DNA from: an uncultured Planctomycetota bacterium
GTDB taxonomy: Bacteria > Planctomycetota > Phycisphaerae > UBA1845 > UTPLA1
DNA length: 64,000 nt
NCBI GenBank assembly: GCA_900696465.1
Contig: CAADGE010000035.1
Span: forward strand, 186,001-250,000
Reading direction: 5' to 3'
Part shown: piece by piece, positions 1-64,000 of the stretch
How positions within the stretch are numbered: the stretch's first letter is position 1
Layout: each line of letters opens with the position of its first letter
Program-made: the position numbers and the translations under genes
The notes under the pieces: generated by a model
Seen by the model: only the letters and a program-made list of their open reading frames with translations
Told to the model about the DNA's origin: nothing
Databases searched by the model: none

Positions 1-1742
1 CAGCGATCGACGAATTCTTCAGATACACCAACACCCATTACATTCGGCGCTGTCAGGGTTGGTTTTCCCTTCTCTGCGGCCTCCATTAACTGTGTATCCG
101 GCAACCTCGTGCGCCGGGCGAATGCAGGAGGTGAGGTCGCCACGATGGCCGGCGTCCCCGACTTGAGGTCCTGCGCCAGCTCCATCGCCTTCTCAACGCC
201 GAGGCGCGCGGCGATCGCGTAGAGTTCTTTCGCCGTCGGCTCGGCCTTTGCGAAGGCCCGGGCAAGCCGGACATCGCGCTCCACCTTCTCGCGCACTTCG
301 GCGTAGTCAGCCGGCGGCACGGATTCCTGCGCCGCCACCACTCGGAAGAGAATCACGCGATTCTGCACGTATTCCATGCGATCGCCCATCAATTGCGGGC
401 CGATGCCGATAAACGGCGAATCCACCGGCTGGAAAAGTTGCAGGTGAAGCCCGGCATCCTGCTTCGCATCATCCGAGGAAACAAAAGCCGGCACCCGGAA
501 AACAATCTGCGAGAGCGTGGTCTGCGCCGTTCCGCCCGGCATATGGGCGCCGCGAAGGTCCAGATGCGTCATCAACGACTCTTCCGTAATCAGGCCGGTC
601 TGGCCGTATCGGATCGGAATGCCGAACTCCTCTGAAACGCGCCGGCCAACTTCCTGCATGGCGTCCGGATTGTCCGCGCCTGGCGGGATCGGTTTGAAGC
701 CGGTCTCGGGATCGGTGCGAACATCCTGCCACGGCTTGATCAGAATCCCCTGCGCCTTCTTGATTGCCTGCTCGGCGATCTGTACGGCATTTCGCTGTCG
801 AAGCTCGCGCTCGATGTCCGGCTGCGCCTCGCTGAAAGACTTCTCCACCTGCTGCGGAATCGGCGCTGGCGGCTCCGGCGGAGGGGCATCCGGCGGCGCT
901 CCCTCGACCGGCGCGGGCGGCGGCGGATCAACGTAGATGGTCTTCGTATACCTCGCACGATTGTTCTTCCAGTATGACTTCACCGCATCGAGCGAAACCG
1001 GAACCTGCGGGGCGATCTCCGAAAGATCGGCCACGAGATACTGAATATCCACCCGGCGCGGGTAGCGATAGCCGAAGCCGGTCTCGCTGTCGGCGGGATC
1101 GAAATCCTTGTTGGCCTCGAACTGTGCCCGCAGTTCGTCCTCGCTCACCGGCTCCTCGGAATCGACAAACCGCTCGGCCGGCACGGCGATAAACCGCACG
1201 CGAATCTTGTCCTCGGTGTCCAAGGCATAGTGACGAACCTGTGGCTCCGACGGTACCGCCGAGCTGAGGATGTGATTGGCGTTCTTCTGAATCGCAATCT
1301 GCCGGGCAAGGGCATGGCGAATATCCGGCGGCGTGATCTTCCGTTGCGTCCGCAGGATGTCCAGTGTGTCCGGCGGGAACTGCTGCATCTGCTGATCGAT
1401 CTCCTGATCGGAAACAGCCACGCCGGACCGCTCCGCCTCCAGCGCCAAGAGGTACCAGTGGTCGAGGCGAAGGTCGCGACGACCAAACTGCCACGCCTCG
1501 CCGTACTGCGACTTGAACTGCTGGGGCATGAAGAAAAGACTCTCCAGCACCTCCAAGTCGCGCCGGGCATAGCTCATGTCGGCCTGCGTGATGTCCGTGC
1601 CGAAGGCCCGGGCATACACTTCCTTGCCCATTTTCGGCCCGAGGATTTGCGTCAGGGCCGAACCGCCGACAAACGAAAGCATCGCCAACAGCACGACCAC
1701 GACCATGATCTGCTTGGTGTGTGCCCGTAACCACTTCATCAT
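1..1742 (-). CDS. SurA/PpiD-like membrane-anchored periplasmic foldase, C-terminus cut off by window edge
   Basis: The frame is open from an ATG at 1742 to base 1, at least 580 residues. It begins with a short basic stretch and one hydrophobic helix (about residues 9-32), so it is probably held in the inner membrane facing the periplasm. The next ~170 residues (YARAFGTDITQADM onward, then a helix-rich stretch with QEIDQQMQQF and RKITPPDIRHALARQ) look like the SurA/PpiD N-terminal chaperone domain. A proline-rich linker follows near residue 275. I cannot point to a convincing parvulin (PpiC) domain in the visible part. Two ATGs lie in tandem at 1742 and 1739; an AAGGAG at 1757-1752 is 9 bases before the first, which decides the start. 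Family role (known): folding of outer-membrane and secreted proteins. Confidence 0.7.
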   Translation of the reverse strand, partial: MMKWLRAHTKQIMVVVVLLAMLSFVGGSALTQILGPKMGKEVYARAFGTDITQADMSYARRDLEVLESLFFMPQQFKSQYGEAWQFGRRDLRLDHWYLLALEAERSGVAVSDQEIDQQMQQFPPDTLDILRTQRKITPPDIRHALARQIAIQKNANHILSSAVPSEPQVRHYALDTEDKIRVRFIAVPAERFVDSEEPVSEDELRAQFEANKDFDPADSETGFGYRYPRRVDIQYLVADLSEIAPQVPVSLDAVKSYWKNNRARYTKTIYVDPPPPAPVEGAPPDAPPPEPPAPIPQQVEKSFSEAQPDIERELRQRNAVQIAEQAIKKAQGILIKPWQDVRTDPETGFKPIPPGADNPDAMQEVGRRVSEEFGIPIRYGQTGLITEESLMTHLDLRGAHMPGGTAQTTLSQIVFRVPAFVSSDDAKQDAGLHLQLFQPVDSPFIGIGPQLMGDRMEYVQNRVILFRVVAAQESVPPADYAEVREKVERDVRLARAFAKAEPTAKELYAIAARLGVEKAMELAQDLKSGTPAIVATSPPAFARRTRLPDTQLMEAAEKGKPTLTAPNVMGVGVSEEFVDR

Positions 1743-2074
1743 GAGCGTCGACTCCTTGCCGAGGAAGCGTGGCTGCTCGCAGGAAACGAGCGCCTCCGCC
1801 CTGGAGGGGATCTCAAAAAAACGCGAGCCCGACAGGATACCGCGCCATCGGGAGCGGCCGCAAGACCGGGGGGCGGACCGCTCAATACTTCGCGAACCGG
1901 CGGGTTTTCGGGCGATGCCGCGGGCCGGGCCTGCGGACACGCATCCAGTGCGGCCACCGGCAATAGCGGCCAGCGTGGGGCGCCCGCCAGGGACCATCGA
2001 CATGGCGGCCGTCCATTTTTGCCCTCCGTGATTCATGAGGAGTGATGCGCGGGCTTCGAGCAGGAGTTGCCGCT
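1743..2074. other. Gap between two minus-strand genes, no gene seen
   Basis: This 332-base, GC-rich stretch separates the end of the DUF4440 gene from the start of the foldase gene. The only element I can support is the AAGGAG ribosome-binding site at 1752-1757. Open frames crossing it have low-complexity Arg/Pro/Ala translations and no start signals, so I treat them as chance. Confidence 0.5.
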
Positions 2075-2563
2075 TCAGTTCGGCACGGTGTGGTCGCGAA
2101 CGATGACCCATTCGCCGTCGATCCGACGCATCTTGAGGTAAAAGCGTCCGCTTCGGCGACCCTGTGCCGTGTCGAGGCGATAGGCGCCCGAGATATCGGC
2201 GGTCTCATCGCCTGTTCGCGCAACGGCCAGGCCCTCAAATGTAAGCCGTCCCATCGCGTCGGGCGTATCGTACTTTCGTCGGTAGCGATCAAGCGTCGCC
2301 TGCCAGCCGCGAACTTCGCCCTCGGGCGTGGTGAAGACGAGGTCGTCGGATTTCCAGTATCCCCGCATAAACCCTTCGAGATCGCCCGCGTTCCACGCGC
2401 CGGCCTGTGCATCAAGCACGGCGCGGATCTCAGGATGCGATCGTGCCTGTTGGCACGAGGCACCAACAACTAGAATTGCCGCACCAACGACCATGAGTGC
2501 GGCCGTTCGCCAGTACTCGCACCCGGCCGTAAAGCACACGAATCGACATCTTGGCCTGATCAT
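2075..2563 (-). CDS. DUF4440/SnoaL-like lipoprotein
   Basis: This 162-residue protein has an N-terminal hydrophobic segment ending in a lipobox-like VGASC at about residue 37, so it is probably a lipoprotein. The rest fits the SnoaL/DUF4440 cone-shaped fold: an early helix with WNAGDLEGFMRGYW, then DLVFTTPEGEVRGW, and a closing GEWVIVRDHTVPN. Members of the fold are used as small-molecule binding or isomerase-like domains; no substrate can be named. The start ATG overlaps the serS stop by four bases (ATGA), which suggests translational coupling and favours this start over an internal ATG at 2494 that would give a shorter signal peptide. It is the last gene of a serS-led pair. Confidence 0.65.
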   Translation of the reverse strand: MIRPRCRFVCFTAGCEYWRTAALMVVGAAILVVGASCQQARSHPEIRAVLDAQAGAWNAGDLEGFMRGYWKSDDLVFTTPEGEVRGWQATLDRYRRKYDTPDAMGRLTFEGLAVARTGDETADISGAYRLDTAQGRRSGRFYLKMRRIDGEWVIVRDHTVPN

Positions 2564-3894
2564 CCCCTTGCCTCAATTCGCTCCATGCCACTCATGTACG
2601 CCCGAAGGGCCTTCGGCACCGTCACGCTGCCGTCAACATTCTGATACAGCTCCAGGATAGGAATCAGAATCCGCGGGCTGGCGATGACCGTATTGTTCAG
2701 TGTGTGGCAGAAGCGCGTCTTCTTGTCGGCGCCCTTGTATCGCAGATTCAGCCGCCGCGCCTGGAACTCGCCGAAGCGGCTGGCGCTGTGCGTCTCGCCG
2801 TAATCGCCCCGGCTGGGCATCCACGTCTCGATGTCGTACATCTCCACTTTGCCCTGGCCCATGTCGCCTGTGCAGACGGCCATCACGCGATACGGCAGCT
2901 CCAGCGCCTGCAAAACGGCCTCGGCATTGGCGATGATCTCATGGTGATACTTCTCGCTTTCGGCTTCATCCGCCCGACAGAGGACGACCTGCTCAACCTT
3001 GTCGAAGTAATGGATGCGGTAGATGCCGTAAGTATCTTTGCCCGCGGCACCGGCCTCCCGTCGAAAACACGTCGAAACCGCCGCCAGCTTCACCGGCAGC
3101 ATGTCCTCGTCGAGTATCTCATCACCATACATCGCCGTCAGCGAAACTTCAGCCGTGCCGACGAGACTCTTTTCGTCGCGCTCACAGCGATACGCCTGCT
3201 CCTCGCCGCCGGGATAGTAGCCCGTGCCGTACATCATCTCGTCGCGCACCAGAATCGGCACCGTCACTGGCTCGAAGCCGCGCCCGATGATCGTGTCCAT
3301 CGCCAGCCGCAGGACGGCGTGATGCAGGAGTGAACCTGCACCGCGCAGCAGATAGTTCCGTGTTCCCGCGAGCTTGACGCCGCGCTCGATGTCGAGAATG
3401 CCTAGGGCCGTACCGAGCTGCACATGGTCCTTCGGCTCAAAGTCAAACTTCCGCGGCTCCCCGACGCGCCGCACTTCGACGTTGCCGCTCGCATCCCTGC
3501 CGATCGGGGTCTTGGCCGACGGCACCTGCGGAACTGTCAGCATCAGCGCCCGAAACTCCTCCGCCGTAGCTCGCTCCTCGTCCTCCAACTCCTTGATACG
3601 CTGTTTGATGGACGCCGATTCGGCCTGCAACGCGTCGCCCTCGGCCTTGATTGCTTCCGGGCTCATCCCTTTGGCGATGGCCTCCTGGTACCACTTGCTC
3701 TTGGGGTTCTTATAAAGCCCGACCTGGCTGGAGAGTTCGTTGCTCCGCCCGCGAAGGCCGTCGGCCTCCTGCTGGATCTGCCGGCGGCGATCATCAACCG
3801 CCAGCAGGCGGTCCAGGTCGCACGACAGGCCCTTGTCGCGTATGGCCTTGCGGACGGCCTCGGTGTTCTCGCGGATGTACTTGATGTCCAACAT
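2560..3894 (-). CDS. serS: Seryl-tRNA synthetase
   Basis: Charges tRNA-Ser with serine in the cytoplasm. The protein is 444 residues, usual for bacterial SerRS. It begins with MLDIKYIRENTEAVRKAI, followed by the coiled-coil tRNA-binding arm (about residues 30-110), then the class II core. The serine-binding TxE element is present as VGTAEVSL, motif 2 as FRREAGAAGKDTYGIYR, and motif 3 near SPRILIPILELYQ. In motif 3 the commonly seen Gly-Ser-Gly stretch is replaced by LNNTVIASPR, a mild variant. The open frame extends 13 codons further upstream, but that extension is basic and unlike the family, so the ATG at 3894 was chosen. The downstream DUF4440 gene overlaps by four bases. Confidence 0.96.
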   Translation of the reverse strand: MLDIKYIRENTEAVRKAIRDKGLSCDLDRLLAVDDRRRQIQQEADGLRGRSNELSSQVGLYKNPKSKWYQEAIAKGMSPEAIKAEGDALQAESASIKQRIKELEDEERATAEEFRALMLTVPQVPSAKTPIGRDASGNVEVRRVGEPRKFDFEPKDHVQLGTALGILDIERGVKLAGTRNYLLRGAGSLLHHAVLRLAMDTIIGRGFEPVTVPILVRDEMMYGTGYYPGGEEQAYRCERDEKSLVGTAEVSLTAMYGDEILDEDMLPVKLAAVSTCFRREAGAAGKDTYGIYRIHYFDKVEQVVLCRADEAESEKYHHEIIANAEAVLQALELPYRVMAVCTGDMGQGKVEMYDIETWMPSRGDYGETHSASRFGEFQARRLNLRYKGADKKTRFCHTLNNTVIASPRILIPILELYQNVDGSVTVPKALRAYMSGMERIEARG

Positions 3895-4043
3895 AATCGG
3901 CCTCGGATAATACGCGTTTTTCCGGCCCGGCAAAGCGGCGCAGGGCAGGGTGTCGAAGTATACTCGCTATGATCTCTCTACGAACCTCGCCAGTTACCAA
4001 CGCCCGACTAGCCCGTCGACGCGGAAAAAACCCGGAGATTCAG

Positions 4044-5294
4044 ATGCATCGCTCCTTCCGAATATGCGGCATGATCTGCCTGGCCATAGTGCCCGCCCTG
4101 ATGGGAACGGGCTGCCCAGGCCTGCCGGACCCCGGTGGATTCCCGCGAACGGCCGCATGGCAACGACGGACCATCAACTCCGGCGCGGCCCAGCGCCCGG
4201 CGGTTGTGGCAGTGGCCGATCTCGATGGCGACGGCAAGCTCGACGTGGTCGCCGGCTACACCGGCGAGGCGGCAGCAGGTGCCGCGGTGGTTATCTTCTT
4301 CCAGGAGTCCCCAGAGAGCTTCACGGCCGTGACGATCTCCAGCGGCGCCGAGCTGGCGGGAATCGCCGCGCTGGCGATCGGCGATCTCGATGCCGACACC
4401 CACTCCGACATCATCGCCGCCTGCAATGGCCGTCTCATCTACCTGCACAGCCCGGCAAATCCGCGTACGGCAGGCGGCTGGACGCGATCAACCATCGATC
4501 AATCATCCGGCGACGGCTTCGCCCAGTGGAACGACGTGGCCATCGGCGACATCGACCAGACCAACGGCCCGGACATCGTCGCCTGTAATGCCGGACCGCC
4601 GGGACGCGCGAGCTGGTATCGCAGTCCCGCGGCGAACATTGCCAACGGCACGGGATGGACGCGAATCGATATCGACGCGACGACTCGCACCAACGCAGCG
4701 TCCGTCGCGCTGGCCGATTTCTCACTCGACGGACGGCTGGACGTCGTCTCCACCGCGCCGGGCGAAGCGCTGAACCCCGTTTCATGGTATCGCAATCCCG
4801 CCAACCCACAGGCGGACGCGTGGACGAAGTTTTCGATCGGCAACCTTGCCGCCGCCTCACGAATGGTCATCGCCGATCTCAATGTGGATGGCCGCACGGA
4901 TGTGATCGCCTTGAACGCGCCGGGACGGCAGATCGGCTGGTACGTTCGACCGGCCAGCGCGACCAACGCCTGGACCAGCGCCGGCTTCCTGCTCACACAG
5001 TACACCTCGGCGACTCCCGTGGATGTACGGGCCATCGACCTGACCGGCGACAGTCAGCCCAACGTGGTCGTCGCCACCAACACGGGCGGTACGCTCCGCT
5101 GGTTCATGCCCACGCCGGGCCAGACCCAGACCGCCCAGTGGATGGAGAACAACATTGCTGACGTGAGCGAGACGATCGGACGGATCGCACTCGGCGATAT
5201 CAACGGCAACGGCCGTCCTGATGTGATCGTGCCGCTGCGTGCCGCGAATGCCGCAAATGATTCGATCGTCTGGTTTGAAAATCCGGAGCCGTAA
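4044..5294 (+). CDS. FG-GAP/VCBS-repeat lipoprotein
   Basis: A 416-residue exported protein made of tandem FG-GAP/VCBS blades. The start at 4044 gives a good lipoprotein signal (MHRSFRICGMICLAIVPALM then GTGC, lipobox Cys at about 24). At least six blades repeat a calcium-loop pattern such as DLDGDGKLDVVAG, DLDADTHSDIIAA, DFSLDGRLDVVST, DLNVDGRTDVIAL, DLTGDSQPNVVVA and DINGNGRPDVIVP, each followed by W-containing strands (SWYRSPAAN, SWYRNPANP, GWYVRPASA, RWFMPTPGQ, VWFENPEP). This is a seven-bladed beta-propeller of the integrin-alpha type and probably binds calcium and a surface or polymer ligand; the ligand is unknown. A TATACT at 3958-3963 could be the -10 box. It is divergent from serS. 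Confidence 0.85.
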   Translation: MHRSFRICGMICLAIVPALMGTGCPGLPDPGGFPRTAAWQRRTINSGAAQRPAVVAVADLDGDGKLDVVAGYTGEAAAGAAVVIFFQESPESFTAVTISSGAELAGIAALAIGDLDADTHSDIIAACNGRLIYLHSPANPRTAGGWTRSTIDQSSGDGFAQWNDVAIGDIDQTNGPDIVACNAGPPGRASWYRSPAANIANGTGWTRIDIDATTRTNAASVALADFSLDGRLDVVSTAPGEALNPVSWYRNPANPQADAWTKFSIGNLAAASRMVIADLNVDGRTDVIALNAPGRQIGWYVRPASATNAWTSAGFLLTQYTSATPVDVRAIDLTGDSQPNVVVATNTGGTLRWFMPTPGQTQTAQWMENNIADVSETIGRIALGDINGNGRPDVIVPLRAANAANDSIVWFENPEP

Positions 5295-5333
5295 ACGCAG
5301 TCGGCGATGCTGAAGCCGTGATTATTCACTGCG

Positions 5334-5684
5334 TCAGGCGTTCTGCGGCGGCCTCTCCCCGGGAGCCCACTCAATCGACCGCAGCCACCATCGCTTCCGC
5401 GGATTCTCGCCGACCTTGACGTGCCGGACGGCGTAGAGAGTCATGACCTCACCGGTATCGACACGCACGCGCCAGTAGTGCTTGCGATAGTAGGTCTCGC
5501 CGCGGCGATGATGCTCGCGCTCGCTTGCTTTCCATTCTTCGAGAACTTCCGCGATGTGATAATGCCGATCGCGCCATACAAAGCCCGTCGGCAGTCCCGG
5601 CATTCCGGCGGCCATCGCCGAGGCGTCGAACGTCCCCGCGTCTGGCACGATGGCTTCAGAGATGAACTGGCCTGCTTGATTCAC
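5334..5684 (-). CDS. DUF6504-family protein
   Basis: A 116-residue protein starting VNQAGQFISEAIVPDAG and containing MPGLPTGFVWRDRHYHIAEV, then a basic, aromatic-rich second half ending in RWWLRSIEW. This matches the small cytoplasmic DUF6504 family as I remember it: an N-terminal FISE.I.P element followed by FVWR.R.Y.V..VL. Function is unknown. The longest frame runs far upstream inside the neighbouring gene, but a GGAGG nine bases before a GTG at 5684 marks the likely start, only 31 bases after the stop of the dockerin-type gene. It may be cotranscribed with that gene. Confidence 0.6.
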   Translation of the reverse strand: MNQAGQFISEAIVPDAGTFDASAMAAGMPGLPTGFVWRDRHYHIAEVLEEWKASEREHHRRGETYYRKHYWRVRVDTGEVMTLYAVRHVKVGENPRKRWWLRSIEWAPGERPPQNA

Positions 5685-5715
5685 GGCCGGACGCCTCCGC
5701 GTCGTGCGGGAGACA

Positions 5716-7728
5716 CTACATCGCATCCACGAAGCCCTGTACGTCGAGGCCGTCGAGTTTGCCGTCATGATTGGTGTCGGCCTGGCACGTATAGTCGTCG
5801 GCCAGCATCGCCTCGACAAACAGCGGCACATCATCCAGATCGACAAGCCCGCTGCAATCCAGGTCTCCAACGAGAATCCCCGGGCATGCAGGGTATTCAC
5901 ATCCGTCCGGGATACCGTTGTTGTTGCAGTCAATCTCTCCAGCGCATGTATCGATCAGCCCGTTGCCGTTGCAGTCCAGCGACGGATTGGACGCGATGTC
6001 GCAACTGTCCGGCACCTGGTTGCCGTTGCAGTCGGAATCGGCGCCTCCGTTGATGTCGCACGAATCCGGGATGCCGTTGACGTTGCAGTCGGCCTCGCAG
6101 CCCGATGTGCAGAAAAAGGGCCCGCCGGGCGCGGGGCTGCCGACGGATATCTCGCATTCGTCGGGGATGCCATTTCCGTTGCAGTCGTTGCTGGTATTCG
6201 CGGCGATGTCACACTCGTCCGGCACGCCGTTGGCGTTGCAGTCCTCACTGAAGCCCGAGGAGATATCGCAGGCGTCCGGCACGCCGTTGGCGTTGCAATC
6301 CGGATCACAATCGGCCACACAGAAATACGGCCCGCCGGGCGCAGGCCCGCCCGCTTCGATCTCGCACACATCCAGGCGGCCGTTGGCGTTGCAATCCAAC
6401 TGCGCATCATTCGCAATGTCGCAGGCGTCCGGAATGCCGTTGCCGTCGCAATCGAGATCGCATTCGTCGAGATTTCCGTTGCCGTCGCAATCCAGCGACG
6501 GATCCGCCTGTATCTCAAGATGGTCAGGAATGCTGTTACCGTTGCAGTCCGGCGGATCGGGCAGTGGCCCCCACATCGTCGCGATCACGCTGGCCGGAGC
6601 ACCTGGCCGGAAGAGGCCAATCTCGATCTGTGCATTCGCAACCGGCGGCGAATTGGCCACGAATCGGAAGTTGTAGAGCGTCGAGAATCGCAGGGCGTTG
6701 GCCTGCGGGTTGACTGCATGGGGCGTCGTCTGCCAGCGCAGCCCGCCGGCGATTCGAGAAGCCGGCCAGTCGGTGCCATCGATCAACTCGCCGCTGTGAT
6801 AATTAACGTCGTGAAAGCCGGTCACGGGCACGGCCGCGTGGTCGCTGATGGCGAAGGTCAGCATGCCGACGGAACGGTGTGAGTTGAGATTGAACAGCGC
6901 GTATTCATACTGCCAGAAATAGTTGCCCAGGTCTGTCACCTTGACGCCAAGAATCAGTCGTCCGTCGCCGGGAATGTCCACGTTCGTCAGCGTGACCGAC
7001 GGATCAGAATCCTGCCATGCGACGATCGCCGGCTTGGTCCGCTCGGTGATGCCGGTGAGCGTGAGCGCGTACACGCCGGGCGATGGTTCATTCACCAGCA
7101 CGCGCCGGTAAGAGGCGTTGTTCAGCGCGTTACCCGCCGCGGCATCGTCCGCCGCGATGTAATGCCCCTCAACAAAATAGAGTGCTCCGGCGTTCAGTGC
7201 CGGATTGACGTCATCATTTTGAACCTGCAACCGAAAGCCGATCGTTGGGATCATGGGATAAAATGTGAACGGATATGGAAATGCACCGGTCGCGGCGTTC
7301 ACCTCGGAGCGTGGCCCGAGCACGAACTGGTTGCCGTTCAGCCCGGAGTTGTAGGGATCGTTGCACCCGACGCCCAGAAGCTGGCTGCTGCCGGGGTCCA
7401 CACAGGTCCCGCACAGCCCGCTCTCGTTGAGCGACGCGAAGCCGTGCTTGAGCCAGGCCATGCCGATCTGCTCGAAGCGACCGTCCTTCAAGCGATACAT
7501 GTTCTGGGCAATCACCGGATGCTGATTGGTCGAGCCGACCCAGAGCAGCGGCGCGGTGCCGACATTGCAGGAGTTGGTGCCGACCGAGTAGGCCGTGATG
7601 CCGCCGACGGTCCCCCATCTTGTCGTGCCGAACAGATCGCCGACGATCACGTCCGGCCCCGCTCCGCTCGTCGCGGTAACGCCGACGACGGTGAACCACA
7701 AAGTGGCAATCAATACGATGCGTCGCAT
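5716..7728 (-). CDS. Secreted dockerin-type protein, paralogue 1 of 3
   Basis: A 670-residue protein with a signal peptide (MRRIVLIATLWFTVVGVTAT, cleavage near SGA). Residues about 25-390 form a domain shared with the proteins at 23986-25368 and 57445-59202; landmarks are WGTVGGITAYSVGTNSCNVG, QNMYRLKDGRFEQIGMAWLK, DDAAAGNALNNASYRR, YEYALFNLNSHRS, FHDVNYHSGE and ALRFSTLYNFRF. Next come eleven DCNGNGxPDxCDI calcium-loop repeats, and the chain ends in a dockerin-like pair of EF-hand loops (GDLDCSGLVDLDDV and ADTNHDGKLDGLDV). Many cysteines suggest disulphides. I do not recognise the N-terminal domain from a named family. It is probably cell-surface or extracellular; the dockerin-like tail may bind a partner or anchor, which is inference. 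Confidence 0.75.
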   Translation of the reverse strand: MRRIVLIATLWFTVVGVTATSGAGPDVIVGDLFGTTRWGTVGGITAYSVGTNSCNVGTAPLLWVGSTNQHPVIAQNMYRLKDGRFEQIGMAWLKHGFASLNESGLCGTCVDPGSSQLLGVGCNDPYNSGLNGNQFVLGPRSEVNAATGAFPYPFTFYPMIPTIGFRLQVQNDDVNPALNAGALYFVEGHYIAADDAAAGNALNNASYRRVLVNEPSPGVYALTLTGITERTKPAIVAWQDSDPSVTLTNVDIPGDGRLILGVKVTDLGNYFWQYEYALFNLNSHRSVGMLTFAISDHAAVPVTGFHDVNYHSGELIDGTDWPASRIAGGLRWQTTPHAVNPQANALRFSTLYNFRFVANSPPVANAQIEIGLFRPGAPASVIATMWGPLPDPPDCNGNSIPDHLEIQADPSLDCDGNGNLDECDLDCDGNGIPDACDIANDAQLDCNANGRLDVCEIEAGGPAPGGPYFCVADCDPDCNANGVPDACDISSGFSEDCNANGVPDECDIAANTSNDCNGNGIPDECEISVGSPAPGGPFFCTSGCEADCNVNGIPDSCDINGGADSDCNGNQVPDSCDIASNPSLDCNGNGLIDTCAGEIDCNNNGIPDGCEYPACPGILVGDLDCSGLVDLDDVPLFVEAMLADDYTCQADTNHDGKLDGLDVQGFVDAM
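5893..6551 (-). repeat. Eleven tandem DCNGNGxPDxCDI calcium-loop repeats
   Basis: Inside the gene above, the minus strand encodes eleven units from DCNGNSIPDHLEI through DCDGNGIPDACDI, DCNANGVPDECDI and DCNGNGIPDECEI to DCNNNGIPDGCEY. Most units are about 13 residues plus a 5-10 residue spacer, and two spacers carry a longer PAPGGPxFC insert. The pattern of Asp/Asn at positions 1, 3 and 5 resembles thrombospondin type 3 or EF-hand loops, so calcium-dependent folding is likely. At the DNA level the plus strand shows near-repeats such as ccgttggcgttgcagtc, which could promote slippage or recombination. Confidence 0.9.
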
Positions 7729-8027
7729 GCCCGCTTTCCCCGTCCTCCCCCGCGTGTGTCTCTGTTATCGTATTCCCACCCGGGGGCGATGAACAACCCG
7801 CGAGGCCTCAATATTCGCATTTCCGGACGATCCCCATACTCTGGTGCCCCCTCCTTCAAACCAGCAGCGGCCACCGTTTGTTCCGCCTCCCTGCCGCCCG
7901 GCCGTGCCAGGGGCCCCGGCAGACGATGACGGCCACCAAACAGGCCAGCCACGCGTGCCTGCAAGATAAGCGGTCCGATGCACCACGCCGCTTCGACAAC
8001 CCGCCCGGCCGAAGTTTCAATGGTGCA

Positions 8028-10682
8028 ATGAGCCGCCGCCTCCAATTCTGCATCATCGCCGTCGTCGCCCTCGCCTGCGGCAGCTCCACCTGTCTTTACA
8101 GCGGCGCGGGGCCGATCGACCCACAGGGCGCCGCGCTGGGCGGGGCCTGGCATCCAGCCCTGGCCGTGTTCGCCGATCTGCTGACCATGCCCCTGCCGAC
8201 CTCCGGCATCGCCGACGTACGCGACAGTGTGCAAATTTTCTTCCTCGGGGCATTTCTCCTGCTCCTGGCGTGCCGGTATTTCGCCGACTCGCCGGCAACC
8301 GCGGCCACGATGGATAATGATCGTTCGCAATTCAGTGTTACACGCATCATCGCATTGCTCGGCGCTTGCATCGTAACCTTGTCGCTCATCTCTGCCGTCG
8401 CAAGCGATGCCCCTGTTCTTGCATGGGGGTGGATCGTCCGTTTCGTGGCCGGGGCCGCATGGGCCTGCCTTCTCTCTCAATGCTTCACGCCCGCGATGGT
8501 TCGCGCGATCCTGCCGATACTGCTGACAATCGGCGCCACGGCCCTGACCCTCGGACTGTTCCATCGGGCGGATCGCGGCTACCTGCATTTCACCTGGCCG
8601 ATCGGTCCGATCACGCTGACAGCGGCACTGGCCGCCTGCTGGGCTGCCATGGCCATGACACTTCTTCTCGCGCGCGTGTTTCGCGACGGACCTCGAACAG
8701 CCGCCTCGGCACGGGGCACAGTGACTGCGTCGATCGCGATCCTGTCCGCCGCGCTCGCGATCTTCGCGCTGCACAGCACGGGTCGGCGAGCCGCCGCAGT
8801 CGGCCTGATCGCGGCCATGCTGGTCGTTGCAACATGCCTGCTGCTGCGAAAATACTCTTCTCACAATGCTCGCCCTGGGGCGGTCGTCGCCGGTCTGTTG
8901 TGTGTGGTTGCTGCCGTAGCGTACGTCACACGTGAGGCAAAGAACCCCGACCGCATCCGATCCGGCCCCGTGCAGGTACGACTCGCATACCTGGAAAAAT
9001 CCTGGGAATTGATTCGGGAGCGCCCCCTCTTCGGCGTCGGGCCCGATCAGTTCATCGTCGCCATGACCAACCGCATGGCCCCGCTCCGCGCCGAATGTCC
9101 GCAGGTCTATCACGGAAACATAGACAACGCCGCCCACAACGAATGGTTGCAGGCCGCCGTCGAACTCGGCCTCCCGGCGGGCCTGCTGTATCTCGCCATC
9201 CCGCTTGTCATCGGCTTCATCGCCGTCCGCCGCCTGATCTCGCCTCCGCCATTGCGCGGGGCGAGTCCAAGTGGCGGCACCGCGTCTTCGTTGCCGTGTA
9301 ACGCATACACGCTTGCCCTGCTGGCAGGACTCATCGCGATCTGTGTTATCGAGTTCGCCGGCATCACCCTCCGTGGACCCGTGATGCCGGTGTGGTACTG
9401 GACACTTCTCGGAATACTCGTCGCGCAGTGCCGATGTGATGTCACCAGTCCTTCACCGTCCGGCCAGGCAGCGCCGGGAACACCCCGGCCGCGCAGAGTA
9501 TTGATCGCGTGCTGCGCGGCCGGCGGCAGCGCGCTCTGTTTTTTGCTCGTGGTTGTGGACCTCTACGGTGCGACCCGGCCGATCCTGTGCGCAGTCGGCA
9601 CGCGCACAAGGGCTGTGCCGCGACTCTATGCAGAAAAAACCCTCGCCGACGAGTACGCCGTCGCGGCCGACAAATTGTCCGCCTGGCGCATGTCGCCCAC
9701 GAGCGAAGGTATTGAAGCGGCGATCGATAGCTGGCGAAGGGTTTACCAGCTCATGCCGACATATCTCGACACGCCCTCCCGCTATGCGGAGTGCCTGATC
9801 CTGGCCGGTCGCCCGGAGGAAGCCGGCAGGGTGCTGGCAGATGCGCTGCACCGGATCAACCCCTACGACTTCGACGCCAACAAGCTCTACGCTTCTTTGA
9901 TCCTCAATCCGGCCCACCGGCTAATCTGCGTACAGAATGCATTGCGAAGCGGTCCGTTGGACGAGACGCTTCGGGCGCTTCTGGACGAATCACTTCGAAG
10001 CGAGGCCTTTGCACGCTTACGCGACGAAGTGCTGCCGTCGGCAAGAGAAGCCGCCCGGCGAGACCCCGCAGGCGCCGCCTATCCCGATTCGCACATCGAG
10101 CTTCTGCGTATTGCCGCGTACGACGCCGCTCGACGCGGCGACCACGAGGCCGCCATCGCTGATCAGCAACTCACGGCAGAGTGTTATCGCCGCCTTGAAG
10201 AAACATCTCATCGACACCGCAGGCCGCACGAGGCGGAAACCGACGCCTGGCTGACACTGGCCCGCCTCATCTTTGAACACGACCGCATCCGTTGGAGAGA
10301 GGCGTTTGAGGCCGTCCGCCTCGCAGAGCGCTACGCCGTGATGGGAACCCGACACGAATCCGTCGCCGACGCCCGGCCGGAAGCCGGTTACATCGGTGGC
10401 GAAGTGGTGCCGACGGAATTTCCGGAGACGCTGTATCCACTCTGGCGGCTGTCGGCCCTGCTGCATGTGATCGCCGGAGACGATCAGTTTCTCGATCTGC
10501 GCATCTTTGCCGGAGTTCCTCCGACACAATGGACGCAGCACGACCTTCACGCGGAACTCGCCCGGCTCGCCCGCGAAGCGCACGCATATCTTTCGGGCAT
10601 CCCGGCCGCAACTCGTCCGCCGCATTACGACCGGCTCCCGGAAATGGCCCGGCAATACGAGTCACCGGGGACGACCCCGTAA
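8028..10682 (+). CDS. O-antigen-ligase-like membrane protein with C-terminal TPR-type region
   Basis: An 884-residue protein. The first ~510 residues carry about ten to twelve hydrophobic helices. Between them is the Wzy_C/WaaL-type stretch: WELIRERPLFGVGPDQF, a periplasmic loop, then HNEWLQAAVELGLPAGLLYL, the most conserved part of the O-antigen ligase superfamily. After the last membrane helix the chain is soluble and helical, with TPR-like spacing (for example YLDTPSRYAECLILAGRPEEAGRVL written as two helices). Family role: joining or polymerising glycans at the periplasmic face; whether this one is WaaL, Wzy or a protein glycosyltransferase cannot be told. The ATG at 8028 gives a clean first helix; ATGs at 7878 and 7926 would add a non-hydrophobic leader. 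The 299 bases before it show no other gene. Confidence 0.75.
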   Translation: MSRRLQFCIIAVVALACGSSTCLYSGAGPIDPQGAALGGAWHPALAVFADLLTMPLPTSGIADVRDSVQIFFLGAFLLLLACRYFADSPATAATMDNDRSQFSVTRIIALLGACIVTLSLISAVASDAPVLAWGWIVRFVAGAAWACLLSQCFTPAMVRAILPILLTIGATALTLGLFHRADRGYLHFTWPIGPITLTAALAACWAAMAMTLLLARVFRDGPRTAASARGTVTASIAILSAALAIFALHSTGRRAAAVGLIAAMLVVATCLLLRKYSSHNARPGAVVAGLLCVVAAVAYVTREAKNPDRIRSGPVQVRLAYLEKSWELIRERPLFGVGPDQFIVAMTNRMAPLRAECPQVYHGNIDNAAHNEWLQAAVELGLPAGLLYLAIPLVIGFIAVRRLISPPPLRGASPSGGTASSLPCNAYTLALLAGLIAICVIEFAGITLRGPVMPVWYWTLLGILVAQCRCDVTSPSPSGQAAPGTPRPRRVLIACCAAGGSALCFLLVVVDLYGATRPILCAVGTRTRAVPRLYAEKTLADEYAVAADKLSAWRMSPTSEGIEAAIDSWRRVYQLMPTYLDTPSRYAECLILAGRPEEAGRVLADALHRINPYDFDANKLYASLILNPAHRLICVQNALRSGPLDETLRALLDESLRSEAFARLRDEVLPSAREAARRDPAGAAYPDSHIELLRIAAYDAARRGDHEAAIADQQLTAECYRRLEETSHRHRRPHEAETDAWLTLARLIFEHDRIRWREAFEAVRLAERYAVMGTRHESVADARPEAGYIGGEVVPTEFPETLYPLWRLSALLHVIAGDDQFLDLRIFAGVPPTQWTQHDLHAELARLAREAHAYLSGIPAATRPPHYDRLPEMARQYESPGTTP

Positions 10683-10739
10683 TTGCCGCGCGAAGACGCC
10701 CCAATGTGCTGCTCTGCACGATGATGGCCGAGGACTTGT

Positions 10740-13082
10740 TTACGGATTCTGTGGGCGGCCCTGGAGTTGATTGAGAATCGACTGCGCCGCAGCCCGCTGG
10801 TTCTCGTCGCCCGCCTCGATGGCCAGTTGCAGCCAGCGCATCGCCTCTGCGCCGCGACCCAGTTGTGCGCAGAGATAGCCAAGGCGCATAGCCGCCTCGG
10901 CATTCCGCGGCTGGGCCTCCATGATCATTGCATACTCCCGGGCCGCCCCCTCCACGTCACCCTGCACCATCAGCACGGCACCGTAATCCGCACGAATCTC
11001 GTGATGCCCCGGGTGCTGTTCCAGTGCCCTGCGATAGACGCCCGCCGCATCCCGGTAACGCTTCAATTCTGTCAGTGCGTAGCCGAGGTTGTAGTGCAGT
11101 ACGGCGGCCTGGGGTGTATCGGCCAGCGCCGCCTCATACTCCCGCGCCGCGGCATCGAAGTTCTGCGGCTCCTTGGCGATCTGATTCAGGGCCGCGAGGG
11201 CCTCGGGGTGAGCCGGCGCCGCGCGCACGGCCGCGATCAGGGCCGACCGTGCCGCGTCAATATCGTTCATCCGCCGGTAAAAGTTGGCCAGCGCCAGTTG
11301 CGCATGCGCCGAGGAAGGATCGTACGCCGCGGCCCACTTCAGTGCCGACAGCGCGGCATCGGCTTCGCCGCAGTGTGCGAGAAACATCCCCCACTCCGAC
11401 CAGATCAGCGCCGACAGCGGCATGGGGCGGTCGCCCAGCTTTCGCGACCAGCCCTCCCGACGCGCCGTCTCAACGCGGACGGCTTCCTCGAAGGCCTCGC
11501 GCGCCGCGGCGAGTTGCCCGCGATGAACTTCGATCCGCGCCAGGTGCATCCATGAAGTGGGGCTGTCACCGATCTGGCCGATCGCCCGGCGCACCGCCGC
11601 CGCCGCCAGGTCCGGCGATTCGTCGTGCAGGTACAACCATGCAAGCTCCAGCTCGTTCTCCGCGACCGGATACAAGCCCCATCGTCGGGCGAATTCGAGA
11701 TGCCGGATGCCTTCACGGATTCGCTCGCGCTGCGTATCTGATATCCGGGCCGCTCGCTGGAAATCGTATGGCCAGCGAAAGGTCTCCGGCGGCGATCGCA
11801 GAAAGGCGCGCCCGCCCATGTAATCGTGATACCTCCAGATTCCGCTGTGTGCCGTAATCGCCAGCAGCACGACGATCGAGCACGCGTAGGCAATGCCGAT
11901 GGGCCGCAATCGTCCGGCTGCTTTGAGGCGCGTCCGCTGCAGGAGTACGTCCCGCTGGTAAAAAAGCTTGACCGCCTTCATCACAAGAAATGTCACGATG
12001 CCGGCCAGGCCAACGGACATGAGAAAGGGAATCTTTCCATACAACCCGCGAAAACACAGAAACGCCGCCACGCCGATCAGTACCGCCAGCAGGTCCTCGC
12101 CGATGGTCAGGTCCCATCGCACGGGCCGGCGCGGCGCCACCGGCTTCGCTCCGAGCGACGGCCTGCCGAATCCGAAATACAATGCATCGTTCGGGCATAC
12201 GCTCACACAATCCAGACACTTCATGCAGCCAGGATCAACGACCATGCCGTAGAGCTTCACCTCTTCGGCGACTTTTACGTTCGATGTGCATACGGAGGTG
12301 CAATGCCCACACTGCCGACAGGCGTCGGTCACGCGGATCCGCGCCGGCGCCAGTTTGTCAGTCAGCACAAAGAGCGCGCCATACGGGCAGGCATACGTGC
12401 AAAAGCCCTTGGGGCCGAGGAAGTAGATGATCGCAACACCGCAAAACAGAAGCGTCAGGATGGCGATTCCGTACTGTGGAAATGTGTCCCAGAATCCCGT
12501 TGTGGTCAGATGCAGAGTCGTCGGCGGTCGCGGCTCACCCACGATAATGCGCGCGACCTCCGGAAGAAAAAACATATAGAACGCCGCTGCCAGCGGTGCA
12601 TAGAGCAGCAGGCGAGAGCGAAAGGCCTTGGGGCGCAGCTTGAACTTCTTGAGCACCCAGAGCGTCAGGTCCTGATAGGCGACCAGATGGCATCCCCATC
12701 CACAGAGCCATCGCCCGAGGACCAGCGTCGCCAGCAAGGCAACGCCGAAGAAAATGAACCCCGCATTGATGCGCCCGGAAGTGATCGTCTCCATTGACTC
12801 GGATGGCTCGACCGGCGTGACCGTCTCCCCGGCGATCATCCAGTGTGCAAAATGAGCAATCATCAGAACATGCACGGCCATCAGCGAAAAGGCCCGCCAG
12901 CGCGACGACCCCGACGGGCGGACCCTGCCGCTGCCGATCACCGGCAGCGCTACGCCAGCCGTGCCGTTCTTTCGCGAGGCATTCCATCCATGTGCGCCCG
13001 GCGACGATCCCGCCGCGCATTGTTCCTCTTTCTGCGGCGTGGTCTTCTGGTTTTTCCTGGCGCCGGCGGCCTTGCTGCCCAT
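10740..13082 (-). CDS. Polyferredoxin (NapH/CcoG-like) membrane protein fused to TPRs
   Basis: About 780 residues. The N-terminal half has about seven membrane helices around iron-sulphur motifs: GRWLCGWGCHLVAYQDL, then GFCTYACPYGALF, then two ferredoxin clusters CRQCGHCTSVC and CMKCLDCVSVCP. This order resembles NapH/NosR/CcoG electron-transfer proteins that pass electrons from the quinone pool. From about residue 480 onward it is TPR helices (AENELELAWLYLHDE, ALAALNQIAKEPQNF, LHYNLGYALTELKRYRDAA), probably on the periplasmic side. The fusion is unusual and its partner is unknown. A TATACT-like -10 (minus strand 13150-13145) argues against the longest frame; several ATGs at 13112, 13094, 13088, 13085 and 13082 are possible, and 13082 follows a GAGG at good distance. 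The 3' end faces the ligase gene. Confidence 0.75.
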   Translation of the reverse strand: MGSKAAGARKNQKTTPQKEEQCAAGSSPGAHGWNASRKNGTAGVALPVIGSGRVRPSGSSRWRAFSLMAVHVLMIAHFAHWMIAGETVTPVEPSESMETITSGRINAGFIFFGVALLATLVLGRWLCGWGCHLVAYQDLTLWVLKKFKLRPKAFRSRLLLYAPLAAAFYMFFLPEVARIIVGEPRPPTTLHLTTTGFWDTFPQYGIAILTLLFCGVAIIYFLGPKGFCTYACPYGALFVLTDKLAPARIRVTDACRQCGHCTSVCTSNVKVAEEVKLYGMVVDPGCMKCLDCVSVCPNDALYFGFGRPSLGAKPVAPRRPVRWDLTIGEDLLAVLIGVAAFLCFRGLYGKIPFLMSVGLAGIVTFLVMKAVKLFYQRDVLLQRTRLKAAGRLRPIGIAYACSIVVLLAITAHSGIWRYHDYMGGRAFLRSPPETFRWPYDFQRAARISDTQRERIREGIRHLEFARRWGLYPVAENELELAWLYLHDESPDLAAAAVRRAIGQIGDSPTSWMHLARIEVHRGQLAAAREAFEEAVRVETARREGWSRKLGDRPMPLSALIWSEWGMFLAHCGEADAALSALKWAAAYDPSSAHAQLALANFYRRMNDIDAARSALIAAVRAAPAHPEALAALNQIAKEPQNFDAAAREYEAALADTPQAAVLHYNLGYALTELKRYRDAAGVYRRALEQHPGHHEIRADYGAVLMVQGDVEGAAREYAMIMEAQPRNAEAAMRLGYLCAQLGRGAEAMRWLQLAIEAGDENQRAAAQSILNQLQGRPQNP

Positions 13083-13226
13083 CATCATCCTCATTTGCCG
13101 GGCAATGCCCATAAGAAGCGTGCTCGCCCCGGCTGATGCGGCATAGTATAGGATAGACTTGGAAGATTCCCCTTTGGCGGCGAAACTGCCGACGTGAGCC
13201 GCAAACCCGCAACCTCCTGCCTCCTG

Positions 13227-16200
13227 ATGATCTACCCGCTGACACAACAGACTCGATTATCAATTCTCCGTCTGGGTGCGCGCCGATTTCGATCGCCACG
13301 GTGCCGCAAGAAGTCTGGGGGGCTGGTTTTGCCAGGGGCAATGACGCTGCTACACATCCTCACCGGCTGTATCGGGCCGACAGCGCCACCTGCCGCGCCA
13401 CCGACTGTCTGGGCAACCGGCCCATCCCATCGAATCGCACCGGAGGATCGCCCGCCCGATGAGAGCCCGTACTTCGTCCGCCGATCCAATCGATTACAGG
13501 TCGAGGCGGCGGTCAATGAAACGGTCGGAATGGAGTTGGTCATCGCCGCGACCTCCGGCGCGATCTCCGGCGTCGAGCTGTTCGTTGACGATTTCATATC
13601 GGGCGAGGCCGTCATCCCATGGGAAAACATCCGCGCCTATCGACATCATTCCGTCACCGTCGATTCTTATCCCAACTGGTATCTCCGCTCCTACGGTCTT
13701 CGCGAGCCGCGATCCTTTCCCGACGCCCTCGTGCCGCTGCCGCTGGCAAAATACACCGCGAACCCCGCCCGCCGAAGCCCGCCGCCTGCGGCCGCAGCGA
13801 CCGTTTCCATCGTCCCGGGGAGAAACGAAGTCATCTATCTGGAAATCAGCATCCCTCCTCATGCGGCACCAGGACCTTACCAATCGACCTTGACGCTTGC
13901 CAATGTCGATGGGCTCCGCGTGCAGACACAGATCGAACTGCTCGTGCGCGATATCTACCTGAGACCTGAGCACGCACTGCCGGTCCCGGCGAGCGTGCAA
14001 CTGGCTCCGCTCATTGCGTTTCACACGCGCCTGGACCCACGCGATGTGATGAGGGCAGTGGAGAGTCCGGAAGGCCGTGCAATCGCGACCAAGACATTCG
14101 ACCTGCTCCGCGCCCACGGCCTGTCGCCCTATTGCGACGAACTCCGGCCACGCTTCTGGCAGGATCGCGATGGCGCCGTAGTGTTGGACTGGGAGAGCTA
14201 CGACACCATCTGTGGCCAGTGGCTTGGCGACACACCATCTGCCGCGGAAGAAGATGCGGGCACCGAGCCGGTGACGACAACGGCCCGCGCAACCGATGGA
14301 TGTGCCGCCTTCGCATGGCCGCTGCCAGTCGATCTTTTACAGCCCAATCCGCTGCATTATGACGGGCTGAACTCCACCCTCTACGCGAAGGTGCTGGGCG
14401 AATACCTCGTGCAAGCCGCCGCACACTTCGAGCAGCGCGGGTGGTTCGACCGCAACCGCCCAGCCGACCGCCGAAGCGTTTTCGTTCATTACAGTCTGCC
14501 CGCCGGTATCAACCCGACTCGACAGGAACTGGCTGATTTTCGCCGACTCTGTGGGATCACCAGAAAGGCCGATGGCCGCCTGGCCATTCTTTCGACGCTG
14601 ATACCACAATCAATGCGCCCCTTCGGGTGGTTGGATCATATTCATGAAAAGTTGGAGGACGAAATCGACATCTGGGCCACGCCGGCACGCTTCGTACATC
14701 CCGCGACGCTCGCGCGGCTTCAGTCCCGCGGCAAGGCAACCTGGCTGAATCCGGATCGCCCGCCGTTCTCGGGTTCCCTCGCCGTCGAGGCGCCGCTCAC
14801 ACACACGCGAAGTCTTCCGTGGCAGGCCTTCATCCTGGGCCACGAAGCACTCTGGCTGCAACAGACCACGAACTGGCCGGCATCGCTCGCCGACCAGGGC
14901 CCGCTGGCCGTCATCAATCCGACGGACGGATGGCTGATTTATCCCGGCTCACTCTTCGGCCTTGACGAACCGGTGCCATCGGCGCGGCTCAAGCAGCTTC
15001 AGACGGGTCTCCATGAATACCAGTACCTCAAGCTACTCACTGAAGAGGGCCGCGCCGAGACCGCCCGGCTTCTCTCGCGCTCACTGATCAAGGCCTCCGC
15101 AGCGGACGCATTCGGCGATAATTTCCAGGACGGCCTGCCCGGTCGGCGCGTTGATGATCCCGCCATCTGGGACATGGCCCGCCAGATACTCTGCGCCGAA
15201 GCGGAAGCAGCCATCATCGAGGAAGCTGGTGCGGTACGGGGAATTGCCGCGGGGGCGAGCCGCAGTTCCGAAGAAGAACGCGCCTCACTGCACCTGGCGT
15301 GGTCTCGCTTCCTCGAACAGACCCGTCACATCGAACTGTGGATTGAATCAGCTCGAATCAAACCGGATCCGCGGCCGGGCGGCTCCGGCTACATCGCCTC
15401 CGTGGATGTCGCGGTGCGAAATGAGTTGCGTACGCCCTTGCAGGGGCGACTCTCCTTTGACACGCCTCGTGCCGCTGCACCCACCATGGTCCCGATCGGC
15501 GATGAACCGACGATCGGGCCGCTTCGCGAAATGCAGGTGGCCCGCAGACAATTGACGGCCTCGCTGCGACAGCTTCCCTTTACAAATCTGGACGGCCACC
15601 ATGTTCAGCCCGTACGACTCGAAGCCGGCCCCGCAGGCACCCTGGAGGCAAACGCCATCTTTGCCATCGCCCGAGCCCGCAGAACCGACCGGCCGATCCG
15701 CGTCGACGGCAATCTCTCCGACTGGCCGCCCGGCGCTTCCAACATCGCCGGCGATTTCCGTCTGATCGGTGCATCACAGGGTGCGTCGCGCTCCAGGGTG
15801 GAAAGCCAGACCGTCGCTTACTTCTGCCATGACGGAGAGCTGCTTTTTGTTGGCATTCGCGCGGCTTCGCCGCCGGAAGCGTGGGGGAGGCCGGCGGTTG
15901 AGAGCAACGTCGTCGAGTACGAAGACCTGCGACCGGTCAGCGGCGACCTTGTGGAGATTCTGCTCGACCCCACCGGCACCGCCACCCGATCCGACGAGAT
16001 GTACCACATCGTCATCAAGTCGACCGGCGATCCGGTCTTCGAGCGGGGTGTATCGGTTACGCCACCAACTGGCAAAGTCCGCCCGTGGCCGGGGCGCCGT
16101 CCTGCGTATTCGGTCTCGCGCGACGAAGAGGGCTGGACGGCGGAGCTGGCGATTCCCATCTCGCCGTTGATGCAGGAAGATTCGAGGCGCGGCACGGCCG

Positions 16201-16340
16201 AGGCGCAATCGCGTCGCGGCGTCTGGGGATTGAACCTGGCACGGCTCGAACCGATCCGTGGTGAATATTCTGATTGGGCCAGAGCGCCGAGATACTGCTA
16301 CGACCCGCACGCGATGGGCAATCTCGTCTGGGATGATTGA
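13227..16340 (+). CDS. Large secreted glycoside-hydrolase-like protein (DUF4091 plus CBM9-like)
   Basis: About 1037 residues. The N-terminus is basic (LGARRFRSPRCRKK) then hydrophobic, ending in a lipobox LTGC, so it is probably a lipoprotein. Residues about 90-260 are beta-rich, like the N-terminal sandwich of DUF4091/DUF6067 proteins. The middle looks like a TIM barrel and closes with FGLDEPVPSARLKQLQTGLH and EYQYLKLL, the signature I associate with DUF4091. The last ~230 residues start with RPIRVDGNLSDWPPGASNI and resemble a family 9 carbohydrate-binding domain. Expected role: binding and cleavage of a complex polysaccharide outside the cell; no substrate can be named. The start could instead be the ATG at 13341, but that leaves a signal peptide of only ten residues. 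The 5' end is divergent from the polyferredoxin gene. Confidence 0.7.
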   Translation: MIYPLTQQTRLSILRLGARRFRSPRCRKKSGGLVLPGAMTLLHILTGCIGPTAPPAAPPTVWATGPSHRIAPEDRPPDESPYFVRRSNRLQVEAAVNETVGMELVIAATSGAISGVELFVDDFISGEAVIPWENIRAYRHHSVTVDSYPNWYLRSYGLREPRSFPDALVPLPLAKYTANPARRSPPPAAAATVSIVPGRNEVIYLEISIPPHAAPGPYQSTLTLANVDGLRVQTQIELLVRDIYLRPEHALPVPASVQLAPLIAFHTRLDPRDVMRAVESPEGRAIATKTFDLLRAHGLSPYCDELRPRFWQDRDGAVVLDWESYDTICGQWLGDTPSAAEEDAGTEPVTTTARATDGCAAFAWPLPVDLLQPNPLHYDGLNSTLYAKVLGEYLVQAAAHFEQRGWFDRNRPADRRSVFVHYSLPAGINPTRQELADFRRLCGITRKADGRLAILSTLIPQSMRPFGWLDHIHEKLEDEIDIWATPARFVHPATLARLQSRGKATWLNPDRPPFSGSLAVEAPLTHTRSLPWQAFILGHEALWLQQTTNWPASLADQGPLAVINPTDGWLIYPGSLFGLDEPVPSARLKQLQTGLHEYQYLKLLTEEGRAETARLLSRSLIKASAADAFGDNFQDGLPGRRVDDPAIWDMARQILCAEAEAAIIEEAGAVRGIAAGASRSSEEERASLHLAWSRFLEQTRHIELWIESARIKPDPRPGGSGYIASVDVAVRNELRTPLQGRLSFDTPRAAAPTMVPIGDEPTIGPLREMQVARRQLTASLRQLPFTNLDGHHVQPVRLEAGPAGTLEANAIFAIARARRTDRPIRVDGNLSDWPPGASNIAGDFRLIGASQGASRSRVESQTVAYFCHDGELLFVGIRAASPPEAWGRPAVESNVVEYEDLRPVSGDLVEILLDPTGTATRSDEMYHIVIKSTGDPVFERGVSVTPPTGKVRPWPGRRPAYSVSRDEEGWTAELAIPISPLMQEDSRRGTAEAQSRRGVWGLNLARLEPIRGEYSDWARAPRYCYDPHAMGNLVWDD

Positions 16341-16354
16341 GCGTGCAGATGCAA

Positions 16355-16382
16355 GTGCTCGTCGCATGATCGCGACGAACAC
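16355..16382. terminator. Hairpin between convergent genes
   Basis: TCGTCGC (16359-16365), a six-base loop, then GCGACGA (16372-16378), extended by a mismatch and three more pairs (GTG/CAC). It sits between the stop of the glycoside-hydrolase gene and the convergent PEP-CTERM gene. There is no T-run, so it is at best a weak terminator. Confidence 0.35.
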
Positions 16383-16415
16383 CCGCTTACGTCTGGTTAA
16401 TTCTGCCTGTTTTGA

Positions 16416-17105
16416 TCAGTGAACCCCTGGTCGGCGTCGTCGCAGCAGCACGAGGCCGCCTGCCGCCACCAGCGCCAGCGTCGCCGGCTCCGGAATCACG
16501 TTCGTCAGCTTGATCTGGTAGGCCAGCGCCGAATTCGAGGGCTGTGCGCCGGTCCAACTGAAGTTCTGCGTGCCGGTCAGCGCAAAAGCGCCGAAATTCG
16601 CAGAATTGTTCTGGATGCGCAGGTAGTTCACCACGCCGTTGCCGCTGGATGAAAGATTGCCGATGGAAAAACCATCCAGATCCAGATCGGTGAGCGAGAC
16701 GGATGAATCGGTTGCCGACCGCGTGCGAATAAAGATGTCCGTAAACGGGCCTGCCAGGTTGTTCCATGAAATCGAGGTGCCGCCAATCGTGTAAGTAATG
16801 GTATCGACGCCGTCATATGCGAGCGTGAAGCCGACGTCCGAGCCATTGGTCCATGCCTTCTGCGCCGTCGTCTGGGGAGTGCCCACGCCGCCCTGTTGCC
16901 AGATCGCCATCTCCCAGGTTCCGCTCATCGCATTATTGCCAATGCGGCCCTCGGTCACGGCGCGCTCCAGCGATCCGTTGAGCGATAGCAGGTTAAAACC
17001 CGCGTCACCACCGGCGTAGTATTGCCAGGTAGGGCCGGCCGATGCGGCCGCGCAGATGATCAGAGAAAAAAAAGAAGCTGTAGTCAAAGTGCGAAATCTC
17101 TTCAT
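16416..17105 (-). CDS. PEP-CTERM sorted secreted protein
   Basis: A 229-residue protein with a signal peptide (MKRFRTLTTASFFSLIICAA, cleavage after ASA) and a C-terminal PEP-CTERM signal: VIPEPATLALVAAGG, a short hydrophobic helix, then an RRRR cluster. Proteins of this kind are processed by an exosortase and released or anchored at the cell surface, often with exopolysaccharide. The middle is beta-rich and low in charge and I do not recognise it; it contains DSSVSLTDLDLDGFSIG. The ATG at 17105 has AGGAG nine bases upstream; the 36 extra upstream codons of the open frame are unlikely. No exosortase is in the window. The 298 bases between this gene and the E1 gene hold no supported gene. Confidence 0.8.
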   Translation of the reverse strand: MKRFRTLTTASFFSLIICAAASAGPTWQYYAGGDAGFNLLSLNGSLERAVTEGRIGNNAMSGTWEMAIWQQGGVGTPQTTAQKAWTNGSDVGFTLAYDGVDTITYTIGGTSISWNNLAGPFTDIFIRTRSATDSSVSLTDLDLDGFSIGNLSSSGNGVVNYLRIQNNSANFGAFALTGTQNFSWTGAQPSNSALAYQIKLTNVIPEPATLALVAAGGLVLLRRRRPGVH

Positions 17106-17403
17106 GAGACAGTGCTCCTGTCGCAATAAAATAAATCCCTTGCCGACATTCGCTGGGAAATGCCCCCCGGGGGAGAGTATGCGCTGAATGTATCGTTCCC
17201 ACTCAAGGTACACGATTTGCCTTCAGCAGACAAGCAAATTGGCTGAGTGCGTGCGAGATGGACGAAGAATTCATAATCAGGGTGCGCGATTTTGTCGTAG
17301 TGACCGGAGAAGACTTGACGCCTGTGGCGGTCGGTCGGTCTGTACCAGATAAATCGCTGCCGATAAGTAGCACCGAAGCTGACGGGCTTTCGCGCGGCCG
17401 TCG

Positions 17404-19677
17404 TCAGAGGATGCTGCGCGCTGCTTCAACAATCCGATCCACAGACGGAAGCACGGTATCTGCAGCCGGACCGAGCGGAATATATGTGTCTTCACCGACG
17501 ACGCGTTTCATCTTCACCGGGCGCTCGCAACCCTCGATGATCGCGGTGAAGATCGCCTCGCTGATGCCGCCGCTGCGCCGCCCCTCATCGACGACGAGCA
17601 CCCTGCCGGAGGCGGCTGCGTGTTCCGCGATCGAGTCGACATTCAGCGGCGCGAGCCAGCGCAGATCGACGATCCGCACGTCCACGCCGTGTTCGTCCTT
17701 CAGCCGCTTCGCGGCACGCAGAGACATGTGCACGCCATTGCCGAAGGTGATAATCACCAGGTCGCCGGCCTTCGGAAAATAAACGCGCGGCTCGCCCAGT
17801 GGAATCGCCTCATCGGGAGGTGGATACGAAAACAACCAACCGCCGTCGCCCTCTTCGTGCAGGTCCTTCGTCATGTACAGCGCGATCGGCTCGAGAAACG
17901 CCACCACACGGCCATCCACCTTCGCCAGCGCCGCACACGTCCGCAGCATCATTGCCGCGTCGTCCCCGCGCGAAGGACAGGCGATGATCAGTGACGGAAT
18001 GTCGCGCAGCGCCGTGATGCTGTTGTCGTTGTGAAAGTGTCCGCCGAATCCTTTTTGATACGCCAGGGAGGCGATGCGCATGACCATCGGATTGCGATAC
18101 TGATCCTTCGAGAAAAACTGAAGTGAACACGCCTCGCCGCGAATCTGATCGCACGCGTTGTGGTAATAGGCCAGGTACTGGATCTCCGGAAACGGCAGCA
18201 GCCCCATATTCGCAAATCCCTGCGCCAGCCCGAGGATGGTCTGCTCGTCCAGCAGTGTGTTGAAACATCGGGCCGCCTTGAACTTCTTCCACAATCCCGC
18301 CGTACAGTAATACACGCCCCCCTTTTGCGCCACATCTTCTCCGAAGACGCACATCTCCGGATACTTGGCCATCAGGTCATGAAGCGCAGCGTTGATCTGC
18401 ACCGCCAGGTGCCGCGGCTCCAGCTTCTCCGGCAGCTTTGCCGCGCCCCCGAATACGTCCACGCGCTGCGCGTGATCCGCCGCCCGCCGCGCCTCCGCGT
18501 TCACCTTCTCGGCACGGTACGGCGCGAGTGGCGCCATCACTTCACCGGCCGATGAAAGCCGCGGCCGCGTCACCGCCTTCTCGGCCGCTTTTTGTGTTCG
18601 CTCCCGGATCGCCTCGTACTCCTCCAGAACCTGCTCCGGCGACATCAGCCCGTGCTGCATGACCAGCCGCGCCGAAGCCAGCAGCGGATCCTTCGCCTCG
18701 GCCGCCGCGATTTCCTCCATGGTGTGATAGGCCGGCTCAAAGTCTGTCCCCGCGTGGCCGAGCATCCGCACCGTTCGCATGTGCAGAAAGACCGGCGCAC
18801 GGTGCGCACGACAGTACCCCACCGCCTCCGTGACACCGCGATGACACTCAATCAGATCGAGTCCGTCCGTCTGGAAGTAGTGTAGCCCCGGCCGGGCACG
18901 AAGATTCGCCTCCACCCATCCCGGCGGCGTCCGCACGGATATGCCGATGCCGTTGTCTTCACACACAAACAGGACCGGACACGGCAGCTTCTGAAAGGCG
19001 GCCCAGCCCGCCGCATTCAAGGCCCCCTGCGCCGTGGAGTGGTTCGTACTCGCATCGCCGAAGCTGCACACCACGATGCTGTCGTCCGGAACCGGTGGCA
19101 TCCTGCCTTCTGCCGCTGCGACGATCGAGCCGCGCAGGTGCCGCGCCCGAGTCAGTCCGATCGCCGTGCCGACCGCCTTCGGCAAATGGCTGGCGATGGT
19201 ACTGGTCTGCGGCAGGATCCACATGGGGACCGAGCCCCAGACCTTGTGCCGCCCGCCCGCGATCGGGTCCTCCGCGCTGGCCGCCTGCGAAAGAATCACG
19301 TCGTAGATGACGTCCATCCCGGGAACTTTGCGTGACCGCTCGACGAAAAACCCTCCGCTGCGATAGTGCAAAAATGCCGGGTCGGTATGGCGTGTGATGC
19401 GCCCAACGACGGCGTTGCCCTCGTGCCCTGCCGAGCCGATCGTGTAAAAGGCGGCGTTCCTGGCCCGCAGCCATCGGGCGATCAGGTCCAGATGCCGCGT
19501 GATCATCTGCGACTCGAACAGCTCAACAAGGTCGCGACCGCTGCATGTCGCCCCGGGCGTGATCGGCGCATCCATCGGTGCCGGGCGCGCGGCGGTGGAC
19601 CCTTCCCACCCCTTCACAAAAGCGATGAAGTTCTTATCAACAACCTCGGCACGATTAAAAGTCGCTGGTGCAGACAT
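17404..19677 (-). CDS. Fused E1 alpha/beta 2-oxoacid dehydrogenase
   Basis: A single 757-residue chain carrying both E1 halves. Residues about 40-400 are the alpha part, with the thiamine-diphosphate motif starting at FGDAS (about 206-210) and ending at CEDNG (about 239-243), and HYRSGG near 104. Residues about 440-757 are the beta part, with GEDVAQKGGVY, ILGLAQGFANMGLLPFPEIQ and the C-terminal transketolase domain (LVIITFGNGVHM, VRIVDLRWLAPLN, VVDEGRRSGGISEAI). The closest relatives by eye are branched-chain or pyruvate dehydrogenase E1, so it should decarboxylate a 2-oxoacid onto an E2 lipoyl domain. No E2 or E3 gene is nearby. The ATG at 19677 starts MSAPATFNRAEVVDKNF; the longer frame is unlikely. 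Confidence 0.88.
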   Translation of the reverse strand: MSAPATFNRAEVVDKNFIAFVKGWEGSTAARPAPMDAPITPGATCSGRDLVELFESQMITRHLDLIARWLRARNAAFYTIGSAGHEGNAVVGRITRHTDPAFLHYRSGGFFVERSRKVPGMDVIYDVILSQAASAEDPIAGGRHKVWGSVPMWILPQTSTIASHLPKAVGTAIGLTRARHLRGSIVAAAEGRMPPVPDDSIVVCSFGDASTNHSTAQGALNAAGWAAFQKLPCPVLFVCEDNGIGISVRTPPGWVEANLRARPGLHYFQTDGLDLIECHRGVTEAVGYCRAHRAPVFLHMRTVRMLGHAGTDFEPAYHTMEEIAAAEAKDPLLASARLVMQHGLMSPEQVLEEYEAIRERTQKAAEKAVTRPRLSSAGEVMAPLAPYRAEKVNAEARRAADHAQRVDVFGGAAKLPEKLEPRHLAVQINAALHDLMAKYPEMCVFGEDVAQKGGVYYCTAGLWKKFKAARCFNTLLDEQTILGLAQGFANMGLLPFPEIQYLAYYHNACDQIRGEACSLQFFSKDQYRNPMVMRIASLAYQKGFGGHFHNDNSITALRDIPSLIIACPSRGDDAAMMLRTCAALAKVDGRVVAFLEPIALYMTKDLHEEGDGGWLFSYPPPDEAIPLGEPRVYFPKAGDLVIITFGNGVHMSLRAAKRLKDEHGVDVRIVDLRWLAPLNVDSIAEHAAASGRVLVVDEGRRSGGISEAIFTAIIEGCERPVKMKRVVGEDTYIPLGPAADTVLPSVDRIVEAARSIL

Positions 19678-19751
19678 GCTGCCAAAGTAAACGCGGAGCA
19701 GTGGGTTCGTCAAAATCCCATGACGGCCCGAGCGGCCCCGCGACGCACGGC

Positions 19752-19757
19752 TATAAT
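19752..19757 (+). promoter_or_regulatory. -10 box giving a possible leaderless transcript
   Basis: A perfect TATAAT lies eight bases before the ATG of the M50 protease gene at 19766, with no ribosome-binding site between them. Transcription would start within a few bases of the ATG, so the mRNA may be leaderless. No convincing -35 box is seen. Confidence 0.45.
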
Positions 19758-19765
19758 GCCCTCCA

Positions 19766-20728
19766 ATGGCCAACGCCGACGCAAATCAGGCAACCTTCCC
19801 CGGCGCGATTCGACTCTTTCGTTTTCGTGGGATCGACGTTTTCCTGCACTGGTCCTGGGCGATCATCGCCCTCATCGCCCTTCGAACCCGCAGCGAAATC
19901 TACGAATCCCCCTTCTGGGGCGGCGCGGAGTATCTGACCCTCTTCGCCATTGTTCTGCTTCACGAATTTGGCCACGCGCTGGCCTGCAGAAGCGTCGGCG
20001 GCCAGGCCAATCGCATCCTCCTCTGGCCCCTGGGCGGCGTTGCATATGTCACTCCGCCGCGCCGGCCCGGCGCCGTGCTCTGGAGCATTGCCGCCGGCCC
20101 ACTGGTCAATGTCGCTCTCGTGCCGTTCACTTTTGGCGCCGCAGCGGTGTGCCACTTCTACTGGGCTGACGCACCGAACGATGTGCTGCAATACCTCGAA
20201 ATGGTTGCCCTCATCAACATCGTCCTGCTCGTCTTCAACATGATGCCCATCTACCCTCTCGACGGCGGGCAGATTCTCCAATCCATACTCTGGTATTTCA
20301 TCGGATTCGCCCGAAGTCTCGGCGTCGCTGCGTCGATCGGCCTGGTCGGCGCCGTCGGCATCATCGTTCTCGCCATCACCTGGGGAAATCCCTGGCTGAT
20401 CGTGCTCGCAATCTTTGGCGTCTCCAATTCGTGGCGCGGCCTGCAACACGCCCGCGCGCTCACAAAGCTCCTGCGACAGCCGCGTCACAGCTATCTTGCA
20501 TGCCCCGCATGTCACGAGCCGCCGCCCGTCGGCATGCCGTGGGGCTGCCGATGCGGCGCACGCTTCGACCCGTTTGCGACCGGCGGCATCTGCCCCGCCT
20601 GCGGCCTCTTGTACGCACAGATTCCCTGTCCGTTCTGCAACGAGGTCCGCCCGTTGGACCAGTGGCAAACAGGCGACACCATCATCGCCCGGCCGATCAT
20701 CTCGCGGGCAAGTCCGCTTGATCCTTGA
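19766..20728 (+). CDS. Site-2-type (M50) intramembrane metalloprotease with zinc-ribbon tail
   Basis: A 320-residue membrane protein. The zinc-binding HEFGH (His66, Glu67, His70) lies in an early membrane helix, and the second motif NMMPIYPLDGGQ (Asp166) is in place, so the active site is complete. It lacks the PDZ domain of RseP and resembles the short group often fused to other regulatory domains. The C-terminal ~75 residues are soluble and contain four Cys pairs (CPAC, CRC, CPAC, CPFC), which look like double zinc ribbons. Family role: cleaving membrane-bound regulators; the tail may choose substrates. The gene is divergent from the E1 gene with 88 bases between them. Confidence 0.85.
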   Translation: MANADANQATFPGAIRLFRFRGIDVFLHWSWAIIALIALRTRSEIYESPFWGGAEYLTLFAIVLLHEFGHALACRSVGGQANRILLWPLGGVAYVTPPRRPGAVLWSIAAGPLVNVALVPFTFGAAAVCHFYWADAPNDVLQYLEMVALINIVLLVFNMMPIYPLDGGQILQSILWYFIGFARSLGVAASIGLVGAVGIIVLAITWGNPWLIVLAIFGVSNSWRGLQHARALTKLLRQPRHSYLACPACHEPPPVGMPWGCRCGARFDPFATGGICPACGLLYAQIPCPFCNEVRPLDQWQTGDTIIARPIISRASPLDP

Positions 20729-20767
20729 CGCTCGATTGCGAATCGCGCGCCACAGAATTGCTGCGAC

Positions 20768-21790
20768 TCAATACCGGCACTCGTCCGGCGCATCCGACGG
20801 CTGTGAGAGCAGGGAAAAATACGTCAGCCAGAAGTCAATCGGCGGCGGCAACGCGATGCCAGACAAACCGACCGGCTCCGGCCGTTGCACAGGCGGGGCG
20901 AAGCTGCTTTCCACAAGATCGATCGCCGCCGCAGCGATCAATCCGTGCGACACGCGCGTGGGATGCACGGAATCCCAGAATAAATATGCGTCCGGATCGG
21001 CAACCAGCTCCCCGCCGCCGAGATAGCCGAGAAAGCTTCCGCTCCACGCGGGCTCCGTCAGATTCGTTACGCCGGGAGGCGGATCGGCGATCGCCGCATT
21101 GAACAGCGCCCATACATCGAGCCGGTAGATTCTGATTCCGGAGAGCGAATCGAGCTGGTCGAGACGCGCCGCCAGGTGAGCATTGAAATCGCCGCTTAGC
21201 TGCGTGGCCAGCGAAGCGCGCTCACCATCGCGGTAGCGCGGTGCCAGGCCGATATCCGGAAGGTTCGGCACGAGAAACTGCCGCCCGCCGCGCTCGTACA
21301 ACATCGCCACGGCGAGATAGACGTTGTCCGCCATCTGCGCCGGCGTCATTTCGCAAGCGCCCGCAAGCACATCGAACACGTCGTTCGCCCCGCCCCAGAC
21401 GATGAAAAGCTCTGTGCCGAGCGGCCGGCCGCGATACAGCAGCACCTGTTCGCGAACATTCGGCCCAAGCGGCAGCCCGCCGTAATTCGCCAACCCGCGA
21501 CCGGTGCCCGATGCCCCCTGCGCATAATTCGTCCCGCCAAGGTAACTCGGCCTGGCTTCCAGCCCGAAGTGCCGCGCGAAAAGTTCGACCCAGATATCGC
21601 CGTTTGAAAATCGCCCGTTGTGATAGGGCGGCTGCGGCACGATCGCCGACTCCGCGCTGATGTTGCCGACATCCGACAAGCTGTCGCCAAAGACAATCAA
21701 GGCCCTCAGTGATCCGTCCGGCGGCGGGGCGCTCCAGCAGCCGCCGGTCGCCCAGACCAACAGGATCAGCAATCGACGAGAAATGTTCAT
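20768..21790 (-). CDS. GDSL/SGNH-hydrolase lipoprotein
   Basis: A 340-residue lipoprotein (MNISRRLLILLVWATGGC, lipobox ATGGC). The SGNH blocks are all visible: block I VFGDSLSDVGN near the mature N-terminus with the nucleophile Ser, block II Gly at ASGTGRGL, block III GGANDVFD, and block V DSVHPTRVSH with the catalytic Asp and His. Members are lipases, carbohydrate esterases or thioesterases acting outside the cytoplasm; the type with a PPYHNGRFSNG stretch is common among plant-like GDSL lipases and phospholipases. The open frame extends 66 codons upstream, but the ATG at 21790 creates the lipoprotein signal and was chosen. It is divergent from the C69 gene. Confidence 0.85.
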   Translation of the reverse strand: MNISRRLLILLVWATGGCWSAPPPDGSLRALIVFGDSLSDVGNISAESAIVPQPPYHNGRFSNGDIWVELFARHFGLEARPSYLGGTNYAQGASGTGRGLANYGGLPLGPNVREQVLLYRGRPLGTELFIVWGGANDVFDVLAGACEMTPAQMADNVYLAVAMLYERGGRQFLVPNLPDIGLAPRYRDGERASLATQLSGDFNAHLAARLDQLDSLSGIRIYRLDVWALFNAAIADPPPGVTNLTEPAWSGSFLGYLGGGELVADPDAYLFWDSVHPTRVSHGLIAAAAIDLVESSFAPPVQRPEPVGLSGIALPPPIDFWLTYFSLLSQPSDAPDECRY

Positions 21791-21973
21791 GAATCTCCTC
21801 CCCCTGCGCGCCTGCGGCCGCCGCACGCCTTCATCTTGGCGTGCCAGCCGACGGCTCGTATCATAGCCGATTCCGGAGCGAGAATAGCGAGCCACCGGCG
21901 TCCACAATCCATCAACACAGCAATCAAAGAACAGAAGGCCTGATCGAACTCCGGAAAGGAGTGAAACGAACCC

Positions 21974-23812
21974 ATGCGAATCTCCCACAACACGCTCGCA
22001 ATCTGCCTGGGCTTGCTTGCCAGTTCCGCCGCGGTTCCGCTCCGCGCCTGCACCAATTTCATCGTTACCGCCGGCGCATCAACCGACGGCTCCGTCTTCA
22101 TCACCTACTCGGCCGACAGCCACGAGTTCTACGGCGCACTCATCCGCATCCCCGCTGCGATGCATCTGCCCGGCGAGATGCGCAAGGTATACGAGTGGGA
22201 CACCGGCAAGTACCTCGGCGAAATTCCGCAGCCGCCGCAGACCTTCGCCGTCGTGGGCAATATGAACGAGCACCAGGTCGCCATCGGCGAAACCACTTTC
22301 GGCGGCCGCAAGGAACTGCAAGACCCCGAAGCCATCCTCGACTACGGCTCGCTCATGTACATCGCCCTGGAGCGCGCCAGGACTGCCCGCGAAGCCATCA
22401 GGGTCATCACCGATCTTGTGGCCGAATATGGCTACTACAGCTCGGGCGAGTCCTTCTCCATCTCCGATCCGAAAGAAGTCTGGATCTTTGAAATCATCTC
22501 CAAGGGGCCGAAGCGCAAGGGCGCCGTCTGGGTCGCACGCAAAATCCCCGACGGCTGCATCAGCGGCCATGCCAACCAGTCCCGCGTGCGCAAGTTCCCG
22601 CTGAACGATCCTGAAAACACCCTCTACGCGCCTGATGTCATCTCCTTCGCCCGCGAGAAGGGTTATTTCAAGGGGCCTGATGAGGAATTCAGTTTCGCCG
22701 ACGCGTACTGCCCGATCGACTTCGGCGGGGCGCGTTTTTGCGATGCCCGCGTCTGGTGCATGTTCCACCGTACGGCGCCGTCGCAGAAGCTTTCCGCTGA
22801 CTGGGCGATGGGCAAGCCGGGCGCCGAGCCGATGCCGCTGTGGATCAAGCCGGATCGCAAACTGTCCGTCCGCGACGTGATGGAATTGATGCGCGACCAC
22901 TACCAGGACACGCCACTGGATATGACAAAGGACATCGGCGCCGGCCCGTATGTATTGCCTTATCGCTGGCGTCCGCTTACCTGGAAGGTCAATGGCAAAG
23001 AATACTTCCACGAGCGCGCCACCTCGACTCAGCAGACGGGCTTCTCATTCGTCGCCCAGTCTCGCGCCTGGCTGCCTGACCCGATCGGCGGTGTCCTCTG
23101 GTTCGGCGTCGACGACACCTACAGCACCGTCTATGTGCCGATGTATTGCGGCATCGCGCGCGTTCCGCACGCCTTCGCCGAAGCCACCGGCTCCTTCCGG
23201 GAATTCTCGTGGGATTCGGCATTCTGGGTCTTCAATTTCGTCGCCAACTACTCCTACCTGCGCTATCGCGACATGATCAAAGATGTGCAGGCCGTCCAGC
23301 GTGAACTGGAAGGCCGGTTCATCGCCGATCAGCCGAGGATTGATGCCGCCGCAATGTCGCTCTACAAGCAGTCGCCGCAGTTGGCTGCCGATTATCTGAC
23401 GGATTACTCCGTCGGCGTGGGCGATGAGACGGTCCATCGCTGGAAGAAGCTCGGCGAACACCTCATCTGGAAGTATGTCGACGGCAATGTCCGCGACGAA
23501 TTCGGCAAGCCGAAGCACCCGGGCTATCCGCAGGAGTGGTACGACCGCATCGCGAAGGCCGAGGGCGATCGACTGGCCATGCCGGAGAAGGAAAAAGAAG
23601 AAGAGGTCTCTGTCGTCACGGACGACGACGCGGTGCGCCGCAAAAAAACCGCGGAGGCCATCGAGTCGCTGCTCTCGACCCGCGGCGTGATGCTCAACGA
23701 AGAAGCACGCGAGAAGCTCCGCGCCTGCGAAGATCTTGAAAAGATGCAGGGCTGGCTGATCCGCGCCGCCACGGCCGAACGCGCCGAGCAGGTCTTCTCC
23801 GTCGAACACTGA
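21974..23812 (+). CDS. Secreted C69-family dipeptidase
   Basis: A 612-residue protein. After a short signal peptide the mature chain would begin with Cys26 in RACTNFIVTAGASTDGS, the N-terminal nucleophile of the C69 (PepD-like) Ntn hydrolases. Other family features are SYADS-like TYSADSHEFYGA, GNMNEHQVAIGETTFGGR, and the substrate-pocket region with SGHANQSRVRKF. The C-terminal ~100 residues are charged and helical. It probably cleaves dipeptides or other small amides in the periplasm or outside. A GGAAAGGAG lies shortly before the ATG. Its 5' end lies close to the divergent GDSL gene. Confidence 0.88.
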   Translation: MRISHNTLAICLGLLASSAAVPLRACTNFIVTAGASTDGSVFITYSADSHEFYGALIRIPAAMHLPGEMRKVYEWDTGKYLGEIPQPPQTFAVVGNMNEHQVAIGETTFGGRKELQDPEAILDYGSLMYIALERARTAREAIRVITDLVAEYGYYSSGESFSISDPKEVWIFEIISKGPKRKGAVWVARKIPDGCISGHANQSRVRKFPLNDPENTLYAPDVISFAREKGYFKGPDEEFSFADAYCPIDFGGARFCDARVWCMFHRTAPSQKLSADWAMGKPGAEPMPLWIKPDRKLSVRDVMELMRDHYQDTPLDMTKDIGAGPYVLPYRWRPLTWKVNGKEYFHERATSTQQTGFSFVAQSRAWLPDPIGGVLWFGVDDTYSTVYVPMYCGIARVPHAFAEATGSFREFSWDSAFWVFNFVANYSYLRYRDMIKDVQAVQRELEGRFIADQPRIDAAAMSLYKQSPQLAADYLTDYSVGVGDETVHRWKKLGEHLIWKYVDGNVRDEFGKPKHPGYPQEWYDRIAKAEGDRLAMPEKEKEEEVSVVTDDDAVRRKKTAEAIESLLSTRGVMLNEEAREKLRACEDLEKMQGWLIRAATAERAEQVFSVEH

Positions 23813-23985
23813 TCTCCACGCTCGCACCAGGTCATCGCAACGAGCAACAACCGCCTTTTTGCTCGGGCGCATCTGGCCGGCACATTGGGCAGGGGCGGGT
23901 TGATAGGAGGTGCGAGTTCTTTTATGATGTTGCTCATCCAATTCGATCGGTCGGCCGTGGCTCCGACGTGTTGCGGAGGTCGTCG

Positions 23986-25368
23986 TTGAAGAAGCCGTAC
24001 ATCTGCGCCGCCGCGATAATCGCGCTCAATGCATGCGTGGCGCCGGCACGGGCGGACCCTGATATTGCCCTCTGCCAGATCACTGCCCCCGCACAGTTCG
24101 GTCGTGTCGGCGAAATCGGAAGCGGCACCATCGGCGTCTCGTTCGGAACTTCACACTACAACGCCGGCACCGCTCCCCTGCCGTGGGGAAGCCTGCCCGA
24201 TAACGCCCATCCTCTTTTCACACAGAACATGTACCGCATGGGCGTGGTCGACGGCAGCACCCGCTTCGAACAAATCGGCATGTCGTGGGTGTTCAACAGC
24301 TACTGCCCCCTGCAGAATGCCACCTGCGCAGCATGCACGCCCTCTGAGCTCTGCGGCCCCGCGCTCGGCCCGGGCTGCTCCACCCCGCACAGCGCAGCCA
24401 GCTCGGCTTCTCAATCAAACCTGTCATCGCGCGGCTACGTCAACCCGTTCACCGGTGTGTATCCGCCGTCGCTCAACAACCACGCGGGCCATTCACATAA
24501 CGGGATTTCTCATCGGCTGCAGGTCGACGATGACGACCTGGCCTTTCCCGGTGCTGTCTATGTGCTGGAGTCGCACGCAGTCACCCCGCACGACTCGGCC
24601 GCCGGCAACTCCTTCAACAACGTCGGCCATCGAATCGTGGCGGTATCAGGCCCGTCTGAAAGCGGGGTCTTCTCATTTTCGCCCCAGGGCTCCACCATCC
24701 AGCAGGCGCCCGCAATCTACGCGTGGTCTTCGGCGACACATATCGAGGTCAATCCGTCGCCGGGCTCTGACGGCCGAATCATCGTGGCGTACGAAGTCTC
24801 TCCTCTCACCGCGGGACTCTATCACTACGAATTCGCAATTTACAACATGAATAACGACGCCGGCGTCGGAGCATTTGCCGTGCCCGCGACGCCGTGTGCA
24901 GAGGTGACATCGGCCGGCTTCCACGCCGTTCGCAACCACGCTCCCGAAGCCAACGCGCCGAACTACTCGAGCGAGCCGTGGCAATTCCTGAATGCTGACG
25001 GGCTTGTCCGGTGGTCCACCGAGCCGTATCCGCTCAACCCGAATGCGAACGCCATCCGCTGGGGAACGATGTACAACTTCCGCTTCGACGCCGCCGGACC
25101 TCCGGTGCCAGCCACGGCCACCCTGACTCTGTTCATGACGGGGGTGGATGTCGAGGTCGCTATCGTGGGGCCCGGCACGCCCAATGCGCTGCGGGCGGAC
25201 TTCAACGGCGATTGCGAAGTGGATGTGTCGGATGCTGACGCATTCATTCAGATCCTGCTGGGGATCAACTCAGAGGCCTCCGACTCTATCCGGGCCGATC
25301 TTGACGGCAGCGGCACGGCCGACGGGCTGGACATTTCCCGCTTTGTCAGTGAAATGCTGGGCGCATGA
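23986..25368 (+). CDS. Secreted dockerin-type protein, paralogue 2 of 3
   Basis: About 460 residues starting at a TTG (23986) that lies six bases after a GGAGG; the longer frame would use a GTG at 23968. The start gives a signal peptide (KKPYICAAAIIALNACVA, cleavage near ARA). Residues about 25-390 match the unnamed domain of the other two paralogues: QNMYRMGVVDGSTRFEQIG, DSAAGNSFNNVGHRIV, YEFAIYNMNND, GFHAVRNHAPE and AIRWGTMYNFRFDA. The tail is a dockerin type I pair: ADFNGDCEVDVSDADAFI and ADLDGSGTADGLDISRFV. There are no DCNGNG repeats here. The stop overlaps the start of the molybdate-transporter gene by four bases, so the two are probably one transcript. Confidence 0.72.
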   Translation: MKKPYICAAAIIALNACVAPARADPDIALCQITAPAQFGRVGEIGSGTIGVSFGTSHYNAGTAPLPWGSLPDNAHPLFTQNMYRMGVVDGSTRFEQIGMSWVFNSYCPLQNATCAACTPSELCGPALGPGCSTPHSAASSASQSNLSSRGYVNPFTGVYPPSLNNHAGHSHNGISHRLQVDDDDLAFPGAVYVLESHAVTPHDSAAGNSFNNVGHRIVAVSGPSESGVFSFSPQGSTIQQAPAIYAWSSATHIEVNPSPGSDGRIIVAYEVSPLTAGLYHYEFAIYNMNNDAGVGAFAVPATPCAEVTSAGFHAVRNHAPEANAPNYSSEPWQFLNADGLVRWSTEPYPLNPNANAIRWGTMYNFRFDAAGPPVPATATLTLFMTGVDVEVAIVGPGTPNALRADFNGDCEVDVSDADAFIQILLGINSEASDSIRADLDGSGTADGLDISRFVSEMLGA

Positions 25369-26516
25369 CGCACGCGCCCCGAATTCGCTTCGACCGTAAC
25401 GAACTCGCGGGCAGCTTCGGTGATATCGGCACCGACCTGCCGCTGATCCTCGCCATGATCGCCGCCGCGAATCTCGACGGCGCGACCGTGTTCATTGTCT
25501 TCGGCCTGCTCCAGGTACTCACCGGCCTCATCTATGGCCTGCCCATGCCGATGCAGCCGCTCAAGGCCATGGCGGTCCTGATCATTACCCAGAAAATCAC
25601 CGGAGACGTGATCTTCGGCGGAGGCCTCGCCATCGCTGCCATGATGCTGGCGCTGAGCATCAGCGGCGCGCTCACCTGGCTGGCGCGCGTCATCCCCCGC
25701 GCCGCCGTCCGCGGTATCCAACTCGGCCTCGGATTGAGTCTCGCCTCATTGGCCCTGAAAGAATACGTCCCCTCGCTGGGGGTCAGCGGCTACGCGCTGG
25801 CGGCAATTTGTTTTGTCGTGGTGATTTTGCTTCGCGACAACCGCCATGTGCCCGCCGCGCTGGTCGTCATCGCCGTCGGCCTCGTTTATGCAGCGCTGCT
25901 CACGATCGACTGGGCCGACGTGCAATTCGCCTCAACCCTCACCGTCCCCGAGTTCCGCATCCCCACGCTCGATGCATTCTGGACAGGCCTGCTCGTCCTC
26001 GCGCTGCCGCAACTGCCGCTTTCTCTCTCAAACGCCGTCATCGCCACCAATCAGACCCTGCGCGATCTGTTCCCCGATCGAGCCATCAGTGTGAAGCGCA
26101 TTGGCCTCACCTATGGCGTGGCGAACACCTTCGCCAGCGTATTCGGCGGCATCCCCGTATGCCACGGCTGTGGCGGTCTCGCCGGCCACTACGCTTTCGG
26201 CGCGCGAACCGGCGGCTCCGTCATCATCTACGGCCTCGCCTACATCGTCATCGGGCTCGCCTTCGGCAGCTCTGTGGGGGCGCTGGTCACCGCCTACCCG
26301 CTGCCGGTTCTCGGCGTGATCCTGCTCTTCGAGGCCGTTGCCCTGATGGCGCTCATCCGCGACACCGCAGCCGAACCCCGACAGTTCATGATCGTCCTGC
26401 TCGTCGGCGCCATCGCTTTCGGTGTCAAACACGGCTTTATCATCGGCTTGGTCGTCGGAGCCCTGCTCTGCGGCCTTTGGCGGGACCGCCATGCAGATAA
26501 ACCGGGCACGCAATAG
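25365..26516 (+). CDS. MOT1-type molybdate/sulfate permease
   Basis: A 383-residue membrane protein with about ten to eleven hydrophobic helices. The N-terminal FGDIGTDLPLILAM, the PMPMQPLKAMAVL loop and the GGIPVCHGCGGLAGHYAFGA stretch are the hallmarks of the MOT1 molybdate-transporter family, related to SulP. It should import molybdate or sulfate across the inner membrane; which one is not shown. The start ATG overlaps the stop of the dockerin paralogue by four bases, an odd pairing of a secreted protein with an anion permease. No molybdenum-cofactor gene is nearby. Confidence 0.88.
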   Translation: MTHAPRIRFDRNELAGSFGDIGTDLPLILAMIAAANLDGATVFIVFGLLQVLTGLIYGLPMPMQPLKAMAVLIITQKITGDVIFGGGLAIAAMMLALSISGALTWLARVIPRAAVRGIQLGLGLSLASLALKEYVPSLGVSGYALAAICFVVVILLRDNRHVPAALVVIAVGLVYAALLTIDWADVQFASTLTVPEFRIPTLDAFWTGLLVLALPQLPLSLSNAVIATNQTLRDLFPDRAISVKRIGLTYGVANTFASVFGGIPVCHGCGGLAGHYAFGARTGGSVIIYGLAYIVIGLAFGSSVGALVTAYPLPVLGVILLFEAVALMALIRDTAAEPRQFMIVLLVGAIAFGVKHGFIIGLVVGALLCGLWRDRHADKPGTQ

Positions 26517-26599
26517 CCCGCCCCGCAGGGCGTTTGGCAGTGGGGCCCCTGCGCCAGGCCGGCAGGACAGCCCGCGAAAGATCGCGGCCGGCCTTCCGT

Positions 26600-26605
26600 T
26601 ATAAT
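26600..26605 (+). promoter_or_regulatory. -10 box upstream of the pseudopilin gene
   Basis: A perfect TATAAT lies about 44 bases before the chosen ATG of the pseudopilin gene at 26649. An ATG at 26604 falls inside this hexamer, which is a reason not to use it as the start. A matching -35 box is not clear. Confidence 0.4.
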
Positions 26606-26648
26606 GCAGCCGGCCCGAAGGCCAGACCGATCGCCACGACCCTGCACC

Positions 26649-27275
26649 ATGACCTGCGAACCACGCAATCTGACGCTATCCGGCCGCCGCGCGAAACCCC
26701 CTGCATGGCGGGCATTCACCCTGATCGAATTGCTCGTCGCCATCGCCATCATCGCGACACTCATCGGCATCCTGCTTCCCGCCCTGAGCACCGCCAGGGC
26801 CCGCGGCGTGCGTACCGCATGCAGCAGCAACCTGCGACAGGTCAACATGGCCATGCGCTCCTATCTGGATGCGAACAACGATGTCTACCCGTTCGCCTCC
26901 TTCATGCCCTCGATGGACGCCTTCCCGGTTCCGTCGGGCGAAACCATTTTCATCGCCGACCTTCTGGCGCCGCACTCGGCCGACCCGAAGGTGTTCGCCT
27001 GCCCGATGGACCAGGGCCAGATGGAGCGCACGGTTCCGAACATCGGCAAATCGTACTTCGAGACTGAAAAGAGCAGCTACGAGTACCGCGCCCACCTGCT
27101 TGGCGGCCAGACGATGGAATCAGCACTGAAGCGCATTCAGGAGTTCATGGGCCGCCGCCCCGCGGAGAACACCGTCTGGATCTTTCGCGATTATGATAAT
27201 TTCCACGGCAAGGGCGGCTCTGAAGGCGCCCGCCGATATGTCTACAATGATGGACACGTCACCGACTTTGAATAA
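26649..27275 (+). CDS. Type II secretion pseudopilin-like protein (H-X9-DG type)
   Basis: About 208 residues. A basic leader ends in PPAWRAFTLIELLVAIAII, the classic prepilin-peptidase site (cleavage after the Ala before FTLIELL) followed by one hydrophobic helix. The C-terminus has RRYVYNDGHVTDFE, matching the DGHV box of the planctomycete H-X9-DG secretion proteins. A CSSNLRQVNMAMRSYLDANN segment after the helix is typical of the same group. It is probably assembled in the membrane as a minor pseudopilin. The next gene follows within 20 bases. No secretion ATPase or secretin lies in the window, so the partner machine is elsewhere. Confidence 0.8.
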   Translation: MTCEPRNLTLSGRRAKPPAWRAFTLIELLVAIAIIATLIGILLPALSTARARGVRTACSSNLRQVNMAMRSYLDANNDVYPFASFMPSMDAFPVPSGETIFIADLLAPHSADPKVFACPMDQGQMERTVPNIGKSYFETEKSSYEYRAHLLGGQTMESALKRIQEFMGRRPAENTVWIFRDYDNFHGKGGSEGARRYVYNDGHVTDFE

Positions 27276-27293
27276 GACAGGGAGACACAAGTG

Positions 27294-27965
27294 ATGAGCG
27301 AGTCAGCAACCAATCGAAAACCATGGATCATCGGCGGCGTCGCCTTCGCCGTGTTGCTTGGCGGTGGCTGGGTGGTGGCCTCGCACCTCCTGCACCAGCC
27401 CGAAGAGCAGGTCGCGATCAATATCCCGAGGGATGCCTCACTGGAAGATCGCTTCGAGGCGGTAGAGAAGCTGCGTGAGCAGATGCGCCGCGAAGACATC
27501 TCCGACGAGGAGCGTGAGAAGCTCGGCGAGAGCATGCGCGAGATGTGGGAAAGCGAGATGCGCGCACGGGTCAACGAATACTTCGAGGCCGATCCCGAGC
27601 GCCGCGAAGACATCCTCAACCGCCACATCGATGACATGGAAAAGTGGAGGAAAATGATGGATGGCCGCCGCGATGAGGATGATCGTAAGGCGCGCGACGA
27701 AGGCAAGACAGAGGAAGAGATAGAGAAGGAGCGCGAAGAGCGCCGCGAGCGATGGCGCGAGCGGATGCGATCCGCCAGTCGTGAGGAGCGCAAGGAGCGT
27801 TCCGAAACCCGGAACCCGAACGAGACCGCCCAGCGCATGGCTTATTTCGGCGCGATGCGAAAGCAGATGGAAAAGCGCGGCATCCAGCCCCCTGGCCCGC
27901 CCGGCGGCGGCCCCGGTGGACGCGGCCCCTTCGGCGGCGGTGGCGGCGGTCCGCCTCGCGGGTGA
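27294..27965 (+). CDS. Membrane-anchored, highly charged coiled-coil protein with Gly/Pro tail
   Basis: A 223-residue protein of unknown function. It has one membrane helix (IIGGVAFAVLLGGGWVVA, about residues 12-30) and then about 140 residues very rich in Glu, Arg, Asp and Lys with long-helix character (REQMRREDISDEEREKLGES, EEIEKEREERRERWRERM). The tail is low complexity: PPGPPGGGPGGRGPFGGG. It follows the pseudopilin gene by 18 bases with a GGGAG ribosome-binding site, so the two are likely cotranscribed and the protein could work with that pseudopilin; this is inference. A GTG at 27291 just before the ATG is an alternative start. Confidence 0.6.
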   Translation: MSESATNRKPWIIGGVAFAVLLGGGWVVASHLLHQPEEQVAINIPRDASLEDRFEAVEKLREQMRREDISDEEREKLGESMREMWESEMRARVNEYFEADPERREDILNRHIDDMEKWRKMMDGRRDEDDRKARDEGKTEEEIEKEREERRERWRERMRSASREERKERSETRNPNETAQRMAYFGAMRKQMEKRGIQPPGPPGGGPGGRGPFGGGGGGPPRG

Positions 27966-28042
27966 GGTTTGTTCATCGCAGTTCCGCGACGCGGCGACTC
28001 GCATTGATGAACAGCCGCCCGGTACATCGTCGTTGCAAAAAC

Positions 28043-28072
28043 AAAGCCCGTGGCATGCCCGCCACGGGCTTT
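28043..28072. terminator. Strong bidirectional terminator
   Basis: A perfect 12-base-pair stem, AAAGCCCGTGGC (28043-28054) with GCCACGGGCTTT (28061-28072) around a six-base loop, flanked by A-rich and T-rich ends. It lies between the convergent coiled-coil gene and the acyl-CoA dehydrogenase gene and can serve both. Confidence 0.85.
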
Positions 28073-28106
28073 TGCATTCAATCACACATTTTTATGGCAC
28101 TTCCAC

Positions 28107-29294
28107 TCAAAACGCCGCGTGCCCAGTCAGCTCCCGTCCGACGATCAGTTCGTGGATCGTCTCCGTCCCCTCGTAGGTGATAACGCTCTCCAGGTTCAGC
28201 ATGTGCCGGATGGGGCTGCATTCGATCGAAATCCCTCCCGCGCCGAGGATGTCTCTGGCGTCGCGGGCCACATCGAGCCCCATCCGCACGTTGTTCCACT
28301 TCGCCATGCTCACCTGGCTGTGGTGCATCGTGCCCGCATCCTTGAGCCGACCAAGCTGCAACGCCAGCAGTTGCCCCGTGGTGATCCGCCGGGCCATGTC
28401 GGCCAGCCGCCGCTGGATCGTCTGTGTATGGGCGATAGGTCGCCCGAAGACCACGCGAATCTTCGCGAACTCCAGCGCCTCCTTGAAGCTCGCAATCGCC
28501 GAGCCGATCGCGCCCCATGCGATGCCGTAGCGCGCCTGCGTCAGACACCCCAGCGGCCCTTTCAAGCCCACGACGTTCGGCAGCCGCTGGCTCTCCGGCA
28601 CCCGCACATTGTCGAGGAAAAGCTCGCTGGTCACGCTCGCACGCAATGAAAACTTCCTCAGAATATCCCGTGCGGTATAGCCCGGCGTGCCCTTCTCGAC
28701 GATAAATCCCATGATCCCCTGATCGGTGCTCGCCCACACGATCGCGATATCTGCGATCGTGCCGTTGGTGATCCACATCTTCGCCCCATTGATCACCCAG
28801 TCGCCGCCCTTCTTGACGGCGTGCGTCTTCATCGTGCCGGGATCGCTGCCGCCGTCCGGCTCGGTCAGCCCGAAGCAGCCAATGCACTCGCCCTTGGCCA
28901 TCCGCGGCAGATACTTCGTCCGCTGCTCCTCGCTGCCATATGCCAGTATCGGATACATGCACAAGCTGCCCTGTACGCTGACAAAACTCCGCACGCCGCT
29001 GTCGCCTCGCTCCAGCTCCTGGCAGATCAGCCCGTAGCAGACGTTGTTCAGCCCGGCGCAGTCATAGCCCTCGATGTTGCAACCCAGCAGCCCCATCGCG
29101 GCGAGTTCCGGCACCAGCTCCTTCGGGAAGCGATGGTCTTCGAACGCCTGCGGGATGATCGGCAGCACGCGCTCGTCGACGAAGCGCGCCACTGCCTCCT
29201 GGATCGCGATCTCGTCCTCGCTCAGAAGCGTGCGAACATTGAAATAATCGAATGCGCTGGGGGTCTCGGCGGACTTCGGTGCTACGGCAGTCAT
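28107..29294 (-). CDS. Glutaryl-CoA dehydrogenase-like acyl-CoA dehydrogenase
   Basis: A 395-residue FAD enzyme. CFGLTEPDGGSDPGTMKT is the flavin-contact stretch of acyl-CoA dehydrogenases; ARYGIAWGAIGSA, ADMARRITTGQLLALQLGRL and the C-terminal TYEGTETIHELIVGRELTG match glutaryl-CoA dehydrogenase, where the Glu of YEGT is the catalytic base. In that family it oxidises and decarboxylates glutaryl-CoA to crotonyl-CoA in lysine and tryptophan breakdown. Enzymes of this branch without decarboxylation also exist and cannot be excluded. The ATG at 29294 begins MTAVAPKSAETPSAFDYF; 15 codons upstream are unlikely. No other genes of the pathway are adjacent. Confidence 0.88.
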   Translation of the reverse strand: MTAVAPKSAETPSAFDYFNVRTLLSEDEIAIQEAVARFVDERVLPIIPQAFEDHRFPKELVPELAAMGLLGCNIEGYDCAGLNNVCYGLICQELERGDSGVRSFVSVQGSLCMYPILAYGSEEQRTKYLPRMAKGECIGCFGLTEPDGGSDPGTMKTHAVKKGGDWVINGAKMWITNGTIADIAIVWASTDQGIMGFIVEKGTPGYTARDILRKFSLRASVTSELFLDNVRVPESQRLPNVVGLKGPLGCLTQARYGIAWGAIGSAIASFKEALEFAKIRVVFGRPIAHTQTIQRRLADMARRITTGQLLALQLGRLKDAGTMHHSQVSMAKWNNVRMGLDVARDARDILGAGGISIECSPIRHMLNLESVITYEGTETIHELIVGRELTGHAAF

Positions 29295-29496
29295 GGTGTT
29301 CTCCAATGGGCGCAGGGGCGGCATTTCACGACATCGCACACGGTCCGCCCTGTCGGGGAATTGTAACCGACCGCCCGCGACCGCGAGAAATCAGCATTTT
29401 CAGGCCGAAGATTGAAGTATTCATCCGTTCCGGCGCTACCCGGGCACGAAAAAAACGTTGGGAGAGATCGAGAAATGCCGTATCTACACCGGCGAT

Positions 29497-30834
29497 CTAA
29501 TTTCCGCCGCGAAGACCAAGCCCCAGAGAAGCAAGCTGGCTCTTGATTTCCTTCAACGAAGTCTGGCCGAAATTTCGCGATTCGAGAAGCTCCTGTTCCG
29601 AACGCGCCGCCAGCTCGCCAACGGTATTGATCCCCAATCGTTGCAGGCACTTTCGAGATCGGACGGACAACTCCAGCGCCGTCACCGGCCGCGAAAGAAG
29701 TTCGGGGTTCGCATCCGGAAACATGGCTGCGGCCTCGATCGGCTCGCCGGACGAAACGACCTCCCTGCGATCGGCATTCTGGCCCAGCGAGAGCCCTTTC
29801 TGGGCAAGCATGGCCTTGATCTCTCGAAGACTCGTCTCGCCGAAGTTCTTGTAGGACAACAGCTCCGCCTCGGTGATCCGCAGGAGGTCGCCCAGGGTGT
29901 TGATGTTCATCTTCTTAAGGCAGTTCCGGCTGCGGACGGAAAGCTCGAAGTCCGTCACCGGGATATCCATGACCGCGTCACGCTTCTCCTGGGCCTTGAG
30001 CTGCACCTCATCAATGTACATGTTCTGGGCCGCCAGGACATCCTTCAGATACAGCCGCGCCCGGGCGTTGTTCGGATTGACCGCCAGCACGCGCCGCAGG
30101 CAGGCCGTGGCCTTCTCATACTCCGCACGATCCTCAAGGATCACGGCAAGATTCATCAACGCATGACTGTGTACAAATGGCAGCTCCGTGCAGCGGTAGT
30201 AAAGCTCTCGCGCCCGCTCATCGCTGCCGTGCAGGTCAAGCAGATACGCAAGGTGGAACATCGCCAGCGCATGATCGCAGTCAATGGCCAGCGCGGCCTC
30301 GTAGGCCTCGATCGCAGCATCCAACTGGCCCTGCTCATGAAGCACGCGTCCGCGGGCATATTGCCAGATGGCAGAGGAAGCTCCCGCGGCTCGGTGGGCA
30401 TCGAGCAGGCGCGATGCGCCGTCGATATCACCGGAAAGCAAGAGACACTCGGCGCGCTGGCAGTCGCAATCCAGCCGATCCCACCCTTTGCCGACTGCCG
30501 CCTCGAAGCGCGTCGCAGCATCGCTGTAGCGCCGCAGATCTCGAAGGGCGATGCCGATGTGAAACTCACGCAGGGCTGACGGCCCGGCCTTTTCCAGCCA
30601 GTCGAGTGCCTGCGATGTGTCACCGATCAACAAGTAACCGAGGCCGAGCTTGATCGCCTGCGCGGCACCCTGGGATCCGCCCGACTCCGCAGATCGCTGG
30701 AGTCTGGAAAGCAGCTCGACGAATCGGTTCAGCGACTCGCTCGTCGCGAACGCAGCTTCCTTGACCTGTTTGTAGGATTCCACATCGAATTCGGGTTTGT
30801 CGAGAATCGCTGCGAGATCTGCCGTCATTTCCAT
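29497..30834 (-). CDS. TPR protein with two RNA-polymerase alpha C-terminal domains
   Basis: A 445-residue protein. Residues about 45-285 are TPR helices (LGYLLIGDTSQALDWLEKAG, AALAIDCDHALAMFHLAYLL, ACLRRVLAVNPNNARARLYL). Two copies of the alpha C-terminal domain follow. Copy 1 begins VTDFELSVRSRNCLKKMNIN and copy 2 begins VTALELSVRSRKCLQRLGIN; both continue with a GDLL or GELA helix and NFGETSLREIK or NFGQTSLKEIK. Compared with E. coli RpoA, the DNA-contact Arg265 is kept in both, Asn268 is kept in copy 1 but is Lys in copy 2, and Lys298 is Thr in both. The protein may bind UP-element-like DNA or polymerase partners through the CTDs and other proteins through the TPRs. It is divergent from dnaA. 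Confidence 0.85.
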   Translation of the reverse strand: MEMTADLAAILDKPEFDVESYKQVKEAAFATSESLNRFVELLSRLQRSAESGGSQGAAQAIKLGLGYLLIGDTSQALDWLEKAGPSALREFHIGIALRDLRRYSDAATRFEAAVGKGWDRLDCDCQRAECLLLSGDIDGASRLLDAHRAAGASSAIWQYARGRVLHEQGQLDAAIEAYEAALAIDCDHALAMFHLAYLLDLHGSDERARELYYRCTELPFVHSHALMNLAVILEDRAEYEKATACLRRVLAVNPNNARARLYLKDVLAAQNMYIDEVQLKAQEKRDAVMDIPVTDFELSVRSRNCLKKMNINTLGDLLRITEAELLSYKNFGETSLREIKAMLAQKGLSLGQNADRREVVSSGEPIEAAAMFPDANPELLSRPVTALELSVRSRKCLQRLGINTVGELAARSEQELLESRNFGQTSLKEIKSQLASLGLGLRGGN

Positions 30835-30983
30835 GATCGTGTCGTATTCCTTCGGTCAGGGACCGGTCTCGACGCAGCCGCACCGCCCACCGGTCATTTC
30901 TGAAGACTCGCTTTCAAACGCTCGTGTAAAAGTGCATGATACGGGGTCTGCCCTGAATGCGCCATCGCCGCGCCGAACAGAGC

Positions 30984-31011
30984 ATTGTACATGGAAACCA
31001 AAGAGTTGCAA
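30984..31011 (-). promoter_or_regulatory. Probable promoter of the TPR/alpha-CTD gene
   Basis: On the minus strand, TTGCAA (31011-31006) and TACAAT (30989-30984) are separated by 16 bases, a fair housekeeping-type promoter about 150 bases before the start codon at 30834. Confidence 0.45.
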
Positions 31012-31151
31012 GCTGACTCGCCCCACCCGGCTATAGTCCCGCATATCATTCTTGGCGGATGCGATACCAAGGCGACAAGAAAAATTAATCTCGGTCGATA
31101 TCTTAAACCGCGCACGAAGCTTACGTAAGATTCCCACCACGCAGGAACATT

Positions 31152-31160
31152 TTATCCACA
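31152..31160 (+). promoter_or_regulatory. DnaA box
   Basis: TTATCCACA, a perfect match to the consensus DnaA-binding nonamer, 172 bases before the dnaA start. It may serve replication initiation or dnaA autoregulation. Confidence 0.7.
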
Positions 31161-31331
31161 ATTCACATCAGTTCGGCATTGTCCCGGGCTTCGCAAAACG
31201 TTAATATGCTGTCCGTAGGAGCTGGATCGGTTCTGATCCATTATTGTTTATAAAATAACGACTTACGATATTATCCCGCCCGGCGCTTCGCGTTCTGTAG
31301 CGTACGCGCCCCGGCGTGTCGAGCGACATCC

Positions 31332-32672
31332 ATGAACGAGCTGAGTGAGAGTGTCTGGGCGGACATTCTGGGCCACGTGCGCACCCATCATCCTGCTATC
31401 TCGCGCGGATGGTTTTCACAGCTGCGGTCGGGCTCTCTGAACAGCGGCGTTTTGACGGTCCTGGCTGCCAATGCGGCCCAACTGAGCTACCTCGTTGAAC
31501 ACTGCATGAGGCCGTTCGTCGAGGCCGCGCAGGCCGCGACGGGTCGGCTGGTCTCGGTCCGATTCGAAGCCGCCAATGGCGAAACCCTCGAATCTGCCGG
31601 CTATGCCCCGCGAAACGTTGCCGGGTCTGAGGAATTCGCCGGCCCCGGGCTGCGGCTCAACAGCGACTACACCTTTGAAAACTTCGTCGTCGGCCCTTGC
31701 AACCGCATGGCTCACGCAAGTTGCACGGCTGTCAGCCAGTCACCGGGAACCACCTACAACCCGCTTTTCATCCACGGCAGCGCAGGCCTCGGCAAGACCC
31801 ACATGCTCCAGGCAATCTGCCACCGTGTGCTCGATCATTCCCCGGGCACGCGCATTGTCTACATGTCCTGCGAGACATTCGTTAATCAGTTCATTGAAGC
31901 GGTCGAGCGTGGCCTGTTGAACGGCTTTCGTTACCGCTACCGACACGCCGACGTCCTGATGGTGGACGACGTGCAGTTCCTCTCCGGCCGCGATGGCACG
32001 CAGGAAGAATTCTTCCACACGTTCAACACCCTCTACCAGATGCACAAGCAGATCGTGCTCACTGCCGATTGCTCTCCCTCTGAGATTCCACAGCTTGAGG
32101 AGCGTCTGGTAAGCCGCTTCAAGTGGGGCCTTGTTTCTCGAATTGATCCGCCCTGCCTGGAGACGCGACTGGCCATCATTCAGAAAAAAATGCGAATGCG
32201 CGGTATCGAGCTTCCGGAGGAAGTGGCGATGTACGTCGCCTCCACCATCACCTCGAACGCGCGCGAGCTGGAAGGTGCTCTCAACCGCCTGCACAGTGCC
32301 GCAGCCCTCGAAGAAAAGCCGATCGATCTGGTTCTCTCCAGAATGGTCCTGGGCGGGGAGATTCAGGGCGCCCGCCGGCCGATCCGCGTTCAGGACATCA
32401 TGACCGTGGTCACGGAACGGTTTGATGTGAAGCTCTCCGACCTCCAGGGCCGCCGCCGCAGTCGCTCAATCGCCCTGCCACGCCAGATCTGCATGTACCT
32501 CGCCCGGCAATGCACAAGTCACAGTCTCGAGGAAATCGGCGGGTTCTTCGGCGGCCGGGACCACACCACCGTGCTGCATGCCAACAAACTCATCACTCGG
32601 ATGCGCGAGGAAGATTCCAACTTCCGTCGTCGAATCGAAGAAATGGAACAAGCCCTCCAGCGAGCAGGTTGA
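31332..32672 (+). CDS. dnaA: Chromosomal replication initiator DnaA
   Basis: A 446-residue AAA+ ATPase that binds DnaA boxes and opens the origin. Domain I is at about residues 5-90, a short variable linker follows, and the ATPase starts with NSDYTFENFVVG. Walker A is GSAGLGKTHM, Walker B VLMVDDVQFL, and sensor residues lie in SRFKWGLVSRIDPP. The C-terminal DNA-binding domain has the DnaA signature in IALPRQICMYLARQCTSHSL and GGRDHTTVLHA. Next on the same strand are dnaN, a DUF721 gene and gyrB. The ribosome-binding site is weak (GAG eight bases before the ATG). Confidence 0.97.
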   Translation: MNELSESVWADILGHVRTHHPAISRGWFSQLRSGSLNSGVLTVLAANAAQLSYLVEHCMRPFVEAAQAATGRLVSVRFEAANGETLESAGYAPRNVAGSEEFAGPGLRLNSDYTFENFVVGPCNRMAHASCTAVSQSPGTTYNPLFIHGSAGLGKTHMLQAICHRVLDHSPGTRIVYMSCETFVNQFIEAVERGLLNGFRYRYRHADVLMVDDVQFLSGRDGTQEEFFHTFNTLYQMHKQIVLTADCSPSEIPQLEERLVSRFKWGLVSRIDPPCLETRLAIIQKKMRMRGIELPEEVAMYVASTITSNARELEGALNRLHSAAALEEKPIDLVLSRMVLGGEIQGARRPIRVQDIMTVVTERFDVKLSDLQGRRRSRSIALPRQICMYLARQCTSHSLEEIGGFFGGRDHTTVLHANKLITRMREEDSNFRRRIEEMEQALQRAG

Positions 32673-32992
32673 CCAGCGACTGTTAGTTGCCGTGAATAAC
32701 CTGCGTCGAGGAACGAGGTTGGCTCGTGGAGATTTTCGACCTGCCCGACAAACTGTCAGTTCCGTCCACGCAAAGCGACCGGCTCACAGGGGATTCGACA
32801 GGTTGTCCAGATAGACGCCGCCGGCAGTCTGCGGTATCATCAATGCCCGTCAAAACCTGCGTTATCCGGCCTCGGATGCGCTCGGGATTGACAGGGCATA
32901 CGAAGGACTGTGATTGTCTATTACTTGGATAGAAGAGTAGACGTAACAGTCATCAGGTGTGATGTCTTTTCTGTACTTGTTGAGGCGTTGCT
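32673..32992. other. Gap between dnaA and dnaN
   Basis: This 320-base stretch contains no gene I can support. It has DnaA-box-like variants (ttgtccaga near 32806 and ttatccggc near 32862) that match the consensus only in part, and a TTGACA at 32888-32893 that could be a -35 box for dnaN, although the -10 position is poor. Confidence 0.4.
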
Positions 32993-34090
32993 ATGAAGTT
33001 CATTTGTGATCGGCTCGCGCTTCTGGAAGGTCTCTCTGCGGCCTCCGCGGTGGCGACGGCGCGCTCGACCAAGCCAATTCTCCAGTGTGTTCGGATCACG
33101 GGCACCAAGAACCTGGTCACACTCACGGCGTATGACCAGGAAGTCGGCCTGCGGTATCACATCCGCCAGGTCGACGTCACCAAGCCCGGCGAGACCCTCG
33201 TCAGTTGTGAGCGCCTGCTCGCTATCGTCCGCGAATCCGCCGACGAGACCATGTCTTTCGAGTCGGATGAGGACACCCTTCACATCCGCGGGGCCGACAG
33301 CCACTTTACAGTGATCGGTCAGAGCGTGCGCGAGTTTCCTCCTGTTCCTGATCTCGAAGGAGACGCGGACTTTTCGGTGAAAGTCGCCCCCTTGCGGGAT
33401 GCAGTCGAGCATACTCTCTTCGCCGCAGCGCGCGAGAATACGCGCTATGCGATCAACGGCGTCCTCTGGCAAAAGAAGGGTAAAACGCTGCAGCTTGTTG
33501 CTACCGACGGCCGCCGGCTTGCGATGTCAGCGGCTTCGCTCGAAAAATCCGTCGGCGATGACCTCCAGGCCATCGTGCCGGCCAAGGCCCTGGCCCTGCT
33601 CGGGCGGCTGCATTTCGGCGGGGACGAAGTAATGAATGTAAAGATCTCTGCCAATCAGGTCCACATGCGGACCGAACAGGCCGAGCTCAGCAGCGTCCTC
33701 GTCGAGGGACATTTTCCAAAGTACGAAGACGTGATCCCACGAGACAACGATAAGAAGATAACGCTGAAGACAGACGAGTTCCTCAGCGCGGTTCGGCGCT
33801 CCGCCGTGCTGTCCACGGTTGATTCCAAGGGTATTCGCATCGCCATCGGCCCCGAAGGCATGGTGATCTCCGGTAAGGCCCATGAACAGGGCGAAGCCGT
33901 GGTTAAGCTCTCTGGTATCGAATACACCGGCAGCCCGATCACGATCGGGTTCAATCCCGAGTTCCTGCAGGATGCCCTCAAGGTCTGCGGCGAGAACCTG
34001 ACGCTGGAACTCAAGGAACCGGCGCGGCCCGGCCTGATCCGCAGCGGCCCGGTCTATCAGTATGTGGTGATGCCGGTAAGTCTGACCTGA
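32993..34090 (+). CDS. dnaN: DNA polymerase III sliding clamp (beta subunit)
   Basis: A 365-residue clamp with the three repeated domains of the family, beginning MKFICDRLALLEGLSAASAV. Recognisable parts are VSCERLLAIVRESADE, the domain 2 start with ENTRYAINGVLW and VATDGRRLA, and domain 3 with GFNPEFLQDALKV and the C-terminal YQYVVMPVSLT, close to the usual clamp ending M-P-M-R-L that helps form the partner-binding pocket. The ring holds the polymerase and other partners on DNA. It lies downstream of dnaA. Confidence 0.96.
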   Translation: MKFICDRLALLEGLSAASAVATARSTKPILQCVRITGTKNLVTLTAYDQEVGLRYHIRQVDVTKPGETLVSCERLLAIVRESADETMSFESDEDTLHIRGADSHFTVIGQSVREFPPVPDLEGDADFSVKVAPLRDAVEHTLFAAARENTRYAINGVLWQKKGKTLQLVATDGRRLAMSAASLEKSVGDDLQAIVPAKALALLGRLHFGGDEVMNVKISANQVHMRTEQAELSSVLVEGHFPKYEDVIPRDNDKKITLKTDEFLSAVRRSAVLSTVDSKGIRIAIGPEGMVISGKAHEQGEAVVKLSGIEYTGSPITIGFNPEFLQDALKVCGENLTLELKEPARPGLIRSGPVYQYVVMPVSLT

Positions 34091-34139
34091 CCGCAGCGAA
34101 CGCAGGCCCGTCCGCAAGCGGCTTTTCCGATCGGCTGGG

Positions 34140-37231
<3,092 letters not shown>

Positions 37232-37235
37232 CGCA

Positions 37236-37697
37236 TCACGACTGGGATCCCATCAGCCCGCGAATCTTCTCCGCGCGAAATTCAAATATCGTTCGAATGT
37301 CCCGCTGAACGACCATCGCATGTGCAATACGGCCGATCAGCCCGAGCGGCAACGCATAACGCACCATGTCTTCCATGACTGTCTCTCCGCCGTCCGCTTC
37401 AAAGCGATGCGTATGATGCCACAGGCGATAGGGTCCGCGCACCTGCGTGTCGACGAATTGCCGTCCGGGCTGCCAGTCGATGATCTCGGTCAGCCACGAG
37501 ATCGGCACACCGTACCATCGTATGGTGTATGCGATCTGTGTGCCGATACGCATCTCGATCGGGGTCGGCGTGCGAATCTCAAAATGCAGCCAGGCCGGCG
37601 TGAGCAGATCGAGATTCGAGGCATCCGAGAAGAAGTCAAACACCTCTCCGATCGGCCGCGGGATTCGCTGTGTCTGTAACAGCGTATAGACCTTCAT
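37236..37697 (-). CDS. SRPBCC-family protein, last gene of the UV-repair operon
   Basis: A 153-residue protein starting MKVYTLLQTQRIPRPIGEVF, then FFSDASNLDLLTPAWLHFEI, YGVPISWLTEIIDWQPGRQF and MEDMVRYALPLG. This matches the SRPBCC/polyketide-cyclase-like helix-grip fold, which forms a ligand pocket. Its ATG overlaps the uvsE stop by four bases, so it should be made from the same message. Stand-alone SRPBCC proteins of this type often occur with NAD-binding SDRs, as here. The ligand is unknown. Confidence 0.8.
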   Translation of the reverse strand: MKVYTLLQTQRIPRPIGEVFDFFSDASNLDLLTPAWLHFEIRTPTPIEMRIGTQIAYTIRWYGVPISWLTEIIDWQPGRQFVDTQVRGPYRLWHHTHRFEADGGETVMEDMVRYALPLGLIGRIAHAMVVQRDIRTIFEFRAEKIRGLMGSQS

Positions 37698-38644
37698 GCC
37701 AACCCCCCCGCTGTCGTGCGTGTCGCTCGGGGACCCGCGGCGACAGAGGGCCTCGCCGCTACAGCCCCCATCAGGCGTAGCACGGCGGCCTCCTTTGCCC
37801 TGGCTTCTACTTCGACAGTCACCTGCAGCACTTTCCAACATTCCGGAAAATCCGAAACTCGGACAAAGTCGGCGTGTACGCGCGGGTTGGCCGCACGCCA
37901 CCCGCCCTGAGGGCTGGACACATGAAAAAGCGGTTCACGATTCCACGTCGCGATGCTCCGCCTTGTAACCTCATCCGTCGACAGGCCGTCCGGGAGGCAG
38001 CGATGGTGATGCACGTCATAGACGAACGGCACCCCCTCGGACCCGCACAACGGAAGTAAATCAGTGGGCGTAAAGACTCGGTCATCGTTTTCCAGGGCGA
38101 TTCGGCTTCGGGCGCCAGCGGAAAGACTGCTCAGATTTCGCCGCAACCGATCGAGTGCCGATATTTTGTCACCATATGCTCCTCCTCCGTGCAGAGTTAT
38201 CACGTCAGCGCCGACCCAGTCTGCGACCATCGCCTGATATTCAAGCTCTGCGATCGAGTTTCTGATCACCTGCTCCTTCGGGCTGCTGAGTACCACGAAC
38301 TGGTCGGGATGAAAGGTCAGCCGTACGCCGGCCCGTGCCGCCGTACGTCCGCAGGCAACGAAGGCCGCAACGATCGACTCCGCATCCGGCAAGTCGCTGG
38401 CGGCGTAGCCCGCTTCGGGGTGCGTCAGAAGCGGCAGAATCTGACTGTTGATTCGAAAACAACCGATGCCCTGCGACGCGCAATAACGAATGGCCTCGCG
38501 AAGCGCCGCTGCATTTGCGAGGGCCAGCTCCGCTAGGCGCTCGAGTCGCGTCGCCCGTGGCAGCCGTAGCATCGCGGCGGCCGTCGTGGTACGAAATCGA
38601 ATTACCACGTCGCGAAAGCAGCAGCACACCCCAAAGCGAACCAT
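37694..38644 (-). CDS. uvsE: UV-damage endonuclease
   Basis: A 316-residue TIM-barrel nuclease of the UVDE/UvsE family, which nicks DNA 5' to UV photoproducts to start excision repair. Family features: MVRFGVCCCF start, YCASQGIGCFRINSQILPLL, RLTFHPDQFVVLSS with its metal-binding His, VITLHGGGAYGDK, IALENDD and FVYDVHHHRCLP. The Glu and His residues expected to bind metals are in place. It begins one base before the end of the upstream SDR gene and overlaps the SRPBCC gene by four bases. The last ~30 residues are a basic, Ala-rich tail without obvious function. Confidence 0.93.
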   Translation of the reverse strand: MVRFGVCCCFRDVVIRFRTTTAAAMLRLPRATRLERLAELALANAAALREAIRYCASQGIGCFRINSQILPLLTHPEAGYAASDLPDAESIVAAFVACGRTAARAGVRLTFHPDQFVVLSSPKEQVIRNSIAELEYQAMVADWVGADVITLHGGGAYGDKISALDRLRRNLSSLSAGARSRIALENDDRVFTPTDLLPLCGSEGVPFVYDVHHHRCLPDGLSTDEVTRRSIATWNREPLFHVSSPQGGWRAANPRVHADFVRVSDFPECWKVLQVTVEVEARAKEAAVLRLMGAVAARPSVAAGPRATRTTAGGLA

Positions 38645-40197
38645 CAGGGTCGCCCCCCCACGAGCGTGCAGGACAGATCGGGCGGCGCATCCAGCGGAGA
38701 TGCCGTCGCTCCTGCCGTGCCGGCAATGCCGCGCAAGAGACCGTTAAACACGATGCCATGCAGCGGAGCCACCGCATACCAGTAAGCCACACCGGCCAGA
38801 CCGTGCGGCTTAAAGCGAGCCGTCTGAGTCAGCACGCTTCCATTCCCTTCCGGGCGGATCTCGAACTCCAGCGTCGCTTCACCTGGCAGCCACATCTCCG
38901 CGCGCAATTCCAGCCGTCGCCCCTCCTCGATCGCCGTGACGCGCCAGAAGTCCAGCGCCTCGCCGAAGGACAGCTTCTCGGGATGCCGACGTCCGCGGCG
39001 AAGTCCTGGCCCACCGACGAATCGGTCGAGGATGCCGCGCAGCCGCCAGAGACCGTCGCCCGTGTAGTAGCCGTTCCGCCCGCCGATGCGACATACCGCA
39101 GCGAAGAGCGCTGCCTGGCTTGCGGAAACGCGCATGCAGCGCCGATCGACGAAGGTGCGGCCACCCGCCCAGTCCGGATCACCGGGAATCGGCCCTGCGT
39201 CCGACCACGTCGTCTCAACTTCGCTCGTTGTAAACCTGCCGAGCGCTGCGTCGATTGCCTCGCGCACGCCGAGACATTCGTGCGGCATGAGTCGGGCTGC
39301 ATCCTCATTGCGGCAGACAACCCGGTTTCGAAGGCCCTCCGCCAGCGGCCGCGCGATACGATGGCTGATCGGCGTAACGAGGTGAATCCACAATGAACTG
39401 AGCCGTGGCGTCAGGACCGGCACTGGAATCACGATCCGCTTTTTCTGTTTCATGGCCTCGGCCATGACGTCCATCAATTCACGGTAGGTCAGGACATCCG
39501 GCCCGCCGATGTCCAGCGTCCGACCGATGCTCTCGGGCTGCTCAAGACAAACAACCAGGTAATGCAGCACATCGCGCACGGCAATCGGCTGACACTGCGT
39601 ACTCACCCACCGCGGCGTCACCATGACCGGCAGCCGCTCCACAAGATAGCGAAGGATTTCAAAGGAAGCCGAGCCCGACCCGATGATCATCGCGGCCCGG
39701 AAGACTGTAACAGGCACCCTGGTCGATGCCAGCGCCGCTTCCACTTCTCTGCGGGAGGTCAAATGCTCGCTCAATCCTTCACCGGTTTCTCCGAGCCCGC
39801 CGAGGTAGATGATGCGTCGAATTCCGGCCTGATGGGCGGCCTTTGCAAAGCGAGTGGCGAGCAGGCGATCATGTGCCCGATAGTTCGCCCCCGCCGACAT
39901 CATGGAGTGGATCAGATAATAAGCGGCATCGCAGCCGCGCATTGCCTGTCGCAACTTTTCAGGGTCGCCCAGATCCGCTTCGATGATCTCGGCGGCGGGG
40001 CCGTTGGCCCACTGCCGCGCGGCTAGCTTTCGCGCCGAGCGCACCAGACACCGAACACGGTATCCGGCGCGGATCAACCGCGGCACCAGGCGCCCGCCGA
40101 TGTAGCCGGTCGCTCCCGTGACCAGCACACAAGGCCGATCATCCTCCCCGGATCCTTCTGCCGCCACACGTTCGTCCATCTCGATCTCCGACGTCAT
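38644..40197 (-). CDS. NAD(P)-binding SDR with C-terminal DUF2867 (SRPBCC-like) domain
   Basis: A 517-residue two-part protein. The N-terminal ~300 residues are an atypical short-chain dehydrogenase with the nucleotide-binding VLVTGATGYIGGRLVPRLI and EADLGDPEKLRQAMRGCDAA, IIYLGGLGE, and a PVTVFRAAMIIG stretch. The C-terminal ~150 residues (GDGLWRLRGILDRFVGGPGL, FWRVTAIEEGRRLELRAEMW, LPGEATLEFEI) match DUF2867. Proteins of this build occur in light-responsive gene sets of other bacteria next to photolyase, as I recall. Substrate unknown. Its stop codon overlaps the uvsE start, and the beta-propeller gene ends six bases upstream. Confidence 0.85.
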   Translation of the reverse strand: MTSEIEMDERVAAEGSGEDDRPCVLVTGATGYIGGRLVPRLIRAGYRVRCLVRSARKLAARQWANGPAAEIIEADLGDPEKLRQAMRGCDAAYYLIHSMMSAGANYRAHDRLLATRFAKAAHQAGIRRIIYLGGLGETGEGLSEHLTSRREVEAALASTRVPVTVFRAAMIIGSGSASFEILRYLVERLPVMVTPRWVSTQCQPIAVRDVLHYLVVCLEQPESIGRTLDIGGPDVLTYRELMDVMAEAMKQKKRIVIPVPVLTPRLSSLWIHLVTPISHRIARPLAEGLRNRVVCRNEDAARLMPHECLGVREAIDAALGRFTTSEVETTWSDAGPIPGDPDWAGGRTFVDRRCMRVSASQAALFAAVCRIGGRNGYYTGDGLWRLRGILDRFVGGPGLRRGRRHPEKLSFGEALDFWRVTAIEEGRRLELRAEMWLPGEATLEFEIRPEGNGSVLTQTARFKPHGLAGVAYWYAVAPLHGIVFNGLLRGIAGTAGATASPLDAPPDLSCTLVGGRP

Positions 40198-40203
40198 TCA
40201 CGG

Positions 40204-41532
40204 CTATGGCGATTTGCCATCGACCGCTGCCGGCCGATTCTCCCAGCGAAACGCAGTCAGGCCCTGAAGATCGCGCACGAACAGCTCATCACCGCAGACG
40301 GCTAGGTGTGCCCATGACTCGGCTTCAGCAACTTCGCGGCGATCGAGGAGACGAAACTTCTTCGGGTTCGCTGCCATCAACAGCAATTCCCCGTTTTGAT
40401 TCAGCGCCAGGATTCGATTGCCGTTGGAAACCATGCTCCAGTACTCTCCAAGCGGCTTGCTGCGCCACAGTTCCTTGCCTTCCTTCAGATCCACACAGCA
40501 GAGCCGACCGTTGCCAAGATGGAGATACGCATGGTGGCCGATGACCACCGGAGAGGACATGTACCCCTGTCCGGGCGTCGTCCATTCCTCGGAAACGCCA
40601 TAGCCGGAGCCATTGCTTGTCACGCGATAGAAGAAGGTCTTGTTCTTGTGGCTGCTGGTGAAGACGCCGTTCTCGAAGACGGTCGGCGTGAGGATGTTCA
40701 TGCCGCGATAGGACGGCACCACCTGCGACCACAACACCTCACCATTCTCTGGGCGAACGCCGGCCAGCTTCTGGCGCATCTGTACGACCAGTTGCAGCTC
40801 TCCGTGCAGGGTCGCAAGCACCGGAGACGAAAACGCGCTGTCCATCCCGCCGCCGTCCTTGAGCGTCTGCCAGACTTCTTTTCCGCTGTGTTTGTCGAGT
40901 TTGACAAACGCGCCGCCCGCCTGAACGTACACGTAATCGCCGATCACCAGGGGCGAGCAGACAAAGCCAAAGCTCGGCACCGGCGTTTTGCGTGTCGCGG
41001 GGAAATCCACACGCCACCGCTCCGCGCCGGTTTCCGCGTCGAGACAGATGAGCACATCGCGCATCCCGGCCACAAAGAGCGATTGGCCGTCGTAGGCAGG
41101 CGTGGAGCGGATCCAGTCGCCGTTTCGGCGAGCGAAGAAGGGCACGCTCATCGCGCCCTTCCAGCTTGTGCGCCAGATTTCCGAGCCCGTCCTGCGGTCC
41201 AGCGCGCGGACAACCTCATCCCGCTTGTCGTGTGTTTCTGTGACGAAGACCCGATCTCCCCCCACGATCGGGCCGCTGTAGCTCGGACCAAGTTCAACCC
41301 GCCAGCTGGTTGACAGGCCGGAGAGGTCCTTCGGCCAAGTTGCAGGATCACCGATCTTCGAATCGCGCGTGGGCCCCCTCCACTGCGGCCAATCGGATTC
41401 CCCTGCCTGACCGAGGGCCGCTTGCGCAAAGAGCAGCAGAAGTGCCGCCTGCCAGATCAGTGACCATGCCGACGGCGCGACAGCGAAAGCGTGAACACTT
41501 TCGCAAGGCAGACGCGAGGTTTTCGTGTTCAT
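40204..41532 (-). CDS. Exported PQQ-type beta-propeller (BamB-like) protein
   Basis: A 442-residue protein with a long signal region (hydrophobic LIWQAALLLLFAQAALG, cleavage near GQA). It begins the mature part with DWPQWRGPTRDSK, the usual start of planctomycete outer-membrane-protein-assembly-like propellers. Repeated blades have the PQQ-like pattern: ALDRRTGSEIWRTSW, CLDAETGAERWRVDF, KLDKHSGKEVWQTLK, GVRPENGEVLWSQVV, CVDLKEGKELWRSKP. There is no sign of PQQ-dehydrogenase catalytic residues, so a structural or binding role is likely. It overlaps the lipocalin gene by four bases. Confidence 0.8.
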   Translation of the reverse strand: MNTKTSRLPCESVHAFAVAPSAWSLIWQAALLLLFAQAALGQAGESDWPQWRGPTRDSKIGDPATWPKDLSGLSTSWRVELGPSYSGPIVGGDRVFVTETHDKRDEVVRALDRRTGSEIWRTSWKGAMSVPFFARRNGDWIRSTPAYDGQSLFVAGMRDVLICLDAETGAERWRVDFPATRKTPVPSFGFVCSPLVIGDYVYVQAGGAFVKLDKHSGKEVWQTLKDGGGMDSAFSSPVLATLHGELQLVVQMRQKLAGVRPENGEVLWSQVVPSYRGMNILTPTVFENGVFTSSHKNKTFFYRVTSNGSGYGVSEEWTTPGQGYMSSPVVIGHHAYLHLGNGRLCCVDLKEGKELWRSKPLGEYWSMVSNGNRILALNQNGELLLMAANPKKFRLLDRREVAEAESWAHLAVCGDELFVRDLQGLTAFRWENRPAAVDGKSP

Positions 41533-42098
41533 GGGGAAACTTCCGGAAATTGGGGCATGAGCTCCAGCCGCGCGGGGTCGTATCCCTTGGCCGGCAGGCG
41601 CGAGAGAATGCCGTTATAGGTTTCCTCATCCAGGGTTGGTGTGCGACTCAGGATCCACAGAAATGATCGGGTCGGATCGCCGACCACGGCGTACCGGTAT
41701 TCGTCATCCAGATCAATGATCCAGTACGGCGCGCCGAACGGATAGAAGAAATACACGGTCAGCTTTGCATTGGTTTCCTTATCAGCCACGGTCGCAAAGC
41801 CGGTGATGGTTCGCTGAATGGACTGGCCGTCTTCGGAGCGGCAGACGTTATGCACGGTCACGGTGCCGTCATCGCGCAGGGTATATTCGGCTGTCACCGC
41901 GAAGCACCCCGCTTCAAAAGAATTGGGATACTTTGCAATCTCGTACCAGGTTCCCATGTAGCGCTCGATGTCGACCCTCTCGACGACCTCCAGGGGCTCC
42001 CCGCCGCCGAACATGAAACAGCCCGACGAGAGACTCGCCAGGAGGGCCATCGTCAACAGCGTCGAAAGCGACAGCTTCTTTGCACACAATTTCGTCAT
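41529..42098 (-). CDS. Blc-type lipocalin lipoprotein, first gene of the operon
   Basis: A 189-residue lipoprotein (lipobox SSGC at about residue 27). The lipocalin GxW motif is in RYMGTWYEIAKYPNSFEAGC, and the rest follows bacterial Blc: AEYTLRDDGTVTVHNVC, GFATVADKETNAKLTVYFFY, GAPYWIIDLDDEYRYAVVGD, FLWILSRTPTLDEETYNGIL. Blc binds fatty acids or lysophospholipids and is made under membrane stress. The ATG has GGAG nine bases upstream. A 10-base palindrome gctgtacagc (42155-42164) lies about 60 bases upstream. Four further genes follow with overlaps of 4 and 1 bases and one gap of 6, so this is the head of a five-gene operon. Confidence 0.92.
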   Translation of the reverse strand: MTKLCAKKLSLSTLLTMALLASLSSGCFMFGGGEPLEVVERVDIERYMGTWYEIAKYPNSFEAGCFAVTAEYTLRDDGTVTVHNVCRSEDGQSIQRTITGFATVADKETNAKLTVYFFYPFGAPYWIIDLDDEYRYAVVGDPTRSFLWILSRTPTLDEETYNGILSRLPAKGYDPARLELMPQFPEVSP

Positions 42099-42175
42099 TT
42101 GGATTTACTCCGCAAAATATCCTTGCTGGCTGGAGCCCATCGTCAGCATGATTCGCTGTACAGCAGAACGTGAAA

Positions 42176-42214
42176 CCGGGGCCGCCTGCGTATCCTGCAC
42201 GAAAGCGACCCCGG
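42176..42214 (-). terminator. Hairpin between the DUF378 gene and the lipocalin operon
   Basis: CCGGGGCCGC (42176-42185) pairs with GCGACCCCGG (42205-42214) with one mismatch and a 19-base loop. It follows the minus-strand DUF378 gene and could separate it from the lipocalin operon. There is no long T-run, so termination may be partial. Confidence 0.4.
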
Positions 42215-42235
42215 CTCTTGGTTCAACTCATCACG

Positions 42236-42457
42236 TCAGGCCATCGCAGGCCGAACGCCCCATCGCCGCTGAATGGCGCCGAGCGACATCGCTTGGTAGA
42301 CCGCCGCCACACCCACGAGCGCGTAGACTGCTTTGGCGAGCATCGAACCGGCTCCGAAGATCGTCGCGACCAGATCAAAATTGGCCACGCCGACCATGCC
42401 CCAGTTGAGTCCGCCGACCACAAGCAATACCGCGGCAATCACATCAAAAGTCTTCAT
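42236..42457 (-). CDS. DUF378 small membrane protein
   Basis: A 73-residue protein with two hydrophobic helices: VIAAVLLVVGGLNWGMVGVA and LAKAVYALVGVAAVYQAMS. The GGLNWGMVG motif with following NFDLVA is the DUF378 signature. Function unknown; members are small inner-membrane proteins often found near stress genes. GAGGTG lies five bases before the ATG. It sits between the fasciclin gene and the lipocalin operon on the same strand. Confidence 0.85.
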   Translation of the reverse strand: MKTFDVIAAVLLVVGGLNWGMVGVANFDLVATIFGAGSMLAKAVYALVGVAAVYQAMSLGAIQRRWGVRPAMA

Positions 42458-42525
42458 CGTTTCACCTCAACAGAATCAGGTTAAAAAACCTCAAGACACT
42501 ACTGAACCACTAGTTAAGCACACAC

Positions 42526-43404
42526 TCACTGCGGCAGGATGACTGCGTCGATCACATGGATCACGCCGTTCTCCGCGGCGACGTCGGGCTTGATCACCCG
42601 CGCATCGTCCACTTTGACGCCGCTGGATGCGTCGATCTTCACATTCTGCCCCTGAACCGTTTTGGCCTCCTTCAGCTTGACCACATCCTTGGCCATGACC
42701 TTGCCCGGTACCACGTGATACGTCAGCACCGAAGCGAGCTTCTTCTTGTCCTTGAGAAGGTTTTCAAGAGCGCCTTTGGGCAGCGCGGCGAAGGCGTCAT
42801 CCGTCGGAGCAAAAACAGTGAACGGCCCCTCGCTGCGCAGGGTGTCCGTCAGCCCTGCGGCCTCAATAGCTGCGAGCAGGGTCTTGAAGGAGCCGGCATT
42901 GCGAGCCGTCTCAATGATGTCGTTCTTGGGAAGAAGGACCGTATCAATGACGTGGATGACGCCGTTGGTGCAGCCGATGTCCGTCTTCGTAACATTGGCG
43001 CCGCCAATGCGCACGCCCCTGGAAGTGTCAATCGACAGCGACTGTCCCAGCAGCGTTCTGGCTGATGTCAGCTTTACCACCTCGCCGGATTTCACGTTTC
43101 CTGAAACGACATGCAGCATCAGCACGGCGCGGAGCTGCTCTTTGTTCTTCAGCAGGTTGTCGAGTGCCCCCTTGGGCAGCTTGGCAAACGCCTCGTCCGT
43201 CGGAGCGAAGACGGTAAAGGGCCCCGGCCCCTTCAGCGCGTCAACGAGGTCCGCGGCCTTCAAGGCCGTGGCCAGTGTGTTGAATGACCCGGCCGAGACC
43301 GCCGTGTCGACGATGTCCTTGCCGGCCTCTGCGCGGGCAGCGCCGGCTTGATTTCCGAAGACAAGCGCCACTGCCATCGCTTCTACGATCATCCATTTCA
43401 ACAT
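42526..43404 (-). CDS. Secreted protein with two fasciclin (FAS1) domains
   Basis: About 292 residues with a signal peptide (cleavage near ARA) and two complete FAS1 domains. Each has the H1 motif, [20 protein letters not shown] in the first and [20 protein letters not shown] in the second, and the H2-like end [12 protein letters not shown] or [15 protein letters not shown]1 proteins mediate adhesion or bind surface ligands. The two domains are very alike, suggesting a recent internal duplication. An ATG at 43404 sits eight bases after AGGAG and was preferred over the ATG at 43410, which is too close to it. It lies between folE and the DUF378 gene on the same strand. Confidence 0.9.
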
Positions 43405-43540
43405 GAGCATTACTCCTCGATCTTGCTTTCATCATCTCTTTTCGCGGGCGGCCGAGGAAAACACGCGTTTCCTGAATTCGGCCGTGCGACGAAACTCAGA
43501 TGCAACGATCAGTTCGGGTTAACTTTCGATTCAGCTCTTT

Positions 43541-44209
43541 CTATCTCCCTGTGCCCAGGAGAGACATCGCCTCGGCACGCGATGCGGCGCCTGATGCAAA
43601 GACTCCCCGGGCTGCGGAGGTCACCATGACGCTGTTGGGCTTGGAGGCGCCGCGCACCTTCATGCACATGTGCTCCGCCTCGATTACCACCAGCGCGCCG
43701 CGAGCATCCAGATGAATCATCAGGGCGTCAGCAATCTGGGCGGTCATTCGTTCCTGAACCTGCGGACGTCGTGCGTATGCATCGACCGTGCGCGCGAGCT
43801 TGGAAAGTCCGACGACCCGGCCATTCGGCAGGTAGGCCACGTGGGCGCGGCCCAGGAACGGCAGCAGGTGGTGTTCACACATCGAAGCGAAGTCGATGTC
43901 GCGAAGAACCACGATCTCGTCGTAGGACTCTTCGAATGTTCTCTGGAGGTGGACGGCGGGATCGGTGCGCGTGCCGGCGAACATCTCCGCATACATCCGG
44001 GCCACACGGGCCGGCGTGTCGGCCAGGCCATCGCGATCAGGGTCCTGCCCGACCGCAAACAAAATCTCTCGGACGGCCGCCTCGATGCGCTCCGTATCGA
44101 CCACGCCATGGCTGTGGCCGGCTCGAGGCGCCCGATATTCTGCGCCTGCGATTTCGTAATCTTCTTCGCGGCACGCCTTCGCCGCACTATCCAGACAGGT
44201 TCGAATCAT
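43541..44209 (-). CDS. folE: GTP cyclohydrolase I
   Basis: A 222-residue enzyme that turns GTP into dihydroneopterin triphosphate, the first step of folate and pterin synthesis. Zinc ligands are in [20 protein letters not shown] and in [27 protein letters not shown] and [20 protein letters not shown] are family motifs. The frame continues to an ATG at 44269, but that codon lies upstream of the -10 box seen at 44256-44261, and an AGGTG precedes the ATG at 44209; the resulting length equals that of E. coli FolE as I recall. It is divergent from the CarH-like regulator and probably controlled by it, possibly to supply pterin cofactors. Confidence 0.94.
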
Positions 44210-44255
44210 CAAATCACCTAAAGACGAATAAACAACCAATTCATTCAATACGTTC

Positions 44256-44316
44256 ATATTATTTGACATATCTTTGAATAGTCAAGCTTGACTTGAACGA
44301 AAATTCGTTATATTTG
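44256..44316. promoter_or_regulatory. Divergent folE / regulator promoters sharing one palindrome
   Basis: The perfect palindrome AGTCAAGCTTGACT (44280-44293) supplies TTGACT as the -35 box in both directions. On the plus strand TTGACT (44288-44293) is followed after 17 bases by TATTTG (44311-44316). On the minus strand TTGACT (44285-44280) is followed after 18 bases by TAATAT (44261-44256). The plus-strand spacer contains a second inverted repeat, AACGAA-AA-TTCGTT (44296-44309). The region is strongly AT-rich for this genome. A MerR-type dimer binding between -35 and -10 would fit, so autoregulation together with folE control is likely. Confidence 0.65.
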
Positions 44317-44341
44317 TTTGTATCTCATTAGTGGAGGAACA

Positions 44342-45214
44342 TTGAGTCCGATAATTTCGCCAAGAGAGCTTGCGGAGGCCATAGGTGTCAGCGAGTCATC
44401 GCTCAAGAGGTGGGCGGACGAGGGGCTGATTCAGGTCTCAAAGACGGCGGGTGGGCACCGACGGATCGCCATCGGCGAGGCCATTCGATTCATCCGGGCG
44501 ACCCGTGCGCCGCTCCTGCGCCCGGAGGCCATCGGCATGGACGACCTGGCTCGGGCGGGAAACGTAGCCCTGCTTTGCGATGACCCGGCGGAGCGCCTGT
44601 TTGCACTTCTTCGGGAAGGAAAAGAGGTGGAGGCATGGGGGCTGATAGCGTCCCTCTATCTCTCAGGGCGATCTGTTGCGGAAATCGGGGATGGCTCGAT
44701 TCGCAGCGCGATGGAGCGCATCGGCGAGCTCTGGCGACATGAAGAGGCGGGGATTTTTGTCGAGCATCGTGCGACGGCGATCTGCTGCCAGGCCGTCGAG
44801 CGGCTTCGATTCCTGCTCGACCCTCCCGGCGCTTCGTTCACCGCCGTCGTGGGCGGTGCCGCGGGCGACCCCTACACGCTGGCGCCGCTGCTGGTGACGG
44901 CGACACTGGCGTCTGAAGGCGCAGCGACAACTAATCTTGGACCGGACACGCCGACCGAGGCATTGCTGGCATCCATTGAAGAACACGATCCACACATCGT
45001 CTGCCTCTGCGTCAACTCCATTCGCGACGCCAACGAGATCGAGCGCGGAATCGTGCAGCTGGCCGCGCGACAGGCGGCTCGAGGGGCCGAGCTGGCCGTT
45101 GGCGGTCGCGCCGCCGGCCAGTTGCAGCTCCCGAATCGCCCCAACGTGCATATGACCCCATCACTTGCAGAGCTGGCCGCGCTGGTCCGGAATCGCAAGG
45201 GCATCGATTCGTAA
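44342..45214 (+). CDS. CarH/LitR-like MerR regulator with B12-binding-type domain, His ligand missing
   Basis: A 290-residue regulator. An N-terminal MerR helix-turn-helix (SPRELAEAIGVSESSLKRWA, about residues 6-70) is followed by the four-helix cap and a Rossmann-like cobalamin domain, the CarH/LitR architecture. The cap motif Wx9EH is present with W131 and EH141-142, at the same numbers as in Thermus CarH as I recall. The ExHxxG motif that gives the lower cobalt ligand in CarH aligns with GDPYTLA, so His is replaced by Tyr178 and Gly by Ala. Light sensing by adenosylcobalamin is therefore uncertain; it may bind another cobalamin form, another ligand, or none. The TTG at 44342 follows GGAGG closely and matches the family start. 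Confidence 0.85.
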   Translation: MSPIISPRELAEAIGVSESSLKRWADEGLIQVSKTAGGHRRIAIGEAIRFIRATRAPLLRPEAIGMDDLARAGNVALLCDDPAERLFALLREGKEVEAWGLIASLYLSGRSVAEIGDGSIRSAMERIGELWRHEEAGIFVEHRATAICCQAVERLRFLLDPPGASFTAVVGGAAGDPYTLAPLLVTATLASEGAATTNLGPDTPTEALLASIEEHDPHIVCLCVNSIRDANEIERGIVQLAARQAARGAELAVGGRAAGQLQLPNRPNVHMTPSLAELAALVRNRKGIDS

Positions 45215-45428
45215 ATGTCTATCACCCGAGTCGAAGACATGTAGCCGTGACTTCCGCCCGGCCTCGCGTGGCCCCCATCACATTTCCGGAGGGCGACCAG
45301 CTCGCATGCACGAAGTCGGAGCAGCCGCTGCCAATGACAAGGCCGAGATCGCGGGGGTGGCGTTCGATGGTTCACGTGAGTGGCCCTATCGAACTCCACG
45401 GCCTGCGATCCCGGCTTCTTCTTATGTC

Positions 45429-46097
45429 TTAGAAACAAGCGTCTCCGGTCAGGTAGATGCCTGCAGGTGTACCGTTCAGGTGGAGGTTCCCCTGGTTGTC
45501 GACGTTCATGATGAAGTAGGCCTTCTGATCAATCAGAGCGCCGTTTTCCGGCGTGGCCGGCTCGACGAGGCCGACCGGAAAGACCACCGCCATATCCCCA
45601 TTGGGCAGGTACTCTAATTCCCATTGCTGGCGTTCCAGGTTGACGGTCAGCAATAATTGGCGCTCGCCCTGCTGGGTCACAAATGCCCCAAGGATCGACT
45701 GAGCCGGCGGTGACACCCCGTCAACATGGGTCAGCACGTAGGTGTAATCGTGCGACATGCAAAGGAAGATGTATTCACGAAAGCGCTGTCCGTTTGCGTC
45801 TGCGCTTTCTACGAGAAGGAGCCGATTCTCCAGGTAAAACTGCCACGCCAACTTGCAATCGGGCGTATTGCCGCTGGGGCAAGGCGACAGAAGATTCGGA
45901 AATGCGGGGCCTGTATTGTTTCCCGCTTCGGGCTGGTTGATTCCAACCTGCGGGCCCGTTGTGCCGCCGTTGTTCTGGCCGCCATTATTGCCGTTGTTGT
46001 CGATGACGATCGTCGGCGTACATCCACCCTGGCCCGACATCGCGGCGGTTGAAAGGAAGGCAAGCATCATCACGCATGTCATGGTTGCCTTTCGCAT
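45429..46097 (-). CDS. Small secreted lipoprotein of unknown function
   Basis: A 222-residue protein with a lipoprotein signal (lipobox GQGGC near residue 26) and an Asn/Gly-rich linker (IDNNGNNGGQNNGGTTG). The remainder is beta-rich, with LAWQFYLENRLLLVESADAN, REYIFLCMSHDYTYVLTHVD, LLLTVNLERQQWELEYLPNG and a C-terminal Cys, and looks like a small lipocalin-like or beta-barrel ligand domain, which I cannot prove. AAGGAG precedes the ATG by seven bases. It is convergent with the regulator gene. Confidence 0.65.
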   Translation of the reverse strand: MRKATMTCVMMLAFLSTAAMSGQGGCTPTIVIDNNGNNGGQNNGGTTGPQVGINQPEAGNNTGPAFPNLLSPCPSGNTPDCKLAWQFYLENRLLLVESADANGQRFREYIFLCMSHDYTYVLTHVDGVSPPAQSILGAFVTQQGERQLLLTVNLERQQWELEYLPNGDMAVVFPVGLVEPATPENGALIDQKAYFIMNVDNQGNLHLNGTPAGIYLTGDACF

Positions 46098-46265
46098 TGG
46101 AACTCTCCTTTTTCTGATTGTGTAGACGCCATCCCTTAGTCAGGGCCGTGCCCGGCGCTCGGCATACTGCCGGGTCGCCGTCCGCCTATTGGGGTACCCG
46201 CGGCTTCGGGTAAAATTCCCGGAATGGGGCAAAAACCTGGCATGGCAGGGAACTGGAGCGCTTAA

Positions 46266-46772
46266 ATGGGCAGGTCGAGTCACTCGGGCGATGTTGAATT
46301 GCTGCTAGCGGTACTTGATGAGGCGTTTATGAGGAAGTCCTGGCATGGTACGAATCTGCGGGGCTCGCTTCGGGGGTTGTCGGCGAAGCGGGCCGCCTGG
46401 TCGCCGGGGCGTGGCCGCAAGAGCATCTGGGAGCATGTGCTGCACGCGGCCTATTGGAAGTACACCGTGCGCCGCCGACTCGTCGGCGAGAAGCGCGGGG
46501 CCTTCGCGCTGGCGGGGAGCAACTGGTTTCCTGTTCCGGCAGGGGCGCCGGATCGCGCCTGGAAGGATGCCGTACGCCTGCTGGAGGATGAACACCAGCG
46601 GCTGCGAGATGCGGTTGCTTCATTGTCGCCGAAGGCGCTGCATGCCCGGCCGGGCGGCAGCAAGCTGACCAACGCCTACATAATTCGCGGAATCGCGCTG
46701 CACGATATCTATCACACCGGCCAGATTCAGTTCATCAAGAGGATGCGGCGTGGCGGGGGCGAACGAGACTAA
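46266..46772 (+). CDS. DinB-superfamily protein
   Basis: A 168-residue protein of the DinB/YfiT four-helix fold: IWEHVLHAAYWKYTVRRRLV with the first His, then RLLEDEHQRLRDAVASLS, and GIALHDIYHTGQIQFIKRM with the second and third His. The His triad is complete, so it should bind a divalent metal. Such enzymes include thiol-dependent transferases in stress defence; the substrate is unknown. GGAG lies seven bases before the ATG. Its last four bases overlap the convergent glycosylasparaginase gene. Confidence 0.82.
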   Translation: MGRSSHSGDVELLLAVLDEAFMRKSWHGTNLRGSLRGLSAKRAAWSPGRGRKSIWEHVLHAAYWKYTVRRRLVGEKRGAFALAGSNWFPVPAGAPDRAWKDAVRLLEDEHQRLRDAVASLSPKALHARPGGSKLTNAYIIRGIALHDIYHTGQIQFIKRMRRGGGERD

Positions 46773-47851
46773 TCGGGTTTGCGCTCGAATAGCCACGCGC
46801 AATCTTCCTGTCGCGCACCGCGATGATCGCAGATAGCGAATCGCGCCCCCGAATACATGGATGCGCCGGCATAGCGGCCGTCTTTGGTGATGGCGTAGAA
46901 CGTCACCGAGTTAATCGGCAGGCCGCCTTTACCCCGATGGCGCGGCTCGGTGCGATCGGCGATTCGGCGAAGCGCCTCCAGGCATGCTTCCCGGGGCCCC
47001 ATGCCGCCGCGCATCAATTCGACGATGAGGAAAGTCGAGCAATTTCGAAGATTGGCTTCGCCGAAGCCGGTGCTGCCGGCGGCGCCGACGGCATTGTCGA
47101 CGTACAGCCCTGCACCGATGATCGGCGAGTCTCCAACGCGGCCGGGGATTTTGTAGGACAGTCCGCTGGTCGTGGTGACGCCCCCCAGGTTCCCTTTTTC
47201 GTCAACGGCGCTGCAGTGAATGGTGCCCCAGGTGTGCTCGTAGGGTGTGCCGGCTCGCGCGGACGGCTTGCCGCCGGCCTGTTCCGGGGCAATCCATGCA
47301 TCCTTGTCGGAGTGGGACTCCTTCCATTTGAGCCACTCGCGCCGGGCTTCGTCCGTGAGCAGGTCTACTTCCTTGAAGCCGTGTGCCCGGGCAAACCGCA
47401 GGGCGCCTTCGCCCACCAGCAGGACATGATTGGTGCGCTGCATGACAAGCCGCGCGACACAGGAAGGATTTCGAATGTTTCGCAGTGCGGCGACGGCACC
47501 GGCCTTGTGCGAGGGGCCGTGCATCACGGAGGCGTCGAGTTCGACGACGCCGTCTTCATTGGGCAGGCCGCCGAGGCCGACGGAGTTATCATTGGGATCG
47601 TCTTCGACGAGGTTGACGCCGGCGATGGCGGCATCGAGCGGATCGTCGCCAGCGGCGATCCGCTCCATGGCCCGGGCCGTGCATGCCACCCCGTTGGCAC
47701 TAGCGATGATCAGGGGTCGCCGCCCCGGGGGCGTCGCGGCCGGCTGGGCTGCGGCCAGTTGTCGCGGCGCCGCAATCATCGCCCCGCCCGCGGCGGCGGC
47801 CGTCTCGAGGAATCGCCTGCGCGTCCAGAACTTGGAGATCTTGTCATTCAT
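46769..47851 (-). CDS. Tat-exported glycosylasparaginase-type Ntn hydrolase
   Basis: A 360-residue N4-(beta-N-acetylglucosaminyl)-L-asparaginase homologue. The N-terminus has a twin-arginine signal (TRRRFLETAAAAGG), so it is probably exported folded. DASVMHGPSHKAGAVAALRN, PSCVARLVMQRTNHVLLVGE and the self-cleavage site with the nucleophile Thr in HTWGTIHCSAVDEKGNLGGV are family features; GRVGDSPIIGAGLYVDNAVG and GFGEANLRN form the substrate side. It would cleave the sugar-asparagine bond in breakdown of glycoproteins. GGAG is seven bases before the ATG. It converges on the DinB gene with a four-base overlap. Confidence 0.9.
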   Translation of the reverse strand: MNDKISKFWTRRRFLETAAAAGGAMIAAPRQLAAAQPAATPPGRRPLIIASANGVACTARAMERIAAGDDPLDAAIAGVNLVEDDPNDNSVGLGGLPNEDGVVELDASVMHGPSHKAGAVAALRNIRNPSCVARLVMQRTNHVLLVGEGALRFARAHGFKEVDLLTDEARREWLKWKESHSDKDAWIAPEQAGGKPSARAGTPYEHTWGTIHCSAVDEKGNLGGVTTTSGLSYKIPGRVGDSPIIGAGLYVDNAVGAAGSTGFGEANLRNCSTFLIVELMRGGMGPREACLEALRRIADRTEPRHRGKGGLPINSVTFYAITKDGRYAGASMYSGARFAICDHRGARQEDCAWLFERKPD

Positions 47852-47941
47852 CTCATTGCTCCATGGCCCAGGCGCCGCGCGGGCGGCGTGTACCCACTAT
47901 ACCCAATGATTCGCACGCTGGCGCTGGATGGCGGACGTCAT

Positions 47942-49300
47942 TTAGTGTGTCGTTGCAGAGGCGCCGAGCGCGCCGCAGAGCAGGTCAATGGTTTTGCGGG
48001 TCGCGCCGGTATTGGCAAGGACGACCTGTTGCGCGCGGCGTCCGATGTCGGACGCCTCCAGCGGGTTCGACAGGAGTCGCCCCAGCGCCATCGACAGCTC
48101 GCCGGGCGATGGTATCTGGATGGCGGCATCGGCGGCGAGTAGCTTTTCGGCAGCATCGCTGAAATTATCCATATGGGGGCCGAAGCACATCGGCTTCGCA
48201 AGACCGGCCACTTCCATGACGTCTGACCCGCCGAGCGACACGAGTGATCGGCCGACAAAGACAGCGCCTGCCAGGGAGTAGAACTTGCGTAATTCGCCCA
48301 TCGTGTCACCCAGGAAGACGACTTGCTCAGCGCTCGCGCCGGAGGGCGATCTCGGGCCATTCGGCTCGGAATCGGCTGGCGGCGAGCCATCCGGACATCG
48401 GCTGCGACGCCGGCAAACGTACCCGCGGGATTCGATCAGCTTCGCCACTTCGGCGAAGCGCTCCGGCTTGCGCGGGATAATGGCAAGTTGTGTGTCCGGG
48501 TGGTCCGCACGAAGGGCGCCCCATGCTTCGAGCACCATTTCTTCCTCGCCGGGGCCGGTCGAGCCGGCGACGACGAGCGGCGCGTGGGGGGCAATTCCCA
48601 TGGCGTCTGCCAAGGCATCGGCACCATCAACACGGTCGGCTACTACGGCGGTGTCATACTTAAGACTGCCGACGACGTGGACACAATCAGCGGGCACGCC
48701 CAGCTCGATGAACCGGGCCGCGTAGGTCTCATCCTGCGCGGCGGTCCAGGTGATTCGGGAGAACATACTGCGTGCGAGTAGCCGGATGATCGGCTTCCGG
48801 AAGCGGCGCATGGACCGTTCTTCTGTAATGCGGCCGTTGGCGATGCACAGGGCGATTCGTCGTCGCGTAGCCAGCGAGACGAGGTTCGGCCAGACCTCCA
48901 GCTCCATGAGAATGATCGCGCTCGGACGTATTCGTCGAAGCGCGCGGCGAACGACCCAAGAGAAGTCGAGCGGGTATCGAAAGACGAGGCAGTCCGGGTA
49001 GAGCCGGCATGCGGCCGCGTATCCGGTATCCGTGGTGGCGGAGACGGCGATTTCGTAATCGGGCAGCCGCCGGCGGATTTCGGAGACGAGCGTATGTGTC
49101 GCGTTGACCTCGCCGAGCGAGACGGCATGGATCCAGATGCGGGGCCTGGTGCCTGCTCGATGCCGGATCGCGCCGAAGCGTTCTGCCCAGCCGCGGCGGT
49201 TCTTGCCCAGGGCGATCATCTGGTACAAAAGGATGGGCAGGTACAGGATCGCCGCCGGGATATACAGGAGGTCCAACAGGAATACCGGCATGGGCAGCAT
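47942..49300 (-). CDS. waaA: Kdo transferase (lipid A glycosyltransferase)
   Basis: A 452-residue GT-B enzyme with an N-terminal membrane-associated helix. Family features: RPRIWIHAVSLGEVNATHTL, YEIAVSATTDTGYAAACRLY, FRYPLDFSWVVRRALRRIRP, ILMELEVWPNL, ANGRITEERSMRRF, CVHVVGSLKYD and the C-terminal FVGRSLVSLGGSDVMEVAGL. It should transfer Kdo to a lipid A precursor, which implies an LPS-bearing outer membrane. An insertion of low-complexity, Pro/Ser/Arg-rich sequence lies between the KPERFAEVAKLIE helix and VVFLGDTMGELRKFY. The start at 49300 was preferred to a GTG at 49381 inside the neighbouring gene; an ATG at 49291 is also possible. Confidence 0.9.
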   Translation of the reverse strand: MLPMPVFLLDLLYIPAAILYLPILLYQMIALGKNRRGWAERFGAIRHRAGTRPRIWIHAVSLGEVNATHTLVSEIRRRLPDYEIAVSATTDTGYAAACRLYPDCLVFRYPLDFSWVVRRALRRIRPSAIILMELEVWPNLVSLATRRRIALCIANGRITEERSMRRFRKPIIRLLARSMFSRITWTAAQDETYAARFIELGVPADCVHVVGSLKYDTAVVADRVDGADALADAMGIAPHAPLVVAGSTGPGEEEMVLEAWGALRADHPDTQLAIIPRKPERFAEVAKLIESRGYVCRRRSRCPDGSPPADSEPNGPRSPSGASAEQVVFLGDTMGELRKFYSLAGAVFVGRSLVSLGGSDVMEVAGLAKPMCFGPHMDNFSDAAEKLLAADAAIQIPSPGELSMALGRLLSNPLEASDIGRRAQQVVLANTGATRKTIDLLCGALGASATTH

Positions 49301-49356
49301 GATAGGGCTTGGCGCCTGCCCTTGCAGGGTGACATGGGCGAGGGGGTTGAGCAGGG

Positions 49357-49575
49357 TCAGTCCTTCTTCTTGAGGCAGCACTGCTTGTATTTCTTTCCGC
49401 TACCGCACGGGCACGGATCATTGCGGCCCGGCTCGGCCGATCCCTTCTTAATGGGCTCGACCGGCGGCGGGAGGGGGTCATCGTCTTCGCCAGGCAGGCG
49501 GGCCTTGTGGAGTGCTTCCTTTTCCCTGTTGCGTTCGAAGTGTCGCTCGAAGTTGTCTGCTGGACCCTTGCCCAC
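49357..49575 (-). CDS. SEC-C-motif protein
   Basis: A 72-residue protein ending in a zinc-binding SEC-C motif, [18 protein letters not shown] followed by LKKKD. The first half is charged and helical ([20 protein letters not shown]). A GTG at 49575 follows GGAGG by eight bases and was chosen over the longer frame, whose first 53 residues look like chance translation. SEC-C motifs mediate protein or ribosome contacts, as in SecA; its partner is unknown. It lies 56 bases upstream of waaA. Confidence 0.75.
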
Positions 49576-49877
49576 GATTCCGACCTCCCTGCGGGCGCTC
49601 GCGGCGACCGCGAATGGCTGCCCGGCTACGCGGGCATGCCCCAGTGTAGTCCCATCTTCTGTTGTTGAGCAAGCAAAGGCCATGCCAGCAAAGCAACGCC
49701 GGCATCGGCGAGGGCACGCCCGCGGCATAGACATAACTCTATGTAGATGAATATATTATGATTCTTGTTGACACGGTTTCCATGCTGGGTTATCACGTTC
49801 TGCACGCGGTCAAGGGGTGCCACAGGGAATGTGGCCACGAGTGGAAGGTGCCTCCCCGCGCTAAGGAGCCGTTAAAC
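49576..49877. other. Gap upstream of the peptidase gene, no gene seen
   Basis: These 302 bases lie between the minus-strand SEC-C gene and a tiny possible gene on the plus strand. An AT-rich patch at about 49735-49775 (atgtagatgaatatattatgattcttgttgaca) probably carries a promoter; TTGACA at 49767-49772 could be a -35 box. Nothing else stands out. Confidence 0.4.
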
Positions 49878-49964
49878 ATGACTCGCCGACTCTCTCGCGG
49901 GCTGCGCGTCCTCGTCGTGATTCTCGTGGTCGGGGCGTTTTGCGGCCTTGTGGCGTGTGTCTGA
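49878..49964 (+). CDS. Possible 28-residue hydrophobic peptide
   Basis: AAGGAG nine bases before an ATG starts a 28-codon frame: MTRRLSRGLRVLVVILVVGA then FCGLVACV. It has a basic start and one hydrophobic helix. It could be a small membrane peptide or a leader for the peptidase gene that follows, or the ribosome-binding site could be chance. The frame can also be read from an ATG at 49758, which looks less likely. Confidence 0.3.
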   Translation: MTRRLSRGLRVLVVILVVGAFCGLVACV

Positions 49965-50128
49965 GGCCTCGAGACAATAGGGGCCGATCCGTAATTTCTC
50001 GCCGAACAGATAACCCTGAATGTCATCGTCCGGCCGGATGCAAAATCGCCTGGCCGCCACACCTCGCCCTGGGACAGATGCCCCGTCAGGGCATCGGCAT
50101 GTCCTGCCTGTCCATTTCGAGAACCATC

Positions 50129-52471
50129 ATGTCGATTCGATCTGCGGAAAGTGCCCTGGTACTCCGCGCCGTCCGACCCGTCCGGGGGCGACCGGGCGAA
50201 CTCAGGAGGGCAGCGGCCGTGCTGATGACGGTGTTGGCGGTGTATGGCGGTGCTTGCGCAGGACCTGTTGCGCGGCCGCCCGAGGCGTTGCGGATGGATA
50301 CCGGCTTCATACAGGAGTATGCGGAGACGTGGGGTTTTACAGCGGGCCAGCCGACGGGAATGGCTGTGACGCCTGGAGGGGACGCGGTGCTCTTCCTGCG
50401 GAGCGGTCCGCGCGACGTGATCCGCAACTTGTATGAGATTGACACGGCCACTGGAGAAGTACGCGGCCTGGCGAGGGCCGCGGATATCCTTGCCTCTGGT
50501 GAAGAACCGCTCAGCGACGAGGAAAAGGCGCGGCGCGAGCGCATGCGCGAGGTGGGCCGGGGATTCACCTGGTTCAAGCTGAGCGAGGACGGCGGAAAGG
50601 TACTGACGGGTCTTGGCGGTCGGCTGTATGTGATCAATCGCGCAGATGGACGGGTGTTGCCGCTTCGGGAAAGCGCAGCCGGCCCGGCGATGGATGCGAA
50701 ATTTTCTCCGGACGGGCGTTACGTCTCGTGCGTGCGCGGGCACGATGTGTATGTGATCGACCTGTCGACACTCGAGGAGCGAGCGGTGACGGTGGGCGGC
50801 ACGGAGGATGTCTCCCACGGCGTGGCGGAATTCGTGGCCCAGGAAGAGATGCATCGCCACACTGGTTACTGGTGGAGCGGAGACTCACAGTGGATCGCAT
50901 TTGAGGAATGCGATCAACGGGAAGTGGAGACGCTGTACATCGCGGACGCTCGGAATCCTGAACAGCCGCCACGGGGTTGGCGCTATCCACGCGCCGGCCG
51001 GACGAACGCGACGGTGCGACTCGGCGTCGTGCCGATTAAATGGGAGGGCACGGAACCGCCGGCGCCGCGCTGGCTGGACTGGGATCGCGAAAGGTATCCC
51101 TACCTTGCCGCGGTTCACTGGGGAAAGGACGCGCCACTGACGTTTTATGTGCAGTCGCGGGATCAGCGGGCGGCGGTTCTCTTCCGCGCAGATCCGACGA
51201 GCGGCGAATTGACCGAGCTGCTCAAGGAGACGGATTCGGCGTGGATCAACATCGTGCCGGACATGCCGCGCTGGCTGGCCGGCGGTCGCGAGTTCCTGTG
51301 GATGAGCGAGCGGAGCGGCGAGTGGGAGCTGGAGCTTCGCGATCGCGACGGCAGACTGAAGCGAGTGTATCGGCCCGGCGAGGCCCGGCTCTACGGCGTG
51401 AGCACCGTCCATTCAGAGTCGCGTGAGGTGGTCATTTTCGGGGCGATTGATCCGACAGAAACGCACCTGTATCGCATCTCGCTGGACAGCGGCGAAGTGG
51501 CGAAGCTGACGGACGGCGCCGGCTCGCATGAGGGCAAGTTCGCGCGCGACGGGGGTGTATGGGTTCATAAAGAATCGCTGATCGACGGTACGGTGCGGCA
51601 TACCGTACGTGGGCGGGATTCGCGAGCCATGTTTGAGGTGCCGTCGGTGGCAATTGATCCTCCGCATGCGGTGAATCTGGAACTGACGCGCGTGGAGGCG
51701 GATGGGCGGTCGTATCACGCGGTGATCATTCGACCGAGAGAATTCGACCGGTCGCGGAAGTATCCGGTTATTTTGTATGTGTACGGGGGACCGGGGCATC
51801 CGGTGGTGACGGCATCGGCTCGTGCATACCTGCGGCAGCAGTGGTTTGCAGATCTGGGCTTTATCGTGGTCTCCGTCGACGGGCGAGGCACGCCGCGCCG
51901 CGGCCGCGCGTGGGAGCGGGCGACGGCGTGGAATCTGATTAATCTGCCGCTGGAGGACCAGGTCGCAGCGCTGGCGGCGCTGGGGCGACGCTATCGCGAG
52001 ATGGACCTTTCGCGCGTGGGCACATATGGCTGGTCGTTCGGCGGATATTTCGCGGCGATGGCGGCCTGTCGTCGGCCGGACATGTTTCATGCGGCGGTGG
52101 CCGGCGCGCCGATGATCGACTGGGAGGACTATGACACGCATTACACGGAGCGCTACATGGGCCTGCCGCAGGAGAACCCGGAGGGGTATCGGGTTTGCAG
52201 CGTGCTGACCTATGCATCGCAACTACAGCGACCGTTGCTGCTGATTCACGGAACGACGGATGACAATGTGTACTTTGTGCACACGCTGAAGATGGCCGAG
52301 GCGTTGTTTCGCGCGGGCCGGCCGCACGACGTGCTGGTGCTCGCGGGCTTTACGCACATGGTGCCGGAGCCGGAGGTTTCGATGCGGCTGTATGAGCGCA
52401 TCGCGCGGTACTTTATGACGCACCTCATGGAACATCGGCCCATGGCGGCTGCTACGGCCGCGAGTAATTGA
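50129..52471 (+). CDS. DPP-IV-like serine peptidase (S9)
   Basis: A 780-residue exported peptidase. The first ~45 residues hold a basic region and a hydrophobic stretch (AAAVLMTVLAVYGGACAG). The N-terminal propeller contains EFVAQEEMHRHTGYWW, the double-Glu motif that binds the substrate N-terminus in DPP-IV. The alpha/beta-hydrolase domain has the nucleophile Ser636 in GWSFGG, an Asp in HGTTDDNVYF and a His in GFTHMVPEPE, so the triad is complete. Expected role: removal of N-terminal dipeptides, mostly X-Pro, in the periplasm. ATG at 50129 was chosen for its signal peptide; longer frames are possible. gpmI follows after 170 bases. Confidence 0.9.
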   Translation: MSIRSAESALVLRAVRPVRGRPGELRRAAAVLMTVLAVYGGACAGPVARPPEALRMDTGFIQEYAETWGFTAGQPTGMAVTPGGDAVLFLRSGPRDVIRNLYEIDTATGEVRGLARAADILASGEEPLSDEEKARRERMREVGRGFTWFKLSEDGGKVLTGLGGRLYVINRADGRVLPLRESAAGPAMDAKFSPDGRYVSCVRGHDVYVIDLSTLEERAVTVGGTEDVSHGVAEFVAQEEMHRHTGYWWSGDSQWIAFEECDQREVETLYIADARNPEQPPRGWRYPRAGRTNATVRLGVVPIKWEGTEPPAPRWLDWDRERYPYLAAVHWGKDAPLTFYVQSRDQRAAVLFRADPTSGELTELLKETDSAWINIVPDMPRWLAGGREFLWMSERSGEWELELRDRDGRLKRVYRPGEARLYGVSTVHSESREVVIFGAIDPTETHLYRISLDSGEVAKLTDGAGSHEGKFARDGGVWVHKESLIDGTVRHTVRGRDSRAMFEVPSVAIDPPHAVNLELTRVEADGRSYHAVIIRPREFDRSRKYPVILYVYGGPGHPVVTASARAYLRQQWFADLGFIVVSVDGRGTPRRGRAWERATAWNLINLPLEDQVAALAALGRRYREMDLSRVGTYGWSFGGYFAAMAACRRPDMFHAAVAGAPMIDWEDYDTHYTERYMGLPQENPEGYRVCSVLTYASQLQRPLLLIHGTTDDNVYFVHTLKMAEALFRAGRPHDVLVLAGFTHMVPEPEVSMRLYERIARYFMTHLMEHRPMAAATAASN

Positions 52472-52641
52472 ATTGCAATTCCATGCCGCCCGGGCGATTG
52501 ACTTTGTTCGGTCCTGCTATGGTGCGCGTCGGGCGCACTTCCTACAATCATCGCGGCCCGCGAGGCCGGCCGTACGCGAACGTCGCGCAGCCGTGTGGTC
52601 GCGAGTGAATCTGCGGTTACTCGATCAGGAAATCCGTTCTC

Positions 52642-54246
52642 ATGCTCGCCCGGCGGCCCATTCTTTTGATTGTCCGTGACGGATGGGGACACAATCCCCA
52701 TCTTGAGTGGAATCATGCCAACGCCGTGCATCTGGCGAAAACGCCGGTTGATGATCGACTGCGAGCGACGTATCCGTGGGTGCAGATTCACACGAGCGGC
52801 GAGGATGTCGGACTGCCGGCCGGGGTGATGGGCAACAGCGAAGTGGGGCATCAGAATATCGGCGCCGGTCGCGTCGTCGATCAGGAGCAGATGCGCATCA
52901 CGCGCACGATCCGCGACGGGTCGTTCTATGAGAATCCGCGGCTCATTGCTGCGATCGAGCATGCGAAGCGAACCGGCGGCCGCCTTCATGTCATGGGCCT
53001 CGCCAGCGATGCCGGTGTGCATTCGGCGCTCGAGCACGCTTACGCGATCTTCGAGTTGTGCAAGCGTCGCGGCCTGGTCGGTGATCGCGTGCTGTTTCAT
53101 GCATTCGGCGATGGGCGAGACTCTCCACCTAATTCCGGCGCGGAGTTCATTCGGCAGATCGAGGCGAAGATGCGCGAGCTGGGGGTGGGCCGCGTGGCGA
53201 CGGTCGTCGGCCGTTACTATGCGATGGACCGCGACAACCGGTGGGATCGCGTGGAAAAGGCATATCGCCTGTTGGCCGAGGGCGTTGGCATCCGCGTGGC
53301 GACGGCAGAGCAGGCGTACACGCGATACTATGCGAACGCGACGGAGCCGAGCCGCAGCGGCGACGAATTCATCGAGCCGACCGTGGTTGGCGATGCGAGA
53401 CCGATACGGGCGGGCGACGGCGTCGTCTTCTTTAATTTCCGCGGCGATCGGCCGCGGGAAATCACGCGCGCGTTTGTATGCGACGAGTTTCCGTTTGAGG
53501 CGGTCGACAAGGACGGCACAACGAAGCGGATGGGCTTTGAGCGCGGGCCGAAGATCGAGAATCTGTATTACTGCACGATGTGTGATTATGAGAAGGGGTT
53601 GCCGGTGGAGGTGGCGTTTGCCCGGCCGCCGAAGATGCAGAATATTCTCGGGGCCTACGTTGCGTCGCTGGGTCTGCGGCAGTTTCGCTGTGCGGAGACG
53701 GAGAAGTATCCGCACGTGACGTTTTTCTTCAACGACTATCGCGACGAGCCGTTTGACGGCGAGGATCGGCAGATTGTTCCTTCGCCGCGCGATGTGACGA
53801 CGTATGATCACAAGCCGGAGATGTCGGCCTGCGGCGTGACGGAGGAGATGCTCCGTCGGATCGAATCTGACAACTACGACTTCATCATTCTCAACTATGC
53901 CAACGGCGACATGGTCGGGCATACCGGCTCATTGCCGGCGGCGATTCGCGCGGTCGAAGTCGTTGATGAGTGCGTCGGTCGCGTGGTGGATGCCGTGCTG
54001 GCGCGCGGCGGCGCGGCGATCGTGACGGCCGACCACGGGAATTGTGAGCAGATGATCGACCCGGCGACCGGCGGGCCGCACACGGCGCACACCACCTACG
54101 ACGTGGACATGATCATCGTCGATGATCGCTTCAGGGGTCGCAAGCTGCGCGAGGGCGGGCGGCTGGCGGACATCGCGCCGACCTTGCTGGCGATGGCGGG
54201 CCTGCCGCAGCCAGCGGAAATGACCGGGCGTTCGCTGTTTCAATAA
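52642..54246 (+). CDS. gpmI: Cofactor-independent phosphoglycerate mutase
   Basis: A 534-residue enzyme interconverting 3- and 2-phosphoglycerate in glycolysis and gluconeogenesis. The catalytic Ser66 is in GVMGNSEVGHQNIGAGR; other family elements are HVMGLASDAGVHSALEHAYA, FHAFGDGRDSPPNS, VGRYYAMDRDNRWDRVEKAY and, near the end, TADHGNCEQMIDP with the metal-binding DxH, and GPHTAHTT. It is slightly longer than most bacterial GpmI. The stop region overlaps the end of the convergent next gene by seven bases. Confidence 0.95.
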   Translation: MLARRPILLIVRDGWGHNPHLEWNHANAVHLAKTPVDDRLRATYPWVQIHTSGEDVGLPAGVMGNSEVGHQNIGAGRVVDQEQMRITRTIRDGSFYENPRLIAAIEHAKRTGGRLHVMGLASDAGVHSALEHAYAIFELCKRRGLVGDRVLFHAFGDGRDSPPNSGAEFIRQIEAKMRELGVGRVATVVGRYYAMDRDNRWDRVEKAYRLLAEGVGIRVATAEQAYTRYYANATEPSRSGDEFIEPTVVGDARPIRAGDGVVFFNFRGDRPREITRAFVCDEFPFEAVDKDGTTKRMGFERGPKIENLYYCTMCDYEKGLPVEVAFARPPKMQNILGAYVASLGLRQFRCAETEKYPHVTFFFNDYRDEPFDGEDRQIVPSPRDVTTYDHKPEMSACGVTEEMLRRIESDNYDFIILNYANGDMVGHTGSLPAAIRAVEVVDECVGRVVDAVLARGGAAIVTADHGNCEQMIDPATGGPHTAHTTYDVDMIIVDDRFRGRKLREGGRLADIAPTLLAMAGLPQPAEMTGRSLFQ

Positions 54247-55385
54247 GCTTCGCGGCGGGCGTATCGCACCGCCTGGCGGATCCATTCGAGAGATGCCAGC
54301 GGGGCGGCACCGTAGTGCGCGAAGCCGACGGCCAGACAGCCGGCCTGTGAGGCCTCGTGGACGGCGGAAACGAGCGCGGGGCCGTCTTTGCACATCGGGG
54401 GCCAGCAGAAGAAGGCCGCTTCGCGTCGCCCCATGTCGATTCCTGTAAGTTGCGCACGTGATACGGTTGAAGGCGGCGTCGTGATCCAGCCGTCGCAGTG
54501 CGAATCGAGCAGGGACGGCTCGATCCCCTCTCGCTGGGCCATCGGCGAATGGTGAAGAATCAGACGCTTTCTGGCGCGGGTGCGGAGGGTTTCGACGAGC
54601 GAGGCGATCGTCTCGGCGCGGAGGCGAATGAAGGCCGCAACCTGCGGTTGCTCCGCAAGGTAAGCATCAAAACTCGTCGTCGGTGCGGCGGGGGCTTCCG
54701 TCTGTCGGATAATGCGTTCGCGGATGTTTGCAACGAGCGCATCGGCGTCGATGCCGGCATCGCGTGCCCGCTGGCGACAGGCGGCGCAGAAGCACCAGCT
54801 CATCAGGGCGCGGGCGGTATCGTCGTCGGGCTGCCGGGAGGCGTGGTAGTCGACAAGTCGCCGTGGTGAGAAGGCGAACGCTTCGAGCTCGATCGTGCGT
54901 GCGGGATAGTTGGCCGAGAGATCTTCGACGAGCGCGGCCAGAAACTCACGGGCGTCAGGGTTCGACGGGCACATCCAGCGGCCGGAAGCGTTCCCGAAGA
55001 CGTTGACACAGGCGGCGTGGGGATGGCGCTGCACGATCGCGGGCATGTCGTTGCAGACCATGTTCAGCCGCAGGGCGAGCCGGTGCCGCTCGGCGGCTTC
55101 GGCAATTCGAGCGAGCGGGTTGCGCGATTTGAGCCAGGGGGCGGCATGCGGGCGGATGCGCGATCCGCTGTATCGCCCCGCATCGGGCTGAAAGGCAACG
55201 CCGGAAGTTGTGACGAAGCTGTGGTTGGGAGCGATATAGCGGGAACGCAGCTCGGCGATGTCGCCGTGAGTAGCTGCCACGCTGATGGCATCAAGTCCCA
55301 GCTCGCCGCTGATGCGGGCGAGGGAGGAATCGAGTCCTTCCTCTTCCAAATCCCACGGGTAGCACCAGATGAATGCTTCTTTCAT
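54240..55385 (-). CDS. Unrecognised TIM-barrel-like protein, possibly a glycoside hydrolase
   Basis: A 381-residue soluble protein with no signal peptide, starting MKEAFIWCYPWDLEEEG. The spacing of strands and helices (AISVAATHGD, RLALRLNMVCNDMP, CVNVFGNASGRWMCPSNPDA, RTIELEAFAFSPRR, RLILHHSPMAQREG, GIDMGRREAAFFCWPPMC) suggests a TIM barrel of the kind found in putative alpha-amylase-like or beta-galactosidase-like hydrolases, with Cys-rich CFCAACRQR in the middle. I cannot assign catalytic residues or a substrate. The ATG at 55385 was preferred over one nine codons upstream. It converges on gpmI with a seven-base overlap. Confidence 0.65.
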   Translation of the reverse strand: MKEAFIWCYPWDLEEEGLDSSLARISGELGLDAISVAATHGDIAELRSRYIAPNHSFVTTSGVAFQPDAGRYSGSRIRPHAAPWLKSRNPLARIAEAAERHRLALRLNMVCNDMPAIVQRHPHAACVNVFGNASGRWMCPSNPDAREFLAALVEDLSANYPARTIELEAFAFSPRRLVDYHASRQPDDDTARALMSWCFCAACRQRARDAGIDADALVANIRERIIRQTEAPAAPTTSFDAYLAEQPQVAAFIRLRAETIASLVETLRTRARKRLILHHSPMAQREGIEPSLLDSHCDGWITTPPSTVSRAQLTGIDMGRREAAFFCWPPMCKDGPALVSAVHEASQAGCLAVGFAHYGAAPLASLEWIRQAVRYARREAY

Positions 55386-55434
55386 AGTCGGACATTGTAC
55401 CGTAGCCGGCACGACGGACGCGGCACGATCGCGT

Positions 55435-55554
55435 TCAGAGCTTTTCGTCGGGCCCGAGCGGCGGCAGCGTCAGCACTTTGTAATAGCACCACCCCGCGAG
55501 GCAGACGACCAGCGCGATAGAGACACACATGACGATCCAGCCCTCTGGTTTCAT
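55435..55554 (-). CDS. MetS-like small subunit of the NSS transporter (39 residues)
   Basis: A 39-residue protein starting MKPEGWIVMCVSIALVVCLA and ending GPDEKL, with one membrane helix. Its ATG overlaps the stop of the large NSS transporter gene by four bases (ATGA). A tiny single-helix protein in this position matches the MetS small subunit described for the methionine transporter MetP in Corynebacterium. It probably sits beside the transporter in the membrane and may be needed for activity; that is inference from position and size. It is easily missed because it is so short. Confidence 0.7.
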   Translation of the reverse strand: MKPEGWIVMCVSIALVVCLAGWCYYKVLTLPPLGPDEKL

Positions 55555-57167
55555 GGTCTCCTCCGTTCCATTTCGGCAGTGGGGAAGCCGCCGGGCAGGG
55601 GGATGTTGGTCGGTTCGGGGCCCACCCGCTTCCAGTGTTTGCCGGCGAGGTAGATCATGGCGAGGAGCATGGCCAGGACGACGAGGATCACGATCATGGC
55701 ATACAGCTCCACGCCGCCTTCGGCGAGCTTGCGGAGGCGCGCGGGCAGACTCTGCCAGCACCAACCGATGAAGATGATGGAGAGGTACGTCGGCGTGACG
55801 TACTTGATGATGAAGTAGAAGATGCGGGGGATGCGCATGTGGGCGCCTTCGTGTGCCTCTTTCAGGCCGCGGTCCACGCCGTAGCTGAAGATGAACATGA
55901 AGACCTGGATCGTGGCAAGGATGAAGATGGCCAGGGTACCGACCCAGAAGTCGATGGCGTCCAGCGCGGCGAGTCCCTCGCTGAAGTAGATGACAAACAG
56001 GCCGCCGGCCGCGGTGATGAGGCCAAGCACGATGACCGCCGTGCGGCGGCTGATGTTGAAGGCCTCTTCAAGAAAGGCAGCGACCGGCTGAAGCATGGAG
56101 AGTGAGCTGGTGATGGCCGCGAGGAAGAGCATGAAGAACCAGAGAAAGCCGAAGAGTCGCCCCGCCGTCATGTAGGCGAAGACAACCGGCAGGGTATGGA
56201 AGCCGAGGGAGAAGGAGGAATTGATCGAGGTGGCGATCCCGCTGGCGCCAAGGAAGACGAAGGCCGCGGGAATGGTGATGAGTCCGCCGAGGCAGACCTC
56301 GAAGAATTCATTCGTGGAGCTGGCGGTGAGCCCGGAGAGGATCAGGTCGTCTTTCTTCGAGAGGTAACTGGCGTAGTTGATGATGACGCCGAACCCGACG
56401 GAGAGGGAGAAGAAGATTTGTCCGGCAGCGGCCAGCCAGGTGTTGAAGTCCTTGAGTTTCTCCATGTCGGGGTTCCACATGAAGCCAAGGCCGTTGATGA
56501 CGCTTTGATCGGGCTTGCCGGCGTCCGGTGTGCCGAGGGTCAGCACGCGTACGAGTACGACGACGGCGCAGATGACCATGGCCGGCATGGCATAGCGGCA
56601 GAAGGATTCAATGCCCTTGGTGAGGCCGCGGTAGATGAGTGCGAAGTTCAGCGCGAAGACGATCATCCAGAAGACGACGCTGGTGTGGAGCCCGCCCTGC
56701 ATAACGAGGCCGTTGGAATTCTGCCCGACGAAGTCTTTGAAATAGGCGCTGTAGGCGGACGGGTCTTTCCCGCACTCCGCAAATCCTTCGGGCATCGTCA
56801 GGTAAAGCCAGCAGTAGCCGAGGCACCACGACTCGACGTAAACGTAGTACATGTAGATGACGAGCGGGATGAGCAATCCGAGCGAGCCGAAATACTTGCT
56901 CGATCGGTTCCGCCAGATGACGCTGAAGACGCCGGGGCTGGAGTTGTAGCCGGCCAGGCCGCCGCGCCGGGCCATGGACCACTCGATCCAGCAGATCGGA
57001 ATACCGAGGACCAGCAGCGCGATGAAGTAGGGGATCATGAAGGCGCCGCCGCCATTCTGGGCCGCATTTCCGGGGAAGCGCAGAAAATTACCCAGTCCGA
57101 CGGCCGAACCTGACACCGCGAGGATGACGCCGAGCCGGGTGGCCCACTGCTCTTTGGGTCGGGGCAT
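55551..57167 (-). CDS. Sodium-dependent amino-acid transporter (NSS family)
   Basis: A 538-residue transporter with about twelve helices. The first helix region has the NSS signature WATRLGVILAVSGSAVGLGN with FLRFPG after it, which forms the sodium and substrate site as in LeuT; GGGAFMIPYF and ESWCLGYCWLYL also match. Bacterial NSS proteins import amino acids with sodium. The length, about 30-90 residues over LeuT, comes from loops and a C-terminal tail. ATG at 57167 starts MPRPKEQWATRLGV; the longer frame adds a doubtful leader. A MetS-like small gene overlaps its end, so methionine or another neutral amino acid is a reasonable guess. Confidence 0.9.
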   Translation of the reverse strand: MPRPKEQWATRLGVILAVSGSAVGLGNFLRFPGNAAQNGGGAFMIPYFIALLVLGIPICWIEWSMARRGGLAGYNSSPGVFSVIWRNRSSKYFGSLGLLIPLVIYMYYVYVESWCLGYCWLYLTMPEGFAECGKDPSAYSAYFKDFVGQNSNGLVMQGGLHTSVVFWMIVFALNFALIYRGLTKGIESFCRYAMPAMVICAVVVLVRVLTLGTPDAGKPDQSVINGLGFMWNPDMEKLKDFNTWLAAAGQIFFSLSVGFGVIINYASYLSKKDDLILSGLTASSTNEFFEVCLGGLITIPAAFVFLGASGIATSINSSFSLGFHTLPVVFAYMTAGRLFGFLWFFMLFLAAITSSLSMLQPVAAFLEEAFNISRRTAVIVLGLITAAGGLFVIYFSEGLAALDAIDFWVGTLAIFILATIQVFMFIFSYGVDRGLKEAHEGAHMRIPRIFYFIIKYVTPTYLSIIFIGWCWQSLPARLRKLAEGGVELYAMIVILVVLAMLLAMIYLAGKHWKRVGPEPTNIPLPGGFPTAEMERRRP

Positions 57168-57444
57168 GTGCGAATGTGCTCCTTGGTCGGGGGCGAATCG
57201 AACTTCCGGACCTCGCAGGACGCGATAAGAGGTCATAGGTTAGCGGCGTGCCGCGCTACGTCAAACCGCCCCAGTGCGGGACCGCCAATCAGGTTTTTCG
57301 AGGATTCCATCGCAAAATAAGGTTCTCGGGCGTTGTCGCGGGAGCGTCGATTCCCTAAAATGGGCATCACCACGAAACGACTGAAACCGCAACAGATTCC
57401 GACCTGCTTGTCATTCTCCAGGTGAGCCCAAAGGAGCGGAAGGC

Positions 57445-59202
57445 ATGACTCGTTGTTCGAGCCAGAGGACTCTCTTTTCGATGATCGCCGTCCCGGCGCT
57501 GGTCGTGCTGTTGACGGCTGCTGCTCATGCCCAGCCGGCGAACAACAACTGCGTGGATGCCATCGAGGTCTTCGCAGATATTCCGGTCAACGGGAGCAAC
57601 GTCGGCGCGACGGGAACCAATCTGAGCAGTTGTGCGGGCACCGGCGACGTGAACGATGTGTGGTATTTCTTCGTCGCGCCGGACAACGGGCTGGCTACAT
57701 TCAGTCTGTGCGGCGGAGCCACATGGGACACGACGCTGGCGATCTTCGCTTCGTGCGGCGGCGTGGAGCTGGCCTGCGACGATGACGGTTGCGGCAACCT
57801 TCGGTCAACGGCGACGATCAGTGTGGCTTCGGGCAATGTCTACTATGCGAGGATTGCAGGATACGGCGGCGCGAGCGGCAGTTTCACCATGACGGTGACG
57901 TTTGTGGAGGGCGGCGCGGTCTCGGGGCCTGATGTGACCTACTCGAACATTCAGGGGATTACGAACTGGGGCGCGGTCGGCGGCATTCGCGGATACTCGC
58001 TCGGAAGCTGGACGTGCAATATCGGCGACGTGAATCTGCCATGGAACAGCACGCAGCCGCTTCTGGGAATGAATGCCTATCGCCTGCACGACGGGCGGCT
58101 GGTTCAGCTCGGCATGTCGTGGCTGAAGAATGCGACGGTGGCGGCGGCTTCGACGGGCTGCGGGCCGTCCTGTAACGGGCAGGGCGGGAGCGTGCTCGGC
58201 GCTGGTTGTCGCGACGTTTATTCGCCGAGCTACAACGGCGGGCAGGGCATTCTTGGGCCGCGCTCACAGTGCAATGCCTACACAGGGCAGTATCCGGGCC
58301 CTTCGGGCGGCAGCGGAAACGCGATCTACAAGCGACTTCAGATTCGCCAGACGGACCTTACGGCCTCGCTCTTCCCGAATTCGCTGTACTTTGCCGAGGG
58401 CGTCTACGTGGCGTCATCGGATGCGGCGGCCGGCAACGCACTGAACAACGCCTCGTATAAGCGCTTCACGGTGGATCAATCGACATTTGCGCTTACTCCG
58501 GTCGGAGATATGCAGGTTGGTGTACCAGCGATTTACGCGTGGCGGGACCACGGGCTTGGCCTTGGCGTGCCTGATCCGTCGGTGGAAGTATTAACTGCGG
58601 ATGTGCCGGGCGAGGGTCGCTTCTTTGTGGCTTCGAAGGTGATGCCAATGGGCGGCGGCATCTGGCGCTATGAGTACGCGATCTTCAACCTGAACTCGCA
58701 CCGATCGGCGGGGTCTTTCACGGTGCCGATCGCACCAGGCACGGTGGTGAGCAATGTGGGATTTTTTGACGTGGACTACCACTCCGGCGAACCGTTCGAC
58801 AACACGGACTGGAATTCATCGATCGGTGCGTCGGATGTGACATGGTCCAGCCCACAGACGTTCGCGCAGAATCCCAACAGCAACGCGCTGCGCTTCGGAA
58901 CAATGTACAACTTCTGGTTCGACGCGACGACCGGTCCGAAGGTTGAAGATGCTGAGATCGGCTTGTTCCGCACGGGCTCGCCCGACTCGATCAGCGTGGC
59001 GCTTCGCGTGCCTGCCGCATGCGCGGGAGATTGCTATGCGGACGGCAAGCGAGACGCGCTCGACGTTCAGGCCTACGTTGATTGTCTTCTCGGTTCAGGG
59101 AAAGACTGCGCCTGCGCCGACTTCAGTGCACTCGGTGGCGCTGATCTGGCGGATCTACCATCATTCGTGGATGTGCTGCTGCAGGAAAGCGACTGCCCGT
59201 AG
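57445..59202 (+). CDS. Secreted dockerin-type protein, paralogue 3 of 3
   Basis: A 585-residue protein with a signal peptide (cleavage near AHA). Residues about 30-155 form an extra beta domain rich in Cys (NNNCVDAIEVFADIPVNGSN, DVWYFFVAPDNGLATFSLCG, TTLAIFASCGGVELACDDDG), like bacterial pre-peptidase C-terminal domains. Residues about 160-525 match the unnamed domain of paralogues 1 and 2: NWGAVGGIRGYSLGSWTCNI, NAYRLHDGRLVQLGMSWLKN, SSDAAAGNALNNASYKRF, YEYAIFNLNSHRSAG, FFDVDYHSGEPFDNTDW, ALRFGTMYNFWFDA. The tail is a dockerin-like pair with degenerate calcium loops (CYADGKRDALDVQAYVDCLL). A GGAG sits shortly before the ATG. A terminator follows the stop. Confidence 0.75.
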   Translation: MTRCSSQRTLFSMIAVPALVVLLTAAAHAQPANNNCVDAIEVFADIPVNGSNVGATGTNLSSCAGTGDVNDVWYFFVAPDNGLATFSLCGGATWDTTLAIFASCGGVELACDDDGCGNLRSTATISVASGNVYYARIAGYGGASGSFTMTVTFVEGGAVSGPDVTYSNIQGITNWGAVGGIRGYSLGSWTCNIGDVNLPWNSTQPLLGMNAYRLHDGRLVQLGMSWLKNATVAAASTGCGPSCNGQGGSVLGAGCRDVYSPSYNGGQGILGPRSQCNAYTGQYPGPSGGSGNAIYKRLQIRQTDLTASLFPNSLYFAEGVYVASSDAAAGNALNNASYKRFTVDQSTFALTPVGDMQVGVPAIYAWRDHGLGLGVPDPSVEVLTADVPGEGRFFVASKVMPMGGGIWRYEYAIFNLNSHRSAGSFTVPIAPGTVVSNVGFFDVDYHSGEPFDNTDWNSSIGASDVTWSSPQTFAQNPNSNALRFGTMYNFWFDATTGPKVEDAEIGLFRTGSPDSISVALRVPAACAGDCYADGKRDALDVQAYVDCLLGSGKDCACADFSALGGADLADLPSFVDVLLQESDCP

Positions 59203-59238
59203 CGCGACCAATGCGAATACGGATGTGAATCATTCCCG

Positions 59239-59267
59239 CCCCGGGCAGCAATTGCCCGGGGTTTTTT
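59239..59267 (+). terminator. Rho-independent terminator
   Basis: CCCCGGGCA (59239-59247), a five-base loop and TGCCCGGGG (59253-59261) form a perfect 9-bp stem followed by six T residues (59262-59267). It ends the transcript of dockerin paralogue 3. Confidence 0.9.
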
Positions 59268-59351
59268 AATTTAATTTCCATAAACATATTTAATTAAATG
59301 ATTTATATGCTTTGGAGTGCGCGGGCCGAGCCAGAAAACCAGCAACTACAC

Positions 59352-59396
59352 TTGACATTATATAATATGTAGAACATACTATGTAGTGCATAGTAT
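59352..59396 (+). promoter_or_regulatory. Promoter and PadR-type operator
   Basis: TTGACA (59352-59357) and CATACT (59375-59380) with a 17-base spacer form a promoter. Overlapping and downstream is the perfect inverted repeat ATACTATG (59376-59383), five bases, CATAGTAT (59389-59396), and just before it ATGT-N3-ACAT (59367-59377). The operator would cover the -10 box and start site, so repression by the PadR product is expected. Confidence 0.75.
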
Positions 59397-59410
59397 TGGA
59401 GCCCATCACC

Positions 59411-59770
59411 ATGCAGATTGAACGTGAATTACTCAAAGGGGTTCTGCCGCTGGCGGTCATGAAACTGCTCAAGCGACGGGCCATGTACGGTTACGAGCTG
59501 GTGACCGAGATTTCAAAGCGCTCCGAGGGCGTGCTGAATCTCGGCCAGAGCACGCTCTATCCGCTTCTCTACAACCTCGAGGCCCAGGGCCTTGTGGAGA
59601 GCGAGTGGCAGGCGTCGGATGAGGGTCGTAACCGCAAGTACTACAAGCTCACCGAAAAGGGCATGCAGCGACTGGAGCGCGACCTTACTCAATGGGACGC
59701 GCTGGTTCGCGGCATGGGCCAATTGGTACTTGGTACGGGAGAAGCGCAGTTGTCCTGGGTTCGCTCATGA
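59411..59770 (+). CDS. PadR-family transcriptional regulator
   Basis: A 119-residue winged-helix regulator. MQIERELLKGVLPLAVMKLL, MYGYELVTEISKRSEGVLNL, GQSTLYPLLYNLEAQGLVES and GRNRKYYKLTEKGMQRLERD are the PadR core with its wing; the C-terminal helix is short as in the small subfamily (PadR-s2). It should bind the inverted repeat at 59376-59396 and repress its own operon. The ATG at 59411 has GGAG nine bases upstream; a TTG at 59396 lies inside the operator and is not favoured. The stop overlaps the following HAAS protein start by four bases, the usual PadR arrangement. Confidence 0.9.
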   Translation: MQIERELLKGVLPLAVMKLLKRRAMYGYELVTEISKRSEGVLNLGQSTLYPLLYNLEAQGLVESEWQASDEGRNRKYYKLTEKGMQRLERDLTQWDALVRGMGQLVLGTGEAQLSWVRS

Positions 59771-61530
59771 GTGGTCTTGCTCCCACGAAACCCAATGACG
59801 CCTTCGAGGCATTGCCTGAAGCGCTGTCCGAACTGATCGGTCGCGTGATCCGCGGTACGCGACTGTGGCCCTCGGAGAAGCGGGACGTGCGTGCCGAGCT
59901 GGAGAGTCATTTTCGTGAGGGGCTGATTGAGCTGACGCAGGAAGGGTTGACCGTTGCGGAGTCTGTTGAGGTCTTGCGCGATGGTTTTGGTGATCCTGAA
60001 ACAGCGGCGATTCTGATTCGCCGCGGAAAGAAACGAGGAAGATCCATGTTGTGGAAAATTACCATCAGCGCCGCGATGGTGCTGTTCAGCGTGGTCGGAG
60101 CCGGGGCGGGCTATTTCGCCTATGTGCAATTTGGTCAGCCCAATCCGACGGTGGATTATGTCGCCCAGATCAATGAGCCGGTCCGGCAGACGCCGGAAGC
60201 CGATCGGGCGTGGCCGCTCTATCACGAAATTATTCAGGCGATGGATCTCATGCCGGCTCTTGCTGCTGCCCGGCAGTCGATGCCGCGAGCAACGGATGCC
60301 GGTTGGCAGGAAGTACTGCCGTGGTTAACAGCTAATCGGCGCCTGGTTTCGAGGATTCTGGATGCCGCACAAAAGCCGGTCTTCGGTTACGTGTACGGCC
60401 ACGACTCGGCGCGGGAGTACCTGATTCGGCGCGCTCTGGCGGTCGGCGAGGCGGGCACGCCGGAGGAGGCGGCAGCGCGTATCGACCAGGAAGGCGATCC
60501 GCTGATGCCTCCTACCATCAGTCTGCTGTTGCCGCATCTCACTGACATGCGCGATCTCGGGCGGCTGCTGGTACTCAGTGCAAGAGAACATCTCTCCCAC
60601 GGTGATTTTGAGGAGGCATGGGGCGAGCTGGATGCCTGTCATCGGATGGGCGTACAGCTTCTGGGCGGCCAGACGCTGGTCGAACAACTGGTCGGCGTGT
60701 CGATTGCCCGAATGGCGACAGAGGAAATGCGCCGCACCCTGTCGGAGCAGCATGCGGCGTTGAATCCAGGGCAGATCAAGGTTCTTTCAGGCAGCCATGT
60801 GCTGGTGGTGGCCCCGGAGACCTATCGCGCGAACCTTGCCGGCGAGCGGTTCTTCTTCCACGACTGTGTCCAGTACCTGTTCACAGATGACGGAGCGGGC
60901 AGCGGCCGATTGATACCGAGCCAGTACGATAAGCTTCGCTGGATGGGACAGAGTGCGTCACCCACTCAATCTGATTCTGCCCTGGGGGCGATTGGCAAGG
61001 ATGCAGAGCTTCTGGCGATCGCCACGGCTCACGCCGACCGTCGCGAAACGCTGGAAAAGCATCAGGAGATGTGGGAGCGAATGAACGAACTTCTGGCTCT
61101 GCCGCTGTACGATTCGCGGCGCGCGGAGGCCGACCGCATGATTGAGCGCGAGACTGGCGGATCGAAGGGAAGGCGCTTTGCGCTGATCGCCCTGTTGCTT
61201 CCGAGTCTTTCCACCGCAGACCGGACTTTTCGGGAGGCAGCCATGGAGCATGTCGCCACACAAGCTGTGATCGCGATGGTGCAGTACCGCGCAGCACACG
61301 CAGCATGGCCCGAGCGGCTGGACGACCTTTCTCCGGAGTATCTTCGGCAGGTTCCAGTCGACGCCTACACGGGCATCTACCTGAGATATGGTTTGACAGA
61401 AGCGGGAGTGCCCCTGCTCTACAGTGTCGGCCGCGATATGCAGGATGACGGCGGCTCGACTGAGCTGGTGGAGAGCGGCGGCGGCCGACCGCAGACGCGC
61501 GACATCGTTTACTGGCCCACATCAAATTGA
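59767..61530 (+). CDS. HAAS-type membrane protein, PadR partner
   Basis: A 587-residue protein. The first ~85 residues are helical and charged (LPEALSELIGRVIRGTRLWP, RAELESHFREGLIELTQEGL, GFGDPETAAILI) and match the HAAS/permease-prefix type domain that often follows PadR genes. One membrane helix comes next (ITISAAMVLFSVVGAGAGYF), and then a large, probably exoplasmic, mostly helical domain that I do not recognise; its end (DLSPEYLRQVPVDAYTGIYL) resembles the C-termini of some planctomycete secreted proteins. It is coupled to padR by a four-base overlap. Role: likely a membrane sensor or target controlled by PadR, unproven. Confidence 0.7.
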   Translation: MSGLAPTKPNDAFEALPEALSELIGRVIRGTRLWPSEKRDVRAELESHFREGLIELTQEGLTVAESVEVLRDGFGDPETAAILIRRGKKRGRSMLWKITISAAMVLFSVVGAGAGYFAYVQFGQPNPTVDYVAQINEPVRQTPEADRAWPLYHEIIQAMDLMPALAAARQSMPRATDAGWQEVLPWLTANRRLVSRILDAAQKPVFGYVYGHDSAREYLIRRALAVGEAGTPEEAAARIDQEGDPLMPPTISLLLPHLTDMRDLGRLLVLSAREHLSHGDFEEAWGELDACHRMGVQLLGGQTLVEQLVGVSIARMATEEMRRTLSEQHAALNPGQIKVLSGSHVLVVAPETYRANLAGERFFFHDCVQYLFTDDGAGSGRLIPSQYDKLRWMGQSASPTQSDSALGAIGKDAELLAIATAHADRRETLEKHQEMWERMNELLALPLYDSRRAEADRMIERETGGSKGRRFALIALLLPSLSTADRTFREAAMEHVATQAVIAMVQYRAAHAAWPERLDDLSPEYLRQVPVDAYTGIYLRYGLTEAGVPLLYSVGRDMQDDGGSTELVESGGGRPQTRDIVYWPTSN

Positions 61531-61591
61531 GGCGATCTTAATCAATGGCTTGCAAGTGCCGATCCTGCGGCACGCGCGAGATTGAGTACTT

Positions 61592-61621
61592 GCCCCGGGC
61601 ATGCGCGCCCGGGGCTTTTTT
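61592..61621 (+). terminator. Rho-independent terminator
   Basis: GCCCCGGGC (61592-61600), a six-base loop and GCCCGGGGC (61607-61615) make a perfect 9-bp stem followed by six T residues. It ends the padR operon. The tRNA gene on the opposite strand begins its 3' end only three bases further on. Confidence 0.9.
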
Positions 61622-61623
61622 AA

Positions 61624-61705
61624 TGCGCGAGGGGGGAATCGAACCCCCACGGGTTTCCCCACAGGATCCTAAATCCTGCGCGTCTGCCAGTTCCGCCACT
61701 CGCGC
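61624..61705 (-). tRNA. tRNA-Leu (anticodon UAG)
   Basis: Reading the minus strand from 61705: acceptor GCGCGAG pairs with CTCGCGC at the 3' end, followed by discriminator A. The anticodon arm is CAGGA-TTTAGGA-TCCTG, giving anticodon TAG. A long variable arm (about GTGGGGAAACCCGTG) and T-arm GGGGGTTCGATTCCCCC are typical of a class II leucine tRNA. CCA is not encoded (the genomic bases continue ATTA), so it must be added after transcription. It is convergent with the padR operon. Confidence 0.95.
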
Positions 61706-62002
61706 CAATCCAGCCGCAGCGCCGGCAAGGTCTGTGAGATTCTCGCCCCGTCCGGGTGGCCGGTCAACGCAGCAACAGCGGCTTGGTTTTGTATGCTCTT
61801 GTCGGGACTATATTTATCGCCGCTCTCTTCGCATTTGAGACGTTACGCAGCCGTTACAGGGGTGGGCCTGTTCTGAAATTATACTGGATGCGTGGCTCTT
61901 TCGGGCGGAGGGGCTGCTGTCGGAGTAGTCCACCGTGGCGAACCGCGGATTTTCGGGCTTCCGCCAAGCGAGATGGCGCCTCGTATGTAGCAGGAGATTT
62001 TC
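61706..62002. other. Gap between tRNA-Leu and the DUF1573 gene
   Basis: About 300 bases. It must hold the minus-strand promoter of the tRNA gene and the plus-strand promoter of the DUF1573 gene; TATACT at 61880-61885 is a possible -10 for the latter. No gene is seen. Confidence 0.4.
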
Positions 62003-63379
62003 ATGAGACGGTCGATTTGTGAACTGTTGTGTGTGGCGGTCGTCGGTGCGTGTCTGTCGGCGCCGGCGTCGCTGTTTGCCGAGGATCCGGCTCCGGCGCA
62101 GAAGTCGGAGCAGCCGAGCATGAAGCCGACGGCTCCACCCGCAAAGGTGCAGCCGGTATCGCCGATGGCCAACAAGCAGAGCGATACAGTTGCGAACCCC
62201 GCACCCGGCGCGGTGAAGCCCGCGACGGTGGCTCAGCCGGGCAAGCCGGCGTCGGATATTCCCGAGCCGACAGTGCAGTTGAAGGAGGGCGAGGTTCCTG
62301 CCGTCAAGTTTGATACGCCGACGTATGACTTCGGTCGCATCCGCGCCGGCCAGGAAATCGTTCACGATTTCTGGTTCAGCAATACGGGTACGGGTCCGCT
62401 GGAAATTCTGAAGGTACGACCTTCCTGCGGCTGCACCACGGCCGGCCAGCATGACCGGATCGTTCAGCCCGGCCAGAGCGGCAAGATTCCGATTCGGATG
62501 AACGTGGGCAACGCGAGCGGCCCGATCCACAAGACGGTGATGATCAACACGAATTGCGCCGGCGAGGGCGCGGCTGTGACGCTGCACATTCAGGGTGAGG
62601 TCTGGCAGCCGATCCAGGCGACGCCGACCAGCGCTTCGTTCGGCCGGCTGACGACGGACATGGTGACTAACTCCAGCATGGAGCGTCGCCTGACGATCGT
62701 GAACAACACCGAGGAAAAAGTGGAGATCACCGAGGCGAAGTCGTCGAACCCGGCTTTCACGGCCGAGATCGCGGTGCTGGAAGAAGGCAAGAAGTACGAG
62801 CTGGTGGTTAAGCTGGCCTCGCAGCCGGCGACGGGCCCGGTGACGGGGAATATCGACCTGACCACGACGCTGTCGGACATGCCGAAAATGCAGATTCCAG
62901 TGAACGCTTACGTGACGGCCGATGTGGATGTGACCCCGAACCAGCTCACGCTACCGGCGGTTCGCAACGGCGACATACAGCGACAGTTCTTCGTCCGGAA
63001 CAACACGGTGAATCCGGTCAAGCTGTCGGACCTGACTTCCACAAATGAGATGCTCAAGCTAAGCGTGGTGGAGACCCAGCCGGTGGGCAAGGCCTATCGC
63101 CTGACGGTGGACATCCCTGCAGATTACCAGGTCTCCGAGGGCGGCGACCGCATCATCGTCAAGACGGACAACCCGAGCGTTCCTGAGCTGGCGATTCCGA
63201 TTTCGCAGGCCCCGACCATGGCGGACGTGAACAAGCAGTTCAGTGTCCAGCCGGGTCAGGTCTCGCCGGCGGCCGTTGCGCCGGCGGAGCACAAGCACGA
63301 TCATGCCCAAGATGGCCATGATCATGCTCATCCGCACGCTCAGCCGGCCGCGCCGGCCACGGGTTCGGGTAACAAGTAA
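62003..63379 (+). CDS. DUF1573 secreted protein with His-rich tail
   Basis: A 458-residue protein with a signal peptide (cleavage near LFA) and a Pro/Ala-rich linker. FDTPTYDFGRIRAGQEIVHD and FSNTGTGPLEILKVRPSCGC followed by TTAG are the DUF1573 signature. Two or three further Ig-like beta-sandwich segments follow. The tail is His-rich (EHKHDHAQDGHDHAHPHAQ), which could bind nickel, zinc or copper. AGGAG lies six bases before the ATG. In planctomycetes DUF1573 genes sit next to rhodanese and MauE/DoxX-type genes, as here with the next gene, so a role in periplasmic sulphur or thiol chemistry is possible; unproven. Confidence 0.88.
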   Translation: MRRSICELLCVAVVGACLSAPASLFAEDPAPAQKSEQPSMKPTAPPAKVQPVSPMANKQSDTVANPAPGAVKPATVAQPGKPASDIPEPTVQLKEGEVPAVKFDTPTYDFGRIRAGQEIVHDFWFSNTGTGPLEILKVRPSCGCTTAGQHDRIVQPGQSGKIPIRMNVGNASGPIHKTVMINTNCAGEGAAVTLHIQGEVWQPIQATPTSASFGRLTTDMVTNSSMERRLTIVNNTEEKVEITEAKSSNPAFTAEIAVLEEGKKYELVVKLASQPATGPVTGNIDLTTTLSDMPKMQIPVNAYVTADVDVTPNQLTLPAVRNGDIQRQFFVRNNTVNPVKLSDLTSTNEMLKLSVVETQPVGKAYRLTVDIPADYQVSEGGDRIIVKTDNPSVPELAIPISQAPTMADVNKQFSVQPGQVSPAAVAPAEHKHDHAQDGHDHAHPHAQPAAPATGSGNK

Positions 63380-63395
63380 AAGCTTGTCCTGCTCC

Positions 63396-63440
63396 ACCCT
63401 GGTGGTGTCGCGATCAACTGCGGCATCACCAGGGTTTTTA
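63396..63440 (+). terminator. Rho-independent terminator after the DUF1573 gene
   Basis: ACCCTGGTGGTG (63396-63407) pairs with CATCACCAGGGT (63424-63435) with one G-U pair and a 16-base loop, followed by TTTTTATTT. It may make the following gene depend on its own promoter or on readthrough. Confidence 0.75.
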
Positions 63441-63484
63441 TTTCGTTACATTTGCCCGCGTGCTCGGGCTGGGGATGAAGTCTC

Positions 63485-64000
63485 ATGCTCCGTGACCTGG
63501 GTATCTGTGTCATCGTGGTAGCCGTGAGCTGTTCGCTTGCAGTGGCGACGAACCTGCTTCGTGCGCAGCCGCTGACCTGGATCCGCGAGAAGGCGCCGTT
63601 GCCCTCAGCGCCCGCAGCGATGCCTGAGAGTTCATCTCCGCAGCGGCCGGCGGCAACGGCGGGCAATTCCGATGCCCCCCCATCAGAGGATACAGCACAC
63701 GAAACTGCGGCTCCGCCCGCCCCCGCTCAGGGCGTGGTGCAGATCGACCAGGTACTCGAGGCGCTGGCGACGGGCTCCGCTTACTTCGTGGATGCACGGG
63801 AGCAGCACGAGTTTGATGAGGGACACCTTCGCGGCGCGGTTCATTTGCCCTCGAGTGCGATATACAAGAACATCGAGCCGGTGCTTTCGATGATTCCGAC
63901 GGATGCCCGAGTGATCGTGTATTGCGGCGGCGGCGAATGTGAGGCCAGCCACAATGTGACCGATGCCCTGCGGCGCGACTTCGGATACGTGGACGTGGTA
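63485..64000 (+). CDS. Membrane-anchored rhodanese-domain protein, cut by window end
   Basis: At least 172 residues, open to the last base. One N-terminal helix (LGICVIVVAVSCSLAVATNL) is followed by a Pro/Ala/Ser-rich linker and a rhodanese domain starting VVQIDQVLEALATGSAYFVD. It has the family motifs DAREQHEFDEGHLRGAVHLP and the active-site loop with Cys in VYCGGGECEASHNV. It should face the periplasm and move sulphur through the Cys. The C-terminus is beyond the window and may extend into a MauE/DoxX-type membrane domain, a common fusion or neighbour. Confidence 0.85.
   Translation, partial: MLRDLGICVIVVAVSCSLAVATNLLRAQPLTWIREKAPLPSAPAAMPESSSPQRPAATAGNSDAPPSEDTAHETAAPPAPAQGVVQIDQVLEALATGSAYFVDAREQHEFDEGHLRGAVHLPSSAIYKNIEPVLSMIPTDARVIVYCGGGECEASHNVTDALRRDFGYVDVV

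What the first reader, a model, noticed from the sequence alone, without database searches (positions are those of the whole stretch)
44342..45214. CarH-type regulator has lost the cobalt-ligating histidine
The cap motif Wx9EH is intact (W131, E141, H142), so the fold that covers the upper face of adenosylcobalamin is kept. But the ExHxxG motif aligns with GDPYTLA: Tyr178 replaces His and Ala replaces Gly. Ligation of cobalt by His is what locks the light-exposed state in CarH. This protein may bind cobalamin differently, sense another small molecule, or act without ligand.
Basis: partly seen in the sequence, partly recalled or inferred. Interest (0 to 1): 0.75.

Follow-up and report, generated by a model that had tools for sequence, protein, structure and literature searches.

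The report
CarH-like regulator with tyrosine for histidine
A planctomycete gene switch that looks like the vitamin-B12 light sensor CarH, but carries a tyrosine where CarH holds the cobalt, belongs to a widespread, old and apparently undescribed branch of such switches that sits beside DNA-repair and stress genes and has its own conserved DNA recognition repeat.

Summary
In detail: the 290-aa protein (TTG start 44342) has W131, E141, H142 and, where CarH has the cobalt-ligating His, Tyr178 (GDPYTLA). "Has lost" misleads: in the 79 best loci of one genome scan (about seven phyla by title) residue 178 is Tyr in 65 and His in 9, and E141-H142 is kept in 79 of 79. Tyr is the family state. A second lower-face change goes with it: Trp221 in 114 of 117 non-redundant Tyr rows and in none of 13 canonical His types; by strand position it should fill the pocket for the cobalamin tail (the window itself has Cys there). 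Upper-pocket residues stay nearly invariant. New here: a 9-bp direct-repeat motif (TCGTTCAAA) upstream of 69 of 79 such genes and 25 of 30 of a sister subfamily, in the window too. Common neighbours: folE, fasciclin, ECF sigma factors, DUF2867-SDR, photolyase. Best reading: an autoregulating repressor of photo-oxidative stress and repair genes whose switch is no longer CarH's His-on AdoCbl. The signal is unknown: altered ligand in the upper pocket, non-canonical cobalamin, or a partner protein. By the published two-motif definition it is not a CarH. New variant of a known kind.

The parts
44342..45214 (+). Tyr-type CarH-like regulator gene, 290 aa, TTG start
44354..44476 (+). HTH, residues 5-45, nearest CtMerR and BldC among solved structures
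   Evidence: 8jbs 2e-6, 6ama 1.3e-4 (one search prints 'putative DNA-binding protein'; that 6ama is BldC is recalled)
44585..44812 (+). four-helix cap (B12-binding_2), residues 82-157
44732..44770 (+). W131-x9-E141-H142-R143: CarH cap motif plus family-specific Arg
44831..45208 (+). Rossmann (B12-binding-like) half, residues 164-289
44864..44884 (+). G175-D-P-Y178-T-L-A181 in place of GDxHxxG; Tyr178 at 44873-44875
45002..45016 (+). C221-L-C223-V-N225: place of the family's W-x-S-x-S; inferred cobalamin-tail pocket strand
44242..44256 (+). operator-like repeat CATTCAATACGTTCA (two 9-bp units), between the genes or overlapping the 5' end of folE
44294..44299 (-). second operator-like unit TGAACG (CGTTCA on the minus strand), 48 bp before the regulator start
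43541..44269 (-). folE, GTP cyclohydrolase I, divergent neighbour (start may be the ATG at 44209, which has AGGTGA before it; inference)
42526..43410 (-). fasciclin-domain protein
41529..42098 (-). lipocalin-like protein; not a conserved neighbour (2 of 79 loci)
38644..40197 (-). NAD(P)-binding SDR with DUF2867
37694..38644 (-). UvdE UV-damage endonuclease; not a conserved neighbour (0 of 79 loci)

Best explanation
This is a member of a conserved Tyr-type branch of MerR/B12-domain regulators. It binds 9-bp direct repeats (TCGTTCAAA units) in the promoter region shared with folE, probably as a head-to-tail array, and represses itself and the divergent photo-oxidative stress/DNA-repair genes until a light- or photo-oxidation-linked signal releases it. 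The B12 domain no longer holds AdoCbl in CarH's base-off/His-on way: Tyr replaces the lower ligand and, in nearly all relatives, Trp fills the inferred tail pocket. The upper half of the pocket (W131, E141, H142 and the new R143, with the G-x3-P loop that packs between subunits in CtMerR) is still under strong selection, so I think the switch still works by cap-on-Rossmann closure and oligomer change, driven by something other than His-ligated AdoCbl. Shown: sequence, conservation, upstream motif, gene neighbourhood, model fold. Inferred: DNA binding, repression, light link, absence of His-on AdoCbl. Unknown: the signal.
For: Residue 178 in 79 loci: Y65 H9 S3 F1 T1; E141 and H142 79/79, W131 77/79, D176 78/79. 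Trp221: 131 of 135 Tyr rows (114 of 117 without repeats) versus 0 of 13 canonical His types. Arg143 in 81 of 85 EH rows; Leu in both CtMerR and TtCarH. H177A stops AdoCbl binding (PMC4557120, passages). Motif: CGTTCA within 300 bp upstream in 69 of 79 (78 loci plus window) against 14.1 +/- 3.2 of 75 random windows of the same loci; within 150 bp 54 of 79 against 5.8 in local shuffles; 9-bp same-strand spacing in 22 pairs, next commonest 6; sister subfamily 25 of 30 (2.9 expected), ATCGTTCA 17 of 30 (0.2 expected). Upstream gene divergent in 56 of 69 loci; upstream genes, window included: folE 13 of 69, ECF sigma 10, fasciclin 8, photolyase 4. Photolyase in 40 of 45 regulator genomes against 40 of 155 others (hand tally, test). 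The own sister paralogue is followed 16 bp later by photolyase and has an exact double repeat about 200 bp upstream. Fold.
Against: The window itself has Cys, not Trp, at 221, so its tail pocket may be open. One canonical His type (L221) has Leu, not a small residue, there. Own genome has corrinoid adenosyltransferase and eight B12-binding matches, two of them the two regulators; 43 of 45 regulator genomes have the adenosyltransferase against 116 of 155 others, which fits a continued AdoCbl role. His stands at 178 in 9 of 79 loci, so the site tolerates a cobalt ligand. Rossmann cobalamin domains without His that still bind cobalamin are known (PMC13331322, passages). UvdE was found near 0 and lipocalin near 2 of 79 relatives. 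10 of 79 upstreams lack the exact motif. That 8 other MerR/B12-domain genes of the phylum lack it (200 bp) is a weak contrast: about one would be expected by chance. Nothing here shows binding, repression or light response.
Confidence: 0.55

Rival explanations
1. It is still an AdoCbl light sensor, binding the cofactor base-off/His-off or base-on, with Tyr178 below the cobalt. Light would break the Co-C bond and open the cap as in CtMerR, which also lacks the His132 of TtCarH.
For: Adenosyl-contacting W131 and E141, H142 and the G-x3-P loop nearly invariant; adenosyltransferase in 43 of 45 regulator genomes; His-less Rossmann domains that bind cobalamin exist; His reappears at 178 in several lineages; window has Cys at 221.
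Against: H177A abolishes AdoCbl binding in TtCarH; a CBD with Arg at this place bound only hydroxocobalamin (PMC11796333); Trp221 in nearly all relatives should block the tail pocket (inference from strand position).
Confidence: 0.22
2. It is a B12-free repressor released by a separate light- or stress-sensing partner, as BluR by BluF, class II LitR by a short LOV protein, or CarA by CarS.
For: Known relatives work so (PMC9758184, PMC3509220, PMC8156234; passages). BLUF proteins in 9 of 45 regulator genomes against 10 of 155, one of them next to a sister-type regulator (G032). Photolyase/cryptochrome-family proteins in 40 of 45.
Against: Own genome has no BLUF hit and no exact NCRFLQ LOV signature; that exact pattern occurs in 0 of 45 regulator genomes and 22 of 155 others; looser LOV motifs were not sought. 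Degenerate homologues lose the cap motif, this family does not.
Confidence: 0.25
3. The domain has turned to a tail-less tetrapyrrole (heme or a porphyrin), with Tyr178 as metal ligand, as the SCHIC domain of AppA turned to heme.
For: Two changes that fit one swap: oxygen ligand for His and a filled tail pocket; AppA SCHIC structures match the model at Z 16.2 to 16.5; SCHIC binds heme on the same fold (PMC9144470, passages).
Against: SCHIC lost the aromatic cap that this family keeps and uses a His two residues away for iron; E141, which touches the adenosyl group in CarH, would have no reason to stay; no direct evidence of heme binding; the window lacks Trp221.
Confidence: 0.15

Closest known systems
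CtMerR of Chloracidobacterium thermophilum (PDB 8jbs/8jbt; PMC11796333)
   Same: similar short HTH plus cap plus Rossmann; W, E, H of the cap; Arg after the Trp; Ala at the end of the motif; best sequence and structure match among solved proteins
   Different: has the lower-ligand His204, Leu after EH and Cys at the 221 place; proven AdoCbl photoreceptor
Thermus thermophilus CarH
   Same: domain order and fold, Wx9EH, G-x3-P; neighbourhood with UvsE, photolyase and SDR genes
   Different: 23% identity; His132 and His177 ligands; classical MerR HTH; 11-bp operator repeat (PMC8156234) against a 9-bp upstream repeat here
Class II LitR (PplR, PmlR of Pseudomonas; PMC9758184)
   Same: light-inducible control of folE, photolyase and other genes without B12 in the published systems (passages)
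   Different: only the four-helix bundle is recognisable there; Pseudomonas sequences could not be compared; a Salinivibrio MerR protein between a DUF523/DUF1722 gene and phrB has lost EH and the Rossmann motif
BluR / MlrA of E. coli
   Same: MerR-like HTH; BluR is a repressor with light input through a separate protein
   Different: different C-terminal Pfam families; the significant part of the BLASTP alignment to BluR is limited to the HTH
AppA SCHIC domain
   Same: same fold without the cobalamin motif
   Different: heme bound, cap aromatics lost, loop inserted (PMC9144470)

Membership tests
CarH (AdoCbl photoreceptor-repressors) | Wx9EH motif in the cap | tested here: met
   W131, E141, H142; definition in PMC8156234 (passages)
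CarH (AdoCbl photoreceptor-repressors) | E/DxHx2Gx41SxV/Tx22-27GG B12-binding motif | tested here: not met
   Tyr for His, Ala for Gly, Cys for Ser, Asn for V/T; D176 and GG kept
CarH (AdoCbl photoreceptor-repressors) | AdoCbl binding and light-driven loss of oligomer | not testable with these tools
   no assay
CarH (AdoCbl photoreceptor-repressors) | 11-bp direct-repeat operator nAnnTnnACAn (TtCarH) | tested here: inconclusive
   the conserved upstream repeat has a 9-bp period and CGTTCA core, but it is not shown to be this protein's operator, and CarH operators are described as plastic (PMC9304148, passages)
SignatureFinder light-responsive CBD | GxxW, EH, GxxH, GxxxP together | tested here: not met
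   GELW, EH and GPDTP present; GxxH is GDPY
Class II LitR | only the four-helix B12-binding_2 domain recognisable, LOV partner | tested here: inconclusive
   Rossmann half still recognisable (29.6 bits); no exact LOV signature in own genome; Pseudomonas sequences not compared
BluR/MlrA | Pfam MlrA_helical and MlrA_C domains | tested here: not met
   not listed for P0001 (E up to 0.001), present in BluR and MlrA
BldC-type DNA binding | BldC-like HTH and direct-repeat sites | tested here: inconclusive
   HTH matches 6ama at 1.3e-4 and upstream sites are direct repeats; binding mode not shown; BldC consensus AATTXXXX(C) differs
SCHIC | heme instead of cobalamin | not testable with these tools
   fold match Z 16.2 to 16.5; ligand unknown

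The most novel reading that the evidence does not exclude
A cross-phylum family of CarH-like regulators has rebuilt the B12 pocket from below for a different chromophore: Tyr in place of the cobalt-ligating His and Trp in the place of the cobalamin tail would suit a tail-less tetrapyrrole (heme or a photosensitising porphyrin), sensed between the old cap and the Rossmann half, giving light or singlet-oxygen control of pterin/folate synthesis and photorepair through a shared 9-bp repeat operator.
Probability: 0.15. Interest if true: 0.85.

Novelty: new variant of a known kind. Interest (0 to 1): 0.6.

Why it matters
CarH is the model B12 photoreceptor and an optogenetic tool, and the published database screen for new ones filters on the very His that this family lacks (PMC11796333), so a large set of regulators in a similar genomic setting is passed over. 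If the Tyr type still senses light, it is a new photochemistry or chromophore on a known scaffold; if not, it shows how a light switch was rewired while its upper pocket was kept. The conserved upstream repeat makes both testable with one gel shift and one spectrum.

Tried and rejected
Recent loss or assembly error: rejected, Tyr is the family state. Another His as lower ligand: none conserved in the Rossmann half; the commonest, 215, is in 26 of 85 EH rows. His reversions as proof of a working cobalamin site: weak, because the 13 His rows inside the Tyr family (12 without repeats) keep Trp221. Pro177 goes with Tyr178 (64 of 79) and never with His (0 of 11, Fisher 1.9e-7), but only 2 independent pairs lie on supported branches, so it is not claimed as a tested covariation. 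The tree is a quick one; its root rests on two long branches (TtCarH, CtMerR) that its output warns about. Own LOV photoreceptor: exact NCRFLQ pattern absent. BLUF: absent in own genome. Class II LitR of Pseudomonas: sequences not reached; Salinivibrio, Eleftheria, Comamonas and Rhizobium plasmid homologues were fetched instead and the first three compared. Genome-wide regulon: CGTTCANNNCGTTCA with up to 1 mismatch, 49 places in the own genome against 17 for the reversed pattern; of the 48 other than the window's I inspected 13, picked by eye: 3 intergenic (the paralogue's, one before a Kelch/Ig-domain protein gene in L267, one beside a DsbD-like gene in L265) and 10 inside called genes, so many are probably chance. 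In the window only 44242 stands out (10 places at up to 2 mismatches, 6.2 expected).

Trp221 as tail-pocket filler is an inference from strand alternation with the Ser of the SxS motif; model coordinates could not be measured. Of the 13 canonical His types 12 have Ala, Gly, Val or Cys there and L221 has Leu; at least L231 and L232 show no MerR HTH in the aligned stretch. The 8-kb neighbour counts use raw six-frame ORFs; the cluster list of that call contained antisense shadows and was not used. The simple gene caller found the regulator as a gene in 70 of 79 loci; of 69 upstream genes one (L155) was left out of the Pfam tally. The scan kept the best 80 of 303 relatives, so the family statistics describe its nearer part; one locus (L128) was left out of the upstream count for lack of sequence. 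The genome search scores only the best first-look candidates per genome. The genome tallies were entered by hand from the printed lists, and related genomes are not independent.

Full report
What is there. Window 44342-45214 (+) codes for a 290-residue protein with a TTG start and a GGAGG ribosome site. It has a short HTH (best solved relatives CtMerR, 2e-6, and 6ama, 1.3e-4, the latter BldC by recall), a four-helix cap (Pfam B12-binding_2, 34 bits) and a Rossmann half (B12-binding, 29.6 bits, cut-off 32.1). AlphaFold2 with a 50-row alignment gives pLDDT 92.3; the nearest solved chains are CtMerR (8jbs, Z 21.4, 2.6 A over 216 residues), the photocobilins (Z about 21) and TtCarH (Z 17.6, 2.9 A over 199).

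Is the His really replaced? Yes. CtMerR GDLHEIA, methionine synthase GDVHGIG and TtCarH GERHEIG align on GDPYTLA without gaps. In TtCarH the H177A change stops AdoCbl binding and tetramer formation (PMC4557120, passages).

It is a family, not a loss. Of 200 genomes (own included) 45 have a homologue at E 1e-10. The 50 rows from them (own gene included) divide by residue 142 into 20 with His (window type) and 30 with Arg (sister type); residue 178 is Tyr in 43 and His in 2 of the 50; the own genome has one of each type. One scan of genome contigs found 303 relatives and kept the best 80, 79 distinct loci, by record titles from Planctomycetota, Acidobacteriota, Myxococcales and other Deltaproteobacteria, Candidatus Binatia, Gemmatimonadetes, Omnitrophota and Sericytochromatia. 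In these 79 residue 178 is Y65 H9 S3 F1 T1; E141 79/79, H142 79/79, W131 77/79, D176 78/79. On a quick tree of 97 family rows plus TtCarH and CtMerR the H/not-H state changes at least 9 times, which fits one early His-to-Tyr change and about eight returns to His; the root is uncertain.

A second lower-face change. In the family residue 221, two before the Ser of the SxS motif, is Trp: 131 of 135 Tyr rows (114 of 117 after removing repeats), against none of 13 canonical His types (TtCarH, CtMerR, Eleftheria, Comamonas and nine from the same phylum), of which 12 have Ala, Gly, Val or Cys and one Leu. Three cobalamin domains of the own genome with an intact DxHxxG motif have Gly there by inspection of the printed stretch (L098, L099, L101). 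Because 221, 223 and 225 face the same side of the strand, and the cobalamin tail lies between sheet and helices in known domains (PMC13331322, passages), Trp should fill the tail pocket; this is inference. The window is one of three distinct exceptions (Cys221; the others Leu and Phe). Arg143 replaces the Leu that follows EH in CtMerR and TtCarH (81 of 85 EH rows). By contrast the residues of the upper pocket and of the G-x3-P loop (G200 85 of 85, P204 84 of 85 EH rows) are nearly invariant, while degenerate homologues L220, L223 and L224 have lost W131, E141, H142 and P204. I read this as a rebuilt pocket that is still used, rather than a dead one; it is an argument from conservation only.

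The upstream repeat. The 300 bp before 79 window-type genes (78 loci and the window; L108 and L109 are near-identical; short contigs give less) hold an exact CGTTCA in 69 cases, 41 with two or more; random 300-bp windows of the same loci give 14.1 +/- 3.2 of 75, at most 22 in 200 draws. Local shuffles, which keep base composition, give 5.8 where 54 of 79 were seen within 150 bp. Copies on one strand lie 9 bp apart in 22 pairs (next commonest 30 bp, 6); consensus about AAATCGTTCAAATCGTTCA. The sister subfamily, not used to find it, has CGTTCA in 25 of 30 upstreams (260 bp; 2.9 expected from shuffles) and ATCGTTCA in 17 of 30 (0.2 expected); 8 other MerR/B12-domain genes of the phylum (L216-L220, L222-L224; 200 bp) have none, where about one would be expected by chance. 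In the window the repeats are CATTCAATACGTTCA at 44242-44256 and TGAACG at 44294-44299. The first overlaps the longest folE frame; folE may start at the ATG at 44209, which has AGGTGA before it, but the relative L108 would encode a similar N-terminus over its repeat (read by eye), so this stays open. BldC binds direct repeats head to tail (PMC5859096, passages) and CarH binds 11-bp direct repeats (PMC8156234, passages), so a direct-repeat array is plausible.

The neighbourhood. The upstream neighbour is divergent in 56 of 69 loci. Pfam of 69 upstream genes (window plus 68; one left out): GTP cyclohydrolase I 13, ECF-type sigma factor 10, fasciclin 8, photolyase 4 and a photolyase-related protein 1, DUF2867 3. 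Within up to 8 kb of 79 loci, BLAST with the window's genes finds folE 14, fasciclin 18, DUF2867-SDR 19, SRPBCC 18, PQQ-propeller 5, but lipocalin 2 and UvdE 0. Photolyase (PF03441 over its cut-off) is in 40 of 45 regulator genomes against 40 of 155 others (genomes are related, so the p value is not to be taken at face). In the own genome the sister regulator is followed 16 bp later by a photolyase gene on the same strand, with an exact double repeat about 200 bp upstream, which is also 45 bp from the next divergent gene. TtCarH lies among UvsE, photolyase and SDR genes, and the Pseudomonas LitR regulons hold folE and phrB (PMC9758184, passages). All this points to a photo-oxidative stress and repair regulon; no expression data were available.

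What senses? Own genome: no BLUF, no exact LOV signature, corrinoid adenosyltransferase present. Regulator genomes: exact LOV pattern 0 of 45 against 22 of 155; BLUF 9 of 45 against 10 of 155; adenosyltransferase 43 of 45 against 116 of 155. So the enzyme that makes AdoCbl is nearly always there, a LOV partner is unlikely, a BLUF partner possible in a few. The data do not decide between an altered ligand, unusual cobalamin binding and a partner.

Literature. The listings of searches of the open library showed no paper on a Tyr-type family, its DPY motif or this repeat; subscription papers are mostly not held. The review of His-less cobalamin domains seen in passages names Cys, Arg, Thr and Leu at or below the cobalt, and the word tyrosine does not occur in its text. 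PMC9304148, PMC3509220, PMC9144470 and PMC8828468 were also seen in passages only.

Verdict. Observation confirmed; "lost" should read "has Tyr, as most of its family does". Not a CarH by the published two-motif definition, but it very likely works like one in outline. New variant of a known kind.

Noticed in passing
window 29497-30834 (-): Protein whose C-terminal half shows two similar repeats resembling the RNA polymerase alpha C-terminal domain after a tetratrico-like region (seen by eye in the translation, names recalled).
   Followed up: no
window 31332-37231 (+): dnaA, dnaN and gyrB like genes in a row, judged by eye from their translations; the window may hold the replication-origin region.
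   Followed up: no
G032:C4:87644-88967: A short BLUF protein gene lies tail to tail with a sister-type (ERRA) regulator, an E. coli BluF/BluR-like pairing in a relative.
   Followed up: partly
upstream of 10 of 69 homologues: ECF-type sigma factor genes are the second commonest gene just upstream of Tyr-type regulators, perhaps a second output or a light-stress cascade.
   Followed up: no
L225 (G343:C1:1701789-1703640): Two regulators in tandem, one of the sister type with DVY and one degenerate that has lost W131, E141-H142 and the Rossmann motif.
   Followed up: no
L211 (Eleftheria terrae plasmid) 5403-6879: A canonical His-type CarH-like gene divergent from a fasciclin gene, beside imuA and error-prone polymerase genes: the fasciclin link is seen with His and Tyr types.
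   Followed up: partly
L267 (G000:C5 near 3655): Intergenic TGAATGACTTGAACG repeat before a large Kelch/Ig-domain protein gene, a possible further target in the own genome.
   Followed up: partly
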